A stretch of DNA of 64,000 bases, taken from an uncultured Erysipelotrichaceae bacterium (GTDB taxonomy: Bacteria > Bacillota_I > Bacilli_A > Erysipelotrichales > Erysipelotrichaceae). The stretch covers positions 1-64,000 of the forward strand of contig CALVFJ010000006.1 in the NCBI GenBank assembly GCA_944326795.1, written 5' to 3'. A program made the translations under genes and the position numbers. A model generated the notes under the pieces. The model was not told where the DNA came from. It ran no database searches and saw nothing but the letters and a program-made list of their open reading frames with translations. This document shows, piece by piece, positions 1-64,000 of the stretch (position 1 is the stretch's first letter; the number at the start of each line of letters is the position of its first letter).

Positions 1-322
1 CAAATTTAACGATTTTTTTAGACAAATCTTCTCTAGACAATACCATGTCATAGTTTTTGGCAAGGAATTCATATCCGGTCATCTTTCTTGCTTTTACTTT
101 TAAAATATCCTCTTTATTTTCATCTTGAATTTTACTAAGTAGATCATTATTAATGATCCATGTTAAAAATATGGATATATGATTTACAGAATTTTCCCAT
201 ATCATTGATGTATCATGATCATTTAACATGTCTGGTTTTTTATCAGTACTATTTATGTAAATATCTAAAGCAGATTTCCACTGCCATTCTGCTTTATCTA
301 ATGTAAATTTATGTTTTGCCAT
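1..322 (-). CDS. Hypothetical protein, C-terminus cut by window edge
   Basis: An open frame starts at the ATG at 322 and runs 107 codons to the window edge without a stop. It begins MAKHKFTLDKAEWQWKSALD and is rich in Trp, Lys and Asp, with no signal peptide; one hydrophobic stretch (HISIFLTWII) lies near residues 48-57. A good Shine-Dalgarno (AAAAGGATG) sits about 8 bases upstream of the ATG. It follows the gene at 344-766 by only 21 bases, so the two are probably co-transcribed. I do not recognise the family. It could be a small soluble stress or immunity-type protein, but nothing seen proves that. Confidence 0.6.
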   Translation of the reverse strand, partial: MAKHKFTLDKAEWQWKSALDIYINSTDKKPDMLNDHDTSMIWENSVNHISIFLTWIINNDLLSKIQDENKEDILKVKARKMTGYEFLAKNYDMVLSREDLSKKIVKF

Positions 323-343
323 GATAAGTACATCCTTTTTATC

Positions 344-766
344 CTATGATTCATTTATTTCTTTCCAAGTTAATGAATAATCACCATCAGCATGAATAAA
401 ATTTGTGGTAAATAGAAATAGTTTTTGATCTTTTGTTGATATTTTTTGATAACTATGCTGATCATCGAATATAGCTAGTATTTTTTTATGTTTATCATAT
501 ATATTAATAGATAACTTACCTTTTTCTATATTTGAAACATAAGTAAATTTATAAGTCGAATCTGGTTTTAATCGAATCATCCTCTTTATATATCCATTAC
601 ATCTATTAAATCTTGCACCAAGACAATTTTTATTTTTTCCAATCCGTGGTGTTCCAACATAAAATAATGCAGATTTTATATTAATGATCAAATATCCCTT
701 AATATAAAGAAGATATATAATAGATCCTATAATAACAAAAATAAATACTATATATTCAGCTTTCAT
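344..766 (-). CDS. Hypothetical single-pass membrane protein
   Basis: 140 residues. Residues 4-24 form one hydrophobic segment (start MKAEYIVFIFVIIGS), followed by a short basic stretch and a beta-rich C-terminal part with many Lys and Tyr, suggesting a membrane-anchored domain. A conserved-looking block (RFNRCNGYIKRMIRLKPDS) lies near residues 53-71. No family recognised. The SD is weak (AAAGAT). It precedes the truncated gene at 1-322 on the same strand. Base composition is more AT-rich than the neighbouring housekeeping genes. Confidence 0.55.
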   Translation of the reverse strand: MKAEYIVFIFVIIGSIIYLLYIKGYLIINIKSALFYVGTPRIGKNKNCLGARFNRCNGYIKRMIRLKPDSTYKFTYVSNIEKGKLSINIYDKHKKILAIFDDQHSYQKISTKDQKLFLFTTNFIHADGDYSLTWKEINES

Positions 767-792
767 AAAAATATCTTTATAATCTTTTTAAT

Positions 793-821
793 AGAATAAC
801 ATCTTGTATTATTAATAGCAA
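793..821 (-). promoter_or_regulatory. Probable sigma-A promoter for the 344-766 gene
   Basis: On the minus strand TTGCTA, a 17-base spacer and TATTCT with an extended TGn in front of the -10. Predicted start is roughly 20 bases upstream of the gene's ATG. The rest of the 767-925 gap shows only AT-rich sequence. Confidence 0.45.
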
Positions 822-925
822 TGATTAAATCAGCAATATCCCCTATTTTAAAGCGTTATACGGCTTTTTATCATGATATATCATCATTATATATCAAAAT
901 GCTTTTAAAACGGCTTATAAACACA

Positions 926-949
926 AAAAAAGACCTTTAAGGTCTTTTT
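926..949 (-). terminator. Intrinsic terminator ending the nusB-deoB-lipoprotein operon
   Basis: AAAAAGACC/GGTCTTTTT stem with a TTAA loop and T-runs on both sides, overlapping the lipoprotein stop codon. The symmetric T/A flanks would let it act on either strand. Confidence 0.85.
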
Positions 950-1520
950 ATTGTAGATCCATGCTTTCAAAGGTCTTGGTAAAAGTATCAACAGTATCTT
1001 TATCGCTCATTACAAACATGATATAACCATCTTTATATATAGCTTTTTTAGCATCTGCACTGACACAAATCCATTTATTAAGATCAGCATTTTCTTCAAT
1101 TTGTTTAGCTAGTTCTTTGCCATCGATATCATTATCCGTTATTTTCAATAGCACTAACGAATGTGGTATTGATGTGATCATTGGATCAGCACTTACTCCT
1201 TCGATACCTTCTTGATATGGTACAAAAGCATAGCTTTCAAATGAAGCTTCATCTAAGATATAGAATACATAATTCATCTGTTCAGGCAATGCTGCATACA
1301 ATTCTTTGGCAATAAGCTCTAATTGTTCATCAACCTTATCGCCATTAACAATAACGATGCCATCATCCGTAGTATTTCGGTCAATTACTGCATCATCAGT
1401 TGCTGGCGTAGTTGTTTCTGGGGTTGCTGTTGGTGTTTGAGTAGTAGTTGGTGTTTTATCATTGGTGGAACAACCAGCCAATAATAACAGTGATAAAGCT
1501 AAAATAAATATTTTTTTCAT
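948..1520 (-). CDS. Lipoprotein of unknown function
   Basis: 190 residues with a type II signal peptide: MKKIFILALSLLLLAGCS, lipobox LAGC, so Cys17 is the predicted lipidated residue. A Thr/Pro-rich linker (about 20-45) leads to a globular domain containing ELIAKELYAALPEQM and a C-terminal half that reads like the small DUF4358-type lipoproteins of Clostridia; that family assignment is only an impression. It sits 11 bases after deoB as the last gene of the operon, with SD AGAGGAA. Confidence 0.75.
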   Translation of the reverse strand: MKKIFILALSLLLLAGCSTNDKTPTTTQTPTATPETTTPATDDAVIDRNTTDDGIVIVNGDKVDEQLELIAKELYAALPEQMNYVFYILDEASFESYAFVPYQEGIEGVSADPMITSIPHSLVLLKITDNDIDGKELAKQIEENADLNKWICVSADAKKAIYKDGYIMFVMSDKDTVDTFTKTFESMDLQ

Positions 1521-1531
1521 AAATTCCTCTT

Positions 1532-2713
1532 TTATTTTAAATTGGCTAATAACGAATAGCCATAATTGGTAGCTGGAACTTCAAAGTTTTCAGCTATGGT
1601 CTGTCCTAAGCAAGCAAATGAATCACAAGTAGGCAATAAACCTCCGCCTGTAAACTGCGGGCTATACATGATCAATGGTACTAATTCACGCGTATGATCA
1701 CTACCCTTCCAAGTTGGATCATTGCCATGATCTGCACATACACATACTAGATCATCATGATGTAACTTTGTCATTAGCTTTCCTAATAACTCATCAAATT
1801 TTTCTAGTTCTTCCTTATATCCTTGCGGATTACGACGATGGCCCCATTTAGCATCAAAGTCTACTAGATTAACAAAGCATAAGCCAGTAAAATCTTGATC
1901 AGCGATCTCTATGGTCTGTTCCATGCCGTGTACGCTAGATTTTGATTTATATGCTTCGGTAATTCCTTCCGCAACAAAGATATCATTGATCTTACCTACA
2001 CTGATGACATCATATCCATGATCCTTCAGACTATTTAATACGGTATAACCAAATGGTTTTAAAGCTAGGTCATGGCGATTAGCCGTCCGTACGAAAGCAC
2101 CTTTTTTGTCGCCAATAAATGGTCTAGCAATGATCCTGCCTACTTTCCATTCTGGCTTCATGGTTATTTCTCTGGCAATCTCACAGCAGCGATATAATTC
2201 GTCAAGCCCAAAAATTTCTTCATGAGCAGCTATCTGTAAAACGCTATCAGCACTGGTATATACGATTATCTCCTTGGTCTTCATATGTCTTTCGCCTAAT
2301 TCATCCAGTATTTCAGTGCCACTGGCTGCTTTGTTACCAATTACCTTATATCCTGTTTTTGCTTCTAATTCATTGATCAGTTCATCCGGAAAGCCTGTTT
2401 CGGTAAAAGTAATGAAAGGTTCATCGATATATAATCCCATCATTTCCCAATGTCCGGTCATCGTATCTTTTCCTAAAGAAATTTCCTGCATCTTGGTATA
2501 ATAGCCTAATGGATTATCGACCTTTTCAACACCTTTGATATGGTGTAGATTGCCTAAACCTAATTTTTGTAAATTTTTAAGATCTAAACCATTGGTTGCA
2601 AGAGCCATATTTCCTAAAGTATCAGCTTTATCATCATCGTATTTATAAGAATCAAAAGCGCTACCTGCACCAACCGAATCGATAACGATAGTAAATACTC
2701 TTTTAAATTTCAT
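1532..2713 (-). CDS. deoB: Phosphopentomutase
   Basis: 393 residues, typical DeoB length. It interconverts ribose/deoxyribose 1- and 5-phosphates in nucleoside salvage in the cytosol. Family landmarks: N-terminal IDSVGAG with metal-ligand Asp12, the phosphothreonine block KDTMTGHWE (82-90), and the C-terminal metal motifs [10 protein letters not shown] and DHTRE. The start overlaps the xerD stop by four bases (ATGA), and a xerD-deoB pair is also found in B. subtilis (ripX-drm). No purine nucleoside phosphorylase gene follows here; a lipoprotein gene takes that position. Confidence 0.96.
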
Positions 2714-3609
2714 TTCTTTTTTCCTTCCATTTCTTTGGGGTGAAAACGGCTGTAATTTTCAAATAGCCGCTTCTTTTCTACATGAGTGTAGATCTGCGTC
2801 GTTGAAATGTCTGCATGGCCTAAAAGCTCCTGAATGCTTCTAAGATCGCAGCCATTTTCTAAAAGGTGGGTCGCATATGTATGCCTTAGTTTGTGAGGAG
2901 TTATTTTTTTAGTAATATTAACTTTCTCACATACATATTTTAACATAGACTCTATATATTCACTACGAATATGATTTCCTTTTGGATTTATAAAAAAATA
3001 ATTAACCTTGTTTTTTGAAAAGATCGGACGAATGATGAAAAGATATTTTTTAAGGATCTCATTAGTTACTTCTGGAATAGGAACAATTCTTTCTTTTTGT
3101 CCTTTTCCTAGTACTCTTAAGATCTTGGTTTCAAGATCTACCTGAGATAAAGTAAGATCACATACTTCGCTCACTCGCAAACCGCAGCCGTAAATTATTT
3201 CTAACAACGCATGATCTAATATCCCTTTAGGACTTTCATCAAAATAATTCATTATGATCTCGATCTCTTTTAATGAGCAAAAAATCGGCAGCTGTTTTTC
3301 ACTTTTATGAACTTCGATATTAGCTGAAGGATCATGCATATCATATTTAAAGGAAATAAATTGATGAAAGGTCATGATCGCATTTGCTTTACGTGCTAAA
3401 GTTGAACTGGCATAACGCTCTTTGATCTTTAATATATATTCATTGATAAGGTCATAATTTACCATTTCAATATCTTCAATTTTATTATTAGTTAGAAAGG
3501 CAAGATAATCTTTGATATCTTTGGTGTATGCCTCAATGGTATTATGTGATTTAGGATCATTTATCGATATCTGTATCAAATATGCTTCAAATGCTTCCTT
3601 AATTTTCAT
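2710..3609 (-). CDS. xerD: Tyrosine recombinase XerD (chromosome dimer resolution)
   Basis: 299 residues. N-terminal SAM-like core-binding domain (about 1-100) and C-terminal catalytic domain with the full set R145, K169, H239-x-x-R242, H265 and nucleophile Y274 (YTHV). Length and the immediate deoB neighbour identify it as XerD, not an integrase of a mobile element. With XerC it would act at dif during cell division. The start lies 11 bases inside the 3' end of dinB, with SD AAAGGAA inside dinB. Confidence 0.9.
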
Positions 3610-4780
3610 TGGATTTTTCCTTTGTGATTTCTTTTGCTAAAAATAATTTTCCACCTAATTCTAACTGTTCATTTAATTGTTTGATCACAAGCTTGATATC
3701 ATCATGATAATCATTTTCATCAAAGATATTAAGCTGTAAATTAAGATTATCGATATCCTTGATATCTTGGATGCTTACCCCTAACAATCTAATAGGAATA
3801 TCATTATATACGCCATCAAATAATTCCATGGCATATTCAAAAATATCGCTTTGACGATAAATATAACGATCTATCTTCTTAGAACGCACGATTGATTTAA
3901 AATCATAATACTTTACAGTAATAGAAATAATGTTTCCAGCCATCCTGGCATCATGTAGCTTTGTAGATAAGCTACGGGTCAAAGATGTAAAGACACCTTT
4001 TATTTCTTGATAATCACTGATATCTTCTAAAAGGGTAACTGATTGTCCCATAGATTTAGCGATAGCATTGCTGATTAATTCTTCATTATCTTTTCCATGG
4101 GCTTTAGCTAGAAGTATTTCAGTATTTTTTCCAAAGATCAAGCGCAATTGATTGATATCAGGATAATTAGCAAGATCACCAATGGTATTGATCCCTAATG
4201 CTTTGACATAAGGTAAAGTTTTTTGCCCAATCCCGCGCATTTCTTTAATATCTAAAGGCCATAACTTAGTAGGAACTTCTGATATTCGTAATACGGTAAT
4301 GCCCATGGGTTTTTTCATATCTGATGCCATTTTTGCGAGAAATTTATTTGGAGCAACACCGATCGAGCATTTCAAACCATATAGCTGTAGCAATTCTTTT
4401 TGAATACGCCAAGCTAGATCTAAAGGGTATTTATATTTTTTAATAGCATCGCTCATATCTGCATAGCATTCATCGATCGATACCTGTTCAACGATATTTG
4501 AATGTTGTTTGATATATGAAATGAACTTATGCGATAATTCTTCATAATATTCATAATTGCCATGAACGATGATAAGATCTTTACAACGTTTTTTCGCCTC
4601 TTGAATGCTCATGGCACTATGTATACCAAAAGCCCTAGCTTCATATGAGCAAGTACTAACTACGCTGCGGCGCGTCGAACCAGCAACAGCTAATGGCTTA
4701 TTTGCAAGAGCTGGATTTAATAAGATCTCAGCATTAGCAAAAAAAGCATTAAGGTCGATATGAAATATTACCCTTCCCAT
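3599..4780 (-). CDS. dinB: DNA polymerase IV (Y-family translesion polymerase)
   Basis: 393 residues. Catalytic carboxylates are D9 (HIDLNAFF) and D103/E104 (SIDECYAD). The N-terminus resembles B. subtilis YqjH/PolY1 more than E. coli DinB. Near the C-terminus QLNIF (349-353) looks like a sliding-clamp binding peptide, expected for Pol IV. It overlaps recN by 13 bases and xerD by 11, so translation is likely coupled; no strong SD precedes its own ATG. Confidence 0.9.
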   Translation of the reverse strand: MGRVIFHIDLNAFFANAEILLNPALANKPLAVAGSTRRSVVSTCSYEARAFGIHSAMSIQEAKKRCKDLIIVHGNYEYYEELSHKFISYIKQHSNIVEQVSIDECYADMSDAIKKYKYPLDLAWRIQKELLQLYGLKCSIGVAPNKFLAKMASDMKKPMGITVLRISEVPTKLWPLDIKEMRGIGQKTLPYVKALGINTIGDLANYPDINQLRLIFGKNTEILLAKAHGKDNEELISNAIAKSMGQSVTLLEDISDYQEIKGVFTSLTRSLSTKLHDARMAGNIISITVKYYDFKSIVRSKKIDRYIYRQSDIFEYAMELFDGVYNDIPIRLLGVSIQDIKDIDNLNLQLNIFDENDYHDDIKLVIKQLNEQLELGGKLFLAKEITKEKSNEN

Positions 4781-6399
4781 GATTGATTGCTTTCTAGCAA
4801 TGCTTGGGCGGCAGACAATCCAGCATCGTCTATCTTGCCATTAGCCATCAAAGCTAATTCATTGATCCTTTGGTTCTTGTTCAAAGATATGACACTAGTA
4901 ACGGTCGTGTCATCTTTGGTCGTTTTGATAACCTTATATTGATGATTAGCATAGCTTGCGACTATTGGCAGATGAGTTATGGCAAAAACTTGAATGGTTT
5001 TGCTTAGATACTTCATCTTTTGAGCTATAGCAGCTGCTACTTGTCCGCTAACCCCAGTATCGATCTCATCAAAAATGATCGTTTCAACATTGGTTAGCTT
5101 GGCAAAAATAACCTTTAATCCTAACATCAAGCGGGAAAGTTCCCCGCCACTTGCCGTTTTATGCAAAGGTTTTAGATCTTCACCTGCATTCATGGCAATA
5201 TAGAACTCTACATTATCGATGCCTTTAGAAGACGGATTGCTTTCTTCGATCATGATCTTGAAACGTGCATTATTCAGCATTAGATCCTTTAGATTTGCAA
5301 TAACTTGTTCTTCTAATTCTTTAGCTTTCTTAACTCTTAAAGCATGTAATTTTTTAGCATCTTCCAAAAAAAGCGCGTAAGCTTCATTCACTTCTGCCTG
5401 TCTTTGGGTTAGATGATCCTGACGATTATTGATCATATCAACTTTTTCGATCAATTGTGTACGATATGTCAATATTTCTTCAACGCTGCGATTATATTTA
5501 TGCTTTAGTTTATTGATAAGAAACAATCGTTCTTCTACATGATTAATCGTATCTTCATCTATATTAAAATCATGAATATAATTATCCAACTGTTCCATTA
5601 CATCTTCGATATTTATAATAGCTGAGCTAAGCGTATTGTCTAAATCATCCATCTTGAAACTACGAAATAATTTTTGGACCTCATATAAGCCAGGATAAAG
5701 GCTATCATCATATATATGCTTGATGGTTTCATATTTGGCTAAATTATTTTTTATTGCTTTATATCCTTCTTCTTTTTGTTTTAGCTCATATTCTTCATTC
5801 GGATCAAGATGTGCTGATGTTATTTCATCGATGATAAATTGATAATAATCGATATCTTGCTCATTGAAGCTTTGATTTATATCATCTTGTAATTGTTTAT
5901 TTAATTGGTAGTAATGCTGATAACTTTTCTTTACATCTTGATTTAACTTATCATCCATATACTGATCCAAAAGATCTATATGTTTGTTTTTATTTAATAA
6001 ATACTGATTATCATGCTGAGAGTGGATATCAATGATATCACCCAAGCATTCATTGACCAATAAACCATTAACGACACGATTATTCAAACGATAGACGCTT
6101 TTGCCATCGATCTTGATCTCACGGGTTATCATGATCGTTTCATCATAATCCAATCCAGCTTCTTCTAAGATCTTGCCCATATTATAATCAATATCAAATA
6201 CTCCTTGGATGATTGCTTTATCTTTACCTTTCTTGATCAAACTGCTATTCGCTTTTTTTCTTGAAAGCAAGCTTATTGCATCAATTATAATGGATTTTCC
6301 TGCTCCGGTTTCACCAGTTAAAACATTAAAACCACCTTCAAAATCAATAGAAAGCTCATCAACCAGAATAAAATTTTTGATATATAGATTTCTAAGCAT
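4768..6399 (-). CDS. recN: DNA repair protein RecN
   Basis: 543 residues, SMC-like. Walker A GETGAGKS at 29-36, long coiled-coil arms in the middle (about 150-370), and a C-terminal signature (ASGGELSRL) with Walker B (IIFDEIDTG). It acts early in double-strand break repair with RecA. It lies six bases after dxs with SD AGAGGTGA. In B. subtilis tlyA (yqxC) and argR (ahrC) separate dxs and recN; they are absent here. Confidence 0.95.
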   Translation of the reverse strand: MLRNLYIKNFILVDELSIDFEGGFNVLTGETGAGKSIIIDAISLLSRKKANSSLIKKGKDKAIIQGVFDIDYNMGKILEEAGLDYDETIMITREIKIDGKSVYRLNNRVVNGLLVNECLGDIIDIHSQHDNQYLLNKNKHIDLLDQYMDDKLNQDVKKSYQHYYQLNKQLQDDINQSFNEQDIDYYQFIIDEITSAHLDPNEEYELKQKEEGYKAIKNNLAKYETIKHIYDDSLYPGLYEVQKLFRSFKMDDLDNTLSSAIINIEDVMEQLDNYIHDFNIDEDTINHVEERLFLINKLKHKYNRSVEEILTYRTQLIEKVDMINNRQDHLTQRQAEVNEAYALFLEDAKKLHALRVKKAKELEEQVIANLKDLMLNNARFKIMIEESNPSSKGIDNVEFYIAMNAGEDLKPLHKTASGGELSRLMLGLKVIFAKLTNVETIIFDEIDTGVSGQVAAAIAQKMKYLSKTIQVFAITHLPIVASYANHQYKVIKTTKDDTTVTSVISLNKNQRINELALMANGKIDDAGLSAAQALLESNQSWEG

Positions 6400-6405
6400 A
6401 AACGA

Positions 6406-8268
6406 TCACCTCTTTAATAAATCATCGATCCTTGCAAATAAATGATTGATATCAATTTCTTGCTCTTTACGCAGCAAGCTATTTGCGCCAAAAGTAACAT
6501 AATTATCTTTGATACCTATTCTTTCGATATCCAGCTTTAGTTGATGATCACAAGCAAATTCTAAGATAGCGCTGCTTAAACCACCTGCTAGCATATCTGT
6601 CTCATAGATTAAGATCTTCACGTTTTCTTTAGCAATTTTCTCAAGCATCTTAGCATCTATCGGTTTAAAAAAGCGACAGTTTATTACCATGATAGGTAAT
6701 TTGTTGATTTCGATCTTGTGCGTAATTTTATCTACATCGTCACCATAAGTCAAAATAATAAGCTTATGATCGTTGATTGATCCATGTTTTGTCCACGTTC
6801 CGATCTCGATCTTTTCCATGGTTGTCTCCTTATAAGCAATTGAACCTCTTGGATATCTAATTGCAAAAGGATGATCATTTGCAAATGCGGTAAATAACAT
6901 ATCTCCAGCTTCTTTAGCATCTTTAGGCTGAGCTAAGATAATATTGGGAATTGGTCTTAAAATTCCAATATCAAACACTCCATGATGCGTATCGCCATCA
7001 TTTCCAACCAACCCTGCGCGATCGATGCCGATAACTACCGGAAGATCCATCCGACAGATATCATGATTGATCTGATCATAGCAACGTTGCAAAAAACTAG
7101 AATAAATTGCTAAAAATGGTCTTTTACCGCTAAGAGCTAAGCTTGCCGCAAAAGTTGCTGCATGTTCTTCTGCAATACCGCAGTCAAAACTTCTAAAAGG
7201 ATATTTTGTAAAAAACTTTTCTAATTTGCTGCCAGCTATCATCGCTGGGGTCAAGCATAAAATATCTTCGTTATTATCAGCAAGTTTTAAGACATCATCA
7301 GCGATGATCGCTGACCATGATTTACAATTCGCTGGTGTACTATTTAAAAATTTACCTGTTGCAGGGTTAAAAGGTCCGATACCATGCCATATGCCATCGA
7401 TATCATCTTCACACGGCAAATATCCTTTGCCCTTTTTGGTAATTACATGCACAACGATCGGACCATCATGTTTTTTGGCCGTTTCTAAAGCTGGGATCAA
7501 TTCTTTAAGATTATGACCATTTACTGGGCCTAGATATTCAATATCAAATTCTTTAAAAATGCCATAATCAATAACGGATTCTTTGAAATAATCTTTAAAG
7601 TTGGTCAATCCGTTTAATACCACCTTACCTACTTCATTACGAGATAAAGAACGTTTCATATTTTCTTTGATCTGATTATAGCTTTTGTCGCTTCTTAGAT
7701 GAGTAAAGCTACGGGATAAGGCACCGACATTTTTGCTGATCGACATGTTATTATCATTAAATATTATCACACAACGGCGTTTTTCCTCACCAATCTCATT
7801 TAACGCTTCCAAGCTCATCCCACTGCTCAAAGCCCCATCTCCAATAACCGGAACAACACAATAATCTTTGCCATCAAGATCTCTAGCAATGCACATTCCT
7901 AAAGCTGCACTCAAAGAAGTCGAGCTATGTCCGGCTTCCCATACATCATGAATGCTTTCTGAACGCTTTTGAAAGCCACTAAGGCCATGATATTGGCGTA
8001 ACTGATCAAACTGACTAGCCCGTCCGGTCAAGATCTTATGAACATAGCTTTGATGCCCTACATCAAAAAAGATCTTATCATTAGGTGAATCAAAAACACG
8101 ATGTAAAGCGATCGTAAGCTCAACAACCCCTAGATTACTAGCTAAATGACCACCAGTCTTGCTGATAGCATCAATTAGATAACTGCGGATATCCAAAGCA
8201 AGATCATTTAGCTGCTTATAATTTAAATCTTTTAAAAATTTAGGATCATTGATATCTTTTACGTTCAT
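6406..8268 (-). CDS. dxs: 1-deoxy-D-xylulose-5-phosphate synthase
   Basis: 620 residues. It condenses pyruvate with glyceraldehyde 3-phosphate in the first step of the MEP isoprenoid pathway using thiamine diphosphate. Landmarks: HxxSNLG-like N-terminus (GGHLASNLGVVELT), TPP motif GDGALSSGMSLEALN, KGKGY loop, and transketolase-like GIAEEHA and RAGLVGNDGDTHHG segments. Strong SD AGGAGG. It lies directly after the prenyl transferase gene, so precursor supply and chain elongation are co-expressed. Confidence 0.96.
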   Translation of the reverse strand: MNVKDINDPKFLKDLNYKQLNDLALDIRSYLIDAISKTGGHLASNLGVVELTIALHRVFDSPNDKIFFDVGHQSYVHKILTGRASQFDQLRQYHGLSGFQKRSESIHDVWEAGHSSTSLSAALGMCIARDLDGKDYCVVPVIGDGALSSGMSLEALNEIGEEKRRCVIIFNDNNMSISKNVGALSRSFTHLRSDKSYNQIKENMKRSLSRNEVGKVVLNGLTNFKDYFKESVIDYGIFKEFDIEYLGPVNGHNLKELIPALETAKKHDGPIVVHVITKKGKGYLPCEDDIDGIWHGIGPFNPATGKFLNSTPANCKSWSAIIADDVLKLADNNEDILCLTPAMIAGSKLEKFFTKYPFRSFDCGIAEEHAATFAASLALSGKRPFLAIYSSFLQRCYDQINHDICRMDLPVVIGIDRAGLVGNDGDTHHGVFDIGILRPIPNIILAQPKDAKEAGDMLFTAFANDHPFAIRYPRGSIAYKETTMEKIEIGTWTKHGSINDHKLIILTYGDDVDKITHKIEINKLPIMVINCRFFKPIDAKMLEKIAKENVKILIYETDMLAGGLSSAILEFACDHQLKLDIERIGIKDNYVTFGANSLLRKEQEIDINHLFARIDDLLKR

Positions 8269-8279
8269 GCTAGCGCCTC

Positions 8280-9116
8280 CTAATTTTTGCGTACTTTTAA
8301 TTTATCGATAATAGCATTCAAAAAAGTGTTATCGAAGTCTTGAATATCATCTAAACGTTTTTTTACGTTATCATATAAACTATCCATCATTGCTGCAGCT
8401 TTTTCTACAGGCATCAAACGACAGATATTTTGTTTATTATTTTCTAGATCACTGTTGCTTTTTCCTAAAGTTTCTTCATTGCTAGTCACATCTAAGATAT
8501 CATCTTGGATCTGAAACGCAAGTCCTAGCATCAAACCAATTTCATGCCAAGTTTTTGCATCATCATATTTTTCAGCAGCATAGCAGCCCATGATCAAAGG
8601 ACATGCTAAAAGACAGCCAGTCTTATTAAAATGGATCTTTTTAATTAAATTTAGATCTAGATCTAGATTTTCAGCTTTTAGATCAAGCTCCTGTCCATAG
8701 ATCATCCCTGCGGCTCCACTGTATTGTGATAGAGCACGGGTGCAATAACTATTTATCTTATAGCTGTCAGTAGCACTAGATGTAAGATAAAATGCTTGAG
8801 TCAAAAGAGCATCACCAGCAAGGATCGCCGTTGCTTCGTCATACGCAATATGACAAGTTGGTCTTCCTCGACGTAACTGATCATCATCCATTGCCGGCAG
8901 ATCATCGTGGATCAATGAATATGTATGAACCATTTCGATGGCACATGCTAATTTATCAACGATCCTAGGATCAATACCATACCCTCTTGCTACGGCATAG
9001 ATCAATTTTGGCCTGATTCTTTTTCCTTTGCCATTTAAGGCATAAAGTGCAGCTTCTTTAACAGTTGAAGAAGGAAGGTTATCCATATTTTGAATCAAAA
9101 GATCTTCAAATTTCAT
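8280..9116 (-). CDS. ispA: Polyprenyl (farnesyl/geranylgeranyl) diphosphate synthase
   Basis: 278 residues, trans-isoprenyl diphosphate synthase fold. First Asp-rich motif HDDLPAMDDD (D71-D79) with following RRGRPT, second motif QIQDDILD. The insertion between the two Asp pairs of the first motif is typical of bacterial FPP synthases; chain length cannot be set from sequence alone. It overlaps xseB by four bases. Confidence 0.93.
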   Translation of the reverse strand: MKFEDLLIQNMDNLPSSTVKEAALYALNGKGKRIRPKLIYAVARGYGIDPRIVDKLACAIEMVHTYSLIHDDLPAMDDDQLRRGRPTCHIAYDEATAILAGDALLTQAFYLTSSATDSYKINSYCTRALSQYSGAAGMIYGQELDLKAENLDLDLNLIKKIHFNKTGCLLACPLIMGCYAAEKYDDAKTWHEIGLMLGLAFQIQDDILDVTSNEETLGKSNSDLENNKQNICRLMPVEKAAAMMDSLYDNVKKRLDDIQDFDNTFLNAIIDKLKVRKN

Positions 9117-9316
9117 GCTTCATTTTCCTCCTTATCACATAGTTCATGAATTTTTAGTTCAAATTCCTTTAATTGTTTTTCGCAATCATTAGCTAAATGA
9201 AGACCTTCTTCAAAAACAGCTAAAGTTTGATCTAAAGATAATTCATTTTTTTCTAATTGATTGACAATTTCATCTAGTCGTTTCATTGCTTGTTCAAATG
9301 TCGGTTTATTCGTCAT
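9113..9316 (-). CDS. xseB: Exodeoxyribonuclease VII small subunit
   Basis: 67 residues, usual length. The family pattern is clear: FEQAMKRLDEIVNQLE, then LSLDQTLAVFEEG and the helix ending in KELEL-like sequence. It partners XseA in degrading single-stranded DNA. It overlaps xseA by 11 bases and ispA by four. Confidence 0.95.
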   Translation of the reverse strand: MTNKPTFEQAMKRLDEIVNQLEKNELSLDQTLAVFEEGLHLANDCEKQLKEFELKIHELCDKEENEA

Positions 9317-10631
9317 ATTTTTTCACCTTTTCTACTTGGACATAGATTAAGCCATCATCCATCTTTAAATATAATTTGTCAGCTACATCTACTTGATGAA
9401 CACTTTTGATCAATACATTATCTTTATAAGCTAGGTTATATCCTCTTTGCATGATCTTTAATGGTGAATATGCATCTAATAACTGTATATCATGCAAGAT
9501 ATCACGCTGTAGCTGCTTGCTACGATAATTTATTTGATCCTTCATCAATTGCTTGTTTACAGTCAAATGATGCTTAAATTGTTGTGTATAACTTGCAACA
9601 ATGTGATATAAAGCATGTTTATCAGCTAATAGGCGCCGATAGTTTTGACCATTTATCTCATTGATCTTTACGATCAATAGTTGCTTATAATTTTGTAAAC
9701 GTTGTTTATGTTTTTGGGCTATGTTCCTATTTTGAAGCAAACGTTGCCAGTAATAATCCCATAACAACGACTTATTATGATAATATTTTTGCATATCCGT
9801 CTTTAATCTAGATTTGATCATCGATAGATTTGTAATTACTTCATTGATATCAGGCGTTGCTAAGGTTGCAGCCGCCGTTGGGGTAGCACCGCGTACATCT
9901 GCTACATAATCACATATGGTAACATCAGTTTCATGTCCAACTCCTGATATAATACATGTTTTCATCTGATAGATGGTATTTGCAAGTTCCTCATTATTAA
10001 AAGCCCATAGATCTTCGATCGATCCACCACCTCTAACTAATAAAATAGCATCAAAGCCTAACTTATCACATTCCTTTAAAGCATTAACGATCTGTAATGC
10101 CGCCTCATCTCCTTGAACTAGAACATACTTCAGATATATCTCACATATAGGCCAACGCTTTTCGATGGTAGTTAGTACATCTTTTAAAGCTGCAGTCTTA
10201 TTGCCAGTTATGATACATAATCTTTGAGGATATTTCTTAAGACTTTTTTTATGTTCTTGATCAAATAATCCTTGTGCAGCTAGCCTCTTTTTTAGCTCTT
10301 CAAATTTTAAATATAGATCACCTATACCATCTAGCTTTATAGCATTAACATATAATTGTAATTGACCGCTAGGGCCAAACAAAGAAACATTGCAGCGAAT
10401 CAAAACCTTATCACCATCTTTGGGAATAAAACTTGACTTAGCTGCATATGTAGCAAACATGACACAGTTCAGCCTTGCCTGCTCATCTTTGATGCTAAAA
10501 TACCAATGACCGCTCTTATGATTGGTAAAATTGCTTATTTCACCTTGTACGATGATGTTTTTAAGGTATTGATCATTTTCCAATTTGGATTTTAGATAGT
10601 TAGCTAAGACATGGACTTCTACAGTTGTCAT
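9306..10631 (-). CDS. xseA: Exodeoxyribonuclease VII large subunit
   Basis: 441 residues. N-terminal OB-fold (about 5-100, with VQGEISNFTNHKSGHWYF), catalytic domain with RGGGSIEDLWAFN, SGVGHETDVTICDYVADVRGATPTAAA, and a long coiled-coil C-terminal arm. Directly downstream of nusB with a four-base overlap. FolD, which stands between nusB and xseA in B. subtilis, is missing. Confidence 0.96.
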   Translation of the reverse strand: MTTVEVHVLANYLKSKLENDQYLKNIIVQGEISNFTNHKSGHWYFSIKDEQARLNCVMFATYAAKSSFIPKDGDKVLIRCNVSLFGPSGQLQLYVNAIKLDGIGDLYLKFEELKKRLAAQGLFDQEHKKSLKKYPQRLCIITGNKTAALKDVLTTIEKRWPICEIYLKYVLVQGDEAALQIVNALKECDKLGFDAILLVRGGGSIEDLWAFNNEELANTIYQMKTCIISGVGHETDVTICDYVADVRGATPTAAATLATPDINEVITNLSMIKSRLKTDMQKYYHNKSLLWDYYWQRLLQNRNIAQKHKQRLQNYKQLLIVKINEINGQNYRRLLADKHALYHIVASYTQQFKHHLTVNKQLMKDQINYRSKQLQRDILHDIQLLDAYSPLKIMQRGYNLAYKDNVLIKSVHQVDVADKLYLKMDDGLIYVQVEKVKKYDE

Positions 10632-11005
10632 AGTTTTTCTAATACACCATTGATCAGTTTATAAGCGTCTTCATCGCAATATTTTTTAGCCAGGATAACA
10701 GCTTCATCAATGATTACAGCCATCTGATTCATCTTTAGATCAAATTCAGTGCATCCAAGAAGCAAGATTGCCTGCTCAAGATAGCCTAAACGATCAAAGG
10801 TCCAACCATTTAAGACTTCATTGATATATCCTGCGTAACGTTGCTTATTCTCGATAGAATTATATACTAATGATCTAGCAAATTCACTTATTTCGCTTTC
10901 ATTCACTAAAAAAATGTCTTCCAAGCTTTCTTTAACATCTTTATTTGTTAATAAGTTTTGGTAGACACATATCATTGCTTTTTCTCTTTCGTTATGTCGG
11001 TTCAT
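10628..11005 (-). CDS. nusB: Transcription antitermination factor NusB
   Basis: 125 residues from the ATG at 11005 (MNRHNEREKAM). I choose it over an in-frame ATG at 11092 because a strong SD (AAAAGGAG) precedes it and the N-terminus matches the family (RxxARExAxxxLYQ pattern). All-helical NusB fold; binds NusE and boxA RNA in rRNA antitermination. First gene of the ten-gene operon. Confidence 0.9.
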   Translation of the reverse strand: MNRHNEREKAMICVYQNLLTNKDVKESLEDIFLVNESEISEFARSLVYNSIENKQRYAGYINEVLNGWTFDRLGYLEQAILLLGCTEFDLKMNQMAVIIDEAVILAKKYCDEDAYKLINGVLEKL

Positions 11006-11063
11006 AAATGCTCCTTTTCTGTTGTATATTTTATCATAATTATAGGCAAATATAAAGTTTTCA

Positions 11064-11092
11064 TTGTAAAAAGCCATTTTAAGCGCTAGCAT
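11064..11092 (+). promoter_or_regulatory. Weak candidate promoter for the 11099 gene, placing +1 at the ATG
   Basis: TTGTAA (11064-11069), 17-base spacer, TAGCAT (11087-11092), each 4/6 to consensus. Only six bases separate the -10 from the ATG and no SD is visible, so a leaderless mRNA is predicted if this promoter is real. The divergent nusB promoter must lie in the same AT-rich stretch (11011-11060), but several -10 candidates exist there and I cannot choose. Confidence 0.35.
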
Positions 11093-11098
11093 ATTTAT

Positions 11099-11632
11099 AT
11101 GAAAACTTATGAAAAATTATACCGTCATTTCATGACCATTACCAGACATAAATTTATGGTTACTTACCTTTGCTTTAAGCTGCACCTTTATAAACAAGGA
11201 ATATTACATGATCTAAGTAAATATTCCTGGGTGGAGTTTAGCGCCGGCGTTAAATATTTTCAAGGATATCGTTCGCCTATAGATGCCGAAAAAGCCGATA
11301 AAGGATATTCGTTGGGCTGGCTTCATCATAAAGGACGTAACAAGCACCATTGGGAATATTGGACCGATAAGAATCCTCAAGGCATCTTTTGTCATAAGAT
11401 CCCATATAATTATGTATTAGAAATGTGCTGTGATCGCATTGCTGCTTGCAAGATTTATCAAAAAGATAAATATACGCAAGCCAGTGCCTATGAATATTTT
11501 ATCAAGGGAACGGATCGTCTTTATATGCATCCTGATTCAGCAAAATTATTGCACACCATTCTTTTGATGGTCAAAGAAAAAGGAGAAGATCAAACCTTCT
11601 CCTATTTACGAAATAATAAACTTCCCTATTGA
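11099..11632 (+). CDS. DUF5662-like protein of unknown function
   Basis: 177 residues, cytosolic by appearance, rich in His, Tyr and Trp. Conserved-looking clusters are [11 protein letters not shown] (near 38-48) and [13 protein letters not shown] (near 76-88), which could bind a metal in an HD-like helical fold; this is inference. I recognise it as DUF5662, whose function I do not know. It is divergent from nusB and converges on guaB with a seven-base overlap of the coding ends. There is no visible SD before its ATG. Confidence 0.75.
11574..11603 (-). terminator. guaB terminator located inside the converging gene
   Basis: AGGAGAAG (11581-11588), seven-base loop, CTTCTCCT (11596-11603). Read on the minus strand the stem is followed by TTTTTCTTTGA. 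It lies about 25 bases past the guaB stop, wholly within the 3' coding end of the 11099-11632 gene. Confidence 0.75.
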
Positions 11633-13131
11633 CCTTCTTTGGTCTTTTCTTTAACGATGACATCATGTGCTCCGCCCTCAACGATGGAAGTTGCACTAAC
11701 CAAAGTCAATCGAGCTTTCTGTTGTAATTCTTTGATAGATAAAGCTCCGCAGTTGCACATCGTCGATTTGATCTTTGCTAATGTTGTTTGAACATTTTCT
11801 TTTAGGTAACCAGCATAAGGTACATAAGAATCTACACCTTCTTCAAAGCTAAGCTTCTGTGCTCCGCCTAGATCATAACGTTGCCAGTTGCGAGCACGAT
11901 TGCTTCCTTCGCCCCAATATTCTTTTACAAAGGTACCATTTATCATCAATTTATTAGTTGGTGATTCTTCAAAACGTGAAAAATAACGACCTAACATTAC
12001 AAAATCAGCACCCATGGCTAATGCTAAAGTTATGTGATAATCATATACGATACCACCATCAGAACAAATAGGAATATAAACTCCTGTTTCTTCAAAATAT
12101 TCATCACGGGCTTTGGCAACATCAATAACTGCGGTCGCTTGTCCACGTCCGATACCTTTTGTTTCTCTAGTAATACAGATTGATCCTCCACCGATACCGA
12201 TCTTGATAAAATCTGCTCCAGCTTCTGCTAAAAATCTAAAACCGTCTTTATCTACGACGTTCCCTGCTCCTACTTTTACGCTATCACCGTAGTGTTCTCT
12301 GATCCATGCTATCGTATCTTTTTGAAATTGAGAAAATCCTTCGGATGAATCGATACACAATACATCGACACCAGCTTCGATCAAAGCAGGTACACGCTGA
12401 GCATAATCACGAGTATTGATACCTGCACCAACGATATAGCTTTTATTACTATCTAATAATTCATTAGGATTATCTTTATGGCTATCGTAATCTTTTCTAA
12501 AGACCAAATAACAAAGATTTTGATCTTTATCAACAACAGGTAAAGTATTTAGTTTATGATCCCAGATCAAATCGTTGCAAACGCTCAAAGAATCAGTATC
12601 TTTCGCATAGATGATCTTTTCAAATGGTGTCATGAACTCTTTTACCTTTGTATTAAGATCCATCCGTGAAACACGATAATCACGGCTTGTTACCAATCCT
12701 AAAAATTTAGAATTAGGCTTCCCATCTACGGTAACCGGCATCGTTGAATGTCCGGTCTTGGCTAATAGATCCAAAACATCTTGCAAAGTATCATCAGGCG
12801 TTAGATTAGAATCGCTGACAACAAAACCTGCTTTATATGATTTAACACGATTAACCATCCTTGCTTGCGATTCTATAGATTGTGATCCATAAATGAAAGC
12901 AACTCCCCCTTCTTTGGCTAAAGCGACTCCCATTTTTTCCCCACTGACTGACTGCATGATTGCGCTAACCATTGGAATATTTAAGGACAATGCAGGTTCT
13001 TCACCTTTTTTGAATTTAACTAATGGTGTCTTTAATGAGACGCTTGATGGAATACAAGTAGCGTCACTATATCCAGGAACTAATAGATATTCGCTGAAGG
13101 TGTGACTTGCGTGTTCATAATAATAAGCCAT
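11626..13131 (-). CDS. guaB: IMP dehydrogenase, Tritrichomonas-type
   Basis: 501 residues. It oxidises IMP to XMP with NAD in guanine nucleotide synthesis. TIM barrel interrupted by a CBS pair (about 101-219). The catalytic loop [13 protein letters not shown] carries Cys319, and the flap carries Arg418-Tyr419 (NWQRYDLGG). Common bacterial IMPDHs have GPGSICTTR in the loop and a different flap. From memory, the Tritrichomonas foetus enzyme has the same loop, the same C-terminal stretch and the same numbering for Cys319, Arg418 and Tyr419. SD AAGGAGA. Monocistronic. Confidence 0.95.
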
Positions 13132-13166
13132 GTTTATATATATCTCCTTCTATAATAATTTCTTAG

Positions 13167-13195
13167 ATTATAGTGCAAAATAACTTTAAAGTAAA
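13167..13195 (-). promoter_or_regulatory. guaB promoter
   Basis: On the minus strand TTTACT (13190-13195), 17-base spacer, TATAAT (13167-13172), with SD AGAAGGAGA further down. No purine-type operator or riboswitch is visible in the short leader. Confidence 0.7.
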
Positions 13196-13210
13196 GTATT
13201 TTCGTGATAC

Positions 13211-13225
13211 TATAATTGACGGAGG
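13211..13225 (+). promoter_or_regulatory. proS -10 element and ribosome binding site
   Basis: TATAAT at 13211-13216, then GGAGG at 13221-13225 nine bases before the ATG at 13235. The -35 is poor. The leader is too short for a T-box, unlike thrS and valS here. Confidence 0.55.
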
Positions 13226-13234
13226 AAACTAATA

Positions 13235-14932
13235 ATGAAACTTAAAAATAGTTTTTTTTATACCTTACGAGAAAATGTAAAAGATGAAGATTCGATAAGT
13301 TCTAATCTATTGGTAAGAGCAGGAATGATCAAAAAATCCTCAGCCGGAGTATATATGCTTTTGCCCCTAGGCTACAAAGTAATCGAAAATATCGAAAAGA
13401 TCATAAAAGAAGAAATGGATAATACCCAAGCGCAGCAATTACAGATGCCTGCCTTGATCAGTGAAGATGTTTATGTGCAAAGCGGAAGAAGAGATAACTT
13501 TGGTAATTCCATGTTTAGTTTAAAAGACCGCTTTAATAAACCTTTTGTTCTAGGACCAACTCATGAAGAATTGTTTGCCTTGGCTGCTGCCATGAAGATT
13601 CGGTCATATAAAGATATGCCTTTCTCTTTATATCAGATTCAAACTAAATTCCGTGATGAACCTCGTCCTCGTTATGGTTTGATCCGTGTTAGAGAATTTA
13701 TGATGAAAGATGCTTATACTTTTGACATTGACGAAGCTGGCTTAGATATTGCTTATAAAAAGCAATTTGATGCATATGTTAATATCTTTAATCGCTTAAA
13801 ATTAGATTATCGTATCGTAAAAGCCGATACTGGTGTCATGGGAGGACTGCTTAGCGAAGAGTTCCAAGCTGTTAGTGCGATTGGTGAAGATATCTTGGTA
13901 TTATGTGATTCGTGCGATTATGCTTCTAACCTAGAGGTATCCAAATGCATCAATCCAAAAGTTGAAAAAGAAGATGCAAAAGAGCTAACGATGATCGAAA
14001 CCCCTAATGCTAAGACAATTGAAGAAGTTACCAATTTTTTACATCAAGACGCTGATTCTTTCGTTAAAACTTTGATCTATTTAATTGATGGACATCCATA
14101 TGCCATTATGGTACGAGGAAATCGTGAAGTTAATGAAACCAAAGTTCGAAAATTATTATCTGCAAATGATGTTGAGCTAGCTCCTGCTGCTATTGTTGAA
14201 GAAGTTACTGGCGCAGCTGTTGGCTTTGCTGGACCTATTGATATCAAATGTCCGATCATCATGGATGAAGAAGTTAGCATGATGTCTAATTTCATTGCTG
14301 GAGCCAATAAAACGAATTATCACTATATAAATGTAAATACTAAAGATTTTGAAGCAGCATATACTGCTGATATCCGTCAGATCCAAGAAAATGATATTTG
14401 TCCTATTTGTGGCGGAAAGATTCACTTTAAGCATGGAATTGAAATTGGCAATACCTTTAAGCTTGGAACTAAATATTCTAAGGCTTTAAATCTTGAGTAT
14501 CTAGATGCTAATAACAAACTAAATCCTGTTTGGATGGGTAGTTATGGTATTGGTCTTGGTCGTTGTATGGCTGCCATTGCTGAACAAAATAATGATAAAG
14601 ATGGCTTGATCTGGCCGCTAAGCATTGCCCCATATAAGCTAGCAATCATCGTTATTTCTACAAAAGATGAAACCCAGATGCAGTTAGCCGAACAAATCTA
14701 TGATCATTTCCAAGCTCAAGGAATCGACGTTTTGTTAGATGATCGCGATGAAAGACCAGGCGTAAAGTTTAAGGATATGGACCTTATCGGTATTCCCTAC
14801 CGAATCACCATTGGAAAGAAAGCACCTGAAGGCATCATAGAATTTAAGCCAAGACGTTCAGTAAACAAAGAAGAATTAACAGTTGAAGAGTTGTATCAAA
14901 AAATGTCAGATATCTTGAAAGAAGAAATTTAA
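13235..14932 (+). CDS. proS: Prolyl-tRNA synthetase, bacterial type with editing domain
   Basis: 565 residues, class II. Motif 1 region near 40-65, motif 2 FRDEPRPRYGLIRVREFMMKD, motif 3 GIGLGRCMAAI, C-terminal anticodon domain (VLLDDRDERPGVKFKDMDLIGIP). The YbaK-like editing insertion (about 225-385) is present, so mischarged Ala-tRNA(Pro) can be cleared. One of the few plus-strand genes, divergent from guaB. Confidence 0.96.
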   Translation: MKLKNSFFYTLRENVKDEDSISSNLLVRAGMIKKSSAGVYMLLPLGYKVIENIEKIIKEEMDNTQAQQLQMPALISEDVYVQSGRRDNFGNSMFSLKDRFNKPFVLGPTHEELFALAAAMKIRSYKDMPFSLYQIQTKFRDEPRPRYGLIRVREFMMKDAYTFDIDEAGLDIAYKKQFDAYVNIFNRLKLDYRIVKADTGVMGGLLSEEFQAVSAIGEDILVLCDSCDYASNLEVSKCINPKVEKEDAKELTMIETPNAKTIEEVTNFLHQDADSFVKTLIYLIDGHPYAIMVRGNREVNETKVRKLLSANDVELAPAAIVEEVTGAAVGFAGPIDIKCPIIMDEEVSMMSNFIAGANKTNYHYINVNTKDFEAAYTADIRQIQENDICPICGGKIHFKHGIEIGNTFKLGTKYSKALNLEYLDANNKLNPVWMGSYGIGLGRCMAAIAEQNNDKDGLIWPLSIAPYKLAIIVISTKDETQMQLAEQIYDHFQAQGIDVLLDDRDERPGVKFKDMDLIGIPYRITIGKKAPEGIIEFKPRRSVNKEELTVEELYQKMSDILKEEI

Positions 14933-14987
14933 CATTTATATACCATAGTCATCGATTGAAATCGTCGCTATGAATAACAACATCAGC

Positions 14988-15046
14988 TTTATCAAACAGG
15001 CATGATATATATCATGCCTGTTTACATTATCTATGCGTTTGATAAA
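14988..15046 (+). terminator. Nested palindromes downstream of proS (probable terminator or attenuator-like structure)
   Basis: A perfect 30-base palindrome (14994-15023, arms AAACAGGCATGATA) lies 60 bases after the proS stop. It is enclosed by TTTATCAAAC (14988-14997) and its exact complement GTTTGATAAA (15037-15046), which share four bases with the inner arm, so two mutually exclusive foldings are possible. The T-run after the inner stem is short (TTTACATT). The remainder of 14933-15211 contains only AT-rich sequence and the fucO terminator. Confidence 0.5.
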
Positions 15047-15159
15047 TATCTTAAGCAATATCAATCTGCTATAGCTTTCATATCATTAAACTTATTTTAA
15101 TTTTAAACGATATCTTTCACTTTGCGCTCATCATAATTCATAAATTGATTTTAGATGAT

Positions 15160-15201
15160 AAAAAAATGATTTCGATTCAATTTGAATGAAATCATTTTTT
15201 T
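15160..15201 (-). terminator. fucO terminator
   Basis: Stem AAATGATTTC/GAAATCATTT with flanking A- and T-runs, starting about ten bases after the fucO stop on the minus strand. Confidence 0.8.
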
Positions 15202-15211
15202 ATTTCCATTA

Positions 15212-16360
15212 TTATTTTAATAAAGATTTATATAGTTCTTTGATTTCGGCAACGCTAGTTTGACGAGGATTGCCTGGGCGACAAGCATCAGCATAAGCAC
15301 TTTCGCTTAAAAAATCTAGATCTTCTTCCCTGACTATTCCTATTAAGTTAGTTGGAATTCCAACATCGCTTGATAGTTGTTTAACCGCATCGATTGCAGC
15401 TTTACGATAGGTTTCTTGATCCATACCAGTAGTATCTACACCCATCGCTTCAGCAATATATTTATACTTATTGCCTGTAACTTCAGCATTATATTCCATG
15501 ACAGTCGGTAAGATAATGGCATTGGCAATTCCATGAGGAGTATCATATAAAGCTCCTAATGGATGGGCCATTGAATGAACGATTCCTAAACCAACATTTG
15601 AAAAGCCCATTCCAGCAATATATTGTCCTAATGCCATGCCTTCTCTTCCTTCAGGCGTATTATCAACAGCACCTCTTAAGTTTTTAGCGATAATTTCAAT
15701 AGCTTTAAGATGGAACATATCGCTCATTTCCCAAGCACCAGCCGTAATATATCCCTCGATGGCATGAGTCAAGGCATCCATACCAGTAGCAGCTGTTAAT
15801 CCTTTTGGCATCGTGCTCATCATATCTGGATCGACAAAAGCAACACATGGAATATCATGGGTATCAACACAAACCATCTTTCGGTTATTTTGTGCATCAG
15901 TAATTACATAATTTATCGTAACTTCAGCTGCTGTTCCTGCAGTAGTTGGTACCGCAAAAATTGGTGTACATTTATTTTTAGTTGGCGCTACCCCTTCCAA
16001 GCTGCGTACATCAGCAAATTCCGGATTCTTATCAATTATACCAATAGCTTTTGCTGTATCCATTGAGCTGCCTCCGCCAATAGCGATGATATAATCAGCA
16101 TTTGCATCATGTAAAGCTTTTACGCCAGCTTGCACATTTTCGATCGTTGGATTTGGTTTGATATCAGAATATAAATCATATGCTAGTTGAGCTTCATCTA
16201 ATAAATCTGTTACTTTTTTTGTAACATTAAATTTGATCAAATCTGGATCTGAACATACTAAAGCTTTCTTAAAGCCTCTTGCTTTTGCTTCGGTAACGAT
16301 TTCTTTGATAGCATCTTTGCCATGGTAGCTAGTTTCATTTAAAACAAATCTATTTGCCAT
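15212..16360 (-). CDS. fucO: Lactaldehyde reductase (iron-dependent alcohol dehydrogenase, FucO type)
   Basis: 382 residues, the same length as E. coli FucO and similar along its whole length, including PTTAGTAAEVTINYVITD. NAD-binding IGGGSSMDTAK (94-104) and metal ligands D195, H199, H262 and H276. It reduces lactaldehyde to 1,2-propanediol, or related aldehydes, reoxidising NADH. No fucose or rhamnose catabolic genes are nearby, so a general alcohol-forming role is possible. SD AAGGAGG. Confidence 0.9.
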   Translation of the reverse strand: MANRFVLNETSYHGKDAIKEIVTEAKARGFKKALVCSDPDLIKFNVTKKVTDLLDEAQLAYDLYSDIKPNPTIENVQAGVKALHDANADYIIAIGGGSSMDTAKAIGIIDKNPEFADVRSLEGVAPTKNKCTPIFAVPTTAGTAAEVTINYVITDAQNNRKMVCVDTHDIPCVAFVDPDMMSTMPKGLTAATGMDALTHAIEGYITAGAWEMSDMFHLKAIEIIAKNLRGAVDNTPEGREGMALGQYIAGMGFSNVGLGIVHSMAHPLGALYDTPHGIANAIILPTVMEYNAEVTGNKYKYIAEAMGVDTTGMDQETYRKAAIDAVKQLSSDVGIPTNLIGIVREEDLDFLSESAYADACRPGNPRQTSVAEIKELYKSLLK

Positions 16361-16390
16361 TTTATTTTGGCCTCCTTATCATTTGTTATT

Positions 16391-16418
16391 ATTTTAACAT
16401 GCATATAATTATCCTCAA
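16391..16418 (-). promoter_or_regulatory. Candidate fucO promoter
   Basis: TTGAGG (16413-16418), 16-base spacer, TAAAAT (16391-16396) on the minus strand. Confidence 0.45.
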
Positions 16419-16436
16419 TCTACAAAGAAATAATAC

Positions 16437-16453
16437 TGTAACTAAATGTTACA
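16437..16453. promoter_or_regulatory. Inverted repeat upstream of fucO, candidate operator
   Basis: TGTAAC-TAAAT-GTTACA, perfect six-base arms around five bases, 19 bases upstream of the putative fucO -35 and just past the end of the TetR gene. Size and symmetry suit a TetR-type or Rex-type site, but the binding protein is unknown. Confidence 0.45.
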
Positions 16454-16475
16454 TTTTATTTGATGTGTAATATTT

Positions 16476-16501
16476 AAAAAGCAGGTCATATGAATGACCT
16501 A
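16476..16501 (-). terminator. Terminator of the hydrogenase operon
   Basis: AGGTCAT/ATGACCT stem overlapping the TetR stop, followed on the minus strand by GCTTTTTAAATA. Confidence 0.7.
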
Positions 16502-17047
16502 CTTAATGATGATATCTGCTAATTGCTTTGGCATTGATTTGATTAGATTTTTTGCCATTTCTTCTTCCGTCGGTGAAAGATCGTTATTTATCCATTCGAT
16601 CGTCATTGATATTGCACCGTGACAATATAATCGCAAAGCAAAATCAATATCTTGGCTTATCGCTTTTTGAGTATTTCGTTTAATTACATTAAGATAAAAA
16701 TGATAAATACAGTTAAAATCATAATTTATCAATGAATTACAATCATCTATCAAAAATGCTTGACGAAAGAAATTTTGTTCTTTACGGATATATTGAAATT
16801 TTTTGATCAAACCTTCTTCTAATGTCAAACCATTACCCATCTTTTTAAAAGACTTATCTGCTATTTTTTCAAAATACCAGTTAACAAGATCAAATTTATC
16901 TTTAAAATATCGATAAAATGTCTGTCTGGTCAAGCCACAATTATCAACGATATCTTTGACGGTTATCTTATTGATGCTATGCGTATTCATCAAATCGATA
17001 AGGGATTCAGCCAGCCAATATTTTGTTTTATCATTGCTGTCAATCAT
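16499..17047 (-). CDS. TetR/AcrR-family transcriptional regulator
   Basis: 182 residues. N-terminal TetR helix-turn-helix (about 10-55: INKITVKDIVDNCGLTRQT, then FYRYFKDKFDLVNWYF), then a helical ligand domain resembling the DhaS-type TetR_C group. Its ATG overlaps the hydA stop (TAATG), so it is co-translated with hydrogenase. Likely targets are its own operon or fucO immediately downstream; the effector is unknown. Confidence 0.85.
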   Translation of the reverse strand: MIDSNDKTKYWLAESLIDLMNTHSINKITVKDIVDNCGLTRQTFYRYFKDKFDLVNWYFEKIADKSFKKMGNGLTLEEGLIKKFQYIRKEQNFFRQAFLIDDCNSLINYDFNCIYHFYLNVIKRNTQKAISQDIDFALRLYCHGAISMTIEWINNDLSPTEEEMAKNLIKSMPKQLADIIIK

Positions 17048-18795
17048 TAGATCTTGAATTTTATCTTTTGAGAATATGTCGTATGTAACAATTTATGTGC
17101 TATATGAGACCCAGGTTTTTCTAGGAATTCTTCATATAGAGCTTTGATCTGGCTATTTTCATGTGATTTACGAACTTCGCATAGCTTATCTTCATCGTAT
17201 AAAGCTTTTGCTCTTAAAGCTTTATAATCTACATCATTATTTTTAACCCTGCTAGACACGATCGATTGTCCTCCCCCATTGATGCATCCGCCAGGACATC
17301 CCATGATTTCGATAAAATGATAAGGGCTACGATGATTTTTGATATCATCTAATAATGGCTTAGCATTTACCATACCTGAGGCAACCGCTACCTTTACTTC
17401 CATGCCATTGATATTTAAGGTAGCGTGTTTTACGCCTTGCATGCCTCGAACTTCTTCAAAATCGATCTTATCTAATTCTTTATGTTCTAGCAATTCCTTT
17501 ACTGTTCGTAGTGCAGCTTCCATAACACCGCCACTTGCTCCAAAGATAACTCCAGCTCCAGAATATTCGCCAAACATATCATCATCAAACTCTTCATCTG
17601 GTAAATTATTTAGATCAATACCATACATCTTTAATAACCTACCGCATTCTCTGGTTGTTAGAACTGCATCAACATCAGGATATTCATTGGTCATGCATTC
17701 ATGACGTTTGATCTCGGATTTTTTTGCAGTACAAGGCATGATAGAAACAACATAGATATCTTTTGGATCAATACCTTTTACTTTAGCATAATGTGATTTC
17801 AAGATGGCGCCCAGCATCATATGCGGTGATTTACAACTACTTAGATGATCAAGGATTTCCGGATATTCATACTCAACATATTTTATCCAGCCTGGACTAC
17901 AAGATGTGATCATTGGTAAGATACCATTATTTTGTAAACGTTCGATAAATTCTGTTCCTTCTTCCATGATCGTAAGATCAGCACCAAAGTTAGTATCATA
18001 TACCCTATTGAAACCTACTCTTCTTAAAGCTGCAACCATCTTACCAGTTACGCGTGTTCCGATCGGCATATTAAATTCTTCTCCTAACGAAGCTCTAACG
18101 GCTGGAGCTGTTTGAACGATAACATGCTTGTTTTCATCATTTAGGGCTTGAATAACTCGATGGATATCCTCTTTTTCACTTAAAGCACCTACGGGACAAG
18201 CATTGATGCATTGACCACACTGCATGCAATTAACTTCAGCAAAACTTTTGTCCATAACTGGTGCAACTTTGGTATTAAAACCGCGGTTTTGAAAACCTAA
18301 GATACCTAATCCTTGTACTTTCTTACATGTCTCTACACAACGTCCACATAAAACGCATTTGCTTGAATCACGAACGATACCAAAGCTAAAATCATCAAAA
18401 CTAACAGGCGTATGTTCACCATTAAATTTATCTTCACGAATACCTAGTTCTTCAGTTAATTTTTGTAATTCACAATTTTGGTTGCGTACACAGCTCAAAC
18501 AATTTTTAGAATGATTAGAAAGAATTAGCTCCACGCTATTTTTTCGCGCTTGTAACGCTTTATTGCTATGGGTATAAACTTCTAAGCCTTCTGATACCGG
18601 ATAAACACAAGCAGCAGCTAGATTCTTTGCATTTTTTACTTCTACCAGACAAACACGACAATTACCGCTTTGATTTACATCTTTCAAATAACATAGGGTC
18701 GGAATATTGATACCGGCTTTTTTAGCTGCTGTTAAGATCGTATCATTTTCATCACAACGGACATTGATATTATTTATTTTGATATTTACGCTCAT
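17047..18795 (-). CDS. hydA: [FeFe] hydrogenase catalytic subunit, NAD-linked bifurcating type
   Basis: 582 residues from the ATG at 18795, chosen over an ATG 33 bases upstream because of the SD GAGAGGAGA. In order: 2Fe-2S ferredoxin domain (C35, C46, C49, C63), His-ligated cluster (H95, C99, C102, C108), two 4Fe-4S motifs (C147-C157, C190-C200) and the H-cluster domain with L1 ITSCSPGW (C299), L2 MPCTAKK (C355), L3 MGCPGGC (C500, C504), then a small-subunit tail. L1 has one Cys where the textbook motif TSCCPxW has two. With the NuoF- and NuoE-like subunits it would make H2 from NADH and ferredoxin. Maturases HydEFG are not in the window. Confidence 0.95.
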   Translation of the reverse strand: MSVNIKINNINVRCDENDTILTAAKKAGINIPTLCYLKDVNQSGNCRVCLVEVKNAKNLAAACVYPVSEGLEVYTHSNKALQARKNSVELILSNHSKNCLSCVRNQNCELQKLTEELGIREDKFNGEHTPVSFDDFSFGIVRDSSKCVLCGRCVETCKKVQGLGILGFQNRGFNTKVAPVMDKSFAEVNCMQCGQCINACPVGALSEKEDIHRVIQALNDENKHVIVQTAPAVRASLGEEFNMPIGTRVTGKMVAALRRVGFNRVYDTNFGADLTIMEEGTEFIERLQNNGILPMITSCSPGWIKYVEYEYPEILDHLSSCKSPHMMLGAILKSHYAKVKGIDPKDIYVVSIMPCTAKKSEIKRHECMTNEYPDVDAVLTTRECGRLLKMYGIDLNNLPDEEFDDDMFGEYSGAGVIFGASGGVMEAALRTVKELLEHKELDKIDFEEVRGMQGVKHATLNINGMEVKVAVASGMVNAKPLLDDIKNHRSPYHFIEIMGCPGGCINGGGQSIVSSRVKNNDVDYKALRAKALYDEDKLCEVRKSHENSQIKALYEEFLEKPGSHIAHKLLHTTYSQKIKFKI

Positions 18796-18797
18796 GT

Positions 18798-20594
18798 TTA
18801 TCTCCTCTCGATTGCATTGAAACGGCAAGCATTATAGCAAGCTCCGCATTTGATACATTTACTGGTATCGATATGATATGGTTCTTTACCTGGAACACCG
18901 CTGATAGCACCAACTGGACAGTTTTTGGCACATAGCGAACACTTACGGCATAGATCAGCTTTGACCTGATAAGTTAATAGCGCCTTACATACTCCTGCAG
19001 GACAACGTTTATCAACAACATGCGCTTCATATTCTTTTCTAAATTGTTTTAAGGTCGATAGAATAGGATTTGGCGCTGTTTGTCCTAAACCACATAAAGC
19101 TGTTTGCTTGATCTCATAACATAGTTTTTCCATCTCATCCAAGATTTCTAAGCCGCCTTCACCTTTAGTTATCTTGATCAACATTTCTAATAATCTTTTA
19201 GTTCCTACCCGACATGGAGTACACTTACCGCAGCTTTCTTCTACGATAAAATCCAGATAGAAACGGGCAACATCCACCATACAATTATCTTCATCTAAAA
19301 CGATCATACCACCAGATCCCATCATGCTACCTAATTCGACCAGATTATCAAAGTCTATTGGCGTATCTAGCTGGTCTTCGGTCAGACATCCGCCACTTGG
19401 TCCACCTGTTTGAACGGCTTTAAAATTCTTATTATTAGGACAGCCACCGCCGATCTCATAAATAATTTCTCTAAGGGTAGTTCCCATCGGAATTTCAACA
19501 AGTCCGGTATTGCTGATCTTGCCACCTAAAGCGAACACTTTTGTTCCTTTGGATCTTTCCGTACCGATATTTGCAAACCAGCTTGCACCATTTAAGATGA
19601 TTTGTGCCACATTAGCAAAGGTTTCTACGTTGTTGATGATCGTTGGTTTTCCCCATACGCCACTAACAGCAGGAAATGGCGGTTTTGGCACTGGCATTCC
19701 TCGTTTTCCTTCGATAGACATGATCAACGCTGTTTCTTCGCCACATACGAAAGCGCCAGCTCCTAATCTAATCTCTAGTTCAAAGCTAAAATCTGTACCT
19801 AAGATATTTTTACCTAGCAAACCATATTCTTCAGCTTGTTTGATAGCTATCTTCAACCGTTGCACAGCAATAGGATATTCAGCTCGAATATAGATATATC
19901 CATGATCCGCACCGATCGCATATCCTGCAATGGCCATGGCTTCGATTACGCTATGTGGATCGCCTTCAAGGATCGATCTATCCATGAATGCTCCAGGATC
20001 GCCTTCATCAGCATTACATATCACATATTTTTGCCCTTTTGGCTGATTGGCGGCAAATTGCCATTTAACGCCTGTTGGAAAACCACCGCCGCCTCGGCCA
20101 CGTAATCCAGAAGCTTTTATTTCATCAATTACTTCCTGCGGTGTCATCTCACTAATAACTTTTCCTAAAGCCATGTATCCATCTTTGGCAATATATTCCA
20201 TGATATCTTCAGGATTTATGACACCACAATTACGTAAAGCAATTCTTTTTTGCTTAGCATAAAATTTGATCTTATCGATATCTAGGATCTGTTCTTTAGT
20301 TGCTTCATCAATTTCGCTCAGTTCTAAACGTTTAACAACACGTCCTTTATATAAATGTTCAGAAATTATAACTTCAACATCTTCGACCTTAACATGATTA
20401 TAGAAAACTTTATCTGGATAAATTGCAACGATCGGTCCTTTTTGACATAAACCAAAACATCCGGTCTTAATTACTTTTACTTCTTCTTCTAAACCATATT
20501 GAGGCAAAAGTTCGTTAAACTTTTGGACCAATAAAGCTGAATTACTGCTGGTACATCCCGTACCAGCACAAATTAATACGTTTATTCTTTCCAT
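18798..20594 (-). CDS. hydB: NADH-binding (NuoF-like) hydrogenase subunit
   Basis: 598 residues. N-terminal thioredoxin-like 2Fe-2S domain (1-90, with CAGTGC and TGCFGLC), central NuoF domain with GLRGRGGGGFPTG and CNADEGDPGAF for FMN/NADH, 4Fe-4S motif EESCGKCTPCRVG, and a C-terminal pair of ferredoxin motifs (CRKCSLCAKNCP, CIKCGACYNAC). This domain set is that of HydB/HndC of bifurcating hydrogenases. It is two bases upstream of hydA. Confidence 0.95.
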   Translation of the reverse strand: MERINVLICAGTGCTSSNSALLVQKFNELLPQYGLEEEVKVIKTGCFGLCQKGPIVAIYPDKVFYNHVKVEDVEVIISEHLYKGRVVKRLELSEIDEATKEQILDIDKIKFYAKQKRIALRNCGVINPEDIMEYIAKDGYMALGKVISEMTPQEVIDEIKASGLRGRGGGGFPTGVKWQFAANQPKGQKYVICNADEGDPGAFMDRSILEGDPHSVIEAMAIAGYAIGADHGYIYIRAEYPIAVQRLKIAIKQAEEYGLLGKNILGTDFSFELEIRLGAGAFVCGEETALIMSIEGKRGMPVPKPPFPAVSGVWGKPTIINNVETFANVAQIILNGASWFANIGTERSKGTKVFALGGKISNTGLVEIPMGTTLREIIYEIGGGCPNNKNFKAVQTGGPSGGCLTEDQLDTPIDFDNLVELGSMMGSGGMIVLDEDNCMVDVARFYLDFIVEESCGKCTPCRVGTKRLLEMLIKITKGEGGLEILDEMEKLCYEIKQTALCGLGQTAPNPILSTLKQFRKEYEAHVVDKRCPAGVCKALLTYQVKADLCRKCSLCAKNCPVGAISGVPGKEPYHIDTSKCIKCGACYNACRFNAIERR

Positions 20595-20603
20595 AAATGT
20601 CTC

Positions 20604-20972
20604 CTATTTTTGATAGCTATCAATGGTAAATTCTGTTAAGATCCGATCTTTTAGGATATGATTTTGCAATATGCTCACTGCTTTTTCAGGCGTTACATGA
20701 ACATAAGTGGTTTTAGTTTGATCTTCTTGATTAAAAACTTCAACGATTGGTTCATAAGCACATAAACCAATGCAACCAGTCTGGGTTACGATGCAAGGGT
20801 AATCATTATTACCTAGCTCTTCGATCAGCTTGTTTAACACTGGTCTAGCTCCGGCAGCAATTCCGCAAGTAGCCATACCTACGACGACACGATATTTTTT
20901 ATTAACATCTCGCATTTCAACTTTTTTTAATGCTTTTTCTCGCATTTTTTTCAAATCTTCTAAGCTTTTCAT
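20604..20972 (-). CDS. Thioredoxin-like 2Fe-2S ferredoxin subunit (HndB-like)
   Basis: 122 residues from the ATG at 20972, selected for SD AAAGGAGAG and the four-base overlap with the upstream stop. One thioredoxin-like [2Fe-2S] domain: ATCGIAAGARPV and QTGCIGLCAYEP provide the four Cys. It resembles HndB of the Desulfovibrio NADP-reducing hydrogenase and probably relays electrons within the complex. Confidence 0.88.
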   Translation of the reverse strand: MKSLEDLKKMREKALKKVEMRDVNKKYRVVVGMATCGIAAGARPVLNKLIEELGNNDYPCIVTQTGCIGLCAYEPIVEVFNQEDQTKTTYVHVTPEKAVSILQNHILKDRILTEFTIDSYQK

Positions 20973-21523
20973 AGATTCTCTCCTTTTATACCTTGATTTA
21001 TATATTCCTTGATCCACAACAGGATATCAGGTTCATCGATGTTGACCTCACCTAGTTCCTGTTTTATTAGCTTGGTATCAAAGAAGAACGTATGTTCATC
21101 CTTGATATATTGTAAGATAAAATCGATATCGGCATTTGCCTGGATACAAAACATCATCATTTGTCCAATGTTGCCTAATGGCGGAATATCCCAATGATCA
21201 TATGGCAATTTTACCACGGTGATCGTTCCTATGTTTTCTTTGCTTTTGATCGTCAGATCTCCGTTACATTGATCGCATAGATGCTGTAAAAAAGCAACTC
21301 CTAAACCGATCTTTCGAGTTTTTCTAGTTGTTGTAAAAGGATTAGTAACATTTGCCAATAATTCATCATTCATGCCTTTGCCATCATCTTCAATGATGAT
21401 CAGCAATTGATTTATACTAGTTTTTATCTCGATATGACAGATGATATTATTGCTGTTTGCATATATGCTGTTCATTAATATTTCGATGATGTACATTGCT
21501 ATATCTTGCATCATTGTGACCAT
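20969..21523 (-). CDS. HATPase-domain protein (histidine-kinase-like ATPase without phosphoacceptor domain)
   Basis: 184 residues. GHKL fold: N-box EILMNSIYANSNN (14-26), G1 DDGKGM, G2 TRKIGLGVAFL. There is no His-containing dimerisation domain, no sensor and no membrane segment. The C-terminal 80 residues are not recognised. It begins inside the PHP gene (13-base overlap) and ends overlapping the ferredoxin gene. Such proteins recur beside clostridial hydrogenases; the function is unproven. Confidence 0.8.
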   Translation of the reverse strand: MVTMMQDIAMYIIEILMNSIYANSNNIICHIEIKTSINQLLIIIEDDGKGMNDELLANVTNPFTTTRKTRKIGLGVAFLQHLCDQCNGDLTIKSKENIGTITVVKLPYDHWDIPPLGNIGQMMMFCIQANADIDFILQYIKDEHTFFFDTKLIKQELGEVNIDEPDILLWIKEYINQGIKGENL

Positions 21524-22197
21524 AGCTTTTGAAATGTTATATCATCAAAAGCATTTTCCCTTTCATTGATGTCTATCAATCGATGAGCATCGGAATTGAT
21601 AATAAAAATTTTATTGGTTAAATATGAATATGCTTTTTTTAGATAAGATATCTGTTCAACATTTTTGACTTCAAAAGCATCAGCTTTGATGTCAGGTGGT
21701 ATAAAACCAAGCTGATTGATGATACTATTTTTTCTATCTAATACGTGAGCTAAAACTGCAGCTCCATGGTATTCATGGATCTTATCGATGCATGTATCAA
21801 TATCGATGAATGTGCTAGTTATCAAAAGATCTTTATATTCGTTTATAACTTGATCATTTTCATCCATTATTAGCTGATGACCGAAATAACTAGGATCATT
21901 AGCGGTTTTTAGCTTATTAGGTTCAAGCCATATATCGAATTCTTGGGCATCATTCAATGATTTAAATAAACCTAAGACATGTACCTCTTCAATAGTTTCT
22001 ACTTCAATACCATAAATGATATTCATATTTGTCCTTAATTTTGCAAAGGCAGATAATTGCAAGGTTGAATTATGATCGCATATGGCAATGACATCTAGTC
22101 CTTTTATCATTGCCATATTAACGATATTATTTGGCGTCATATCATCATCGGCACATGGTGAAAGGCATGAATGGATATGCAGATCATAAAACATCAT
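21511..22197 (-). CDS. PHP-domain metal-dependent phosphoesterase
   Basis: 228 residues from the ATG at 22197, which overlaps the preceding stop as ATGA. PHP motifs: DLHIHSCLSPC, ICDHN, a mid-domain AHVLDR, and NSDAHRL near the end, which together give a trinuclear metal site. An extra in-frame start 30 bases upstream is less likely. Substrate unknown; in this context it may act on a phospho-protein or nucleotide signal (inference). Confidence 0.82.
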   Translation of the reverse strand: MMFYDLHIHSCLSPCADDDMTPNNIVNMAMIKGLDVIAICDHNSTLQLSAFAKLRTNMNIIYGIEVETIEEVHVLGLFKSLNDAQEFDIWLEPNKLKTANDPSYFGHQLIMDENDQVINEYKDLLITSTFIDIDTCIDKIHEYHGAAVLAHVLDRKNSIINQLGFIPPDIKADAFEVKNVEQISYLKKAYSYLTNKIFIINSDAHRLIDINERENAFDDITFQKLWSQ

Positions 22198-22523
22198 AAG
22201 CCTAAACCAGCTAATGCTTTGGCACACTCATAAGCATTTAATGAAGTTTGAATAAGATTAACCTCTTCTTGTTGACATTTTAAGACAAAATCTTCATCAC
22301 ATTGGGCCCCATCACAAATTAATAGGCAGCTAAATTCTTTTAATAAACTTACAGCTACGACATTTAAATGGGCTTGGACCGTAATCCAGATCTGTCCTTC
22401 ATCTCCATTGGCCATGACCCAACTTAATAAATCACCAATGAATACTCCGCTTACATCTTTTTTTTCATCAGCTAGATTGATAAAGTTAAAAGCTGATATT
22501 TTTTTCAGGTCCTGTACTTTCAT
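22194..22523 (-). CDS. DRTGG-domain protein (second of two)
   Basis: 109 residues, single DRTGG-type alpha/beta domain: starts MKVQDLKKISAFNFINLAD and has the GVFIGDLLSWVMANG segment typical of these modules in clostridial hydrogenase operons. DRTGG domains otherwise occur in CBS- and HPr-kinase-related proteins as suspected ligand sensors. Overlaps both neighbours by four bases. Confidence 0.75.
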   Translation of the reverse strand: MKVQDLKKISAFNFINLADEKKDVSGVFIGDLLSWVMANGDEGQIWITVQAHLNVVAVSLLKEFSCLLICDGAQCDEDFVLKCQQEEVNLIQTSLNAYECAKALAGLGL

Positions 22524-23680
22524 ATTTCACCTTCTTTTGTTTTTAATATCTGACAATCTTTTAGGGTCTTATGACCATTAACAATTTCTTCGGCCATAAA
22601 GCGACAGGTTGGTAAACCGCATGCTGTACAATCATAGCCCGGTAATTTTTCTAGCTGCAGGTTAACAGCATTAAAATATTTTAGTTTTTCTTGAATACTG
22701 CGATGATCTATATCGATATCTTCAAAAACGGGCTTGATGAAATATTGTTCGTTGATGTTGGCTATGACATTTGTCGAGGCAATTTCATCAATATTTCTTG
22801 TTGCAGTATAAGCATTTCCCCACATCAAATGACCACCTAGACATCCACCATAGCATGGATATAATCTTATAAGCTCAAAATCTTCGAGCAATCCAAATTC
22901 AGCCATCTCAAGGATATTCAAGATGCTATCAAACCCATCAGCTACAAGGATCTTTGGATCTTTTTTTATGGTCAATGGCGAAGTAGTAATCAAGCCTTCC
23001 TTGCTAAGTTCAATTAATTTATTTCCATTTGACATCAGAGTTTTGATTCTTGGAAAGATATCAACGATGCTAAGAGCATGATCAACTTCATATTGTAAAT
23101 TTTGATATGGAAATTTAGCAAGAGCTAATTTTGCGGCACACTCACAAAGATTGAATACTCCTATTTGTTTATTAGGATGCTGATCTTTGATCATTTTTGC
23201 CATAATTTCGCTAGGATAGTTAAGCGGCAACAATTTATCTGCTAAGACCGGAAATTTGATCTTAACTAAATTATTGACCAATGGGCAAAATGAACTTAGA
23301 TACATTTCATTCTTTGGATATTTTTGCGCTTTATCATAAACCGCAGCCTCAACAGGACTAAGATCAACGATTTCATCAAAGCCTAGCTGCCGCAAAGCGT
23401 CAAACAGTTCGTTAACTTTATGTTTGGATTCCAAGTGACAGGATAAAGCGCTAGGAACCAAGCAAACAGTATAATTATAGCTGCTAATATCATCTAAGGT
23501 ACTGCCCTTTGCTGTTATACCTTTATGATGACAAGCATTGATACATTTAAAACAATTGATACAATTTTTTTTATCGATCACGATGCGGTTATTTTGCATC
23601 CTGATGGCTTTAGTTGGACATGATTGAACACAGCGCATGCATTTGGAACACTTGCTTAAAGTATAGGTTATAACGCTCAT
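22520..23680 (-). CDS. Sensory-type [FeFe]-hydrogenase-like iron-sulfur protein
   Basis: 386 residues. Two N-terminal 4Fe-4S motifs (C11-C21, C40-C50), a shortened H-cluster domain, and a C-terminal Fe-S module (C351, C354, C359, C376). The H-cluster cysteines can all be placed: C132 in SSFCPLV, C181 in CECAAK, C276 and C280 in YPCYGGC. The residue before C132, normally the proton-relay Cys, is Phe131, and L2/L3 deviate from MPCxxK and ExMxC. This matches the sensory/unknown hydrogenase groups (C/D), not a fast enzyme. Confidence 0.85.
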   Translation of the reverse strand: MSVITYTLSKCSKCMRCVQSCPTKAIRMQNNRIVIDKKNCINCFKCINACHHKGITAKGSTLDDISSYNYTVCLVPSALSCHLESKHKVNELFDALRQLGFDEIVDLSPVEAAVYDKAQKYPKNEMYLSSFCPLVNNLVKIKFPVLADKLLPLNYPSEIMAKMIKDQHPNKQIGVFNLCECAAKLALAKFPYQNLQYEVDHALSIVDIFPRIKTLMSNGNKLIELSKEGLITTSPLTIKKDPKILVADGFDSILNILEMAEFGLLEDFELIRLYPCYGGCLGGHLMWGNAYTATRNIDEIASTNVIANINEQYFIKPVFEDIDIDHRSIQEKLKYFNAVNLQLEKLPGYDCTACGLPTCRFMAEEIVNGHKTLKDCQILKTKEGEI

Positions 23681-23681
23681 A

Positions 23682-24098
23682 TCAGTACCCTTTAAATGTC
23701 AAGGTCAAGATCGTTCCAGCTGGACTAGTTTTTATATCAAAGGTATCAGACACCCTTTTTATATTTACTAGTCCCATCCCGGCTCCAAAGCCGAGATTTC
23801 TGGCTTTTTCATCAGCAGTTGACCAGCCAGGGGTCATAGCTTTTTCTAAATCAGGAATACCTGGTCCCAAATCGTGAAATGTCAAGGTAATCAGGCCTTC
23901 ATCATCAACATTCATAAGAATGTTACCTCCATACGCATGAATAACCATATTTATCTCTGCTTCATAACTTGCAACAGCTATCCTTCGTAAGATCTTAGCG
24001 TCAAAGCCAATTTGTAAAAGCATCTTTTTGATCTGACTGCTTACCTTACCCATATTATGATAATCTTGATTGACAACTTCAAAACTTTTATTCAACAT
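23682..24098 (-). CDS. RsbW-like anti-sigma-factor ATPase
   Basis: 138 residues, GHKL ATPase of the serine-kinase anti-sigma type: N-box EAEINMVIHAYGG, G1 DLGPGIPD, G2 GFGAGMGLVNIKRV. No anti-anti-sigma partner or sigma factor gene is next to it; the adjoining DRTGG proteins may fill the partner role (inference). It overlaps the upstream DRTGG gene by 11 bases. Confidence 0.8.
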   Translation of the reverse strand: MLNKSFEVVNQDYHNMGKVSSQIKKMLLQIGFDAKILRRIAVASYEAEINMVIHAYGGNILMNVDDEGLITLTFHDLGPGIPDLEKAMTPGWSTADEKARNLGFGAGMGLVNIKRVSDTFDIKTSPAGTILTLTFKGY

Positions 24099-24453
24099 TT
24101 ACGCCCTTTAATCCTTGTGCATAAAGTCTTCCGCATGCATCAAACATCGTATAATGCGTCGTAAATATATTACATCTCATTTCTTTTGTCATGTCCAAAT
24201 TGTCGATATCTAGCATCTTGCCTCTAACATAAACAATTAATTCTAAATCTAGCATTTCTGCAGTTCTAAGCGATTGTATATTGCAACATCCTGTTAATAA
24301 GACCGTTGATCCGTCATCATTTGATATCATTGCTAAAGCATCGCTCATAAGATCAGTTGCAAAACAAAATTGATAATCTTTTTCTAAAAAATGTTTGGTA
24401 TTTATATTTATCGGTTCAGCGTCCAAGATCTTGATGATATCTTTTGCTAGCAT
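24088..24453 (-). CDS. DRTGG-domain protein (first of two)
   Basis: 121 residues, starting MLAKDIIKILDAEPININ; contains FATDLMSDALAMI and TGCCNIQSLRTAEMLDL, as in the DRTGG proteins next to NuoE-like subunits in clostridial hydrogenase clusters. It lies one base after the NuoE-like gene. No enzymatic motif visible. Confidence 0.75.
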   Translation of the reverse strand: MLAKDIIKILDAEPININTKHFLEKDYQFCFATDLMSDALAMISNDDGSTVLLTGCCNIQSLRTAEMLDLELIVYVRGKMLDIDNLDMTKEMRCNIFTTHYTMFDACGRLYAQGLKGVNVE

Positions 24454-24454
24454 A

Positions 24455-24946
24455 TCAATGTCTTCTTTCTGATTGGATGATCTTGGTAATGATATCTTCT
24501 ACTACATTAGATTCATTAGCATTACCATATACCTTATCATCAATGATTACTACTGGTGCTAAACCACAAGCTCCCAAACATCGTGTTGCATCTAAAGAAA
24601 ATAAACCATCCTCACTAGTTCCGTTGATCGGCGCATGCGTAAGATCCATGATATGATTTATCAATTCTTGAGCACCTTTAACATAACAAGCCGTACCCAT
24701 ACAAACATTGATGACACATTTGCCTTTTGGTTCCGTCGTAAATTGGGTATAGAAAGTTACTACTCCATATACTTCAGCGACACTAACATTACAAGCTTCT
24801 GCAATCTTTTCCATTGCTTCAAAAGGAATATAGCCTAGCTCGCTTTGAACATCATGGAGCATTAGTTTGACCGGACCCATCTTATCTTTATGTTTTAAGA
24901 CGATCTCATCAATTTTACGGCGCGATTCTATATTCAGTTTCTCCAT
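24455..24946 (-). CDS. hydC: NuoE-like 2Fe-2S hydrogenase subunit
   Basis: 163 residues. N-terminal helical bundle (LMLHDVQSELGYIPFEAM, VYGVVTFYTQF) and thioredoxin-like [2Fe-2S] domain with CMGTAC and CLGACG. It forms the electron-transfer arm with HydB in bifurcating hydrogenases. Very strong SD (GAGGAGG) inside the end of the permease gene six bases upstream. Confidence 0.94.
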   Translation of the reverse strand: MEKLNIESRRKIDEIVLKHKDKMGPVKLMLHDVQSELGYIPFEAMEKIAEACNVSVAEVYGVVTFYTQFTTEPKGKCVINVCMGTACYVKGAQELINHIMDLTHAPINGTSEDGLFSLDATRCLGACGLAPVVIIDDKVYGNANESNVVEDIITKIIQSERRH

Positions 24947-24952
24947 TTTTAT

Positions 24953-25696
24953 TTACCTCCTCTTCTGATAAAAATGAATGAAAATATCAAATATCAAATC
25001 GATCGATATACAAATCAAAATGATTATTATCGTATAAGCAAAAATAGCAGTCATATCTAGATCAAGCTTAGCAAGCTGCAATAAGCGGCCAATGCCTTGT
25101 GTAGTTTGTCCTAAGATCTCTGCCATGACCCCAACTTTAAATCCTAAGGATACACACGTCTTCAAATTACTTAAGACCAAAGGGTATAAATATGGAAGAA
25201 GATGAAAACGTAATGTATTGATAAAACTTTCATGATAAATCAATTCTACATCATGATATTTTGTGTCCATGTTTTCTAAAGAATAAACGATATTTGCATA
25301 GATCATTGGAAAAATGATCAAGAAGCAAATGATACTTACACTTTTATTCGAACCAAACCATATCAAGATAATGATGATATAGCTGATATTGGGAATAGTT
25401 TTTATGATCTTATTTAAAGGTTCGAAAAAATAGCGAATGCTTTTAAAGCGATAACCACCGATACCTATGATCATTGCAAGAAGCAAGCTGATAATACATG
25501 CAGAAAACACATGAAATAAGGTTGTGCCCAATGCGCGATAAAATGTTACATCGAACAAGATATGGAACAAACAATTTAATGTTGTCAAAGGATAAGGTAT
25601 CAAAACATCATTTTGCACTTGATGGGCTAGCCATATCCAAAATATGAAAATTAACATACAAGCTATTATGTATTCTTTTTTTACAACTTTTTTCAT
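24953..25696 (-). CDS. ABC transporter permease (SsuC/TauC-like), first gene of the hydrogenase operon
   Basis: 247 residues with about six membrane segments and a degenerate EAA loop (around 150-180, ending FHLLPYLYPLVLSNL). Fold class of nitrate/sulfonate/taurine-type importers. No ABC ATPase gene lies beside it. The likely partner binding protein is the next gene upstream (25777-26721), across a terminator. Its ATG is only six bases from a TATAAT box with no SD, so the mRNA may be leaderless. Substrate unknown. Confidence 0.85.
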   Translation of the reverse strand: MKKVVKKEYIIACMLIFIFWIWLAHQVQNDVLIPYPLTTLNCLFHILFDVTFYRALGTTLFHVFSACIISLLLAMIIGIGGYRFKSIRYFFEPLNKIIKTIPNISYIIIILIWFGSNKSVSIICFLIIFPMIYANIVYSLENMDTKYHDVELIYHESFINTLRFHLLPYLYPLVLSNLKTCVSLGFKVGVMAEILGQTTQGIGRLLQLAKLDLDMTAIFAYTIIIILICISIDLIFDIFIHFYQKRR

Positions 25697-25702
25697 ATGT
25701 CA

Positions 25703-25731
25703 ATTATACAATACAACCGCTTACATTGCCA
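25703..25731 (-). promoter_or_regulatory. Promoter of the permease-hydrogenase operon with imperfect cre in the spacer
   Basis: Minus strand TATAAT (25703-25708), 17-base spacer, weak -35 TGGCAA (25726-25731). The spacer holds TGTAAGCGGTTGTA (25712-25725), 12 of 14 positions of the cre consensus TGWAANCGNTNWCA. Only six bases separate the -10 from the ATG. Confidence 0.5.
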
Positions 25732-25738
25732 TAAAACT

Positions 25739-25770
25739 TTAAAAAAACCTGGATTTTGTAATCCAGGTCT
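25739..25770 (-). terminator. Terminator of the thrS-lipoprotein operon
   Basis: ACCTGGATT/AATCCAGGT nine-base perfect stem with a TTGT loop, followed on the minus strand by a seven-T run. Confidence 0.92.
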
Positions 25771-25776
25771 TGTAAT

Positions 25777-26721
25777 TTATTTGATAAGCGCACCCTCAAT
25801 ATCATTTATTTCAAATAATTGTAAGAAATTTTTTAATTGTTCTTGAGCATCATTAGCAGCAACGACATCAAGATTCAAGCGATTCCATGTCTTGCTAGCG
25901 ATATTACCGTTTGGTACTCCTAAGATATCTGATCCAACTTGATCAACGATATCAACGACCATTTCATTATTGCTGTTTGCTTCATCAACAAATGATCTTA
26001 TCTCACTGATCAGCATGTCTATGCTATCTTTATTATTTTCATAACTTTCTTCTAGCACAAAAATACCTGCTTGCGGATAGCTTGAGCCATATTTTTCTTG
26101 CCACATTTGTTGAAGATCAGCAATGATAGTTAATTCTTTGCCGTTTTCTTTAGCTTTGGCAATGGTGGCAGTTGCCGCAGGTTCAGCTAATAAAGCAACG
26201 TCTGCATTATCGCTTAGCAATGCTGCTTGCGCTTCAGCAACGCTTGGATAATATGTCTTGTTCATTGAAAGATCTTGATATAAATCTTCAAAAACTAAAC
26301 CAACTACGGCATTTTCGCCAAATAAAGCAATTTCTTTACCACTTTCAAGAGCATCGCTAGGTCCTACAAGATATAGATTGCCCCATGTAAGGATATCGAT
26401 CAATTTGTATGAAGTTTTGCCAGCTGCTGCCAACTTAACCCCAAGATTGGTCGGAGCTATGATGATATCATATTCAGGATCCGGATTAACCAATGCTGCT
26501 TGCAATACATCGCTACCATCAACCGTAGTGACCGAATGTTCATTTTCGATGATAACTTGCGTTAAAGGCAAAGCTGTCGCTCCTTTAGGAGCTAAGATAT
26601 TTAATGAAACGTTATCTGCAGTTGAGGTAGGAGTTATCGTTGCCTCGATCATATCTTTTGATGTTGTGGAACATCCAGCTAATACCATCAAACTTAATAA
26701 TAGAATAATTAATTTTTTCAT
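25777..26721 (-). CDS. ABC transporter substrate-binding lipoprotein
   Basis: 314 residues. Lipoprotein signal MKKLIILLLSLMVLAGCS (Cys at 17) followed by a periplasmic-binding fold of the SsuA/NMT1 class (pattern LAPKGATALPLTQVI, then ALLAEPAATATIA). It starts three bases after thrS and ends in a terminator, so it is expressed from the Thr T-box. The ligand cannot be read from sequence; the T-box context suggests an amino-acid link, while the permease class suggests sulfonate- or thiamin-precursor-like substrates. Confidence 0.82.
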   Translation of the reverse strand: MKKLIILLLSLMVLAGCSTTSKDMIEATITPTSTADNVSLNILAPKGATALPLTQVIIENEHSVTTVDGSDVLQAALVNPDPEYDIIIAPTNLGVKLAAAGKTSYKLIDILTWGNLYLVGPSDALESGKEIALFGENAVVGLVFEDLYQDLSMNKTYYPSVAEAQAALLSDNADVALLAEPAATATIAKAKENGKELTIIADLQQMWQEKYGSSYPQAGIFVLEESYENNKDSIDMLISEIRSFVDEANSNNEMVVDIVDQVGSDILGVPNGNIASKTWNRLNLDVVAANDAQEQLKNFLQLFEINDIEGALIK

Positions 26722-26724
26722 TTT

Positions 26725-28467
26725 TTATGCTAACCTCTTCTGTTTGATTTCTTCACAAATATCTTGAACAAATTCGGCTATTGGCATCTTAACCTCTTCT
26801 TTTTTGCCATAGCGACGTACCGTAACGGTTTTCTCATTTTGATCAGCATCTCCAACGACTACTTCTACAGGAATTTTATGGATCTGTGCTTCTCTAATGC
26901 GATATCCTAATTTCTCATTACGATCATCGACGCTAACCCTAACACCTTGTTCTTCTAATGCGGCTTTTATTTCATTTGCATATGCTAAGTGATTTTCATG
27001 GTGGACAGGGATGATCACAACTTGTTTTGGTGCTAACCATAAAGGGAAAGCTCCGGCGAAGTGTTCGATCAAGATTCCGATAAAGCGCTCGATCGATCCG
27101 TAAATAACGCGATGAAGCATGATTGGCCTTTTCTTCGAACCATCGCTATCAATATAAGTAAGATCAAATCTTTCAGGTAAATTCATGTCAAGTTGGATCG
27201 TTCCGCATTGCCATTCACGGCCTAGAGAATCAATTAGATGGAAATCTAGTTTTGGTCCATAAAATGCACCGTCTCCAGGGTTTATCTTGCATTCTTTACC
27301 AGCAGCATGGCATGCTTTTTCTAAGGCCTTTTCGCTCTTATCCCAAATAGCGATATCTCCTATATATTTCTTTTCTGGACGCGTAGATAGTTCTATCGTA
27401 TATTTTAAGCCAAAAACAGCGTAGATTCGATCGATAAATTTGATCAAGCGGATAACTTCCTCTTCGATCTGATCTTCACGCATGAAGATATGAGCATCAT
27501 CTTGTGTAAAGGTCCTTACCCTAAATAAACCGTTCAACGCTCCGCTTGCTTCATGGCGATGAACTTGTCCTAGCTCTCCTACTCTTAATGGTAGATCTTT
27601 ATAAGAATGCAAGCTATTTTTATAAACCAACATGCCCCCTGGACAGTTCATTGGCTTGATGCAGAAAATTCTATCATCGATTTCACTGGTATACATATTT
27701 TCACTATAGTTAGCCCAGTGTCCGCTTAATTCCCATAGTTCCTTGCTCATCATGATTGGGGTCTTGATGAATTGATATCCTTCTTTGGTATGTTCTTGGT
27801 ACCAGAAATTTTCTAGTTCATTTCTTATGATCATTCCATTAGGTAAAAAGAATGGGAAGCCTGGTCCATATTCGCTCATCATAAATAATTCTAATTCTTT
27901 GCCCAATTTCTTATGATCGCGTTTTTTTGCTTCTTCTAAAAGATGCAAATGTTGTTCAAGATCTTCTGGAGTGTTAAAGCAAATACCATAGATTCGTTGT
28001 AGCATCTTATTGTTGGCATCACCTTTCCAATAAGCACCGCTCACCTTTAATAATTTAAAATTCTTTAACAATTTTACAGATTCAACATGCGGACCACGGC
28101 ATAGATCAGTAAAATCTCCTTGGGTATAGCAAGAAATTACCGTATCGTCTTCATCCATGTTGTTGATAAGATCTAATTTATAAGGATCATCCTTAAACAT
28201 TGTTAAAGCTTCTTGTTTAGAAATTTCATGCCTAACGATCCTTTTGCCATCTTTAGCTATTTTTTTCATTTCTTTTTCGATCTTGGCAAGATCTTCTTCT
28301 TTTATTACATCACCATCTAGGTCGATATCATAATAGAATCCTTCATTAATTACTGGACCTACCCAAAATTTTGCATTTGGATATAAATGTTTTACGGCTT
28401 GTGCCAATAAATGGGCACAACTGTGATTCAAGACATGTAGCTGTTCATCTTCTTTGATATTTATCAT
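26725..28467 (-). CDS. thrS: Threonyl-tRNA synthetase lacking the TGS domain
   Basis: 580 residues. It begins directly at the editing domain (LNHSCAHLLAQAVKHLYP, HxxxH) and continues with class II motifs, including MLHRVIYGSIERFIG, and the anticodon domain. The usual ThrRS is about 640 residues with an N-terminal TGS domain. Here the T-box terminator lies about 20 bases upstream of the ATG, so there is no room for one. The gene follows a complete Thr T-box. Confidence 0.95.
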   Translation of the reverse strand: MINIKEDEQLHVLNHSCAHLLAQAVKHLYPNAKFWVGPVINEGFYYDIDLDGDVIKEEDLAKIEKEMKKIAKDGKRIVRHEISKQEALTMFKDDPYKLDLINNMDEDDTVISCYTQGDFTDLCRGPHVESVKLLKNFKLLKVSGAYWKGDANNKMLQRIYGICFNTPEDLEQHLHLLEEAKKRDHKKLGKELELFMMSEYGPGFPFFLPNGMIIRNELENFWYQEHTKEGYQFIKTPIMMSKELWELSGHWANYSENMYTSEIDDRIFCIKPMNCPGGMLVYKNSLHSYKDLPLRVGELGQVHRHEASGALNGLFRVRTFTQDDAHIFMREDQIEEEVIRLIKFIDRIYAVFGLKYTIELSTRPEKKYIGDIAIWDKSEKALEKACHAAGKECKINPGDGAFYGPKLDFHLIDSLGREWQCGTIQLDMNLPERFDLTYIDSDGSKKRPIMLHRVIYGSIERFIGILIEHFAGAFPLWLAPKQVVIIPVHHENHLAYANEIKAALEEQGVRVSVDDRNEKLGYRIREAQIHKIPVEVVVGDADQNEKTVTVRRYGKKEEVKMPIAEFVQDICEEIKQKRLA

Positions 28468-28484
28468 TTTTTATCTTCCTTTCT

Positions 28485-28710
28485 ATAAAAAAACGTCCTT
28501 AGCTAAAAGGACGTTTAAACACGCGGTACCACCTTAATTCCATTGTTTATAACAATGACCCTCAAGACATTTAACGCATGTCAAACGGCTTTCGATTAAG
28601 AAGCTGCTCCAAGGTAGTAATCAATAAGCGATCTTCTGATTTTGCACCAACCAATCAGCTCTCTGCATGATCTTTCCTATTGATCGTGTCCTTTTCATTG
28701 CATTACCTAT
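28485..28710 (-). ncRNA. T-box leader of thrS
   Basis: Contains the T-box sequence GGTGGTACCGCG (minus strand, 28521-28532), an antiterminator region, and the competing terminator AAACGTCC/GGACGTTT plus T-run (28487-28517). The specifier region reads ACT-ACC just before TTGGAGC; both are Thr codons. Uncharged tRNA(Thr) should pair with the specifier and stabilise the antiterminator, switching on thrS and the downstream lipoprotein. Confidence 0.93.
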
Positions 28711-28739
28711 TTTATACAACAAATTAATTTGCTTGTCAA
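28711..28739 (-). promoter_or_regulatory. thrS promoter
   Basis: TTGACA (28734-28739), 17-base spacer, TATAAA (28711-28716) on the minus strand; close to a consensus sigma-A promoter. Confidence 0.85.
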
Positions 28740-28756
28740 ATAAATTAACCATATTT

Positions 28757-29536
28757 TTATCCCAAGGCGACATCAAGGATCATCATGATGATAAATCCTA
28801 ATGCAAAGCCAATGGTTGCAATATTAGAGTGTTCACCCTCACTTGCTTCAGGAATCAATTCTTCAACTACCACATACAACATTGCACCGGCTGCAAAAGC
28901 TAAGAAATATGGCAATAATGGTTCGATAAGATTTATCAGCCATATAGTTATGATAGCCGCGATCGGTTCAACGATGCCGCTTAAACTGCCATAAACGAAA
29001 GACTTAAATTTGCTATTTCCTTCATTTTTTAATGGCAAAGATATGATCGCTCCCTCAGGAATATTTTGAATTGCAATACCTATGCACAAAGCAAAGACCG
29101 AAGCAAGCGTTATCAATGAATTTCCATTCATGAAACTAGCAAAGATAACCCCTACCGCCATTCCTTCAGGTATATTATGCAAGGTTACAGCAAATAATAG
29201 CATCATGGTTCGCGAAATATTTGTATTTTGTAAACCTTCAGGTTTTTCGCTATTAACATGCAAATGTGGGATCAAAAAATCTAAACCTAGCAAAAAAAAA
29301 AAACCTAATAATAAACCAACTGCCGCAGGAAAAAAAGCAAGCTTGCCTAGCTCCACGCTCATATCAATGCTTGGAATGATCAAGGACCAGCAGCTAGCAG
29401 CAACCATTACGCCACTAGCAAATCCTAGCATGGCCTTTTGGATCTTATCATCTAACTTTTCTTTTAATAAAAATACCATGGCACTTCCTAAGGTCGTGCC
29501 AAGAAATGGTATGAACAACGTTAAGATATAATTCAT
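28757..29536 (-). CDS. ZIP-family divalent metal transporter
   Basis: 259 residues from the ATG at 29536; a GTG six bases upstream lies inside the SD (GAAGAGGTG) and is less likely. Eight hydrophobic segments, with ZIP signature helices HNIPEGMAVG and IGIAIQNIPEGAII and a His-containing loop (LIPHLHVNSE). Imports zinc, iron or manganese. Ungrouped gene divergent from birA. Confidence 0.9.
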   Translation of the reverse strand: MNYILTLFIPFLGTTLGSAMVFLLKEKLDDKIQKAMLGFASGVMVAASCWSLIIPSIDMSVELGKLAFFPAAVGLLLGFFFLLGLDFLIPHLHVNSEKPEGLQNTNISRTMMLLFAVTLHNIPEGMAVGVIFASFMNGNSLITLASVFALCIGIAIQNIPEGAIISLPLKNEGNSKFKSFVYGSLSGIVEPIAAIITIWLINLIEPLLPYFLAFAAGAMLYVVVEELIPEASEGEHSNIATIGFALGFIIMMILDVALG

Positions 29537-29557
29537 AGACACCTCTTCTTTTTAAAT

Positions 29558-29611
29558 ATCTTAAAAGATAGACGATATTTTTGCAATTTAAATGCTTATA
29601 AATGATATAAT
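29558..29611. promoter_or_regulatory. Overlapping divergent promoters of the ZIP gene and birA
   Basis: The palindromic hexamer TTGCAA (29581-29586) can serve both sides: minus strand TTGCAA-17-TAAGAT (29558-29563) for the ZIP gene, and plus strand TTGCAA-19-TATAAT (29606-29611, extended TGA) for birA. The birA -10 is six bases from its ATG. Confidence 0.55.
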
Positions 29612-29617
29612 CTTTTC

Positions 29618-30388
29618 ATGAAAGATATTAATTTACTAAAAATTCAGCAACATGTACCAGCTTTTTTTCATCATATCCAATTAGTTGATTGCACCGGTTC
29701 TACCAATGATGATCTTAAACAACTAGATCCTGTGATAAAAGAAGGATATATTTTGCTAGCAAATCAACAAAATAATGGTAAAGGTCGCAATGGACGACGC
29801 TTTTTAAGTCCTGCAGACAATGGGATCTATATGTCCTTTTTATTAAAGCCACAAAGAAATATTCAAACGCTTCCCTTGTTAAGCATCATGGTTTCATGTG
29901 CTGTTTTTAAGGCAATCCAGGCAACATATAAGCTTGATTGCCAGATAAAATGGGTAAACGATTTAATGATAGCTAATAAAAAAATAGCCGGAATCTTGAT
30001 CGAAAATCAATATTTTGGCCCTAATGATAATCGCACGATCATAGGTATCGGGATCAATGTACATAAGCATTCATTTTGCTCACAATTACAAGATATCGCC
30101 ACAACGATCGAAGAACACACTTCACAGATCTTGCCAAGGGATCAGCTGATCATCAGCATCTTGCAATATTTTTATGACTATTACCATGATCATGAAGATA
30201 CGAAAGCATACCTTGATTTATATCGTAAGCACTGCATCGTTTTGAATAAACCCATAACCGTTATTACCCCACAAGAAACTTATCTAGCTTATGCTGTCGA
30301 TATTGACAATCAAGGCGGTTTGATCATTAAAAAAGATGATAAGATCATGACCTTATCATCAGCTGAGATATCTATTCGCAATTGTTGA
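29618..30388 (+). CDS. birA: Biotin-[acetyl-CoA carboxylase] ligase, monofunctional
   Basis: 256 residues. Catalytic core motifs GSTND (N-terminal), GKGRNGRRF for biotinyl-AMP binding, KWVNDLM, and a C-terminal SH3-like domain. There is no N-terminal winged helix, so it should not act as a biotin repressor. It biotinylates AccB, whose gene lies in the converging fatty-acid operon. The last 17 bases overlap the plsC end. No SD before the ATG. Confidence 0.93.
   Translation: MKDINLLKIQQHVPAFFHHIQLVDCTGSTNDDLKQLDPVIKEGYILLANQQNNGKGRNGRRFLSPADNGIYMSFLLKPQRNIQTLPLLSIMVSCAVFKAIQATYKLDCQIKWVNDLMIANKKIAGILIENQYFGPNDNRTIIGIGINVHKHSFCSQLQDIATTIEEHTSQILPRDQLIISILQYFYDYYHDHEDTKAYLDLYRKHCIVLNKPITVITPQETYLAYAVDIDNQGGLIIKKDDKIMTLSSAEISIRNC
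30329..30360 (-). terminator. Fatty-acid operon terminator inside birA
   Basis: GATGATAAG (30335-30343), eight-base loop, CTTATCATC (30352-30360), followed on the minus strand by six T's. It lies just past the plsC stop and within the last 60 bases of birA coding sequence. Confidence 0.78.
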
Positions 30389-31061
30389 CCTTTGCAGCTA
30401 TTTCTTGATAGATCATTGCTGCAAAATCATCATATTCCATATCTTTATATTCTTCATAAGGATGCAGTTTTCCATAAGTGATCTGCAGCCTTTTTTCATG
30501 TTTTCCTTTGACGTCCAGGCAATATGCATTATTTAACGCTACCGCAACAACATTTGCTTTTGCCATATAGCATGGTCTTAAAGCTCCTTCTTTAAAAGCA
30601 TTCATTTGATCTTGTTTGGATCTGGTTCCTTCCGGGAATATCAAGATGTTACGACCATTTTTTAGATAGCGTAATGCTTCTTTAAGCATATGGATATTTC
30701 CTTGTTTGCTGTTTCGATCAAAATAGATCGTATCGATCAATGATGCATATTCTCCTAACAAGGGAAGCTTTTCGTTTTCTTTTTTTGAAATAAAGCTTAA
30801 ACTAGTTGGCGAACTAGCAACGATCATGGCAGGATCGATCGTTCCTTGATGATTCGAGACATAAAAGATAGGTTTTTCCAAATCAAACGCTTCTTCGTAT
30901 TTAACCTGTAGATCATATCCCAAAAATTTAATGATAAACTTGCTGACACGTTGCACAAATGCATAACGTTCTTCAAAGCTTTTATCTTGATGATAAAAAC
31001 AATTAAGATATGCCCATGGAGCAATTAGCAATCCTTTCAAAACAACCGATATTTTCATCAT
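30372..31061 (-). CDS. plsC: 1-acyl-sn-glycerol-3-phosphate acyltransferase
   Basis: 229 residues. Acyltransferase motifs: SNHQGTIDP (NHx4D) and FPEGTRSK, plus an N-terminal hydrophobic segment. It makes phosphatidic acid from lysophosphatidate at the membrane, the lipid-assembly step following the fab genes. Its start overlaps the acpS stop (ATGA). Last gene of the operon. Confidence 0.9.
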   Translation of the reverse strand: MMKISVVLKGLLIAPWAYLNCFYHQDKSFEERYAFVQRVSKFIIKFLGYDLQVKYEEAFDLEKPIFYVSNHQGTIDPAMIVASSPTSLSFISKKENEKLPLLGEYASLIDTIYFDRNSKQGNIHMLKEALRYLKNGRNILIFPEGTRSKQDQMNAFKEGALRPCYMAKANVVAVALNNAYCLDVKGKHEKRLQITYGKLHPYEEYKDMEYDDFAAMIYQEIAAKVNNCE

Positions 31062-31375
31062 CCAACCTTTATGGCTACAGCCGTAGCATATTCGCGCTCA
31101 TGAGCGATGCTTAATAAAAACACTTCATTTTCTGTACTAACTTCTGGCTTACCATCTTTGTATAAGACATTGATCTTTTGCATGCTCAAGGATTGATTGC
31201 TTGCCTTGATGATCGCTTCCTTAGCAGCAAAACGTCCAGCTAAAAATTCAATGCTCCTATTTTTTTTCATATATAGCTCATATTCTTGAGCAGTCAGGAT
31301 CCTTTTAGCTAATTTATCTTTGTTTTTTTCAAAGCGTTCGATCTTGACGATATCATTGCCAATCCCATAGATCAT
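31058..31375 (-). CDS. acpS: Holo-[acyl-carrier-protein] synthase
   Basis: 105 residues from the ATG at 31375 (MIYGIGNDIVKIERF), chosen over an upstream in-frame ATG because GIGxDIVxIxR is the usual family N-terminus and a GGAG SD precedes it. Second motif FAAKEAIIKA. It transfers 4'-phosphopantetheine to AcpP. The start overlaps the end of fabZ. Confidence 0.93.
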   Translation of the reverse strand: MIYGIGNDIVKIERFEKNKDKLAKRILTAQEYELYMKKNRSIEFLAGRFAAKEAIIKASNQSLSMQKINVLYKDGKPEVSTENEVFLLSIAHEREYATAVAIKVG

Positions 31376-31376
31376 A

Positions 31377-31799
31377 TTAATTAACTCCACACATGATCGA
31401 TGCTTTGCAAACGATCTTATCTTCGACCTTAGCATAAGCATCTGCAAAACAGATCCCGGCTTTGCTTTTAGTAAAGACCACGGTTAATTCTAAAGTATCT
31501 CCCGGAACGACCTGTTTATAGAAACGGGCTTTATCGATGCCTGCAAAATATGCGATCTTGCCTTTATTTTCTGGTTTAGATAGCAACAATACGCATCCGG
31601 TTTGTGCTAATGCTTCAATGATCAAAACCCCTGGCATCACATGTTTTTGGGGAAAATGTCCTAAAAATTGCATTTCATTAGCACTTACGCATTTTTTACC
31701 AATTATTGTATCTTCTTCCATTTTTTCAATACGATCAACAAGCAAAAATGGATAACGATGTGGAATGATCGTTTGAATTTGATTTGAATCTAAGATCAT
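31377..31799 (-). CDS. fabZ: 3-hydroxyacyl-[ACP] dehydratase FabZ
   Basis: 140 residues, hot-dog fold. Catalytic H48 (GHFPQKHVMPG) and E62 (LIIEALAQ), N-terminal IPHRYPFLLVDR. Dehydrates 3-hydroxyacyl-ACP in the elongation cycle. There is no adjacent FabA or FabN, so the unsaturated-acid route is not evident here. Lies three bases after fabF. Confidence 0.95.
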   Translation of the reverse strand: MILDSNQIQTIIPHRYPFLLVDRIEKMEEDTIIGKKCVSANEMQFLGHFPQKHVMPGVLIIEALAQTGCVLLLSKPENKGKIAYFAGIDKARFYKQVVPGDTLELTVVFTKSKAGICFADAYAKVEDKIVCKASIMCGVN

Positions 31800-31802
31800 T
31801 GC

Positions 31803-33044
31803 TTATTTTTCCTCCCATTTCTTTAAGATGATTGATGCATTATGGCCGCCAAAACCTAAAGAATTGCTCATGACATAGTTTAGTGGTTGATTACGATTTA
31901 CGTTCACTACGATATCAAGATCACATTGTTCATCTGGTAGCTGATAATTTATCGTAGCAGGTATCATTTGTGCCTGTAAGGCTTTGGTACATATGATAGC
32001 TTCGACCGCGCCACTTGCACCTAATAAATGACCCGTGTTGCTTTTGGTGCTAGATACAGCTAATTTATATGCATGATCTTTAAAAGCTTTTTTAATAGCT
32101 GCTGTTTCAGTTAGATCATTTAGCTTTGTGCTTGTTCCATGGGCATTGATATAGTCGATCTTCGTATATGGCAACATGGCATCGTTTAATGCTCGTTCCA
32201 TGGCTTTGGCAGGCATTGTACCATCAATTGAAGGCGAAGTTATATGATAAGCATCACAGCTGCTACCATAACCGATAATTTCAGCATATATCCTGGCCTT
32301 TCTTTTAAGAGCATGTTCTAATTCTTCTAAGATCAAGATACCTGCTCCTTCACCCATGACAAAGCCCGAACGTTCTTGATCAAATGGAATCGATGCTCTA
32401 TGACTATCCTGTTGCGTTGATAATGCTCGCATTGCTTGGAAACCAGCAATCGCTAATGGAGTAATCGAGCTTTCTGCTCCACCGGTAATCATGATATCCA
32501 TGTAACCATCGCGAATTTGATGAAAAGCTTCGCCGATAGCATTGGTACCAGCAGCACATGCGGTTACTGGTGCATAGCAGCTGCCATGAGCTTTCATATC
32601 GATAGCTATATTCCCAGCAGCTAAATTGATCAAGCTCATAGGAATAAAGTAAGGTGATACCTTGCCATTTCCTTTTTCAGTTAAATTTTGCTTAGCTTGT
32701 TCTATCGTTGCGATTCCTCCGATTCCCGAACCAACGATTACTCCTAAGCGTTCATGATCGATCAATTGCAGATCGATATCGCTATCATCTATTGCTTGTC
32801 TTGCTGCAATACGCGCAAATTGTACAAAACGATCATTAAACTTTAGATCTTTTTTGCTAAAATATTTTTCGGGATCTAGATCTTTAACTTCAGCTGCTAA
32901 TTTAACCTTATAATCACTGGTATCAAATGATGTGATCTTGGCAATCCCACATTTATTTTCTTCAATGGCTTGCCATAAGCTTTCAGCATCATTGCCTATT
33001 GGCGTTATTGCTCCTAAACCGGTAATAACTACTCTTCTGTTCAT
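31803..33044 (-). CDS. fabF: 3-oxoacyl-[ACP] synthase II (FabF)
   Basis: 413 residues, thiolase fold. Catalytic triad Cys163 (VTACAAGTNA), His in NAHGTSTKLND and His in NTGHLLGASGAVE. Condenses malonyl-ACP with acyl-ACP. Only one FabF/B-type gene is in the operon. Confidence 0.96.
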   Translation of the reverse strand: MNRRVVITGLGAITPIGNDAESLWQAIEENKCGIAKITSFDTSDYKVKLAAEVKDLDPEKYFSKKDLKFNDRFVQFARIAARQAIDDSDIDLQLIDHERLGVIVGSGIGGIATIEQAKQNLTEKGNGKVSPYFIPMSLINLAAGNIAIDMKAHGSCYAPVTACAAGTNAIGEAFHQIRDGYMDIMITGGAESSITPLAIAGFQAMRALSTQQDSHRASIPFDQERSGFVMGEGAGILILEELEHALKRKARIYAEIIGYGSSCDAYHITSPSIDGTMPAKAMERALNDAMLPYTKIDYINAHGTSTKLNDLTETAAIKKAFKDHAYKLAVSSTKSNTGHLLGASGAVEAIICTKALQAQMIPATINYQLPDEQCDLDIVVNVNRNQPLNYVMSNSLGFGGHNASIILKKWEEK

Positions 33045-33056
33045 TACAACTTCCTC

Positions 33057-33794
33057 CTAAAATACCATGCCGCCATCTACGCAGATGGTTTGTCCTGTAA
33101 TATATCCGCTCATGTCACCTGCTAAAAAACTTACGGTATTAGCTATATCTTCTGGTTTTCCTAAACGCTGCAATGCAATATTCTTGATGATATCATCTAC
33201 ATAACTTGTATCTAATGATTTGGTCATATCTGTTTCAATAAATCCTGGACAAACAGCATTGACCCTAACATTATAGCGAGCTAATTCTTTAGCCGCAGAT
33301 TTGGTAATTCCCAAGATTCCCGCTTTAGATGCTGCATAATTAACCTGACCAATATTGCCTATTAAACCAATGACGCTGCTAATGTTGATGATGCTGCCTT
33401 TTTTTTGTTTGAACATAAGCTTTGCAGCATGTTTGGTACAATTAAAACATCCTTTAAGATTAGTTGCTATAACTTGGTCAAATTCTTCATCCTTAAGTCT
33501 TAATAATAAATTATCCTTAGTTATTCCCGCATTATTAACCAAAACATCAAGCTTACCACATTCTTCCTTTATCATCTTAAACATATTCTCTACTTCTTTA
33601 CCATCAGCAACATTGGCTTGATAGATCCATGCTTTCTGTCCTAAATCCTGGATCAAAGATTGTAATTGGATAGCTTTATCTTGGCTTGAATGAAAGTTTA
33701 TAACGATATCATAACCATCTTTAGCAAGTTTCAAAGCAATGGCTTGACCAATGCCTTTTGGCGCACCAGTAACTAAAGCAACCTTATTGTTCAT
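33057..33794 (-). CDS. fabG: 3-oxoacyl-[ACP] reductase (FabG)
   Basis: 245 residues, short-chain dehydrogenase. Cofactor motif TGAPKGIG (9-16), NNAG, and catalytic Ser139/140, Tyr153 and Lys157 (YAASK). NADPH-dependent step of the cycle. SD AGGAGGTG; the start overlaps fabD by 11 bases. Confidence 0.95.
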   Translation of the reverse strand: MNNKVALVTGAPKGIGQAIALKLAKDGYDIVINFHSSQDKAIQLQSLIQDLGQKAWIYQANVADGKEVENMFKMIKEECGKLDVLVNNAGITKDNLLLRLKDEEFDQVIATNLKGCFNCTKHAAKLMFKQKKGSIINISSVIGLIGNIGQVNYAASKAGILGITKSAAKELARYNVRVNAVCPGFIETDMTKSLDTSYVDDIIKNIALQRLGKPEDIANTVSFLAGDMSGYITGQTICVDGGMVF

Positions 33795-34725
33795 TAGCTA
33801 ACACCTCCTGTAATTTAGCAATATCTTCAATTGAATCAACATTTATGACCTTCGAAGCGGGAGCAATTTTGCTGATAAGTTTGCTTAAAGTTGAACCTGG
33901 TCCTATTTCTACAAATAGTTCAACTCTATCTTTGATCATATTTTTGATCGTTTGCATAAAATATACGCTATGAGACATTTGTTTCCCCATGATCAAAGCT
34001 AATGACGATATATCATTAACATCAATAGGTTCACCACAGATATTGTAATAAATCGTTTTTTTAGGAAGCTTAAGATCATAGTTTTGAAGATACGCAGTCA
34101 AATCATTGCTAGCTTCTTTCAATAGCGGACTATGAAAAGCCCCGCTTACTTTTAAAGGAATGGCTTTGACCTTAGGCATATTTCTAAGTTTGTCAACTGC
34201 CGAATCCACCGCTATGCTTTCGCCCGTGATAACGATCTGGGTTGGACTATTATAATTGGCTATGCTTAAGCTTCCTAATGCTGAACATTCTTTGATCACA
34301 TCTTTGATCTGTTGGATATCAGCATTCATGATAGCTGCCATTTTGCTATCATAGCACGATAAAGCCTTGCTCATCAGCTGGCTTCTTATCTTGATGATTT
34401 CCAAGCCTGTTTGGACGTCAAATACGTTTGCTGCGCACAATGCGCTATATTCTCCCAAGCTAAGTCCAGCAACGATATCAGCATCGATACCTAAGCTTTT
34501 CAAAGTTGCGTAAATGCTCATCGATGCTAAAAATACGCATGGTTGCGTGTAAAGCGTGTCATTTAATACTTCTTTAGGACCTTCAAAAATCACTTTTTTG
34601 ATATCGTAATCCATCTTAGCATTATCGAATATACTTTTAGCAACTGCATAATTATCATAAAAATCTTTTTGCATCTGCACATATTGTGCACCTTGTCCTG
34701 CAAATATAAATGCTGTTTTCATCAA
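33784..34725 (-). CDS. fabD: Malonyl-CoA:ACP transacylase
   Basis: 313 residues. Nucleophile Ser89 in GLSLGEYSAL, N-terminal FAGQGAQY, and catalytic His in GAFHSPL. Loads malonate onto AcpP. Start overlaps the preceding flavoprotein stop. Confidence 0.96.
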   Translation of the reverse strand: MMKTAFIFAGQGAQYVQMQKDFYDNYAVAKSIFDNAKMDYDIKKVIFEGPKEVLNDTLYTQPCVFLASMSIYATLKSLGIDADIVAGLSLGEYSALCAANVFDVQTGLEIIKIRSQLMSKALSCYDSKMAAIMNADIQQIKDVIKECSALGSLSIANYNSPTQIVITGESIAVDSAVDKLRNMPKVKAIPLKVSGAFHSPLLKEASNDLTAYLQNYDLKLPKKTIYYNICGEPIDVNDISSLALIMGKQMSHSVYFMQTIKNMIKDRVELFVEIGPGSTLSKLISKIAPASKVINVDSIEDIAKLQEVLANEQ

Positions 34726-35798
34726 TTTGCTCCTATCTCTTTTTCTAATTCTTCCATCAATTCATTTATCAATGCTTCAACGCTAGTCATCTTATTAACA
34801 CGATAAGCATTTTCACCTACAAATATCAAGCCGCTTGATACATTACCTTTAACAGCGTTGATCAGCGCACGAGAAATGCAATAATATGTTGCTGATGGAT
34901 CACATGTTTTCAAACAATGAAAGCAATTAGCAATGCAAACCTTAGTTCCGTTATCGGCTTTTAAGATAAAATAGTTTTTCAAGGCTCTGCCTGGCAATCC
35001 CGCGGGACTATTGACGATAACGATATCTTCTTTTTGACAATCGATGATCATATCCTTAAAACGTTGATCGGCATCACACTCATAAGTCGCAATAAATCGC
35101 GTTCCCATTTGCACACCGCTTGCCTGCTCTTTTAGATATTTAGCAATATCCTTACCATCAAAAATTCCTCCTGCTACAAATACCGGGATCTTTCTTTGAT
35201 ATTTTTCTTCATATGGCGATAATACCGCTAAAACATCTTTTAAGATCTTGCTTAGATCTTCACATTTACCTTCTAAGACATCAGTTTTTTTAAAACCTAG
35301 ATGTCCGCCTGCCATAGACCCTTCGATAACGACAAAATCCATGATCCTTTGATAGTTACGATCCCATTTCCTTGCAAGCAATTCACATGCTTTACCGCTA
35401 GAAACAATAGGTGCCAATAGGATCTTTTCATCTTTAACATATTTTGGTAATTCTAAAGGTAAGCCTGCCCCTGAAATGATGGCATCTACCTTTGCTTTAA
35501 CGGCAGCTTCCACATATTCTTTATAATCTTTAGAAGCAACCATGATATTAGCTGCTAATAAGCCATTACCATCGCTTATTTCCCGAGCCTTTTTAACTTC
35601 ATCTGCAATTGCTTTAAGATTTGCCTGAAGACTATTTTTTAAAAAATCTGCACGATAATATCCAGGATGGGCAAAGGATATGGTTCCCATCGCACCATGC
35701 TTCATGACATTTCCTGCTAAATTACCTAAAGATATTCCAACGCCCATTCCCCCTTGGATCAATGGAAGCTTCAAATATCTATCATTTATCTTGATCAT
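34722..35798 (-). CDS. Nitronate-monooxygenase/FabK-fold flavoprotein with Cys-rich tail
   Basis: 358 residues. FMN TIM barrel of the 2-nitropropane dioxygenase family: LPLIQGGMGVGIS at the N-terminus, EGSMAGGHLGF, VFVAGGIFDG, GVQMGTRFIAT. A C-terminal segment CFHCLKTCDPS plus a further Cys (YYCIS) is not part of FabK and could bind metal or form a redox pair. It lies between fabK and fabD, overlapping each by four bases. Either a second enoyl reductase or a flavin oxidase working on a lipid or nitronate; not decidable here. Confidence 0.75.
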   Translation of the reverse strand: MIKINDRYLKLPLIQGGMGVGISLGNLAGNVMKHGAMGTISFAHPGYYRADFLKNSLQANLKAIADEVKKAREISDGNGLLAANIMVASKDYKEYVEAAVKAKVDAIISGAGLPLELPKYVKDEKILLAPIVSSGKACELLARKWDRNYQRIMDFVVIEGSMAGGHLGFKKTDVLEGKCEDLSKILKDVLAVLSPYEEKYQRKIPVFVAGGIFDGKDIAKYLKEQASGVQMGTRFIATYECDADQRFKDMIIDCQKEDIVIVNSPAGLPGRALKNYFILKADNGTKVCIANCFHCLKTCDPSATYYCISRALINAVKGNVSSGLIFVGENAYRVNKMTSVEALINELMEELEKEIGAN

Positions 35799-36736
35799 AA
35801 ATTTTTTACAGCCTCATTTAATTGTTCGACCGTTTTAGTGCTTGATGTGCAAATATCTTTAAAAATAACTTTTAAAGGTTTGATTTGATCACATAAGCCT
35901 GCAATTTGTCCCATCATTACCGAGCCATTTTGGATATCACCATCAAACACAGCCCTTCTTAATGCTCCCAAGGTCAGTTTTTCCAATTCTTCTGCTGAAG
36001 CGCAAGTTTTTTCTAAGGCTAGATATTGCCGGCTCATATGATTTTTTAAGATCCTCACAGGAGTATTTAAACTACGGCCTGTAACTACCGTATCATTGTC
36101 TTTTGCTTTAATGACAGCTTGTTTATAATTATCATGAATTGGACATTCTTCAGAAACTAATAAACATGTTCCAACCTGTATTCCACAAGCCCCTAAAGCC
36201 AAAGCTGCTACGAACCCTCTAGCATCAGCAATTCCCCCAGCAGCAATGATCGGCAAATCGATCGCATCGCACATTTGTGGTAATAGCGTCATCGTGGTTG
36301 CTTCACCGACATGACCTCCAGCTTCACATCCTTCTACGATGATGCCATCTACTTTTAATCTTGCCATTCTTTTTGCCAAAGCAACATTAGCGACTACAGG
36401 AAATATCTTGATACCAGCTTTTTTTAATTTTTCGATATAGACTCCAGGATTTCCCGCACCGGTAGTTACAACCGGAACATTTTGAGCGATAATGACATCA
36501 ATGATCTTATCGGCAAATGGATTCATTAGCATCACATTGACGCCAAATGGCTTATCAGTTAATTCTTTGCATTTGATGATTTCTTTTTCAGTTTGGATAT
36601 CATCCCAGCCTCCACTGGCAATTATCCCTAACCCACCAGCATTTGATACGGCTGCAGCAAATTGACCTGTCGCTATATTCGCCATAGCTCCTTGAATAAT
36701 TGGATATTTAATATTTAACAGTTCATTTAATAACAT
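35795..36736 (-). CDS. fabK: Enoyl-[ACP] reductase II (FabK)
   Basis: 313 residues from the ATG at 36736 (MLLNELLNIKYPIIQGAM), preferred over one 36 bases upstream because of SD AAAGGAGA. FMN-binding barrel with VEGCEAGGHVGE and IAAGGIAD. FabK is the flavin enoyl reductase of streptococci and clostridia; no FabI is present in the operon. Confidence 0.94.
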   Translation of the reverse strand: MLLNELLNIKYPIIQGAMANIATGQFAAAVSNAGGLGIIASGGWDDIQTEKEIIKCKELTDKPFGVNVMLMNPFADKIIDVIIAQNVPVVTTGAGNPGVYIEKLKKAGIKIFPVVANVALAKRMARLKVDGIIVEGCEAGGHVGEATTMTLLPQMCDAIDLPIIAAGGIADARGFVAALALGACGIQVGTCLLVSEECPIHDNYKQAVIKAKDNDTVVTGRSLNTPVRILKNHMSRQYLALEKTCASAEELEKLTLGALRRAVFDGDIQNGSVMMGQIAGLCDQIKPLKVIFKDICTSSTKTVEQLNEAVKNL

Positions 36737-36746
36737 ATTGTCTCCT

Positions 36747-37706
36747 TTATATCTGTAACAAGCATGCGCCATAACTTAAACCAGCTCCAAAGCCTACCAT
36801 GATTATTTTCTTATTATTGCCTAACATTTGTTGATCATTTGCATCAGCTAAGGCTAACGGAATGCTTGCGGCACTTGTATTGCCATATTTTTCTAAATTT
36901 ATATAAAATTTATCTAAATCAATATTCATTTTTTTAGCAACTGCTTTTATTATTCTTAAATTTGCTTGATGCGGAATGATCAAACTAATATCATCAAGCG
37001 TAATATCAGCTTCTTCCAAAACCTTAATAATGGCTTCGCTCATCGCATTGATAGCAAATTTAAATACTTCTTGCCCTTTCATTTGGATATTGCCATAACG
37101 TTGTTCAGCACTATCCAAAGAGATGCCATTAGCAAATAATACCTGTTGATCATCATTGATCGTATGAAGATAAAATGCAGCAGACTGCGCATTTTCATCA
37201 GCAGAAACGATCATAGCACCTGCACCATCGCCAAATAAGACACATGTCGTTCGATCTTGCCAATTAATGATCTTGCTCAAGGTTTCAGCACCGATAACCA
37301 AAGCTTTTTGTCCTGGTTCTAATAGTTTAGCAGCTATCTTTAAGGCAAAAATAAAGCCGCTACAAGCACAATTTATATCAAAAGCATAGATATTTGCATT
37401 TTCTATCCCCAACCTTGCCTGGATCATACTTGCTACAGATGGGGTAAACTTATCTGGTGTCATGGTAGCAACGATGATGATATCTAGCTCATTAGCATTG
37501 ATCTGGGCATCATCTATTGCCATACAAGATGCTCTATAACCTAGATCACTGGTATTTTCATCGATCGTAACATATCGTGATTTGATTCCTGTCCGACTAT
37601 AGATCCATTCGTCATTGGTATCAACCATTTTGCTTAGATCATCATTGGTTATAGGCTTTTGTGCTAGAGCTTTGCCATATCCTAAAATCCTTAACTTTGT
37701 CATCAT
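36747..37706 (-). CDS. fabH: 3-oxoacyl-[ACP] synthase III (FabH)
   Basis: 319 residues. Catalytic Cys115 (INCACSGF), His in IPHQANLRI and Asn in YGNTSAAS. Starts fatty-acid synthesis from acyl-CoA and malonyl-ACP. TGIKSRYV near the N-terminus is also typical. Start ATG overlaps the accA stop. Confidence 0.95.
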   Translation of the reverse strand: MMTKLRILGYGKALAQKPITNDDLSKMVDTNDEWIYSRTGIKSRYVTIDENTSDLGYRASCMAIDDAQINANELDIIIVATMTPDKFTPSVASMIQARLGIENANIYAFDINCACSGFIFALKIAAKLLEPGQKALVIGAETLSKIINWQDRTTCVLFGDGAGAMIVSADENAQSAAFYLHTINDDQQVLFANGISLDSAEQRYGNIQMKGQEVFKFAINAMSEAIIKVLEEADITLDDISLIIPHQANLRIIKAVAKKMNIDLDKFYINLEKYGNTSAASIPLALADANDQQMLGNNKKIIMVGFGAGLSYGACLLQI

Positions 37707-38620
37707 ATAGTACCAATCCTTCGAAATTTTTCATAACGTGCATTTAATAAAACCGTTGGTCTTGTTTTTATTAATTGATTTAATTCTTGGCTAATATAAT
37801 GATCTAGCATATTAACGACGCTTTGAAGATCTTGCTGAACTCCACCTTTAGGTTCCTTGATGATATGATCGATGATTCCCAATTCTTTTAGATCATATGC
37901 TGTTAATTTCATTGCCTCAGCAGCTTCTTTATATCGACTTTCATCTTTCCATAAAATGCTAGCAAATCCTTCAGGAGATAAAATCGAATATATAGCATTT
38001 TCTAACATCACGATACGATCCGCTATCGACAATGCCAACGCTCCTCCACTTCCTCCTTCGGAAAGCACAACACAAATAACTGGTACTTTTAAATTTGAAA
38101 AAGTGGCTAAACAATCAGCGATAGCCATGGCTTGACCATTTTCTTCAGCAGTTTTTCCAGGATAAGCTCCAGGCGTATCAACAAATGTAATGATTGGCCG
38201 ACGAAACTTTTCAGCTTGCTTAGCTATCCTTATAGCTTTGCGATATCCCCAAGGATTATTCATGCCAAAATTGTATTTTAAGTTTGAAGAAAGATCGTTT
38301 CCCTTAGCTTGGGCAATAATGGTTATTGGCAGATCATGGAAATATGCCAATCCCGTGATCATCGATGCATCATCACCAAAACATCTATCACCATGCAGTT
38401 CAATAAAATCATTAAATAACAGTGGCAGATAATCATGAAATTTGCTTCTATTTGGATGACGAGCCAAGAAAACGCGGTCCCATGCGCTTAGATTTTCAAA
38501 TGCCTGTTGTTTCATGATCTTGATCTTGGCATTGAGCAAACCTAACGCTTGATTATCAGTAGTAATCTTGGCTTGCTGTTCAAGCTCGCTGATCATTTGT
38601 AATCTTTGCTGTAGATCCAT
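37703..38620 (-). CDS. accA: Acetyl-CoA carboxylase carboxyltransferase subunit alpha
   Basis: 305 residues from the ATG at 38620, the one placed after GGAGGTG; an ATG 12 bases earlier lacks an SD. Crotonase-type carboxyltransferase core with ARHPNRSKFHDYL, FVDTPGAYPG and SEGGSGGALAL. It lies 41 bases inside the end of accD, an unusually long overlap in this operon. Confidence 0.94.
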   Translation of the reverse strand: MDLQQRLQMISELEQQAKITTDNQALGLLNAKIKIMKQQAFENLSAWDRVFLARHPNRSKFHDYLPLLFNDFIELHGDRCFGDDASMITGLAYFHDLPITIIAQAKGNDLSSNLKYNFGMNNPWGYRKAIRIAKQAEKFRRPIITFVDTPGAYPGKTAEENGQAMAIADCLATFSNLKVPVICVVLSEGGSGGALALSIADRIVMLENAIYSILSPEGFASILWKDESRYKEAAEAMKLTAYDLKELGIIDHIIKEPKGGVQQDLQSVVNMLDHYISQELNQLIKTRPTVLLNARYEKFRRIGTI

Positions 38621-39485
38621 GCGCACCTCCATGTATTTTTATTAATTTTGCTAAAACACTTTTCATTTCATCTCTTTTTACGATCATATCTAAAAAGCCA
38701 TGTTCCATCAAAAACTCTGCCGTTTGGAAATCTTCAGGCAATTTTTCATTTATGGTTTTTTCTATGACTCGTTTCCCAGCAAAACCAATCAAAGCTTTAG
38801 GTTCTGCGATCATGATGTCTCCTAACATGGCAAAACTTGCGCTTACTCCACCTGTTGTTGGATCACATAATACGCTTATATACAAATTTTGTGCTTCTTT
38901 GAATCGTTTTAAGGCTTGAGAAGTCTTGGCCATTTGCATCAGGGAGATAATGCCTTCTTGCATCCTTGCCCCACCGCTAGTACAAAAAATAATTAATGGA
39001 AAATGTTTTTTTTCTGCAGTTTCAATCAGTCGGGTGATCTTATCACCAACGACATGTCCCATCGATCCCATCATAAAACTAGCATCCATGACCGCTATGC
39101 ATACATTTTGCTTGTTAATTTTTCCATAACCTGTTACAACACCCTCTAACAGACCACTTTTTTGATAGCTTAGTTTTAATTTTTCTTGATACCCAACAAA
39201 CTCATGAGCATTTTCAGTTTGTGCATATTTATCGCTTTCTTTGAAAGTGCCTTCATCAATGATCTGATTTATTCGTTGTCTTGCAGATAAACGGAAATGA
39301 TGACCACATTGCGGACATACATATAAATTTTTGGCAAGCTGAGCGGTTACCAAATTTGCATGACAATGAGGGCAACTAGTAAATAAATGATCGGGAATTT
39401 CTTTTTTAGGGCTAATTATTTCCTGATTGCGCATTTTTTTAAAAATGTTTAGCCTTTCTTGTCTTTTTTTAAATAATGTTTCCAC
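38580..39485 (-). CDS. accD: Acetyl-CoA carboxylase carboxyltransferase subunit beta
   Basis: 301 residues. N-terminal zinc ribbon CPHC...CPQC (about 38-60), then the carboxyltransferase domain with GGARMQEGI and PTTGGVSASFA. Pairs with AccA. It overlaps accC by 17 bases and accA by 41. Confidence 0.95.
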   Translation of the reverse strand: METLFKKRQERLNIFKKMRNQEIISPKKEIPDHLFTSCPHCHANLVTAQLAKNLYVCPQCGHHFRLSARQRINQIIDEGTFKESDKYAQTENAHEFVGYQEKLKLSYQKSGLLEGVVTGYGKINKQNVCIAVMDASFMMGSMGHVVGDKITRLIETAEKKHFPLIIFCTSGGARMQEGIISLMQMAKTSQALKRFKEAQNLYISVLCDPTTGGVSASFAMLGDIMIAEPKALIGFAGKRVIEKTINEKLPEDFQTAEFLMEHGFLDMIVKRDEMKSVLAKLIKIHGGAHGSTAKITNDQRA

Positions 39486-40833
39486 TGTCTTTCAGCTCCT
39501 CAATAAAATCTTGCACAAATCCTGTAGTATAAGTGCCATCGATAAATTTTTTATGATGCAATGCCAAATAATGAAATTCAACATTGCTTTCAATACCATC
39601 TATGATCAATTCTTCTAACGCAATACGCATCTTTTTTATGCATTCCAATCTAGTTTGTCCATAGGTAATTAGTTTTAAGATCATTGAATCATAATAAGGT
39701 ACGATGGTATATCCGTTATAAATAGCTGTCTCAATGCGCACATCTCTACCGCCAGGAAAATTAACAAACTTAATTTTCCCGCATGTTGGTGCAAAGTCTT
39801 TTTTTATATCTTCTGCATTGATCCGACATTCTAAAGCATGCCCATTAGCGATTATTTTAGATTGATCAAGGATCAATGGCTGATTTTCGGCAATCTTGAT
39901 CTGATATTTTATCAGATCGATTCCGGTGATCATTTCGCTAACAGGGTGTTCTACCTGGATACGCGTATTCATTTCCATAAAATAATGTTCATGATTTTTA
40001 TCAACTAAAAACTCGACGGTTCCAACTGAATTATAACCAACATATTTACAAGCCTTTATAGCATCGGCAATCACAGCTTCTTTGACTTTGGGATCAAGCA
40101 TAAAACATGGAGCTTCCTCGATCATCTTTTGATTTCTTCTTTGAAACGAACAATCTCTTTCATATAGATGATATACATGTCCAAAATTATCAGCCATGAT
40201 CTGAACTTCTATATGCTTTGGATCTTCGATAAATTTTTCGATATACACATCATCATTACCAAAGCAAGCCATGGCTTCGCTTTTAGCACTTACAAAATTT
40301 ATAGCAAAATCTGCTTCATCACGTACGATCCGCATTCCTCGACCTCCACCACCATTGCTAGCTTTGATCATTACAGGATACCCGATCTCTTTGGCTTGTT
40401 TTATGCCTTCTTCCACATTTAAGATAACTTTAGAGCCATTTACTACTTTAACGCCAGCTTTGATCATTAATTCTCTAGCTTTGGTCTTATTGCCCATTTT
40501 TTCTATGATCTGGGGATTAGGGCCAATAAAAATCAACCCACATGCTTCTACAAGTCGAGCGAAATCAGCATTTTCACTTAAAAAACCAAAACCTGGATGA
40601 ATAGCATCACATCCCGTATTACAAGCTGCTTGGATCAGATTATGCATATTTAAATAACTATCTTTTGCTAATGGGGCGCCAATACAAACTGCTTGGTCAG
40701 CATATTGAACATGAAGGGCTTCTTTATCACAGGTAGAATATACGGCAACCGTACTAATCCCTATTAATTTACATGTTCTAATGATCCTTACAGCTATCTC
40801 TCCACGATTAGCAATTAAGATCTTCTTAATCAT
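39469..40833 (-). CDS. accC: Biotin carboxylase
   Basis: 454 residues, ATP-grasp. N-terminal KKILIANRGEIAVRI, glycine loop KASNGGGGRGMRIV, EFIEDPKHIEVQ, catalytic EMNTRIQVEHPVSE. Carboxylates biotin on AccB with bicarbonate and ATP. Clear SD AGGAGAA, one base after accB. Confidence 0.96.
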   Translation of the reverse strand: MIKKILIANRGEIAVRIIRTCKLIGISTVAVYSTCDKEALHVQYADQAVCIGAPLAKDSYLNMHNLIQAACNTGCDAIHPGFGFLSENADFARLVEACGLIFIGPNPQIIEKMGNKTKARELMIKAGVKVVNGSKVILNVEEGIKQAKEIGYPVMIKASNGGGGRGMRIVRDEADFAINFVSAKSEAMACFGNDDVYIEKFIEDPKHIEVQIMADNFGHVYHLYERDCSFQRRNQKMIEEAPCFMLDPKVKEAVIADAIKACKYVGYNSVGTVEFLVDKNHEHYFMEMNTRIQVEHPVSEMITGIDLIKYQIKIAENQPLILDQSKIIANGHALECRINAEDIKKDFAPTCGKIKFVNFPGGRDVRIETAIYNGYTIVPYYDSMILKLITYGQTRLECIKKMRIALEELIIDGIESNVEFHYLALHHKKFIDGTYTTGFVQDFIEELKDSGNII

Positions 40834-40834
40834 T

Positions 40835-41257
40835 TTATTCTCCTATCAAGATCAAAGTTTGATCAAATTCAACTAATTCCCCATTATTTAAACAAATCTT
40901 CTTAACTGTACCATCATATGGACTATGAATTTCATTCATTACTTTCATAGCTTCGATTATACAAACAATATCTCCCTTATGAACTTCTTGGCCCTCGGTG
41001 ATAAACGGTTTGCTTCCTGGGGCAAAGCTTTCATAATAAGTCCCTACCAGTGGAGCTTTGATTTGTTTTTCTTGACTTTCCGTTAACGTATTTTCTTGTT
41101 TATCGTTTTCTATATCAACCTTATTTGACATGAACTTAGCAGAGGCTGCTTGTTCCTTTGTAAGTTTAAGTTTTATATCATCAGCTTCAAGTTCCATTGT
41201 TGAAACTTGGCTATTTTCAAATATCTCGATCAATTCTTTTATCTTATTTGTATCCAT
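40835..41257 (-). CDS. accB: Biotin carboxyl carrier protein
   Basis: 140 residues from the ATG at 41257 (SD AGAGGT); an upstream ATG 15 bases away overlaps the SD. Helical N-terminus, charged linker, then the biotinyl domain with IIEAMKVMNEI; Lys105 is the biotinylation site. Thumb-like APLVGTYYESFAPG present. Substrate of the BirA encoded at 29618. Confidence 0.95.
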   Translation of the reverse strand: MDTNKIKELIEIFENSQVSTMELEADDIKLKLTKEQAASAKFMSNKVDIENDKQENTLTESQEKQIKAPLVGTYYESFAPGSKPFITEGQEVHKGDIVCIIEAMKVMNEIHSPYDGTVKKICLNNGELVEFDQTLILIGE

Positions 41258-41305
41258 CAGATAACCTCTCATATATAAAAATGAGCTAGATATTAGCTCA
41301 TAAAA

Positions 41306-41530
41306 CTATTTTTTAGCATTTACGATATCAATGATATCTTGAACAGTAACTAAATTTGCTAATTCTTCATCATCGATCGTAATATCGAATTTAGTTTCAA
41401 GCTCCAAAGATAATTCAACTGCTGATAATGAATCTATTTCTAGATCTTCTTTTAATCTTGCTTCTGGTACTACCTTATCAGGATCTACATTGATTGCTTC
41501 TTCTAATACTGCTTTGATTTCTTCTAACAT
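41306..41530 (-). CDS. acpP: Acyl carrier protein
   Basis: 74 residues from the ATG at 41530, chosen for SD GGAGGAG; the longer frame adds nine residues without an SD. Phosphopantetheine attachment at Ser34 in DLEIDSLSAVE. First gene of the fab operon, in front of accB, an arrangement that ties carrier abundance to the operon promoter. Confidence 0.95.
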   Translation of the reverse strand: MLEEIKAVLEEAINVDPDKVVPEARLKEDLEIDSLSAVELSLELETKFDITIDDEELANLVTVQDIIDIVNAKK

Positions 41531-41545
41531 ATTCTCCTCCATTAC

Positions 41546-41558
41546 TTTGATATTCAAA
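41546..41558. promoter_or_regulatory. FabT-type operator, box 1
   Basis: TTTGATATTCAAA: TTTGA-N3-TCAAA dyad just downstream of the predicted +1 of the fab operon, between the start site and the acpP SD. Confidence 0.75.
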
Positions 41559-41571
41559 GATTACGTTATAT

Positions 41572-41600
41572 AGTATACACGCTTTGATATTCAAAGTAAA
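41572..41600 (-). promoter_or_regulatory. Fatty-acid operon promoter
   Basis: Minus strand TTTACT (41595-41600), 17-base spacer, TATACT (41572-41577). Operator box 2 occupies most of the spacer, box 3 abuts the -35 and box 1 covers the early transcribed region. Confidence 0.7.
41583..41595. promoter_or_regulatory. FabT-type operator, box 2
   Basis: TTTGATATTCAAA, identical to box 1, lying between the -35 and -10 elements, a position expected to repress. Confidence 0.78.
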
Positions 41601-41603
41601 TAC

Positions 41604-41616
41604 TTTGAATATCAAA
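41604..41616. promoter_or_regulatory. FabT-type operator, box 3
   Basis: TTTGAATATCAAA, the reverse complement of boxes 1 and 2, 21 bases (two helical turns) from box 2 and just upstream of the -35. Confidence 0.75.
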
Positions 41617-41661
41617 TTATTGTGAAATTTTTGTGAAAATCATGGGAAAACGCCTTAAAAA

Positions 41662-41697
41662 GCAAAAAAAAAAAATGTTTATTCAACATTTTTTTCT
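41662..41697 (-). terminator. fabT terminator
   Basis: AAATGTT/AACATTT stem with flanking A and T runs (12 T's on the minus strand), overlapping the fabT stop. It separates fabT from the fab operon. Confidence 0.8.
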
Positions 41698-42152
41698 TTT
41701 AAATCTGGCTTGATCGAATACTCTTCCCTAAAATATGCCAAGATATTTTCTAAAGAAGTATTTAAGACCTCATTATCTTCTAAATGAAGATCTTTTAGAG
41801 CTTTATCGATCATTTCTTTATGAAACTCATCATGGATTGCAAGAACATCCAAAGCTTTATCAGTGATCTTTAGACGGCTGATCCTTTTATCTTCATCATC
41901 TTTATATTTGATGACATAGCCTTTTTTGATCAATTTAGCCACATTAGTCGTTAGAGTTCCTTGCGTAATCATACAGCGTCTAGCTATATGCGACATGCTA
42001 TTATCACTAGCTTTCTGAATGCTTTCCAAGATATGGACATCATTCATCGAAAGCACGACCCCTTTTTGCTTGATATTACGTTCTTCAATATAAAGGATAT
42101 AGTTAAACAATCCAACCAATAATTCATTTAAAGTATGTCTGGTTTGATTCAT
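41679..42152 (-). CDS. fabT: MarR-family regulator, FabT-like
   Basis: 157 residues from the ATG at 42152, at good distance from GGAGGG; an ATG six bases upstream is too close to the SD. Winged-helix MarR domain (about 30-120: ILESIQKASDNSMSHIARRC, LTTNVAKLIKKGYVIKY, DEDKRISRLKIT). Position upstream of acpP and the shared TTTGA-N3-TCAAA boxes match FabT, which in streptococci represses fab genes with acyl-ACP as co-repressor. The C-terminal tail is unusually charged. Confidence 0.85.
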   Translation of the reverse strand: MNQTRHTLNELLVGLFNYILYIEERNIKQKGVVLSMNDVHILESIQKASDNSMSHIARRCMITQGTLTTNVAKLIKKGYVIKYKDDEDKRISRLKITDKALDVLAIHDEFHKEMIDKALKDLHLEDNEVLNTSLENILAYFREEYSIKPDLKEKNVE

Positions 42153-42171
42153 GATCATTTCCCTCCATATA

Positions 42172-42203
42172 CAATATTAACAAAATTTGCTTTGAAATTC
42201 AAA
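42172..42203 (-). promoter_or_regulatory. fabT promoter with operator box 4
   Basis: TTGAAT (42197-42202), 17-base spacer, TAATAT on the minus strand (approximate -10 at 42174-42179). TTTGAAATTCAAA at 42191-42203 overlaps the -35, predicting autoregulation by FabT. Confidence 0.65.
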
Positions 42204-42206
42204 TTT

Positions 42207-42755
42207 TTATAGATAACCATATCTAGCAAGAAAAGGATACAGCCTTAAACGATGAGATGAAATCATTTCAGCAGAATTAACAAATATCTTAAACTCATCT
42301 TCATCTAACCAACGATAAGCAATCGTTTCATTTTCTTGAAGCTGAACATTGGCAGCATTTTCTAAAGAAACATCACATAAATAACAAACGATCAAAGAAT
42401 TTCCAATTATCAATTGGTTAATCCTTTGCCATCGTCCTTCAATGATACCTGTCTCTTCTTTTAGTTCTCTTATAGCACACTGCAAGGCATCTTCACCCTT
42501 TAAAGCTGATCCTTGCGCGCTTGCTTCAAACCAGCCACCATTGCTTTCTTTGGTATATGCGCGTTGCATCAAAAGAAATTTATTGTCTTGACGACGCACC
42601 AAAACATGAGAAACTAAATGAAAATAACCATCAGGAATAGGCCTGCCTCTTAATAGATCGATCCCAGCTAATTGACCATTTGCAAGATATGCATCCCAAA
42701 CCTCTTCTTTGTATCGTTTATCATCATTAGGAAATGATGCTTGAACTTTATTCAT
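42207..42755 (-). CDS. Nudix hydrolase
   Basis: 182 residues from the ATG at 42755 (SD AAGGTG); an upstream GTG overlaps the SD. The Nudix box is complete: G-x5-E-x7-RELKEETG. N-terminal VWDAYLANGQLAG resembles the isopentenyl-diphosphate isomerase-like Nudix group seen in Firmicutes; the substrate is open. It lies 21 bases after the MlrC-like gene, counted from this start. Confidence 0.85.
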   Translation of the reverse strand: MNKVQASFPNDDKRYKEEVWDAYLANGQLAGIDLLRGRPIPDGYFHLVSHVLVRRQDNKFLLMQRAYTKESNGGWFEASAQGSALKGEDALQCAIRELKEETGIIEGRWQRINQLIIGNSLIVCYLCDVSLENAANVQLQENETIAYRWLDEDEFKIFVNSAEMISSHRLRLYPFLARYGYL

Positions 42756-42776
42756 TGACTGCACCTTATATTCATA

Positions 42777-44231
42777 TCATTCTATATAGCTAAGTTCTTC
42801 CATTTGATCAATAGGCCACATAGGACGATATATTTTTTTAAAAGGTATCCTTTCAGAACGTTGGATCGTAGGGCCATCAGTCAAAGCCATGATATGAAAA
42901 CTAGTTTCAGGTATTAATTCTGTATCTAGATAACCCATTTTAACGATGACGGCATCATAATCATGAAAATCAACACCTGCTGCCAAGAATTGATCCATGG
43001 TTCCATATTGCAAGATATGATTTAACACGATGATATCAATCAACGTATCATCGATTCTTATTATATATGCATCACCAATGAACTTATGTGAAGCATACAT
43101 TTGTTTTCCTTTACCAATCAGCTTTACCTTTAATTTAATTGTTGTGCTATTAAGATCACGGCCTATTCCTAAATTGATTTCTAGATGATCATTGATCTTG
43201 GCATGGCTAAGTTGTTGATAACATGATGCATCATTGATCCCGGCGAATAAAATCTTCTTATTGGTATGATGCTTTAATACTTCTTTTAAAACTATCGTAT
43301 TTTCTCCAGCACCACCGGCGCCGCAATTATCGCCCGAATCGGTCAAAACAGCGGTTTTGGTTTGCCAAGCTAATATTTGACGCACGGCGTCATCAACCTC
43401 GGCATAACTTCCACTAAACTTAAATTCAAAGCGATGGTCCCAAGCATAATTTGCTAGCATATCAGCTTGTTTTTCACAGTATTCTTTATCATTAGGCTGA
43501 TTTGGAATAAAGACAACGGCTGCTCCTAATTTATCATCGTCATGGCGTATATATCCAACATGATAAGAACATGAAAATACACGAGGATCTTTTTCGGCAT
43601 CATCAAGCATCTTATTGATGGTACACATTGGTTCCATAGCAGAAACACTTCTTTCTCCTCCGACCATAATAGGTAATTTTCGTATTATTGGCTGCATTGG
43701 TCTACGATTTTTTAACAGATCGATAAGCATATGTGCAACCTTTCTTTTGGTTTCAATTGCATCACTATGCGGAGATTCGCGATAACATCTTACGATGTTG
43801 ACATTATCACAAAATTCTTGGGTTAGATTTCCATGTGGATCCATAACTACCGCTATAGGCATATATCTTCCTACCAAAGCTCGGATTTTTTTTACAATTA
43901 CATGCTCCCCCGATATTTCTTCAAGATCCAACACCCCGCTGGCTCCATGAAGATGCAGATATATTCCATCGATCTCATGCATATGCGCCTTGACACAGCT
44001 TAAGATCGTTGTAAGGATATGATCAAACGCAGCTTTTTTGATCATGCCATTAGGATGTAGGTTAGCATATATCGCAGGGATAAGATCAATATCTTCTTGT
44101 GCAAAGATATCCGCGATATGCATGGCTTCACAACATTCCTTGCCATAGCGAATATCAAATTCTTCAAGATCTACGGTATGCTGAATATGTTCATTGCATT
44201 CCGCATTCATATGAGCTATCAATACTTTCAT
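42777..44231 (-). CDS. M81-family metallopeptidase, MlrC-like
   Basis: 484 residues from the third ATG of an ATGATGATG run, which best suits SD AGAGGT. Matches the microcystinase C family (N-terminal half DUF1485): IYLHLHGASG, VVMDPHGNLTQEF, YRESPHSDA and C-terminal TDSGDNCGAGGAGENT. Putative Zn-dependent hydrolase of small peptides or lactams; true substrate in gut-type Firmicutes unknown. Probably co-transcribed with the Nudix gene. Confidence 0.85.
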   Translation of the reverse strand: MKVLIAHMNAECNEHIQHTVDLEEFDIRYGKECCEAMHIADIFAQEDIDLIPAIYANLHPNGMIKKAAFDHILTTILSCVKAHMHEIDGIYLHLHGASGVLDLEEISGEHVIVKKIRALVGRYMPIAVVMDPHGNLTQEFCDNVNIVRCYRESPHSDAIETKRKVAHMLIDLLKNRRPMQPIIRKLPIMVGGERSVSAMEPMCTINKMLDDAEKDPRVFSCSYHVGYIRHDDDKLGAAVVFIPNQPNDKEYCEKQADMLANYAWDHRFEFKFSGSYAEVDDAVRQILAWQTKTAVLTDSGDNCGAGGAGENTIVLKEVLKHHTNKKILFAGINDASCYQQLSHAKINDHLEINLGIGRDLNSTTIKLKVKLIGKGKQMYASHKFIGDAYIIRIDDTLIDIIVLNHILQYGTMDQFLAAGVDFHDYDAVIVKMGYLDTELIPETSFHIMALTDGPTIQRSERIPFKKIYRPMWPIDQMEELSYIE

Positions 44232-44280
44232 CATCATTTACCTCTATTTTATGATAGCGCATAAATTAAAAGTTGACCAC

Positions 44281-44316
44281 AAAAAAACATTTATCATTTA
44301 AGATAAATGTTTTTTA
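44281..44316 (-). terminator. ppdK terminator
   Basis: ACATTTATC/GATAAATGT with A7 and T6 flanks; could also work on the other strand. Located directly after the ppdK stop. Confidence 0.9.
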
Positions 44317-44319
44317 ATA

Positions 44320-46953
44320 TTACTTTCCGTTACGAATAGCTGCCTGAGCTGCCGCTAAGCGCGCGATTGGAACTCTAAACGGACTACAAGAAACATAAGT
44401 CAAACCAACGCGATGACAGAAATCAATCGAAGATGGATCGCCGCCATGTTCACCACAGATACCTAATTTGATATCTGGACGAGTCTTACGTCCTAGATCA
44501 GCAGCCATCTTAACTAATTTTCCAACACCATGCTGATCTAATCTTGCAAATGGATCTTGTTCATAAATCTTTTTGTCATAATAATCATTTAAGAAATTAC
44601 CAGCATCATCACGTGAGAAACCAAAGGTCATTTGTGTTAGGTCATTAGTTCCAAATGAGAAGAATTCTGCTTCTTCTGCAATTTCATCAGCTAATAATGC
44701 CGCACGTGGAATCTCGATCATCGTACCTACTTTATATTCGATCTTAACACCATTTGCTTCCATTACTTCTTCAGCTTTTTTAACAACGATATCTTTGACA
44801 TATTTTAACTCATTTTTATCGCCGACCAAAGGAATCATGATCTCTGGATGAATGTTATATTCTGGATGTTTCTTATTCACATTGATTGCAGCTTGAATGA
44901 CTGCTTCAGTTTGCATTTCTGCAATTTCTGGATAAGTTATTGCTAAACGACATCCACGATGACCCATCATTGGATTAAATTCATGTAATGAAGCAATGAC
45001 ACTGCGTAATTCACTTAGTTCGATATTCATTTCCGCAGCTAGTTGCGCAACATCATAAGAAGATGTTGGTAAGAACTCATGCAGAGGTGGATCTAAGTAA
45101 CGAATAGTTACTGGCAAGCCTTTCATAACTTCATAGATTGCTTCAAAATCACCTTGCTGCATTGGTAATAATTTTGCCAATGCTTTCTTTCTTTGTGCAA
45201 CGGTCTTAGAAACGATCATTTCTCTTACAGCTTTGATACGATTTGCTTCAAAGAACATATGTTCGGTTCTTACCAAACCAATTCCTTGTGCACCAAATTC
45301 AACAGCTTGCGCTGCATCTTTTGGCGTATCTGCATTTGTTCTTACTTCTAATTTTCTCGTTGCATCGGCCCATCCCATGAAACGTTCAAAATGGCCGCTG
45401 ATCTTTGCAGGCACGGTCTTAACTGCGGTGCCATAAACATAACCAGTTGAACCATCTAATGAGATATAGTCTCCTTCTTTGAAGGTCTGATCGCCAACTT
45501 TAAAGGTTTTGGTTGCCTCATCAATGATGACATCACCACATCCTGATACACAGCAAGTACCCATACCGCGAGCAACTACAGCAGCATGGCTGGTCATACC
45601 TCCTCTAACGGTCAAGATACCTTCAGATACATGCATACCTTCGATATCTTCAGGAGAAGTCTCTAATCTAACAAGTACGACCTTATGGCCATTTTCAGCT
45701 TCTCTTATAGCATCTTCAGCATTAAATACAACTTGTCCGCAAGCTGCACCAGGGCTAGCTGCCAAACCAGTAGTTAATACTTTAGCTTTAGCAAGCTCAG
45801 CAGCATCAAATTGTGGATGTAACAAAGAATCCAACTGCTTAGGATCAACCATCATCAAGGCTTCTTTTTCATTGATCAAGCCTTCATCAACTAGATCACA
45901 TGCGATCTTTAAGGCAGCTGCTGCTGTACGTTTGCCATTACGTGTTTGTAGCATATATAACTTTTCATTTTCGATCGTGAATTCCATATCTTGCATATCG
46001 CGATAATGTTTTTCCAAACGATCGCAAATATCAACAAACTGCGCGTAAGCATTAGGCATTACTTCCTCTAGCTTAGCAATAGGACTTGGTGTACGAATTC
46101 CAGCAACGACGTCTTCGCCCTGTGCATTCATCAAGAATTCACCAAATAATTTCTTTTCTCCAGTTGCAGGATTTCTGGTAAAGGCAACGCCTGTTCCACA
46201 AGTATCACCCATATTTCCAAATACCATCATCTGAACATTAACAGCTGTTCCCCAGCTTCCTGGAATATCGTTCATCTTACGATAGAAGATTGCACGTGGA
46301 TTATTCCATGACTTAAATACTGCTTCTACAGCTTTTTCCAATTGAACTTTCGGATCAGTTGGGAAATCCTCATTTAAATTTTCACGATAGAAAGCTTTGA
46401 ATAATTCTACCATTTCTTTAAGATCATCAGCATCAAGCTCTGTATCTAGCTTTACATTCTTCTTAGCTTTGATGTCATCAATGATCTCTTCAAAACGACT
46501 CTTTGGCAAGCCCATTACGACATCTGCAAACATTTGAATGAAACGACGATAGCTGTCATAAGCAAAGCGTGGATTATTGGTCCTTTTTGCGATAACTTCA
46601 ACAACATCATCATTGATACCTAAATTCAAGATCGTATCCATCATACCAGGCATGCTGGCACGTGCTCCACTTCGAACAGATACCAATAAAGGATTTTCCG
46701 TACTTCCTAATTTTTTGCCTGTTGTTTCTTCAAGATAAGCAACATGTTCAAAGATTTCCTTCTTGATATCTTCATTGATGGTTTCTCCATCTTCATAATA
46801 CTGATTACATGCTTCGGTTGTAACCGTAAAGCCGTTAGGAACTGGCATTCCTAATGAGGTCATCTCAGCAAGGTTTGCGCCCTTTCCGCCAAGAAGCTCA
46901 CGCATCTTACCATTTCCTTCAGTAAAATTATAAACAAATTTTTTATTGTTCAT
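44320..46953 (-). CDS. ppdK: Pyruvate, phosphate dikinase
   Basis: 877 residues. N-terminal ATP-grasp (LLGGKGANLAEMTSLG, GNMGDTCGTGVAFTRNPATGEK), central swivelling domain with phosphohistidine GGMTSHAAVVARG, and C-terminal PEP/pyruvate barrel (GHRGCRL, GTNDLTQMTFGFSRDD). It interconverts PEP/AMP/PPi and pyruvate/ATP/Pi, which in anaerobes often runs as a PPi-linked glycolytic step. No adjacent ppdK regulatory protein gene. SD AAGGAGG. Confidence 0.97.
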   Translation of the reverse strand: MNNKKFVYNFTEGNGKMRELLGGKGANLAEMTSLGMPVPNGFTVTTEACNQYYEDGETINEDIKKEIFEHVAYLEETTGKKLGSTENPLLVSVRSGARASMPGMMDTILNLGINDDVVEVIAKRTNNPRFAYDSYRRFIQMFADVVMGLPKSRFEEIIDDIKAKKNVKLDTELDADDLKEMVELFKAFYRENLNEDFPTDPKVQLEKAVEAVFKSWNNPRAIFYRKMNDIPGSWGTAVNVQMMVFGNMGDTCGTGVAFTRNPATGEKKLFGEFLMNAQGEDVVAGIRTPSPIAKLEEVMPNAYAQFVDICDRLEKHYRDMQDMEFTIENEKLYMLQTRNGKRTAAAALKIACDLVDEGLINEKEALMMVDPKQLDSLLHPQFDAAELAKAKVLTTGLAASPGAACGQVVFNAEDAIREAENGHKVVLVRLETSPEDIEGMHVSEGILTVRGGMTSHAAVVARGMGTCCVSGCGDVIIDEATKTFKVGDQTFKEGDYISLDGSTGYVYGTAVKTVPAKISGHFERFMGWADATRKLEVRTNADTPKDAAQAVEFGAQGIGLVRTEHMFFEANRIKAVREMIVSKTVAQRKKALAKLLPMQQGDFEAIYEVMKGLPVTIRYLDPPLHEFLPTSSYDVAQLAAEMNIELSELRSVIASLHEFNPMMGHRGCRLAITYPEIAEMQTEAVIQAAINVNKKHPEYNIHPEIMIPLVGDKNELKYVKDIVVKKAEEVMEANGVKIEYKVGTMIEIPRAALLADEIAEEAEFFSFGTNDLTQMTFGFSRDDAGNFLNDYYDKKIYEQDPFARLDQHGVGKLVKMAADLGRKTRPDIKLGICGEHGGDPSSIDFCHRVGLTYVSCSPFRVPIARLAAAQAAIRNGK

Positions 46954-46978
46954 ATTTTCCTCCTTATTAACTATGTTG

Positions 46979-47007
46979 ATTATATCATCATCTTTTACTT
47001 TGGTAAA
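46979..47007 (-). promoter_or_regulatory. ppdK promoter
   Basis: TTTACC (47002-47007), 17-base spacer, TATAAT (46979-46984) on the minus strand. Confidence 0.75.
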
Positions 47008-47015
47008 CCAAAAAA

Positions 47016-47029
47016 TGTAATCGTTTTCA
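47016..47029 (-). promoter_or_regulatory. Catabolite-responsive element (cre) upstream of ppdK
   Basis: Minus strand TGAAAACGATTACA fits TGWAANCGNTNWCA at every position. Its centre lies about 50 bases upstream of the predicted start, outside the promoter core, a location where CcpA usually activates rather than represses. Confidence 0.7.
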
Positions 47030-47094
47030 CATAAGTTTACAATGATATTTCAATTATTTAGCATAAATTTAGTTTAAAGATCCTTATAATTAAA

Positions 47095-47126
47095 GAAAAA
47101 AACGGCTCAATGAAGATGAGTCGTTC
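47095..47126 (-). terminator. Terminator of the second ZIP gene
   Basis: Stem AACGaCTCA/TGAGcCGTT with one mismatch, overlapping the stop codon, followed on the minus strand by seven T's. Confidence 0.65.
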
Positions 47127-47892
47127 CTAATAAGATAAAGCCAAAAACAAATCCTATTACTAATAATAAGATCGTTTTTTTGCTAGGTTCATTTAATTGA
47201 ACCTGTGGTAAAAGCTCAAAAAAGATAACATAAAGCATGCATCCACTGCCAACGCTTAAACAAATACTAATGAAAGTTTCCGAAATTTGTCCAATGGTGA
47301 TCCCAACCCATGAACCAATGATCGTTGCTATACCAGCAGAGCCGATGAAAAGCAACGCTTTTGTTTTTGCAATATTAGTTTTGATCAAAGGTAGTATCAT
47401 TCCCATTCCTTCAGGTACATTATGGATCAAAAGCAATATTGCTAACAACAATGATGTATTGGCATTGGTCAGATAGCTGCTTCCTATGGCAAGACCTTCG
47501 GGAAAGTTATGAATCGCTACACTGATCACCATGATGAGCGAAGCTCTGATCAGATGCCTTTCATTGATATGTTCTAACAGATGATGGTGATGATGTAGAT
47601 CATTGATATTTTGACCATCATCGATATCATGGTGATGGATCTTTGCTTCAAAAAACAACATGATACATATGGTCATGATAATAATCAAGGCTGAGTAAAA
47701 AACGCTTATGTGCTCAATGCTATGTGGCATAAAATCAAATGTTACCATCGCCAACATCAAACCACTGCTGAAACTTAAAAGATAAGCTAGGATCTTGGCA
47801 TTGTGCGCAGCTTTCATGCCGAATAAGCCACCGATCATCGTTCCTATCACGCTAGATACAAATGTTAAAATAGTTACCATTAAAATATTCAT
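47107..47892 (-). CDS. ZIP-family divalent metal transporter with His-rich loop
   Basis: 261 residues from the ATG at 47892 (MNILMVTILTFVSS). A longer frame extends 72 bases into the atypical island and lacks an SD. Eight hydrophobic segments with HNFPEGLAIG and IHNVPEGMGM metal-site helices, and a His-rich cytosolic loop (HHHDIDD and a run of five His) near residues 83-105. ZupT/GufA-like. Predicted leaderless: TATAGT is seven bases from the ATG. Confidence 0.85.
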   Translation of the reverse strand: MNILMVTILTFVSSVIGTMIGGLFGMKAAHNAKILAYLLSFSSGLMLAMVTFDFMPHSIEHISVFYSALIIIMTICIMLFFEAKIHHHDIDDGQNINDLHHHHHLLEHINERHLIRASLIMVISVAIHNFPEGLAIGSSYLTNANTSLLLAILLLIHNVPEGMGMILPLIKTNIAKTKALLFIGSAGIATIIGSWVGITIGQISETFISICLSVGSGCMLYVIFFELLPQVQLNEPSKKTILLLVIGFVFGFILLGTTHLH

Positions 47893-47899
47893 GTTTATT

Positions 47900-47908
47900 A
47901 CTATATCA
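47900..47908 (-). promoter_or_regulatory. Extended -10 of the second ZIP gene
   Basis: TGATATAGT on the minus strand (-10 at 47900-47905), seven bases before the ATG, with only a weak -35 match. Confidence 0.5.
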
Positions 47909-47981
47909 TGAAATGTAATAAATTGCATCAAAAAAGCATGGCCGCACATTTCGCAGGGAGCCATAAGACAATAAAATATGC

Positions 47982-48013
47982 AAAAAGCGTGCTACGAAGC
48001 AAGTCACGCTTTT
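47982..48013 (-). terminator. Hairpin with T-run at the island end
   Basis: AAAAGCGTG/CACGCTTTT nine-base stem with a 13-base loop, followed on the minus strand by TTTTTGCATATTTTATT. Probably terminates transcripts leaving the cupin gene before the ZIP promoter. Confidence 0.6.
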
Positions 48014-48080
48014 GTCTTAGGAGGATAGCTGCAAAGCGGCGCAAGGGATACAATTCCTTGTTCGGAACGCAGCGACGCAA

Positions 48081-48112
48081 AACACCCCGGACATTCAGGT
48101 GTCCGGGGTGTT
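48081..48112 (-). terminator. Very stable G+C-rich hairpin downstream of the cupin gene
   Basis: Perfect 13-base stem AACACCCCGGACA/TGTCCGGGGTGTT with a six-base loop, about 75 bases after the cupin stop. The T-run on the minus strand is short (TTTTG), so termination efficiency is uncertain. Confidence 0.6.
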
Positions 48113-48186
48113 CCGTCTCACAGAGCGTACATACGGGGATTACACGTATAGAAGTGCGCCCTTGTATCTGTTCGAGAAATCGGAAT

Positions 48187-48504
48187 TTAGCAGTTTGGCG
48201 CCGGTGCTTTAACAACAATAAACTCCAGCGTTTCTTCAGAAACATTTTTTAAGTTCATTTTTGTATGGAATGGAACTTTTAATACTGTTCCTGCCTGATA
48301 TTCATGTGTTTCCTGTTCATTCAAAGTCGCTGATAATGTTCCGCGAACAACTGTAATATACACATTTTTTGCATTTGAAAAATGCTCTGGCAGACATTCA
48401 CCCTTATTCAAGATCATATGCATATAGTGTATATTTTCATCAATAATTACCTTTTCAACTGTTTTTTCATTTCCCTGTGTTAATTTAAAAATTTGTTCAA
48501 TCAT
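48187..48504 (-). CDS. Small cupin-domain protein
   Basis: 105 residues from the ATG at 48504 (MIEQIFKLTQGNEK), which has SD AAGGGAG; a longer frame begins 30 bases upstream. Single cupin barrel: YMHMILNKGECLPEHFSN, VYITVVRGTLSATLNEQE, YQAGTVLKVPFHTKMNLKN. No clear two-His plus Glu metal triad beyond H46. Promoter candidate upstream: TTGTAT-17-TAATGT. Lies in the atypical island. Ligand unknown. Confidence 0.8.
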   Translation of the reverse strand: MIEQIFKLTQGNEKTVEKVIIDENIHYMHMILNKGECLPEHFSNAKNVYITVVRGTLSATLNEQETHEYQAGTVLKVPFHTKMNLKNVSEETLEFIVVKAPAPNC

Positions 48505-48657
48505 ATTTTTCCGTCTCCCTTTGTGGTTCATCAACTCTGTAAATTACGATTTTCAGGTATGTTCGGTTCCACATTATCACATAACAGGATAAAATACAAG
48601 AACAGACACAGCGGTTCAACCTATTGTGGCTGTTAACTGTCTTATGAGCACTTCGCT

Positions 48658-51273
48658 TTATTGTACGGCCTTATTATTAAGTTCTTCTAAACGTTTGCAT
48701 ACCAAGTTATATTGGTGTTGATAATTTTCTAATTTGTTTTTTTCTTCTTCAACCTTTGCTGCTGGCGCTTTTGCTAAGAAGCGTTCATTAGAAAGCATAT
48801 TGGTGCTTCGTTTGATTTCTGCTTCTAATCTTTCTTTTTCTTTGGTGAATTTAGCTAATTCTTCTTCTATGTTGCATAAAGCGCTGCTAGCTACGCTGAT
48901 AAAGCCACCACGAATAGCACGAACGGTCTTTTCTTCATCTATCGATGATACTACCGTGCATTTTACCATTTTTGCTAACATGCTTTGAATTTGTTCATCA
49001 GTGTTTATCAACTTATTATCATTATCCTGGATCATGATAGCTAATGGGAAGCTTGGTTTTAGGTTATTTTCTACTTTCAATTCACGAATCGTCTTAATGA
49101 TCGAAATCAATTGTTCTACTTCTGTTTGTTCAAAGATACCCTCAACAATTGTTGGCCAAGTTTCTAAATTAATGCTTTTTTTACTATTAGGCAATGCTTG
49201 ATATAATTCTTCGCATACGAAAGGCATAAATGGACTTAACATCCTGATAATACCGCTCAAAACGAAATATAAGGTAGCTTGTGTAGCATTTTTAACCTTA
49301 ACGTCATCACTATTCAAATTAGCCTTTGCTAGTTCGATATACCAGCTACAAAAATCATCCCAAACAAAGCTGTATAATTCATTGCCGACCAAGGCAAATT
49401 CATATTTTTCCATATTAGCATTGATGTTATTTAAGGTTCGATTATAACAGCTCAATATCCATTTATCGATATTTGACAATTCGTATTTTTTGATAGAATC
49501 GATATCAATATCATCGCTTAGGTTCATCAAGGTAAAGCGGGCTGCATTCCAGATCTTATTGATGAAGTTCCAACTTGCTTCAACTTTCTCATCAATAAAG
49601 CGCATATCCTGTCCAGGTGTTGAATTTGTTGTTAAGAAAAAGCGTAAGGCATCAACACCATATTTATCGATAACATCCATTGGGTCGATACCATTGCCTA
49701 AGGTCTTTGACATTTTGCGTCCTTGGGCATCACGGATCAAGCCATGGATCAAACAATCCTTAAATGGATAGCTCTTGGTAAAATGACGGGCTTGGAAAGC
49801 CATTCTTGCAACCCAGAAGAAAATGATATCATAGCCTGTTACCATCGTATTCGTAGGATAATAACGCTTTAGATCTTCGGTATCTTCTGGCCATCCTAAT
49901 GTTGAAAAAGGCCACAATGCACTTGAGAACCATGTATCAAGCACGTCTTCATCCTGAACATAGTTTTCAATATCTTTTGGTGGTTCATACTCACAATAGA
50001 TCTCATTGGTATCTTTGTGATAATAAACCGGTATGCGGTGTCCCCACCATAATTGCCGAGAAATGCACCAATCTTCAATATTTTCCAACCATCCAATAAA
50101 GGTCTTTTCAAATCTCTCAGGATAAAAATTGATTTTTTGCTCAGGATCTTTTTGATTGTCTAAGACATCCTGAGCTAGTGGTTTCATCTTAACGAACCAT
50201 TGCTTAGAAAGATAAGGTTCAACTACGGCATTTGTCCTTTCAGAATGACCAACCGGATGAACGATATCTTCAATCTTGGCAAGCTTACCAGCAGCCTTGA
50301 TCTTTTCTGTTACCTTCTTACGACATTCATAACGATCCATGCCTACAAATTCTTGAGCCAATTCATTCATCGTTCCATCAGGATTCATACAAATAGGCAT
50401 CTGTAAATGATGGCGCAAAGCGATTTGATAGTCATTAGGATCATGAGCTGGCGTACATTTCATGGCTCCCGTACCAAATTCCATATCGATATAATCATCA
50501 GCAATAATTGGTAGTTCTTGACCATTTGCTGGATTGATCGCATGCTTGCCGATCATATCTTGATAGCGCTGATCATCAGGATGGACAACGACGCAAACAT
50601 CGCCGAACATCGTTTCAGGTCTGGTCGTAGCAATCGTAAAGCTTTGTTTGGTTTCTACGCATTCATAATTAAAATAATACATCTGACCTTTGTCTTCTTG
50701 ATGGATAACTTCTACATTGCTTAACGCTGTTTTTGCCTCCGGATCCCAGTTGATGATCCGATATCCTTGATATATCAAACCTTCTTTATAAAGATCGACA
50801 AAAACCTTGGTTACAGCTTTATTCAAACCTTCATCTAAGGTAAATCTTTCGCGAGAATAATCTAAGCTATTGCCTAGCTTAGCCCATTGCTTCCTGATAA
50901 AATCAGAATATTCATGTTTCCATTCCCAAGCTTTTTCCAGATACTTTTCTCTGCCTAGATCATAGCGAGAGATACCTTGTTTGCGCAAGCGCTCATCTAC
51001 TTTAGCTTGAGTAGCGATGCCGGCATGATCCATTCCTGGAAGATATAGCATATCATAGCCTTTTAAGCGTTTGTAGCGAGCGATGATATCCTGTAAGGTA
51101 TTATCCCACGCATGTCCTAAATGTAATTTACCAGTTACATTAGGTGGTGGAATAACGATCGTAAAAGGATCCTTGCTTTTATCACCAGCAGTAAAATAAC
51201 CTTCTTTGATCCATGTATCATACTTGCCATCTTCAACGGTATGATGATCATATTTCGTATTTAATTCTTTCAT
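48658..51273 (-). CDS. valS: Valyl-tRNA synthetase
   Basis: 871 residues, class I. PPPNVTGKLHLGHAWDN (HIGH motif), CP1 editing insertion (TTRPETMFGD), KMSKTLGNG (KMSKS motif), tRNA-binding domain and a C-terminal coiled coil. Led by a Val T-box. No terminator is visible directly after its stop, where the foreign-looking island begins. Confidence 0.97.
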   Translation of the reverse strand: MKELNTKYDHHTVEDGKYDTWIKEGYFTAGDKSKDPFTIVIPPPNVTGKLHLGHAWDNTLQDIIARYKRLKGYDMLYLPGMDHAGIATQAKVDERLRKQGISRYDLGREKYLEKAWEWKHEYSDFIRKQWAKLGNSLDYSRERFTLDEGLNKAVTKVFVDLYKEGLIYQGYRIINWDPEAKTALSNVEVIHQEDKGQMYYFNYECVETKQSFTIATTRPETMFGDVCVVVHPDDQRYQDMIGKHAINPANGQELPIIADDYIDMEFGTGAMKCTPAHDPNDYQIALRHHLQMPICMNPDGTMNELAQEFVGMDRYECRKKVTEKIKAAGKLAKIEDIVHPVGHSERTNAVVEPYLSKQWFVKMKPLAQDVLDNQKDPEQKINFYPERFEKTFIGWLENIEDWCISRQLWWGHRIPVYYHKDTNEIYCEYEPPKDIENYVQDEDVLDTWFSSALWPFSTLGWPEDTEDLKRYYPTNTMVTGYDIIFFWVARMAFQARHFTKSYPFKDCLIHGLIRDAQGRKMSKTLGNGIDPMDVIDKYGVDALRFFLTTNSTPGQDMRFIDEKVEASWNFINKIWNAARFTLMNLSDDIDIDSIKKYELSNIDKWILSCYNRTLNNINANMEKYEFALVGNELYSFVWDDFCSWYIELAKANLNSDDVKVKNATQATLYFVLSGIIRMLSPFMPFVCEELYQALPNSKKSINLETWPTIVEGIFEQTEVEQLISIIKTIRELKVENNLKPSFPLAIMIQDNDNKLINTDEQIQSMLAKMVKCTVVSSIDEEKTVRAIRGGFISVASSALCNIEEELAKFTKEKERLEAEIKRSTNMLSNERFLAKAPAAKVEEEKNKLENYQHQYNLVCKRLEELNNKAVQ

Positions 51274-51294
51274 TTTTTACTTCCTTTCCTTTAA

Positions 51295-51526
51295 TAAAAA
51301 AAGAGAAATTCATCCAAAGGACGAATTTCTCGTGGTACCACCTTAATTTACACAAAATAATCTTTGTGCCTCATTTATCGTTAACGCCGATCATACGATC
51401 AAAACTACTATGATTTCATCTTGATAACTCCAAGACTACCTTCTTCTTGCATTGATATCGTCTTTGCACCAACCAACGATTCTCTGTCGATCAAGCGGCA
51501 AGAATACTCCTTCTTTTCAACGTTTG
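51295..51526 (-). ncRNA. T-box leader of valS
   Basis: T-box sequence GGTGGTACCACGAG on the minus strand (about 51328-51342), terminator AGAGAAATTCATCC/GGACGAATTTCTC with T7 (51295-51331). The specifier region reads GTA-GTC before TTGGAG, both Val codons. The arrangement parallels the thrS leader. Confidence 0.93.
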
Positions 51527-51531
51527 TATAG

Positions 51532-51559
51532 ATTATATCATATTTTGATTTTTACGCAA
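51532..51559 (-). promoter_or_regulatory. valS promoter
   Basis: TATAAT (51532-51537) with TTGCGT (51554-51559) 16 bases upstream on the minus strand; the -35 lies within the last codons of engB. Confidence 0.6.
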
Positions 51560-52133
51560 TCGTTTCTGTAATTGCCTGCCATAATTCTGTTAAACCGAAG
51601 CGCGTTTCACTTGAAAACAAATATAAAGATTTATCATTGATCTTTAATACATCCTTGATGATCTTGATATTTTTGGCTCTTTCGCTAGCTTTTACCTTAT
51701 CATATTTTGTTGCAACAACAAGCGTCTTGATATTAAACGATCTAGCATATTCGATCATTTCGACATCATCCTTGGTTGGCTTATGCCGCATGTCTACGAT
51801 CTGGATCATTAATTTTAACTGCTTTCTGCTGCTAAAATAATCATCCATCATTTGCGCAAAATTTAACAATTCTTGTTTGCTGCGTTGCGCATAGCCATAA
51901 CCAGGTGCATCAACAAGCACAAAACTATCATCGATCGCAAAGAAATTAAGTAACTTGGTTTTTCCTGGCTTGCTCCCTACATAAGCTAATTGCTTGCGAT
52001 TTACTAGCGTATTGATCAAACTAGATTTTCCAACATTGCTGCGACCTACCATGATGATCTCTGGTAGCATGCTTTCAGGAAACTGACTTTTCTGCAAGGC
52101 GCTTCCTAAAAAATTTGCTTCATGATATTGCAT
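51552..52133 (-). CDS. engB: Ribosome biogenesis GTPase EngB/YsxC
   Basis: 193 residues. G1 GRSNVGKS (30-37), G2 PGKTKLLNFF, G3 DAPGYGYA, G4 TKYDK. Needed for 50S maturation in B. subtilis. The start overlaps the lon stop (TAATG), and lon-engB order is conserved in Bacilli. Confidence 0.95.
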   Translation of the reverse strand: MQYHEANFLGSALQKSQFPESMLPEIIMVGRSNVGKSSLINTLVNRKQLAYVGSKPGKTKLLNFFAIDDSFVLVDAPGYGYAQRSKQELLNFAQMMDDYFSSRKQLKLMIQIVDMRHKPTKDDVEMIEYARSFNIKTLVVATKYDKVKASERAKNIKIIKDVLKINDKSLYLFSSETRFGLTELWQAITETIA

Positions 52134-54439
52134 TATATCAACGCTTCCTTGATCACTTGATCAACATTTTCAACTGGAATATACGTAACGTCGTTTTTCA
52201 CGATTTCTGGTATTTCATCCATATCCTTCATATTTCCTTTAGGAATGATGATCGTTTTGATGCCAACACGATGGGCAGCTAATGATTTTTCTCTTAGACC
52301 ACCAATTGGCAAAACATTTCCGCGCAAGGTCACTTCTCCGGTCATCGCAATATCTTTTTTGACCTTCTGATTGGTTAATGCGCTAACCAAAGCTGTAGTT
52401 AAAGTAACACCAGCACTTGGACCATCTTTTGGAACGGCTCCTTCAGGCACATGGATATGGATATCATGACTTTCAAAAAATTTTACGTCGATCTTAAATT
52501 GTTTGGCATGAGATTTTACATAATCTAAAGCAATCTCTGCTGATTCTTTCATTACATCACCTAATTGACCAGTAACGACCAATCGTCCTTTGCCTTCAAA
52601 ATAAGTGACTTCAACAGGTAAAGTATCACCGCCAAAAGCCGTATAAGCTAAACCAGTTACTACTCCTACCTGATCTTTCTTCTCTTTGTTGCCATATTCA
52701 TAGATTTCTTTGCCTAACCATTCATTGATAAGCTTTTTGGTAACCTTTATCGATTTCTTATTATCTTTTAAGATTGCCAAGACCGTTTTACGACATAGCG
52801 TTGCAATCGTTCTTTGCAACTGACGTACACCAGCTTCTCGCGTATAGTGTCGGATAAGATAAATCAATTCATTTTCCGAGATCTTAAATTGCGCAGGTTT
52901 TAAACCGTTGGTTGCGATTTCTTTTGGCACTAGATGATTGATCGCAATCTGTACTTTTTCTACTTCGGTATAACTACTTAGATTGATGATTTCCAAGCGA
53001 TCTCTTAATGCTTCAGGAATGTTTTCTAGATAATTTGCGGTTGCTACGAACAATACTTTCGACAGATCATACGGTTCTTCCAAATAATGATCTGAAAATT
53101 GACTGTTTTGTTCAGGATCCAACACTTCTAACATTGCCGAACTTGGATCACCTTTGTAATCGTTGCCTAATTTATCTATTTCATCGATCAAAAATACCGG
53201 GTTTATCACCTTTGCTTTTTTCATGCCTTGAATAACCCTTCCTGGCATGCTTCCAAGATAAGTGCGGCGATGTCCGCGGATCTCTGCTTCATCCTTGACC
53301 CCACCCAAGCTCATCTTTACAAAATGACGATCTAAAGCATTCGCAATGGATTTAGCTAAACTGGTCTTACCAACGCCAGGAGGACCAACCAAGCAAAGGA
53401 TCGGAGCCTTCAAAGAATTGGTCATTTGTTTTACGGCCAAATACTCCATTATCCTATCTTTGACCTTTTCCAAGCCATAATGCTCGTTATTTAATGTTTC
53501 CATCACTTTATTCAGGTCTTCGGTATCGATCGTTTCTTCATACCAAGGAACTTTTAATAACCAATCAAGATAGGTTCTGACAACGCTAGCTTCTTGCGAG
53601 GCACTTGGTAATTGTTCATAACGGCTCAATTCTTCCAATGCTTTATTTTTTACATGCTCTGGATAAGGGTTTTCATTGATTTGTTTGCGCAATGCTTCAA
53701 CATCATCATCGCCATTTGGAACATCACCTAATTCCTCTTTGATTGCCCGCATTTTTTCTCGCAGATAGTATTCTCGCTGGCTTTCATCGATCTTTTCTTT
53801 GACCTTGCTATTGATCCGATTTTCGATCTTGGTCATTTCTTTTTCTTTTTGCAAGATTTCCAATATACGCAATAAACGCTCATTAACATCAGCCATTTCA
53901 AGCAATTCTTGTCGATCTTCCAAGCTTAAATTGTAAAATTGACCAAATTGATCCGCTAAGACCGCTGCGCTTACGCCTTTGGACAACTGTTCGATGATCT
54001 CAGCTGGAAAAGCCGCAGCTACCGACGCAATGCTTTCAAACTCACGAATCACTTTCTTTGCAAGTGCGATCTCTTCACTAGGATCACCAACGATTTCATT
54101 AATGCATTCAACATGAGCATACATCATGTCTTCACCGTTGATAAATTCAAGAACTTTTGCTCTTTCTTGACCAACAAAAGTTACGCGTAGAAAACCATTT
54201 TTGCGACGAATTAGTTTTATCTTACATACGGTTCCAACTTGGTATAGATTATCTAATTGAATATCTTCATGTAAGATATCTTTTTGACACACAACAAAAA
54301 TATTGCTTTCAAATTCATTTTGCGCAATATCTACCGCATTTACACTAGCCTTGCGCCCTACTTCGATAATTACTTCTTGTCCGGGGAAAACAACGATCCC
54401 ACGAGTGCAAACGACTGGCAGCTGTAATTCTTTTTCCAT
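52133..54439 (-). CDS. lon: ATP-dependent protease Lon
   Basis: 768 residues. N-terminal substrate domain and coiled coil, AAA+ module with GPPGVGKTS and FLIDEIDK, and C-terminal Ser-Lys protease (KDGPSAGVTL; Lys in the LPIGGLREK segment). Begins 27 bases past the stem of a terminator after tig, so expression probably depends on read-through or an unseen promoter. clpX, which lies between tig and lon in Bacilli, is absent. Confidence 0.96.
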   Translation of the reverse strand: MEKELQLPVVCTRGIVVFPGQEVIIEVGRKASVNAVDIAQNEFESNIFVVCQKDILHEDIQLDNLYQVGTVCKIKLIRRKNGFLRVTFVGQERAKVLEFINGEDMMYAHVECINEIVGDPSEEIALAKKVIREFESIASVAAAFPAEIIEQLSKGVSAAVLADQFGQFYNLSLEDRQELLEMADVNERLLRILEILQKEKEMTKIENRINSKVKEKIDESQREYYLREKMRAIKEELGDVPNGDDDVEALRKQINENPYPEHVKNKALEELSRYEQLPSASQEASVVRTYLDWLLKVPWYEETIDTEDLNKVMETLNNEHYGLEKVKDRIMEYLAVKQMTNSLKAPILCLVGPPGVGKTSLAKSIANALDRHFVKMSLGGVKDEAEIRGHRRTYLGSMPGRVIQGMKKAKVINPVFLIDEIDKLGNDYKGDPSSAMLEVLDPEQNSQFSDHYLEEPYDLSKVLFVATANYLENIPEALRDRLEIINLSSYTEVEKVQIAINHLVPKEIATNGLKPAQFKISENELIYLIRHYTREAGVRQLQRTIATLCRKTVLAILKDNKKSIKVTKKLINEWLGKEIYEYGNKEKKDQVGVVTGLAYTAFGGDTLPVEVTYFEGKGRLVVTGQLGDVMKESAEIALDYVKSHAKQFKIDVKFFESHDIHIHVPEGAVPKDGPSAGVTLTTALVSALTNQKVKKDIAMTGEVTLRGNVLPIGGLREKSLAAHRVGIKTIIIPKGNMKDMDEIPEIVKNDVTYIPVENVDQVIKEALI

Positions 54440-54465
54440 ATAAACACTTCCTTTCTTGATAAAGG

Positions 54466-54496
54466 AATAAAATAAGACGCGTTAAGCGTCTTATTT
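54466..54496 (-). terminator. Terminator or attenuator between tig and lon
   Basis: AATAAGACGC/GCGTCTTATT stem with a five-base loop overlapping the tig stop, followed by TTATTCC, a broken T-run. Likely partial. Confidence 0.65.
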
Positions 54497-55762
54497 ACTC
54501 GCAGTATCTTTTATCAAATCGTAAGCTTTACGAATCTTTACATCATATTCAAGATTTTCTGCTGGAATAAGTTTCTTAACTTCTTCGACATCCATACCAT
54601 ATGAATCAGCAATATTCTTGTATTCTGCATCAACATCGCCTTCTTCAACGGTTAAACCTTCTTTGTTAGCGATAGCTTCAAGAACCAATCTGAATTTAAC
54701 CTTATTTTGTGCATCTTGTGCAAACTGTTCCTTGATCGTATCCATGCTTTGATTGGTCATCTTTAAGAACTGATCAAGACCCATGCCTTGCTGTTGCAAG
54801 CGCATTGCGAAATCATTGATCAAGCTATTTGTTTCTTCATCGATCATTGCTTGCGGAATATCTACTTTAACACCATCAACGACCTTGGTCATCAATTCAT
54901 TCAAAGCTTTATCTTCGGCAGCTTTTGTCTTATCATTTGTTAGATTGCTCTTGATATGTTCCTTTAATTGCTCGATGGTTTCTACACCTTGGGCATTGAC
55001 ATCTTTGGCAAATTCATCATCTAATTCTGGCAATACTTTTGTTTTAACTTCATGAACCTTAACTTTGAAGACTACTGGTGCACCAGCAAGATCTTTGACA
55101 TGATAGTTTTCAGGGAAAGAAACATTAACTTCTTTTTCATCTTCTGCTTTTGTTCCGACCAATTGATCTTCAAAACCAGGGATGAAACTATTAGAACCTA
55201 AAACTAGATCATATTTTTCTGCTTTACCGCCTTCAAATGCTACGCCATCTTTAAAGCCTTCAAAATCGATCGTAACGGTATCACCATTTTCAGCAACTTC
55301 TTTGACTTGCATTTCAGCATATCTTTCCTGCAAACGTTTTAATTCATTAGCAATTTCTTCTTCGCTTACTTCAACGTTTTCAACATTATAAGGCAAGCCT
55401 TTATATTCGCCTAATTCTACTTCAGGTTTTACCGTTACTTCAAAAGTAACCGTAGCCTTATCTTCTTGTAATTCATCTAAATTTTTCAATTCAGGTCTAG
55501 CTACTACTTCTAGTCCATGTTCTTTGATGCCTTCCTGTAACATGTCATTAGCTACGCTTTCAATTGCTTCGATCATGACATTCTGTTTTGATATATGTTT
55601 TTCAACTAATTTACGAGGAGCTTGTCCCTTTCTAAATCCAGCAATTTCAACTTTTTTTGCTAGTTTATCAAAAGCTTTATCCTGGGCTTTCTTCCAAGCT
55701 TCTCCTTCGATTGATACTTTTAGTTCTCCAATAGAATTTTCTTTTAATTCCCAATTTGACAT
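54491..55762 (-). CDS. tig: Trigger factor
   Basis: 423 residues. Ribosome-binding motif GFRKGQAPRKL (N-terminal), PPIase domain (about 150-245), and a C-terminal chaperone region rich in Glu/Lys. Nascent-chain chaperone at the ribosome exit. SD AAAGGAG; own promoter. Confidence 0.96.
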   Translation of the reverse strand: MSNWELKENSIGELKVSIEGEAWKKAQDKAFDKLAKKVEIAGFRKGQAPRKLVEKHISKQNVMIEAIESVANDMLQEGIKEHGLEVVARPELKNLDELQEDKATVTFEVTVKPEVELGEYKGLPYNVENVEVSEEEIANELKRLQERYAEMQVKEVAENGDTVTIDFEGFKDGVAFEGGKAEKYDLVLGSNSFIPGFEDQLVGTKAEDEKEVNVSFPENYHVKDLAGAPVVFKVKVHEVKTKVLPELDDEFAKDVNAQGVETIEQLKEHIKSNLTNDKTKAAEDKALNELMTKVVDGVKVDIPQAMIDEETNSLINDFAMRLQQQGMGLDQFLKMTNQSMDTIKEQFAQDAQNKVKFRLVLEAIANKEGLTVEEGDVDAEYKNIADSYGMDVEEVKKLIPAENLEYDVKIRKAYDLIKDTASK

Positions 55763-55794
55763 TTGCTTTATTCTCCTTTTTTACATGCTATATT

Positions 55795-55822
55795 ATTATA
55801 ACAAATCTTATAAATAATTCAA
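55795..55822 (-). promoter_or_regulatory. tig promoter
   Basis: TTGAAT (55817-55822), 16-base spacer, TATAAT (55795-55800) with extended TGT on the minus strand. Confidence 0.65.
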
Positions 55823-55827
55823 AACAT

Positions 55828-56526
55828 TTACATTATATTAGGCTGAATTTTAACATTCTGCAAGTTATTTTTTTCGACAATATCATGATATATGTCTAAA
55901 TCATCCATCAAAACACAAACATGATGGATGATCGTTAAAGCTAATATCATGCTTTCTTCATTTTCAAAGCTCAAAGGCAGAGCTTTAAAAAAAACTTCAA
56001 TCAATAGCTGCTGAGCCATTTTTTGCAAGCTAGGATAGCTCATCAACAAGTTATTTAAGATATCAGCAGCAAGCTGATAGCTTTCAGCTTGTGATGGTCT
56101 AACCAAAGCTGATGGAATAAAATCATAACATATTCCATCTTTATATACGGTCAAAGGCTCATTTATCTGTTGTTCGATCATGATATCTATCAATAATCCA
56201 TTGATGCTATCATCCTCGCTTCTTTTCAAAAAGTCATCGATCATATCCAAATAATTTCGAACATTTAATTTGCTTAATTGATCGATTGCGATCAAAGACT
56301 GCTTTTTGCTGCCATTTAGATATTCTTCAAGCAAATTAAGGTCAAAATGATGATTATCAGGCATTTCTTGCTGACAGATCAACTTAAGCTTATGTAATTC
56401 ATTCTCAAATTGCAAAGGGACATACGGCATATTAAGCTCTTGATCGATCAATTCATTTGCCTTAACAAAAGAATTCTCTGCTAATAATGTTTGGATAGTT
56501 TCTAATATTTCATCATAATACCCCAT
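55828..56526 (-). CDS. Helical-repeat protein, possibly DUF3196-type
   Basis: 232 residues from the ATG at 56526 (SD GAGGT); an ATG six bases upstream sits in the SD. All-helical with TPR-like spacing at the N-terminus (YYDEILETIQTLLAENSF, KANELIDQELN) and no signal peptide. I associate it with DUF3196 of Mollicutes and Erysipelotrichia, with moderate certainty. It precedes tig, as the TPR protein YsoA does in B. subtilis. No own promoter seen after the tRNA terminator. Confidence 0.7.
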   Translation of the reverse strand: MGYYDEILETIQTLLAENSFVKANELIDQELNMPYVPLQFENELHKLKLICQQEMPDNHHFDLNLLEEYLNGSKKQSLIAIDQLSKLNVRNYLDMIDDFLKRSEDDSINGLLIDIMIEQQINEPLTVYKDGICYDFIPSALVRPSQAESYQLAADILNNLLMSYPSLQKMAQQLLIEVFFKALPLSFENEESMILALTIIHHVCVLMDDLDIYHDIVEKNNLQNVKIQPNIM

Positions 56527-56543
56527 GATCATACCTCGAATAT

Positions 56544-56570
56544 AAAAAAACCATCATCATACGATAATGG
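56544..56570 (-). terminator. Terminator after tRNA-Arg
   Basis: CCATTATC/GATGATGG stem (one G-U pair) with a GTAT loop and seven T's on the minus strand. Confidence 0.75.
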
Positions 56571-56581
56571 AAAATTACAAA

Positions 56582-56658
56582 TGGCGTCCACGAAGGGATT
56601 CGAACCCCTGACCGTACGCTTAGAAGGCGTATGCTCTATCCAACTGAGCTACGTGGAC
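56582..56658 (-). tRNA. tRNA-Arg (anticodon UCU)
   Basis: 77 bases including encoded CCA. Acceptor GTCCACG/CGTGGAC with discriminator G, D-arm AGCTCAGTTGGATAGAGC, anticodon stem TACGC/GCGTA around CTTCTAA (anticodon TCT), and T-arm GGTTCGAATCC. Reads AGA/AGG, the dominant Arg codons of low-G+C genomes. Confidence 0.97.
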
Positions 56659-56669
56659 AACGCTTAATT

Positions 56670-56698
56670 ATATTAACAAAAAAATATAATTTTGGCAA
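56670..56698 (-). promoter_or_regulatory. tRNA-Arg promoter
   Basis: TTGCCA (56693-56698), 17-base spacer, TAATAT (56670-56675) on the minus strand, about 11 bases before the mature 5' end. Confidence 0.65.
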
Positions 56699-56705
56699 GC
56701 TATTT

Positions 56706-57176
56706 TTAAAACAACTGATAATTAACTCTTTGGCAGATCAAAGAATCATCTTCAATATCAACCAAAGCATAACAACCCGGAGTAAAATCACGACACCGAA
56801 TGATACAGCCAGGATTGATCATCCTTACGCCCTCAACTATCTCATCATGAAAGACATGAGTATGACCATAAAAACATACATTGCATTTCTTGCTTTTTGC
56901 AAAATTTGCTAAGATTCCAAGATCTCTAAAAACGATTTGACGATGACCATGAATGATCAACGCACGAAACTTTTCGTTAAGGTCCAAGATTATATGTTCA
57001 GGATAATCAAAGATATTATCATTATTTCCTTTTACAGCATTATAATTATTCAAATATACCGGAGGAAGCTCACTATCCCCACAATGAATATAATACACGG
57101 CATCTGGATATCGCTTTAATAAAAGATCTATCGGTTCCCTATAGCCATGACTATCGCTAACAACTACTATTCGCAT
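56706..57176 (-). CDS. YfcE/MJ0936-type metallophosphodiesterase
   Basis: 156 residues. Metallophosphoesterase motifs SDSHG (D8-x-H10), HCGD, KGNND, HGHR and YGHTH. Small calcineurin-like fold with Mn2+ use in known members. Physiological substrate unknown. In other Firmicutes a homologue is often next to rph and rdgB; these are not here. Divergent from the small membrane protein gene. Confidence 0.9.
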   Translation of the reverse strand: MRIVVVSDSHGYREPIDLLLKRYPDAVYYIHCGDSELPPVYLNNYNAVKGNNDNIFDYPEHIILDLNEKFRALIIHGHRQIVFRDLGILANFAKSKKCNVCFYGHTHVFHDEIVEGVRMINPGCIIRCRDFTPGCYALVDIEDDSLICQRVNYQLF

Positions 57177-57198
57177 ACAAATCTCTACTTTCTACTTT

Positions 57199-57230
57199 AT
57201 TATACAACAAAACCTGGGATATGTTATAAT
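57199..57230. promoter_or_regulatory. Overlapping divergent promoters
   Basis: Minus strand TATAAT at 57199-57204 serves the phosphodiesterase. Plus strand TATAAT at 57225-57230 (extended TGT) serves the small membrane protein, whose -35 would fall on the other promoter's -10. Confidence 0.55.
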
Positions 57231-57246
57231 ATTACTGGTGATCTAC

Positions 57247-57603
57247 ATGAACTTTCAAAATATCGCATGGTTATTATTTTTTATCGTCTTAATTATCTTA
57301 GGAATGTTTTTCATAAGACTTTTGCTATCATTGAATCGTCTTTTGATCAACATCAATGATAAGACAAATTCTATCACAATTATTAATAATAAAAAAGAAC
57401 ATATCCAATATACATATCAGCTTCTTGATAACAGCTATCAAAAAACCAAAAAGAAAATTTATCAGTTCGTTCCATTATTGGTATTTTATATGTTATATAA
57501 GCGCCATTATAAACATTCAAATGAAATCGGCATTCGTCGAATAAAAGATGCAATTGCAGAAACTACCAAAGACTCTATCCGCATCAATTTGATCAAATTG
57601 TAA
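57247..57603 (+). CDS. Small membrane protein of unknown function
   Basis: 118 residues from the ATG at 57247, preceded by GGTGATC; an in-frame GTG at 57238 would be leaderless and cannot be excluded. Residues 5-30 are one hydrophobic helix (WLLFFIVLIILGMFF), followed by a Lys/Asn-rich region, a second short hydrophobic patch (FVPLLVFYMLY) and a basic tail. It has the layout of DUF948-like proteins but I cannot assign it. Confidence 0.6.
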   Translation: MNFQNIAWLLFFIVLIILGMFFIRLLLSLNRLLININDKTNSITIINNKKEHIQYTYQLLDNSYQKTKKKIYQFVPLLVFYMLYKRHYKHSNEIGIRRIKDAIAETTKDSIRINLIKL

Positions 57604-57630
57604 AAAGCTTCAGTTAATCTGAAGCTTTTT
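57602..57630. terminator. Bidirectional terminator
   Basis: AAAAAGCTTCAG/CTGAAGCTTTTT 12-base stem with a TTAAT loop between two converging genes. Confidence 0.92.
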
Positions 57631-58625
57631 CATTTACCTAATGCTTGCTTTAACGTCAAACCATTATCATGGATGTAAGTCGCTAATGTAACCCCAACAT
57701 AGCGAAAATGATATAGCTTGGCACTTTTATGTGTATCATTAAAGCTTTGATCGGTATATGTTTGAATAAATCCATATTTATAAGCATTATCAACAAGCCA
57801 TTGATATTGTGCGGTCTTACTGAAATTCGATGCATCCAAGCCATGTAAGCTAAGATCAACTGCTAACCCTAGCTGATGTTCATCATGACCTGGATAATTC
57901 AATATGCCACTGACATCTGGATTATTTTTTTGCATTTCATCATATATTGCTTTTTGTTTATCATAGCTTACATAACCGCGTTGAATCTCAATGCCCCCAC
58001 ATTTGGTATCTTGATATTCTTCACTATCTGTAATTGCCAAACACATTTGGTATAGAGCTTGAGCGCAAGATGCCTCTAACTGCACGCTATCATCCGCAGC
58101 TATGATTTCTTCATCAATGGCTTGCAAATTGCTAGGGACCCGGATGCCTACGGTATAAGTATCGTCTAGATAAGCATCAATGCTTTTAGCATTTTCAACC
58201 AAGATACTATCGGGATTATAAGCATCTTTTATTTCAAAATAATAAATGATCTCATTATATTTATAATTATTCAAAAGATTATATAATTGATCGACCGTGA
58301 TATAATCGCGCGTAGCTTCGACCATCTGCACGATATTTTCAGGCTTTTCCTGCCATAGTAAATTGCTTAGCTGTTTATATTCACTAGCATGATAAATATT
58401 AAAACCATCAACATCGATAAAAGAGATAAAGACATTAGGAGCAATGCTATACTCGATGATATATTCTATTTCTTCATCTGTTAGATATTCATTAATGATC
58501 TTTCTTGATTCTTCATCTTGATAAGGATAGCGTGAAAGCCGATCATATTTGATATTCATAATGCCGATGCAGGCTATAGCGATCACTAGCAGGCATGCGA
58601 CAAAGATATGTTTCTTTTTTTCCAC
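57630..58625 (-). CDS. D-alanyl-D-alanine carboxypeptidase, VanY/M15B family
   Basis: 331 residues, GTG start with SD AGAGGT. N-terminal membrane anchor (8-23), a long region of unknown role (30-190), then a C-terminal peptidase with zinc motif HDEHQLGLAVDLS and YHFRYVG. Trims the terminal D-Ala from peptidoglycan stem peptides. No van cluster is present, so this is wall maintenance rather than glycopeptide resistance. Downstream of uvrC in the same unit. Confidence 0.88.
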   Translation of the reverse strand: MEKKKHIFVACLLVIAIACIGIMNIKYDRLSRYPYQDEESRKIINEYLTDEEIEYIIEYSIAPNVFISFIDVDGFNIYHASEYKQLSNLLWQEKPENIVQMVEATRDYITVDQLYNLLNNYKYNEIIYYFEIKDAYNPDSILVENAKSIDAYLDDTYTVGIRVPSNLQAIDEEIIAADDSVQLEASCAQALYQMCLAITDSEEYQDTKCGGIEIQRGYVSYDKQKAIYDEMQKNNPDVSGILNYPGHDEHQLGLAVDLSLHGLDASNFSKTAQYQWLVDNAYKYGFIQTYTDQSFNDTHKSAKLYHFRYVGVTLATYIHDNGLTLKQALGK

Positions 58626-58648
58626 TTTAAGTTACCTCTTGCTAAATA

Positions 58649-60406
58649 TTATACCTCATTGTGCAAGGTATTGAAAATATTTTTCGCCACCTGTTCAGGA
58701 ACGATCTGTGCTAGTTCTTCGATCGAAGCATTTTTTATTCTCTTAAAACTTTTAAAATGTTTTAATAATTGTTTTTTCCGGATATTGCCAACACCATCGA
58801 TCTCATCTAAGATCGAAGCGTTTTGTGCTTTGCTTCTAAGCTTACGATGAAAGCCAACTGCTACGCGATGTACCTCATCCTGCATTCTTGCCAACATAAA
58901 AAACAGATTAGAATCATGTTTGATATTTATGATCTCATTTTTATCATTTACCAGATTAGCGCTATTATGCTTATCATCTTTCACCAAGCCACATACCAAC
59001 ATTTCAATATCTAGATCGTTTAGGATTTGTTTGGCAGCATTGATCTGCATGATACCGCCATCGACCAAGATACAATCGGGAAAAATTCCCCCTTCATTTA
59101 AAATACGAAAATATCGACGATAGATAACTTCTTTCATGCTGTCAACATCACTGACATATGTACTTAATTTATATAAACGATAATCTTTTTTAACTGGCAT
59201 CCCATCTTCAAAGACCACGCATGCACTAACATTGAACGCTCCTTGAATATGGCTATTATCATAAAGTTCGACGCGGTGGATCTCTTTATTCATCAAGGCT
59301 GAAAATTCATCAACACTAGCTTGTAGCAAAGAATCTTGATCATTTTGGTTTTCAAATTTCAGCAACAACTGTTCTTTCGCATTATTGATCGCCATGTCAA
59401 TGATTTTTTGACGATATCCTTTTTGAGGTTGAAAGATCTTTACTTCCAATACTTCGTTAATGATGCTGATATCAACTTCTTTAGGCAAGACCAGCTCTGA
59501 ACTAAATGGATGATCTTGATAATACTGCATCACAAAAGAAATAAACTCTTCTTGCGCATCACCATATAATGGAATAAGCTTAAATTCCTTTTCTAGGATA
59601 ATGCCCCGTCGAACAAAGAATCCTTGAATAGATATATATCCTTTGTCGGCATAATAAGCAAACGCATCCAAATTTGCGCGATTTTCACTTTCGATATCCT
59701 GTTTATCGCTGATATGTTCGATCGCTTTGATCATTTCGTTATATTCTTGAGCTTTTTCAAAATTTAAAGCTTCGCTTTGCGCATACATCTTTTCTTTTAA
59801 TTCATTAAGCAAATCCTGAGTATTGCCATTAAGAAAATTAGTTATTGCTTGTACCATCCCATCATAAACACTTGGTTCGATCTTATATTCACATGGTCCT
59901 AAACATTGACCAAGATGATAATATAAGCATACTTTTTTGGGCATTTTATTACACTTTCGCAAAGGATATAGCTTATTTAAGATCGCAATTGTTTGATGAG
60001 CTGCGCTAGCATCAGGATATGGTCCAAAATATTTGCTTGATCTATCCTTTTTTGCTTCCCTTACAACACGTAAAGTAGGATATTGTTCTTTGGTTAATTT
60101 TATATAAGGATAGCTTTTATCATCGATAAACATGATGTTATATTTTGGACGATGCTTTTTTATCAAATTTATCTCTAAGACCAAGGCTTCTTTTTCGCTT
60201 TTACAAATGATAAAATCAAAATCAACGATATTGGCTACTAACTTTGTTGTCTTATAATCATGAGAACCAACAAAATACTGATTAACCCTATTATGCAGAT
60301 TTTTTGCTTTGCCGACATAAATGATCTGGTTATTTTTATCCTTCATCAGATAGCAGCCAGGATCTTTGGTCAAATTGCTTAATTTTACTTTTAAAGCTTC
60401 ATTCAT
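58649..60406 (-). CDS. uvrC: Excinuclease ABC subunit C
   Basis: 585 residues from the ATG at 60406 (SD TGGAG); an ATG 12 bases earlier lies in the SD. GIY-YIG nuclease domain (PGCYLMKDKNNQIIYVGKAK), UVR motif (LNFEKAQEYNEMI), RNase H-like nuclease (YDNSHIQGAFNVSACVVF) and C-terminal helix-hairpin-helix. Makes both incisions in nucleotide excision repair. One base after mutS2. Confidence 0.95.
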   Translation of the reverse strand: MNEALKVKLSNLTKDPGCYLMKDKNNQIIYVGKAKNLHNRVNQYFVGSHDYKTTKLVANIVDFDFIICKSEKEALVLEINLIKKHRPKYNIMFIDDKSYPYIKLTKEQYPTLRVVREAKKDRSSKYFGPYPDASAAHQTIAILNKLYPLRKCNKMPKKVCLYYHLGQCLGPCEYKIEPSVYDGMVQAITNFLNGNTQDLLNELKEKMYAQSEALNFEKAQEYNEMIKAIEHISDKQDIESENRANLDAFAYYADKGYISIQGFFVRRGIILEKEFKLIPLYGDAQEEFISFVMQYYQDHPFSSELVLPKEVDISIINEVLEVKIFQPQKGYRQKIIDMAINNAKEQLLLKFENQNDQDSLLQASVDEFSALMNKEIHRVELYDNSHIQGAFNVSACVVFEDGMPVKKDYRLYKLSTYVSDVDSMKEVIYRRYFRILNEGGIFPDCILVDGGIMQINAAKQILNDLDIEMLVCGLVKDDKHNSANLVNDKNEIINIKHDSNLFFMLARMQDEVHRVAVGFHRKLRSKAQNASILDEIDGVGNIRKKQLLKHFKSFKRIKNASIEELAQIVPEQVAKNIFNTLHNEV

Positions 60407-60407
60407 A

Positions 60408-62708
60408 TCATGCTCCATAGAAGGTCACGATCGTTGCACCGGTCGATCCTTCATTATAATTACCAATCCTGAATTCCTTGATGTCTTTATCCTTAGCCAA
60501 TGCTTGATGAACTGCTTTTCTTAAAGCTCCGGTGCCATCTCCATGTATTATCCGACAGGTCTTTAAACCAGCCATTTTTGCATCATCCAGATATTTATAC
60601 AACATATCTAAAGCCTCATCGACATGCATGCCGATCAAATTACATTCCATCGGCATCGTACGAATGGATATTTCTCTTTTCTTAGGCTTTAGAGCTTTCT
60701 TTACGACATGCTTATGACTTTTGCGGATCTTGCTTAATTTTGAGCGTACCTTGATACCATTAAGATCTAGGATCACATTATTACGATCGATGCTGATAAC
60801 CGTTGCAAGTTGATTGGTCTGTTTGATTTCTACATTATCCCCTACTTTTATCGTATCATCTTCTTCATCTTCAGATTCTTCAACTATCAAATCGTCAAGT
60901 TTTTTGGTTTGGGATAATACTTCATGAAATTTGACATTATTTTGCTGCGTACGGATGGCAGCTAAGATGTCATCAGCTTGTCCTTTGATATTATCAACAT
61001 ATTCTTGGGCTTTGATAAGCGCATCTTCTTTAGCATGTTCTAGATAATTATTAAGCTTTTGTTCCTTTTGTTCTAGCTCTTTTTTTAATTTATCATTGGC
61101 TTGGATCTTGCTTAATAATTCTTGATTTAAGCGTTCGTTTTCATTTAACTGCTGCTCCAATTTCTCGATAAGCATTTCTTCTTGGCTTTTGTTTTGTTGC
61201 GCTAAGAATCTAGCTTCATTAACGATCTGTTTTTTTAAGCCATATTTAGCTGCTATGGTCAAAGCATTGCTTTGACCGGTTAAATTTTCAACATATTTAT
61301 ATGTTGGGCTCAATGTGGCTTCATCAAACAATACACTGGCAACCAAAACATCTTCATGGCGTTTGCCGTAAGTTTTTAACCGATTATAATGGGTCGTAGC
61401 AACGCAATGACACTTAAGCTGTCTTAAATAATTTAAAATGGCAATCGCCAATGCTTCACCTTCTTTGGGATCGGTACCGCTGCCAATTTCATCCAACAAA
61501 ACTAATGAAGAACTGGTTGCATGATCGATGATATAAGCTAGATTAGAAAGATGGGCACTAAAAGTGCTCAAACTTTGTTCTACGCTTTGCATATCGCCAA
61601 TATCGATGAAAACATGATCAAAAAAACCTAATTCGGCCCTTTGTGCACAGATTGGCATCCCGCTATATGTCATCAATACACTTAAAGCGATTACCTTTAA
61701 TGTTACGGTCTTTCCTCCAGTGTTAGGGCCAGTGATCAGCAGCATAGAATGCTCATCTTCAATACGATAATCATTTTTAACTACCTTTTTGGCATCGATC
61801 AAAGGATGATAGGCTTTTTGCAAGCTAATATGTTTTTCATCAGACAAAGTTGCAACACAAGCATCATGTTCTTTGCCCCAGCTTGCTTTGGCAAATATAA
61901 CATCCAACAAAGTAATGGTGTTTAGATCATTATAAAGATCATGATAATTTTGCGCTACCAAATTCGTACAATTGGTCAAGATACGCATTATTTCGATTTG
62001 TTCTTTATCTAAGAGCGATTGTTTATGATTATTTAAACCGATCAATTCTTTTGGTTCCACATAAGAAGCCATACCGCTGGCACTTTCTCCATGTACGAAA
62101 CCACCATAAGTATTTTTATCGCTTGCTTTCATCAAGATGCAAACACGATTGTTACGCGTACTAATTATACCATCAACTACTGAGCTACCATGATTTCTTA
62201 CAAAGTTATTAGCAGTATCCATTATTTTCTGATCTATCTGTGCTAAACCTTGCCTGATAGTTCGTAATTGATCACTAGCATTGCTTGCGATCTGACCATA
62301 AGCATCAAAGCAAACACTTAAGGTATTTAACAATTTATCACAAATGACCAAAGTGTCAGTAAGTTCTTTTATGGCTGGATAACTGCCTTCAATATTTTTT
62401 ATATAAGCAACTATCCCTTTGGTTCCATTGATAATATCGATGATATGTAAAAAATCTTGCGGAGATAAAACAATACCTTTATTTGCATTTTCTAAAGCTA
62501 ATGAAATATCTTTGATGCCCATAAACGGCATAGCTCCATACTTATAGCATAATTCTAATGCTTCTTTCACTTGTTGATTATCTCTTTTGATCACAAGCTT
62601 TTCAAAACTTGGCTTACAAGCTAAAAGCAGCTCTTTTCCTAAAGAAAAACTGCAGTAAGCGCTCATTTGCTCAATGATCAAAGAAAGCTCTTCATAAAAA
62701 CTATTCAT
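60408..62708 (-). CDS. mutS2: MutS2 endonuclease/ribosome-rescue ATPase
   Basis: 766 residues from the ATG at 62708 (SD AAGGAG); the longer frame overlaps cvpA by 50 bases. MutS core and ATPase with GPNTGGKTV and LLDEIGSGTDP, a long coiled coil (about 500-610), a KOW-like segment and a C-terminal Smr domain (LIGMHVDEAL, IHGDGTGALR). No MutS mismatch-binding domain. Reported roles include suppression of recombination and splitting collided ribosomes. Confidence 0.95.
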   Translation of the reverse strand: MNSFYEELSLIIEQMSAYCSFSLGKELLLACKPSFEKLVIKRDNQQVKEALELCYKYGAMPFMGIKDISLALENANKGIVLSPQDFLHIIDIINGTKGIVAYIKNIEGSYPAIKELTDTLVICDKLLNTLSVCFDAYGQIASNASDQLRTIRQGLAQIDQKIMDTANNFVRNHGSSVVDGIISTRNNRVCILMKASDKNTYGGFVHGESASGMASYVEPKELIGLNNHKQSLLDKEQIEIMRILTNCTNLVAQNYHDLYNDLNTITLLDVIFAKASWGKEHDACVATLSDEKHISLQKAYHPLIDAKKVVKNDYRIEDEHSMLLITGPNTGGKTVTLKVIALSVLMTYSGMPICAQRAELGFFDHVFIDIGDMQSVEQSLSTFSAHLSNLAYIIDHATSSSLVLLDEIGSGTDPKEGEALAIAILNYLRQLKCHCVATTHYNRLKTYGKRHEDVLVASVLFDEATLSPTYKYVENLTGQSNALTIAAKYGLKKQIVNEARFLAQQNKSQEEMLIEKLEQQLNENERLNQELLSKIQANDKLKKELEQKEQKLNNYLEHAKEDALIKAQEYVDNIKGQADDILAAIRTQQNNVKFHEVLSQTKKLDDLIVEESEDEEDDTIKVGDNVEIKQTNQLATVISIDRNNVILDLNGIKVRSKLSKIRKSHKHVVKKALKPKKREISIRTMPMECNLIGMHVDEALDMLYKYLDDAKMAGLKTCRIIHGDGTGALRKAVHQALAKDKDIKEFRIGNYNEGSTGATIVTFYGA

Positions 62709-63366
62709 GTTGTGCTCCTTGGGTAAACTCTTCGATTGGAATATCATCAACTCCGTGTTCGATCAGCCATTTTTTCAATGCTTCCTGATCTTGAGGTGAT
62801 AAGCCATCGGCATTGATCCATTGTTGCCAGTTATTTTTATCCAGATTTTGTTCATTCAGCATTGCAACGGTCAATTGATCATATTGTTTAAAAAAAGTTC
62901 CTTCTATTACTTGATCGTTGTTTACGATAAGCGGTGATGCCATGACCATATAAAATACAAAAAGCCATAGCAAACCAATGATAGAGCCACTAATAAGGCC
63001 CAAACCTTTATTAATTTGTTTGATCAAAGGAATACTGCTGATAAACTTAACCAATGGCCTAAATAAGATAAAAATCAATTTTAAGACAATCACCAACAAG
63101 ATGAACCATGCTAGATTATTTATCGTATCATAGAGCAAAACATCAAAAACCGCTTGATTGGCAATATACCAACTATGAGGCCAAAGATCAAACATATCAG
63201 CAAAAACAGGACCTAAGATCTTAGCAATGATCATTGCCAAGATCAAGCCAAATAGGCTTACTACTTGATTTAAGAAACCTTCCTTATATCCTCTTATTAT
63301 ATTTAAGATCAAGAAAATAATGATCGCAATATTTATAAATATAAAATAATGTGTATCGATATACAT
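62701..63366 (-). CDS. CvpA-family membrane protein
   Basis: 221 residues with about four membrane helices (residues 8-25, 30-50, 80-103, 125-145) and the family feature of a conserved N-terminal RGYKEGFLNQVVSLFG segment. SD AAGAGG. In B. subtilis the homologue yshB also sits between rnhC/zapA and mutS2. A C-terminal acidic tail of about 60 residues is cytosolic or extracytosolic by topology. Confidence 0.85.
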   Translation of the reverse strand: MYIDTHYFIFINIAIIIFLILNIIRGYKEGFLNQVVSLFGLILAMIIAKILGPVFADMFDLWPHSWYIANQAVFDVLLYDTINNLAWFILLVIVLKLIFILFRPLVKFISSIPLIKQINKGLGLISGSIIGLLWLFVFYMVMASPLIVNNDQVIEGTFFKQYDQLTVAMLNEQNLDKNNWQQWINADGLSPQDQEALKKWLIEHGVDDIPIEEFTQGAQHE

Positions 63367-63382
63367 ATATTAAAACCTCTTT

Positions 63383-63411
63383 CGTAAATATGATACTCAA
63401 AAAAATTCAAA
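63383..63411 (-). promoter_or_regulatory. cvpA-mutS2-uvrC-vanY operon promoter (approximate)
   Basis: On the minus strand TTGCTT, 17-base spacer, TATCAT upstream of SD AAGAGG. The exact span is estimated. It overlaps the rnhC promoter region. Confidence 0.45.
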
Positions 63412-63434
63412 TAAGCAAATTATTATGCTAAAAT
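63406..63434 (+). promoter_or_regulatory. rnhC promoter, extended -10
   Basis: TTCAAA (63406-63411), 17-base spacer, TGCTAAAAT with -10 at 63429-63434, seven bases before the ATG. Confidence 0.6.
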
Positions 63435-63441
63435 ATAAGCC

Positions 63442-64000
63442 ATGAATACGATAACCTTAAATCTTAGCTCAGCTCATGCTGAAAAATTATATGAAGCCTT
63501 TAAAGAATATCAGGTCGATAGTCCCAATCAATATGTTCGTTATATGCTAAAGCCTGAAAATTGTACGATAACTTGCTATACCAGCAATAAGGTAGTTTTT
63601 CAAGGAAATGATGCTGAAATCTATGCTGCAGCTTTTCAAGATAAAAATCCTAGCGAATCCCAAAGAAAAGATATTTTTATCGATCATGCCGGCAGTGATG
63701 AAGTCGGTACCGGCGATTATTTTGGCCCAGTAGTTGTCGCTGCATGCATCGTAACAAAAAAGGACCTTCCATGGCTGCAAAAAGAAAATATCACCGATTC
63801 TAAAAAATTAACCGACGAATATATCATGAAGATCGGACCACAGCTCACCGCTAAACTTCCTTATTCTTTATTGATCTTAAATAACGACAAATACAATATC
63901 GTTCATCAAAGCAATAATCTCAACGCTATCAAAGCTAAGTTGCACAATCAAGCATATATTAATCTAAGCAAAAAATTTAAATTGCCTAAATTGATCGTTA
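63442..64000 (+). CDS. rnhC: Ribonuclease HIII, C-terminus cut by window edge
   Basis: 186 codons visible. N-terminal TBP-like substrate-binding domain (1-75), then the RNase H2/H3 core with AGSDEVGTGDYFGPVVVAA (DE.G motif) and DSKKL. Removes RNA from RNA-DNA hybrids. Divergent from cvpA as in B. subtilis order. No SD; predicted leaderless. Open to the window end. Confidence 0.93.
   Translation, partial: MNTITLNLSSAHAEKLYEAFKEYQVDSPNQYVRYMLKPENCTITCYTSNKVVFQGNDAEIYAAAFQDKNPSESQRKDIFIDHAGSDEVGTGDYFGPVVVAACIVTKKDLPWLQKENITDSKKLTDEYIMKIGPQLTAKLPYSLLILNNDKYNIVHQSNNLNAIKAKLHNQAYINLSKKFKLPKLIV

Follow-up and report, generated by a model that had tools for sequence, protein, structure and literature searches.

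A predicted RsbW-kinase signalling cassette with exchangeable sensors in the HydABC hydrogenase operon of an Erysipelotrichaceae bacterium

The window, a 64,000-nucleotide stretch of contig CALVFJ010000006.1 from an uncultured Erysipelotrichaceae bacterium, carries a cassette of six genes at positions 20969-24453 on the minus strand, flanked by a NuoE/HydC gene on one side and by 2Fe-2S, NuoF, and HydA genes on the other (Table 1). The original prediction described these six genes as contiguous, and the open reading frame (ORF) calls bear this out for all of them, with spacings of no more than 1 bp or short overlaps. Comparison with relatives suggests later starts for the PHP and 2Fe-2S genes than those of the longest ORFs, at about 22197 and 20972, respectively, and the real gene overlaps would therefore be shorter. 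The nearest solved structure to the HydA of this operon is Acetobacterium woodii HydA1 (7q4v; E = 5e-214).

Table 1. Genes of the cassette and of its operon context in the window
Feature	Coordinates	Strand	Basis of assignment
DRT1, DRTGG-domain protein, 121 aa (cassette gene 1)	24088..24453	-	AlphaFold fold match; RsbW fusions
RsbW-like GHKL ATPase/kinase, 138 aa	23682..24098	-	HATPase_c_2 1e-12; SpoIIAB structure matches
HydX, [FeFe]-hydrogenase-like, 386 aa	22520..23680	-	Fe_hyd_lg_C 9.8e-16; FeS (PF04060) 6e-11
DRT2, second DRTGG-domain protein, 109 aa	22194..22523	-	PF07085 6.6e-5, sub-threshold
PHP-family metal-dependent phosphoesterase	21511..22227	-	PF02811 1.9e-7
HATP, second GHKL ATPase, 184 aa	20969..21523	-	HATPase_c 4.8e-14
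Context: NuoE/HydC-like [2Fe-2S] subunit	24455..24946	-	PF01257 2.6e-44
Context: thioredoxin-like 2Fe-2S protein, A. woodii HydD position	20604..21017	-	PF01257 2.1e-5
Context: NuoF/HydB-like flavoprotein subunit	18798..20594	-	Complex1_51K 5.4e-49
Context: HydA, catalytic group A [FeFe]-hydrogenase	17047..18828	-	Structure match 7q4v

HydX is organized with a ferredoxin domain containing two [4Fe-4S] motifs, an H-domain, and a C-terminal Cx2Cx4Cx16C motif (C351-C354-C359-C376), without a PAS domain, and it resembles the group D (M2e) putative sensory hydrogenases in this architecture and in the loss of C299 with retention of the other H-cluster cysteines. Phe131 aligns with C299, as had been predicted for the usual proton-relay cysteine, but the accompanying description of HydX as a degenerate hydrogenase is too strong and is rejected, because the H-cluster ligands C132, C181, C276, and C280 are conserved, as is K184. 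The AlphaFold model of HydX (pLDDT 88.9) matches [FeFe]-hydrogenases in fold searches; among solved structures, sequence searches return mostly ferredoxins and weak hydrogenase matches. In a phylogenetic tree, HydX forms its own clade with 100/100 support, separate from HydS, HydA, and HydB. H-domain paralogues near the cassette carry fused outputs of the sigma54-activator or HisKA/HATPase kind, and HydX is itself proposed to be an H2 or redox sensor.

The passages available from two papers on TamHydS, a group D (M2e) protein of Thermoanaerobacter mathranii (PMC8163306, PMC13104023), describe the same two N-terminal [4Fe-4S] motifs, H-domain, and C-terminal Cx2Cx4Cx16C motif, the same absence of PAS and loss of C299, and a gene that likewise adjoins those for a histidine-kinase-like ATPase and for a bifurcating hydrogenase of group A. 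The Ser/Thr that replaces M353 in group D is present in TamHydS and in clostridial HydX, whereas the window branch has Cys179 at this position and Phe at C299, and activity, measured for TamHydS, is putative for HydX. Those same passages contain no description of DRTGG or PHP partners, and the 2026 paper calls partner identification critical for the signalling mechanism of group D sensory hydrogenases (PMC13104023).

The RsbW-like protein is the proposed central kinase of the cassette. Its N, G1, and G2 boxes are complete, which places it among the GHKL kinases, its top PDB matches are SpoIIAB, and it retains the SpoIIAB/RsbW N-box Glu and a full ATP lid; the motifs of RsbW, PHP, and the DRTGG proteins are ∼100% conserved. 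The kinase-like ATPases were predicted to lack a receiver, and Pfam searches agree, with no HisKA or Response_reg match in any of the six window cassette proteins, HATP included, so that the hallmarks of a two-component system are absent from them.

The window copy of DRT1 has no credible match in Pfam searches, and its DRTGG identity was settled by fold search, in which the AlphaFold model (pLDDT 92.7) matches DRTGG structures 2ioj (TM 0.77) and 3l2b; its orthologues fused to RsbW match PF07085 at 3e-8 and 2e-7. Searching PDB sequences with the DRTGG profile gives weak matches only. DRT2 scores 23.1 bits against PF07085, just below the 25.2 cut-off. Each protein has an invariant motif, DLMSD in DRT1 (Ser37 in 103/103 sequences) and GDLLS in DRT2 (Ser34 in 108/108), although these serines could be ligand-site residues instead of phosphosites. 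DRTGG and RsbW are fused in a single protein in ten genomes, and one locus (L219) has a HydX-DRTGG fusion.

The cassette RsbW thus has the GHKL fold and intact boxes of the RsbW/SpoIIAB anti-sigma kinases, and its resemblance to SpoIIAB in profile searches would be accounted for by classical partner switching, in which an unlinked STAS protein would mediate the control of a sigma factor by RsbW, with the DRTGG proteins and other genes as bystanders. The window genome also codes for a PF07228 protein, the PP2C-type counter-phosphatase of such systems. However, RsbW is adjacent or fused to DRTGG and not to STAS, no STAS protein was detected at E ≤ 0.01 in the window genome (81% complete), and no sigma factor was noticed in the loci read, making this explanation highly improbable. 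A transcription factor belonging to the cassette itself is not visible either.

The PHP protein has an intact set of metal-ligand residues (H17, H19, D51, H52, E75, H83, H161, D213, and H215) that are 98-100% conserved, and its nearest named models are nucleic-acid or nucleotide phosphoesterases (RNase RNM and 3',5'-nucleoside bisphosphate phosphatase). In one locus (L213) PHP and GHKL domains are fused. These models are consistent with a second-messenger or nucleotide system, in which the DRTGG domains (and CBS pairs, where present) bind an adenine nucleotide, PHP hydrolyzes it, and RsbW and HATP use ATP for conformational change only, with no protein phosphorylation. The fold of DRT1, which is also similar to CBS-DRTGG regulatory regions and HPr kinase N domains, fits such a scheme, and CBS pairs usually bind adenylates. 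It is nonetheless a distinctly unlikely scheme, given that RsbW keeps its N-box Glu and ATP lid and that the presence of a PP2C phosphatase tracks that of the cassette, as described below.

HATP is the counterpart of A. woodii HydE, and both it and the 2Fe-2S gene match HydE and HydD in position, with a gene order like hydC-hydE-hydD-hydB-hydA (PMC3315566). The A. woodii operon has only these five genes, without DRTGG, RsbW, HydX, or PHP, and HydE was found outside the active enzyme (PMC3315566). HATP therefore differs in behaviour from the rest of the cassette, since its counterpart occurs without the other cassette genes.

The order of ten genes, cassette and flanks together, is identical in all 14 HydX-positive genomes of the family sample (n = 58) and is found in almost every one of 80 named loci, which argues for a conserved block and against a chance arrangement. 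Recurrence in clostridial gene clusters had been anticipated, and the co-occurrence check supports it: RsbW and HydX are present together in 153 of 398 clostridial-phylum genomes, with HydX alone in 3 and RsbW alone in 14 (Fisher 8e-89, uncorrected for kinship), and RsbW lies directly upstream of HydX in 119/120 cases, such that the two are near-obligate partners. HydX was counted at E ≤ 1e-50, as E ≤ 1e-30 also picks up HydS-type proteins and split HydX genes. The available part of a 2014 report on Halanaerobium hydrogeniformans (PMC4237134) lists an equivalent set at Halsa_1862-1871 (PHP, Fe-S hydrogenase-like, anti-sigma/kinase, NuoE, and histidine kinase) as annotation, with no discussion there of function or mechanism. 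Literature searches for DRTGG together with hydrogenase, and for CBS, DRTGG, or anti-sigma proteins together with Rnf, found nothing related.

Nine HydABC loci in the family lack HydX, and eight of these lack the whole cassette, even though the HydA proteins of cassette-free operons are ∼65-72% identical to the window HydA. The family HydA tree forces at least five changes in the presence of the cassette, and on it neither the module labels nor the PP2C labels cluster more than they do after shuffling. Because close HydABC operons are repeatedly without it, the cassette is accessory, and it travels as a unit. The tight packing with the enzyme genes and the retention of all Fe-S motifs in HydX could suggest that these proteins are additional subunits, structural or electron-transferring, of some larger complex, with HydX as a further electron entry or exit, but HydABC operons without the cassette are frequent within the family and DRT1-RsbW(-HydX) occurs without a nearby hydrogenase at three loci (L208, L224, and L242). 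There is very little likelihood of this arrangement, and the structural-subunit reading is rejected from the cassette-free operons.

The cassette is also found beside formate dehydrogenase (TIGR01591 above cut-off) and in rnf operons (TIGR01945 above cut-off), and in 20/138 loci a same-strand Rex gene is no more than 9 kb away. With these contexts and the three loci without a nearby hydrogenase, the cassette is not hydrogenase-specific, and H2-specific sensing is rejected as a full account. The earlier proposal of a signalling module reading H2 or redox state is thus only partly supported: an accessory, signalling-like block agrees with its repeated absence beside close HydA relatives, the RsbW-HydX linkage, and the DRTGG and CBS fusions, but an H2 phospho-switch serving the hydrogenase is too specific.

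Association with three multi-cofactor redox complexes (Hyd, Fdh, and Rnf) could also reflect an assembly, maturation, or repair module, in which the GHKL proteins are chaperone-like ATPases, HydX donates clusters or electrons to NuoEF-type flavin/Fe-S complexes, and PHP disposes of a nucleotide that is damaged or inhibitory; the A. woodii authors left HydE as "assembly or signalling" (PMC3315566). We consider this unlikely, as close relatives of the window HydA are encoded in operons without the cassette, RsbW is of the SpoIIAB/RsbW kinase kind and not a known chaperone, and both the CBS pairs on RsbW and the co-variation with PP2C/HydS favour regulation.

The latter concerns a second operon in the window genome (L052), where genes for a group B hydrogenase, an 83-aa 2Fe-2S protein, a HydS-like protein, and the SpoIIE/PP2C protein are consecutive. 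This row matches the hfs operon (HfsABCD; HydS/HydA2 of Ruminococcus albus; PMC5707799, PMC11837493), although it is a separate locus from the cassette and HydS and HydX are distinct clades. Deletion of hfsB in Thermoanaerobacterium has regulatory effects, and hyd mutations suppress the deletion (PMC5707799, PMC11837493). PP2C is present in 10/14 HydX-positive and 1/44 HydX-negative family genomes (10/14 and 0/9, respectively, among those bearing HydA), pointing to co-variation of the hfs-type operon with the cassette, but is missing from 4/14 HydX-positive genomes of the family and 70/156 of the clostridial phylum. The SpoIIE/PP2C protein is a better phosphatase candidate than PHP.

In nine genomes RsbW carries an N-terminal CBS pair (PF00571 at E ≤ 1e-29 in each of three proteins tested with Pfam), and 7/11 CBS-RsbW loci have no adjacent HydX; at one of these (L238) nothing else is missing from the HydABC operon. 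Both CBS and HydX are present in four loci, which means that CBS does not always replace HydX, and one family genome (L200) keeps the other five cassette genes with neither HydX nor a CBS pair on RsbW. In some bacteria the kinase thus carries a fused energy-sensing domain in place of the hydrogenase-type neighbour, suggesting interchangeable sensors.

We consider it reasonably probable that the six genes form a signalling cassette built around an RsbW kinase, which takes exchangeable sensors and adjusts enzymes that link the ferredoxin and NAD(H) pools, here the HydABC of the same operon. From these comparisons, we infer kinase activity for RsbW, which as a SpoIIAB/RsbW-type GHKL kinase would be the hub, with DRT1 (and perhaps DRT2) as its partner or phospho-acceptor in place of a STAS anti-anti-sigma factor. 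Input would come from HydX, acting as a group D-like H-cluster protein that responds to H2 or to low-potential electrons, or, in related operons, from the CBS pair fused to RsbW. PHP would remove phosphate or clear a nucleotide signal, the SpoIIE/PP2C phosphatase of the hfs-type operon would oppose the kinase in many genomes, and the output would most likely be at the protein level, on the operon's own enzyme. A more tentative possibility, somewhat doubtful at present, is that DRTGG domains stand in for STAS as partners or phospho-acceptors, of a new class, for RsbW-type kinases, and that a DRTGG-RsbW core with swappable sensors, either a group D hydrogenase or a CBS pair, directly controls Hyd, Fdh, and Rnf; if true, this would be a common redox-energy switch for fermenting bacteria.

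RsbW, DRT1, and DRT2 are near-obligate neighbours of HydX and hence direct candidate partners for the putative sensory hydrogenases of group D. Because it also occurs with formate dehydrogenase and Rnf, the cassette may have a general role in controlling the balance of ferredoxin and NADH, on which the yields of H2, ethanol, formate, and acetate depend in anaerobes of the gut and of industry. Its signal probably guides fermenting bacteria in balancing electrons between the ferredoxin and NADH pools.

The six genes inserted in the HydABC-type hydrogenase operon form a minus-strand block with gaps of ≤1 bp or short overlaps, exactly where originally described, flanked by NuoE on one side and by 2Fe-2S, NuoF, and HydA genes on the other. 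Pfam confirms four of the proteins, the GHKL ATPases RsbW and HATP, the [FeFe]-hydrogenase-like HydX, and the phosphoesterase PHP; the match of DRT2 is sub-threshold. The AlphaFold model of DRT1 (pLDDT 92.7) matches the folds of PDB entries 2ioj and 3l2b, both DRTGG proteins, and DRT1 orthologues match PF07085; the fold matches of the HydX model (pLDDT 88.9) include [FeFe]-hydrogenases. An ABC transporter of the binding-protein-dependent type (24953-26721), with a permease and a substrate-binding protein of lipoprotein type, lies directly upstream of NuoE, and the same type adjoins the cassette in 58/138 loci of many lineages, sometimes downstream of HydA. The window HydA (17047-18828) exceeds the NCBIfam threshold of 'NADH-dependent [FeFe] hydrogenase, group A6', yet among solved structures it comes closest to HydA1 of A. 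woodii, a bifurcating enzyme; by sequence, it may or may not bifurcate.

Cassette genes of the window and cassette-adjacent fusion proteins of other loci (L numbers, loci fetched from other genomes)
Feature	Coordinates	Strand	Basis
DRT1	24453-24088	-	ORF; DRTGG by structure and orthologues
RsbW	24098-23682	-	ORF; Pfam
HydX	23680-22520	-	ORF; Pfam; AlphaFold model
DRT2	22523-22194	-	ORF; Pfam match sub-threshold
PHP	22227-21511	-	ORF; Pfam
HATP	21523-20969	-	ORF; Pfam
H-domain fusion proteins	L209:17606-19900, L216:486-2855, L219:13469-15769		

The cassette is accessory rather than structural, and the original view that none of the six is an obvious structural subunit is borne out by cassette-free HydABC operons among the Erysipelotrichaceae. 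HydX orthologues are present in 14 of 58 family genomes and missing from nine that carry HydA, eight of which lack the whole cassette; L200 keeps five cassette genes and is missing HydX alone, with RsbW overlapping DRT2. The operon of L196 has no cassette, and its HydA is 72% identical to that of the window. The HydA tree forces at least five changes of cassette state (seven by parsimony), with cassette labels clustering no more than shuffled labels.

The order NuoE-DRT1-RsbW-HydX-DRT2-PHP-HATP-2Fe2S-NuoF-HydA is identical in all 14 HydX-positive family genomes and is matched by eighty named loci (fetched via HydX), as far as contigs reach; in other lineages the position of NuoE varies and DRT1-RsbW-HydX-DRT2-PHP is kept as a unit. 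Because these loci were all HydX-anchored, the converse was examined in 398 genomes from the phylum of the Oscillospiraceae bacterium that carries L129 (RsbW [A2], E ≤1e-28; HydX [A1], E ≤1e-50). Both are present in 153 genomes, HydX only in 3, RsbW only in 14, and neither in 228, a near-obligate pairing; of the 120 genomes with both positions given, 119 have RsbW as the immediate upstream neighbour of HydX.

HydX keeps C132, C181, C276, C280, and a C-terminal Cx2Cx4Cx16C motif, with K184 present in 85% of sequences, and lacks C299, having Phe131 at the proton-relay position as first noted. Clostridial HydX proteins resemble M2e hydrogenases (PMC8163306) in having Ser/Thr at M353, whereas the window branch has Cys. 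HydX forms its own clade (100/100), separate from HydS, group B, and HydA, and these features together argue for a divergent, group D-like protein. For the group D enzyme TamHydS, PMC8163306 and PMC13104023 report slow but genuine activity and describe the signalling partners as unidentified. HydX of L050 has Ala in place of a nearly invariant Cys that adjoins the L2 ligand, and the Lys358 position is Glu in L224 and Asn in L160 and L164; these four might not bind a normal H-cluster.

DRT1 and RsbW are a single protein in ten genomes (L245-L247, L251, L253-L256, L260, and L266), and at these loci rex, coding for an NADH-responsive repressor, directly precedes and often overlaps the fusion gene. 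Eleven loci from nine genomes (L209, L236-L238, L252, L258, L259, and L261-L264) have an RsbW with a CBS pair at its N-terminus; seven of them lack an adjacent HydX and four have one (L209, L252, L258, and L263), and thus CBS substitutes for HydX often, not always, in genomes chosen for long or HydX-less RsbW, whose proportions do not estimate natural frequency. Other fusions are HydX-DRTGG (L219) and PHP-GHKL (L213). Close to the cassette, some H-domain proteins carry sigma54-activator domains (in one case together with a Fis-type HTH) or PAS-HisKA-HATPase as fusion partners, and are predicted hydrogenase-domain transcription regulators and kinases.

A second operon in the source genome (group B hydrogenase, an 83-aa protein, HydS-like protein, and SpoIIE/PP2C) fits the described hfs layout (PMC11837493), and hfs and hyd genes show regulatory cross-talk in Thermoanaerobacterium (PMC5707799, PMC11837493). 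PP2C is present in 10/14 HydX-positive versus 1/44 HydX-negative family genomes (p 2e-7), and among HydA-bearing genomes in 10/14 with HydX versus 0/9 without. In sister contrasts on the HydA tree, cassette and PP2C are lost together in four cases, and no cassette-free sister member has PP2C. In the L129 phylum, the counts, uncorrected for kinship, are 86/156 HydX-positive versus 34/242 HydX-negative.

A role in reading H2 alone is too narrow, as the cassette also occurs with formate dehydrogenase, with rnf, or with no hydrogenase nearby. The last gene of L217 codes for a NuoG-like N-terminus and a formate dehydrogenase (TIGR01591, 691.8 bits; cut-off, 666) split at a stop codon that is probably selenocysteine, and L213, L215, L218, and L223 of the clostridial phylum are arranged similarly. 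The cassette in L252 and L263, and DRT1 with CBS-RsbW in L261, run straight into rnf operons, with RnfC of rnf-linked loci above the TIGR01945 cut-off. L208 has DRT1-RsbW-HydX with hydrogenase absent from the stretch read, and DRT1-RsbW of L242 adjoins Rex. Enzymes joining ferredoxin to NAD are the common thread. Cassette variants also adjoin a short HisKA-HATPase kinase (L213:12790-13572) and a PAS-GGDEF diguanylate cyclase with a CheW-like protein (L208:6731-8263 and 11484-11936).

Group D hydrogenases adjoining kinase-like ATPases are already known, and a 2014 paper on Halanaerobium (PMC4237134) prints a gene list equivalent to this one; a literature search, mostly of papers outside subscription, found nothing on DRTGG partners, cassette fusions, CBS-bearing RsbW, Fdh/Rnf contexts, or PP2C co-variation. 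HATP is a separate case, because its A. woodii counterpart, HydE, occurs without the rest of the cassette and outside the active enzyme (PMC3315566). The kinase motifs of RsbW are all intact, as are the metal-site residues of PHP, and a Ser is invariant in DRT1 (Ser37, 103/103) and DRT2 (Ser34, 108/108); a search of the source genome (81% complete) detected no STAS protein. The cassette is best accounted for as a putative GHKL-kinase signalling set, for which we infer the kinase activity of RsbW, its substrate, signal, and output: a DRTGG protein would take the STAS position, HydX or the CBS pair would provide sensor input, and PHP and/or PP2C would reset the system.
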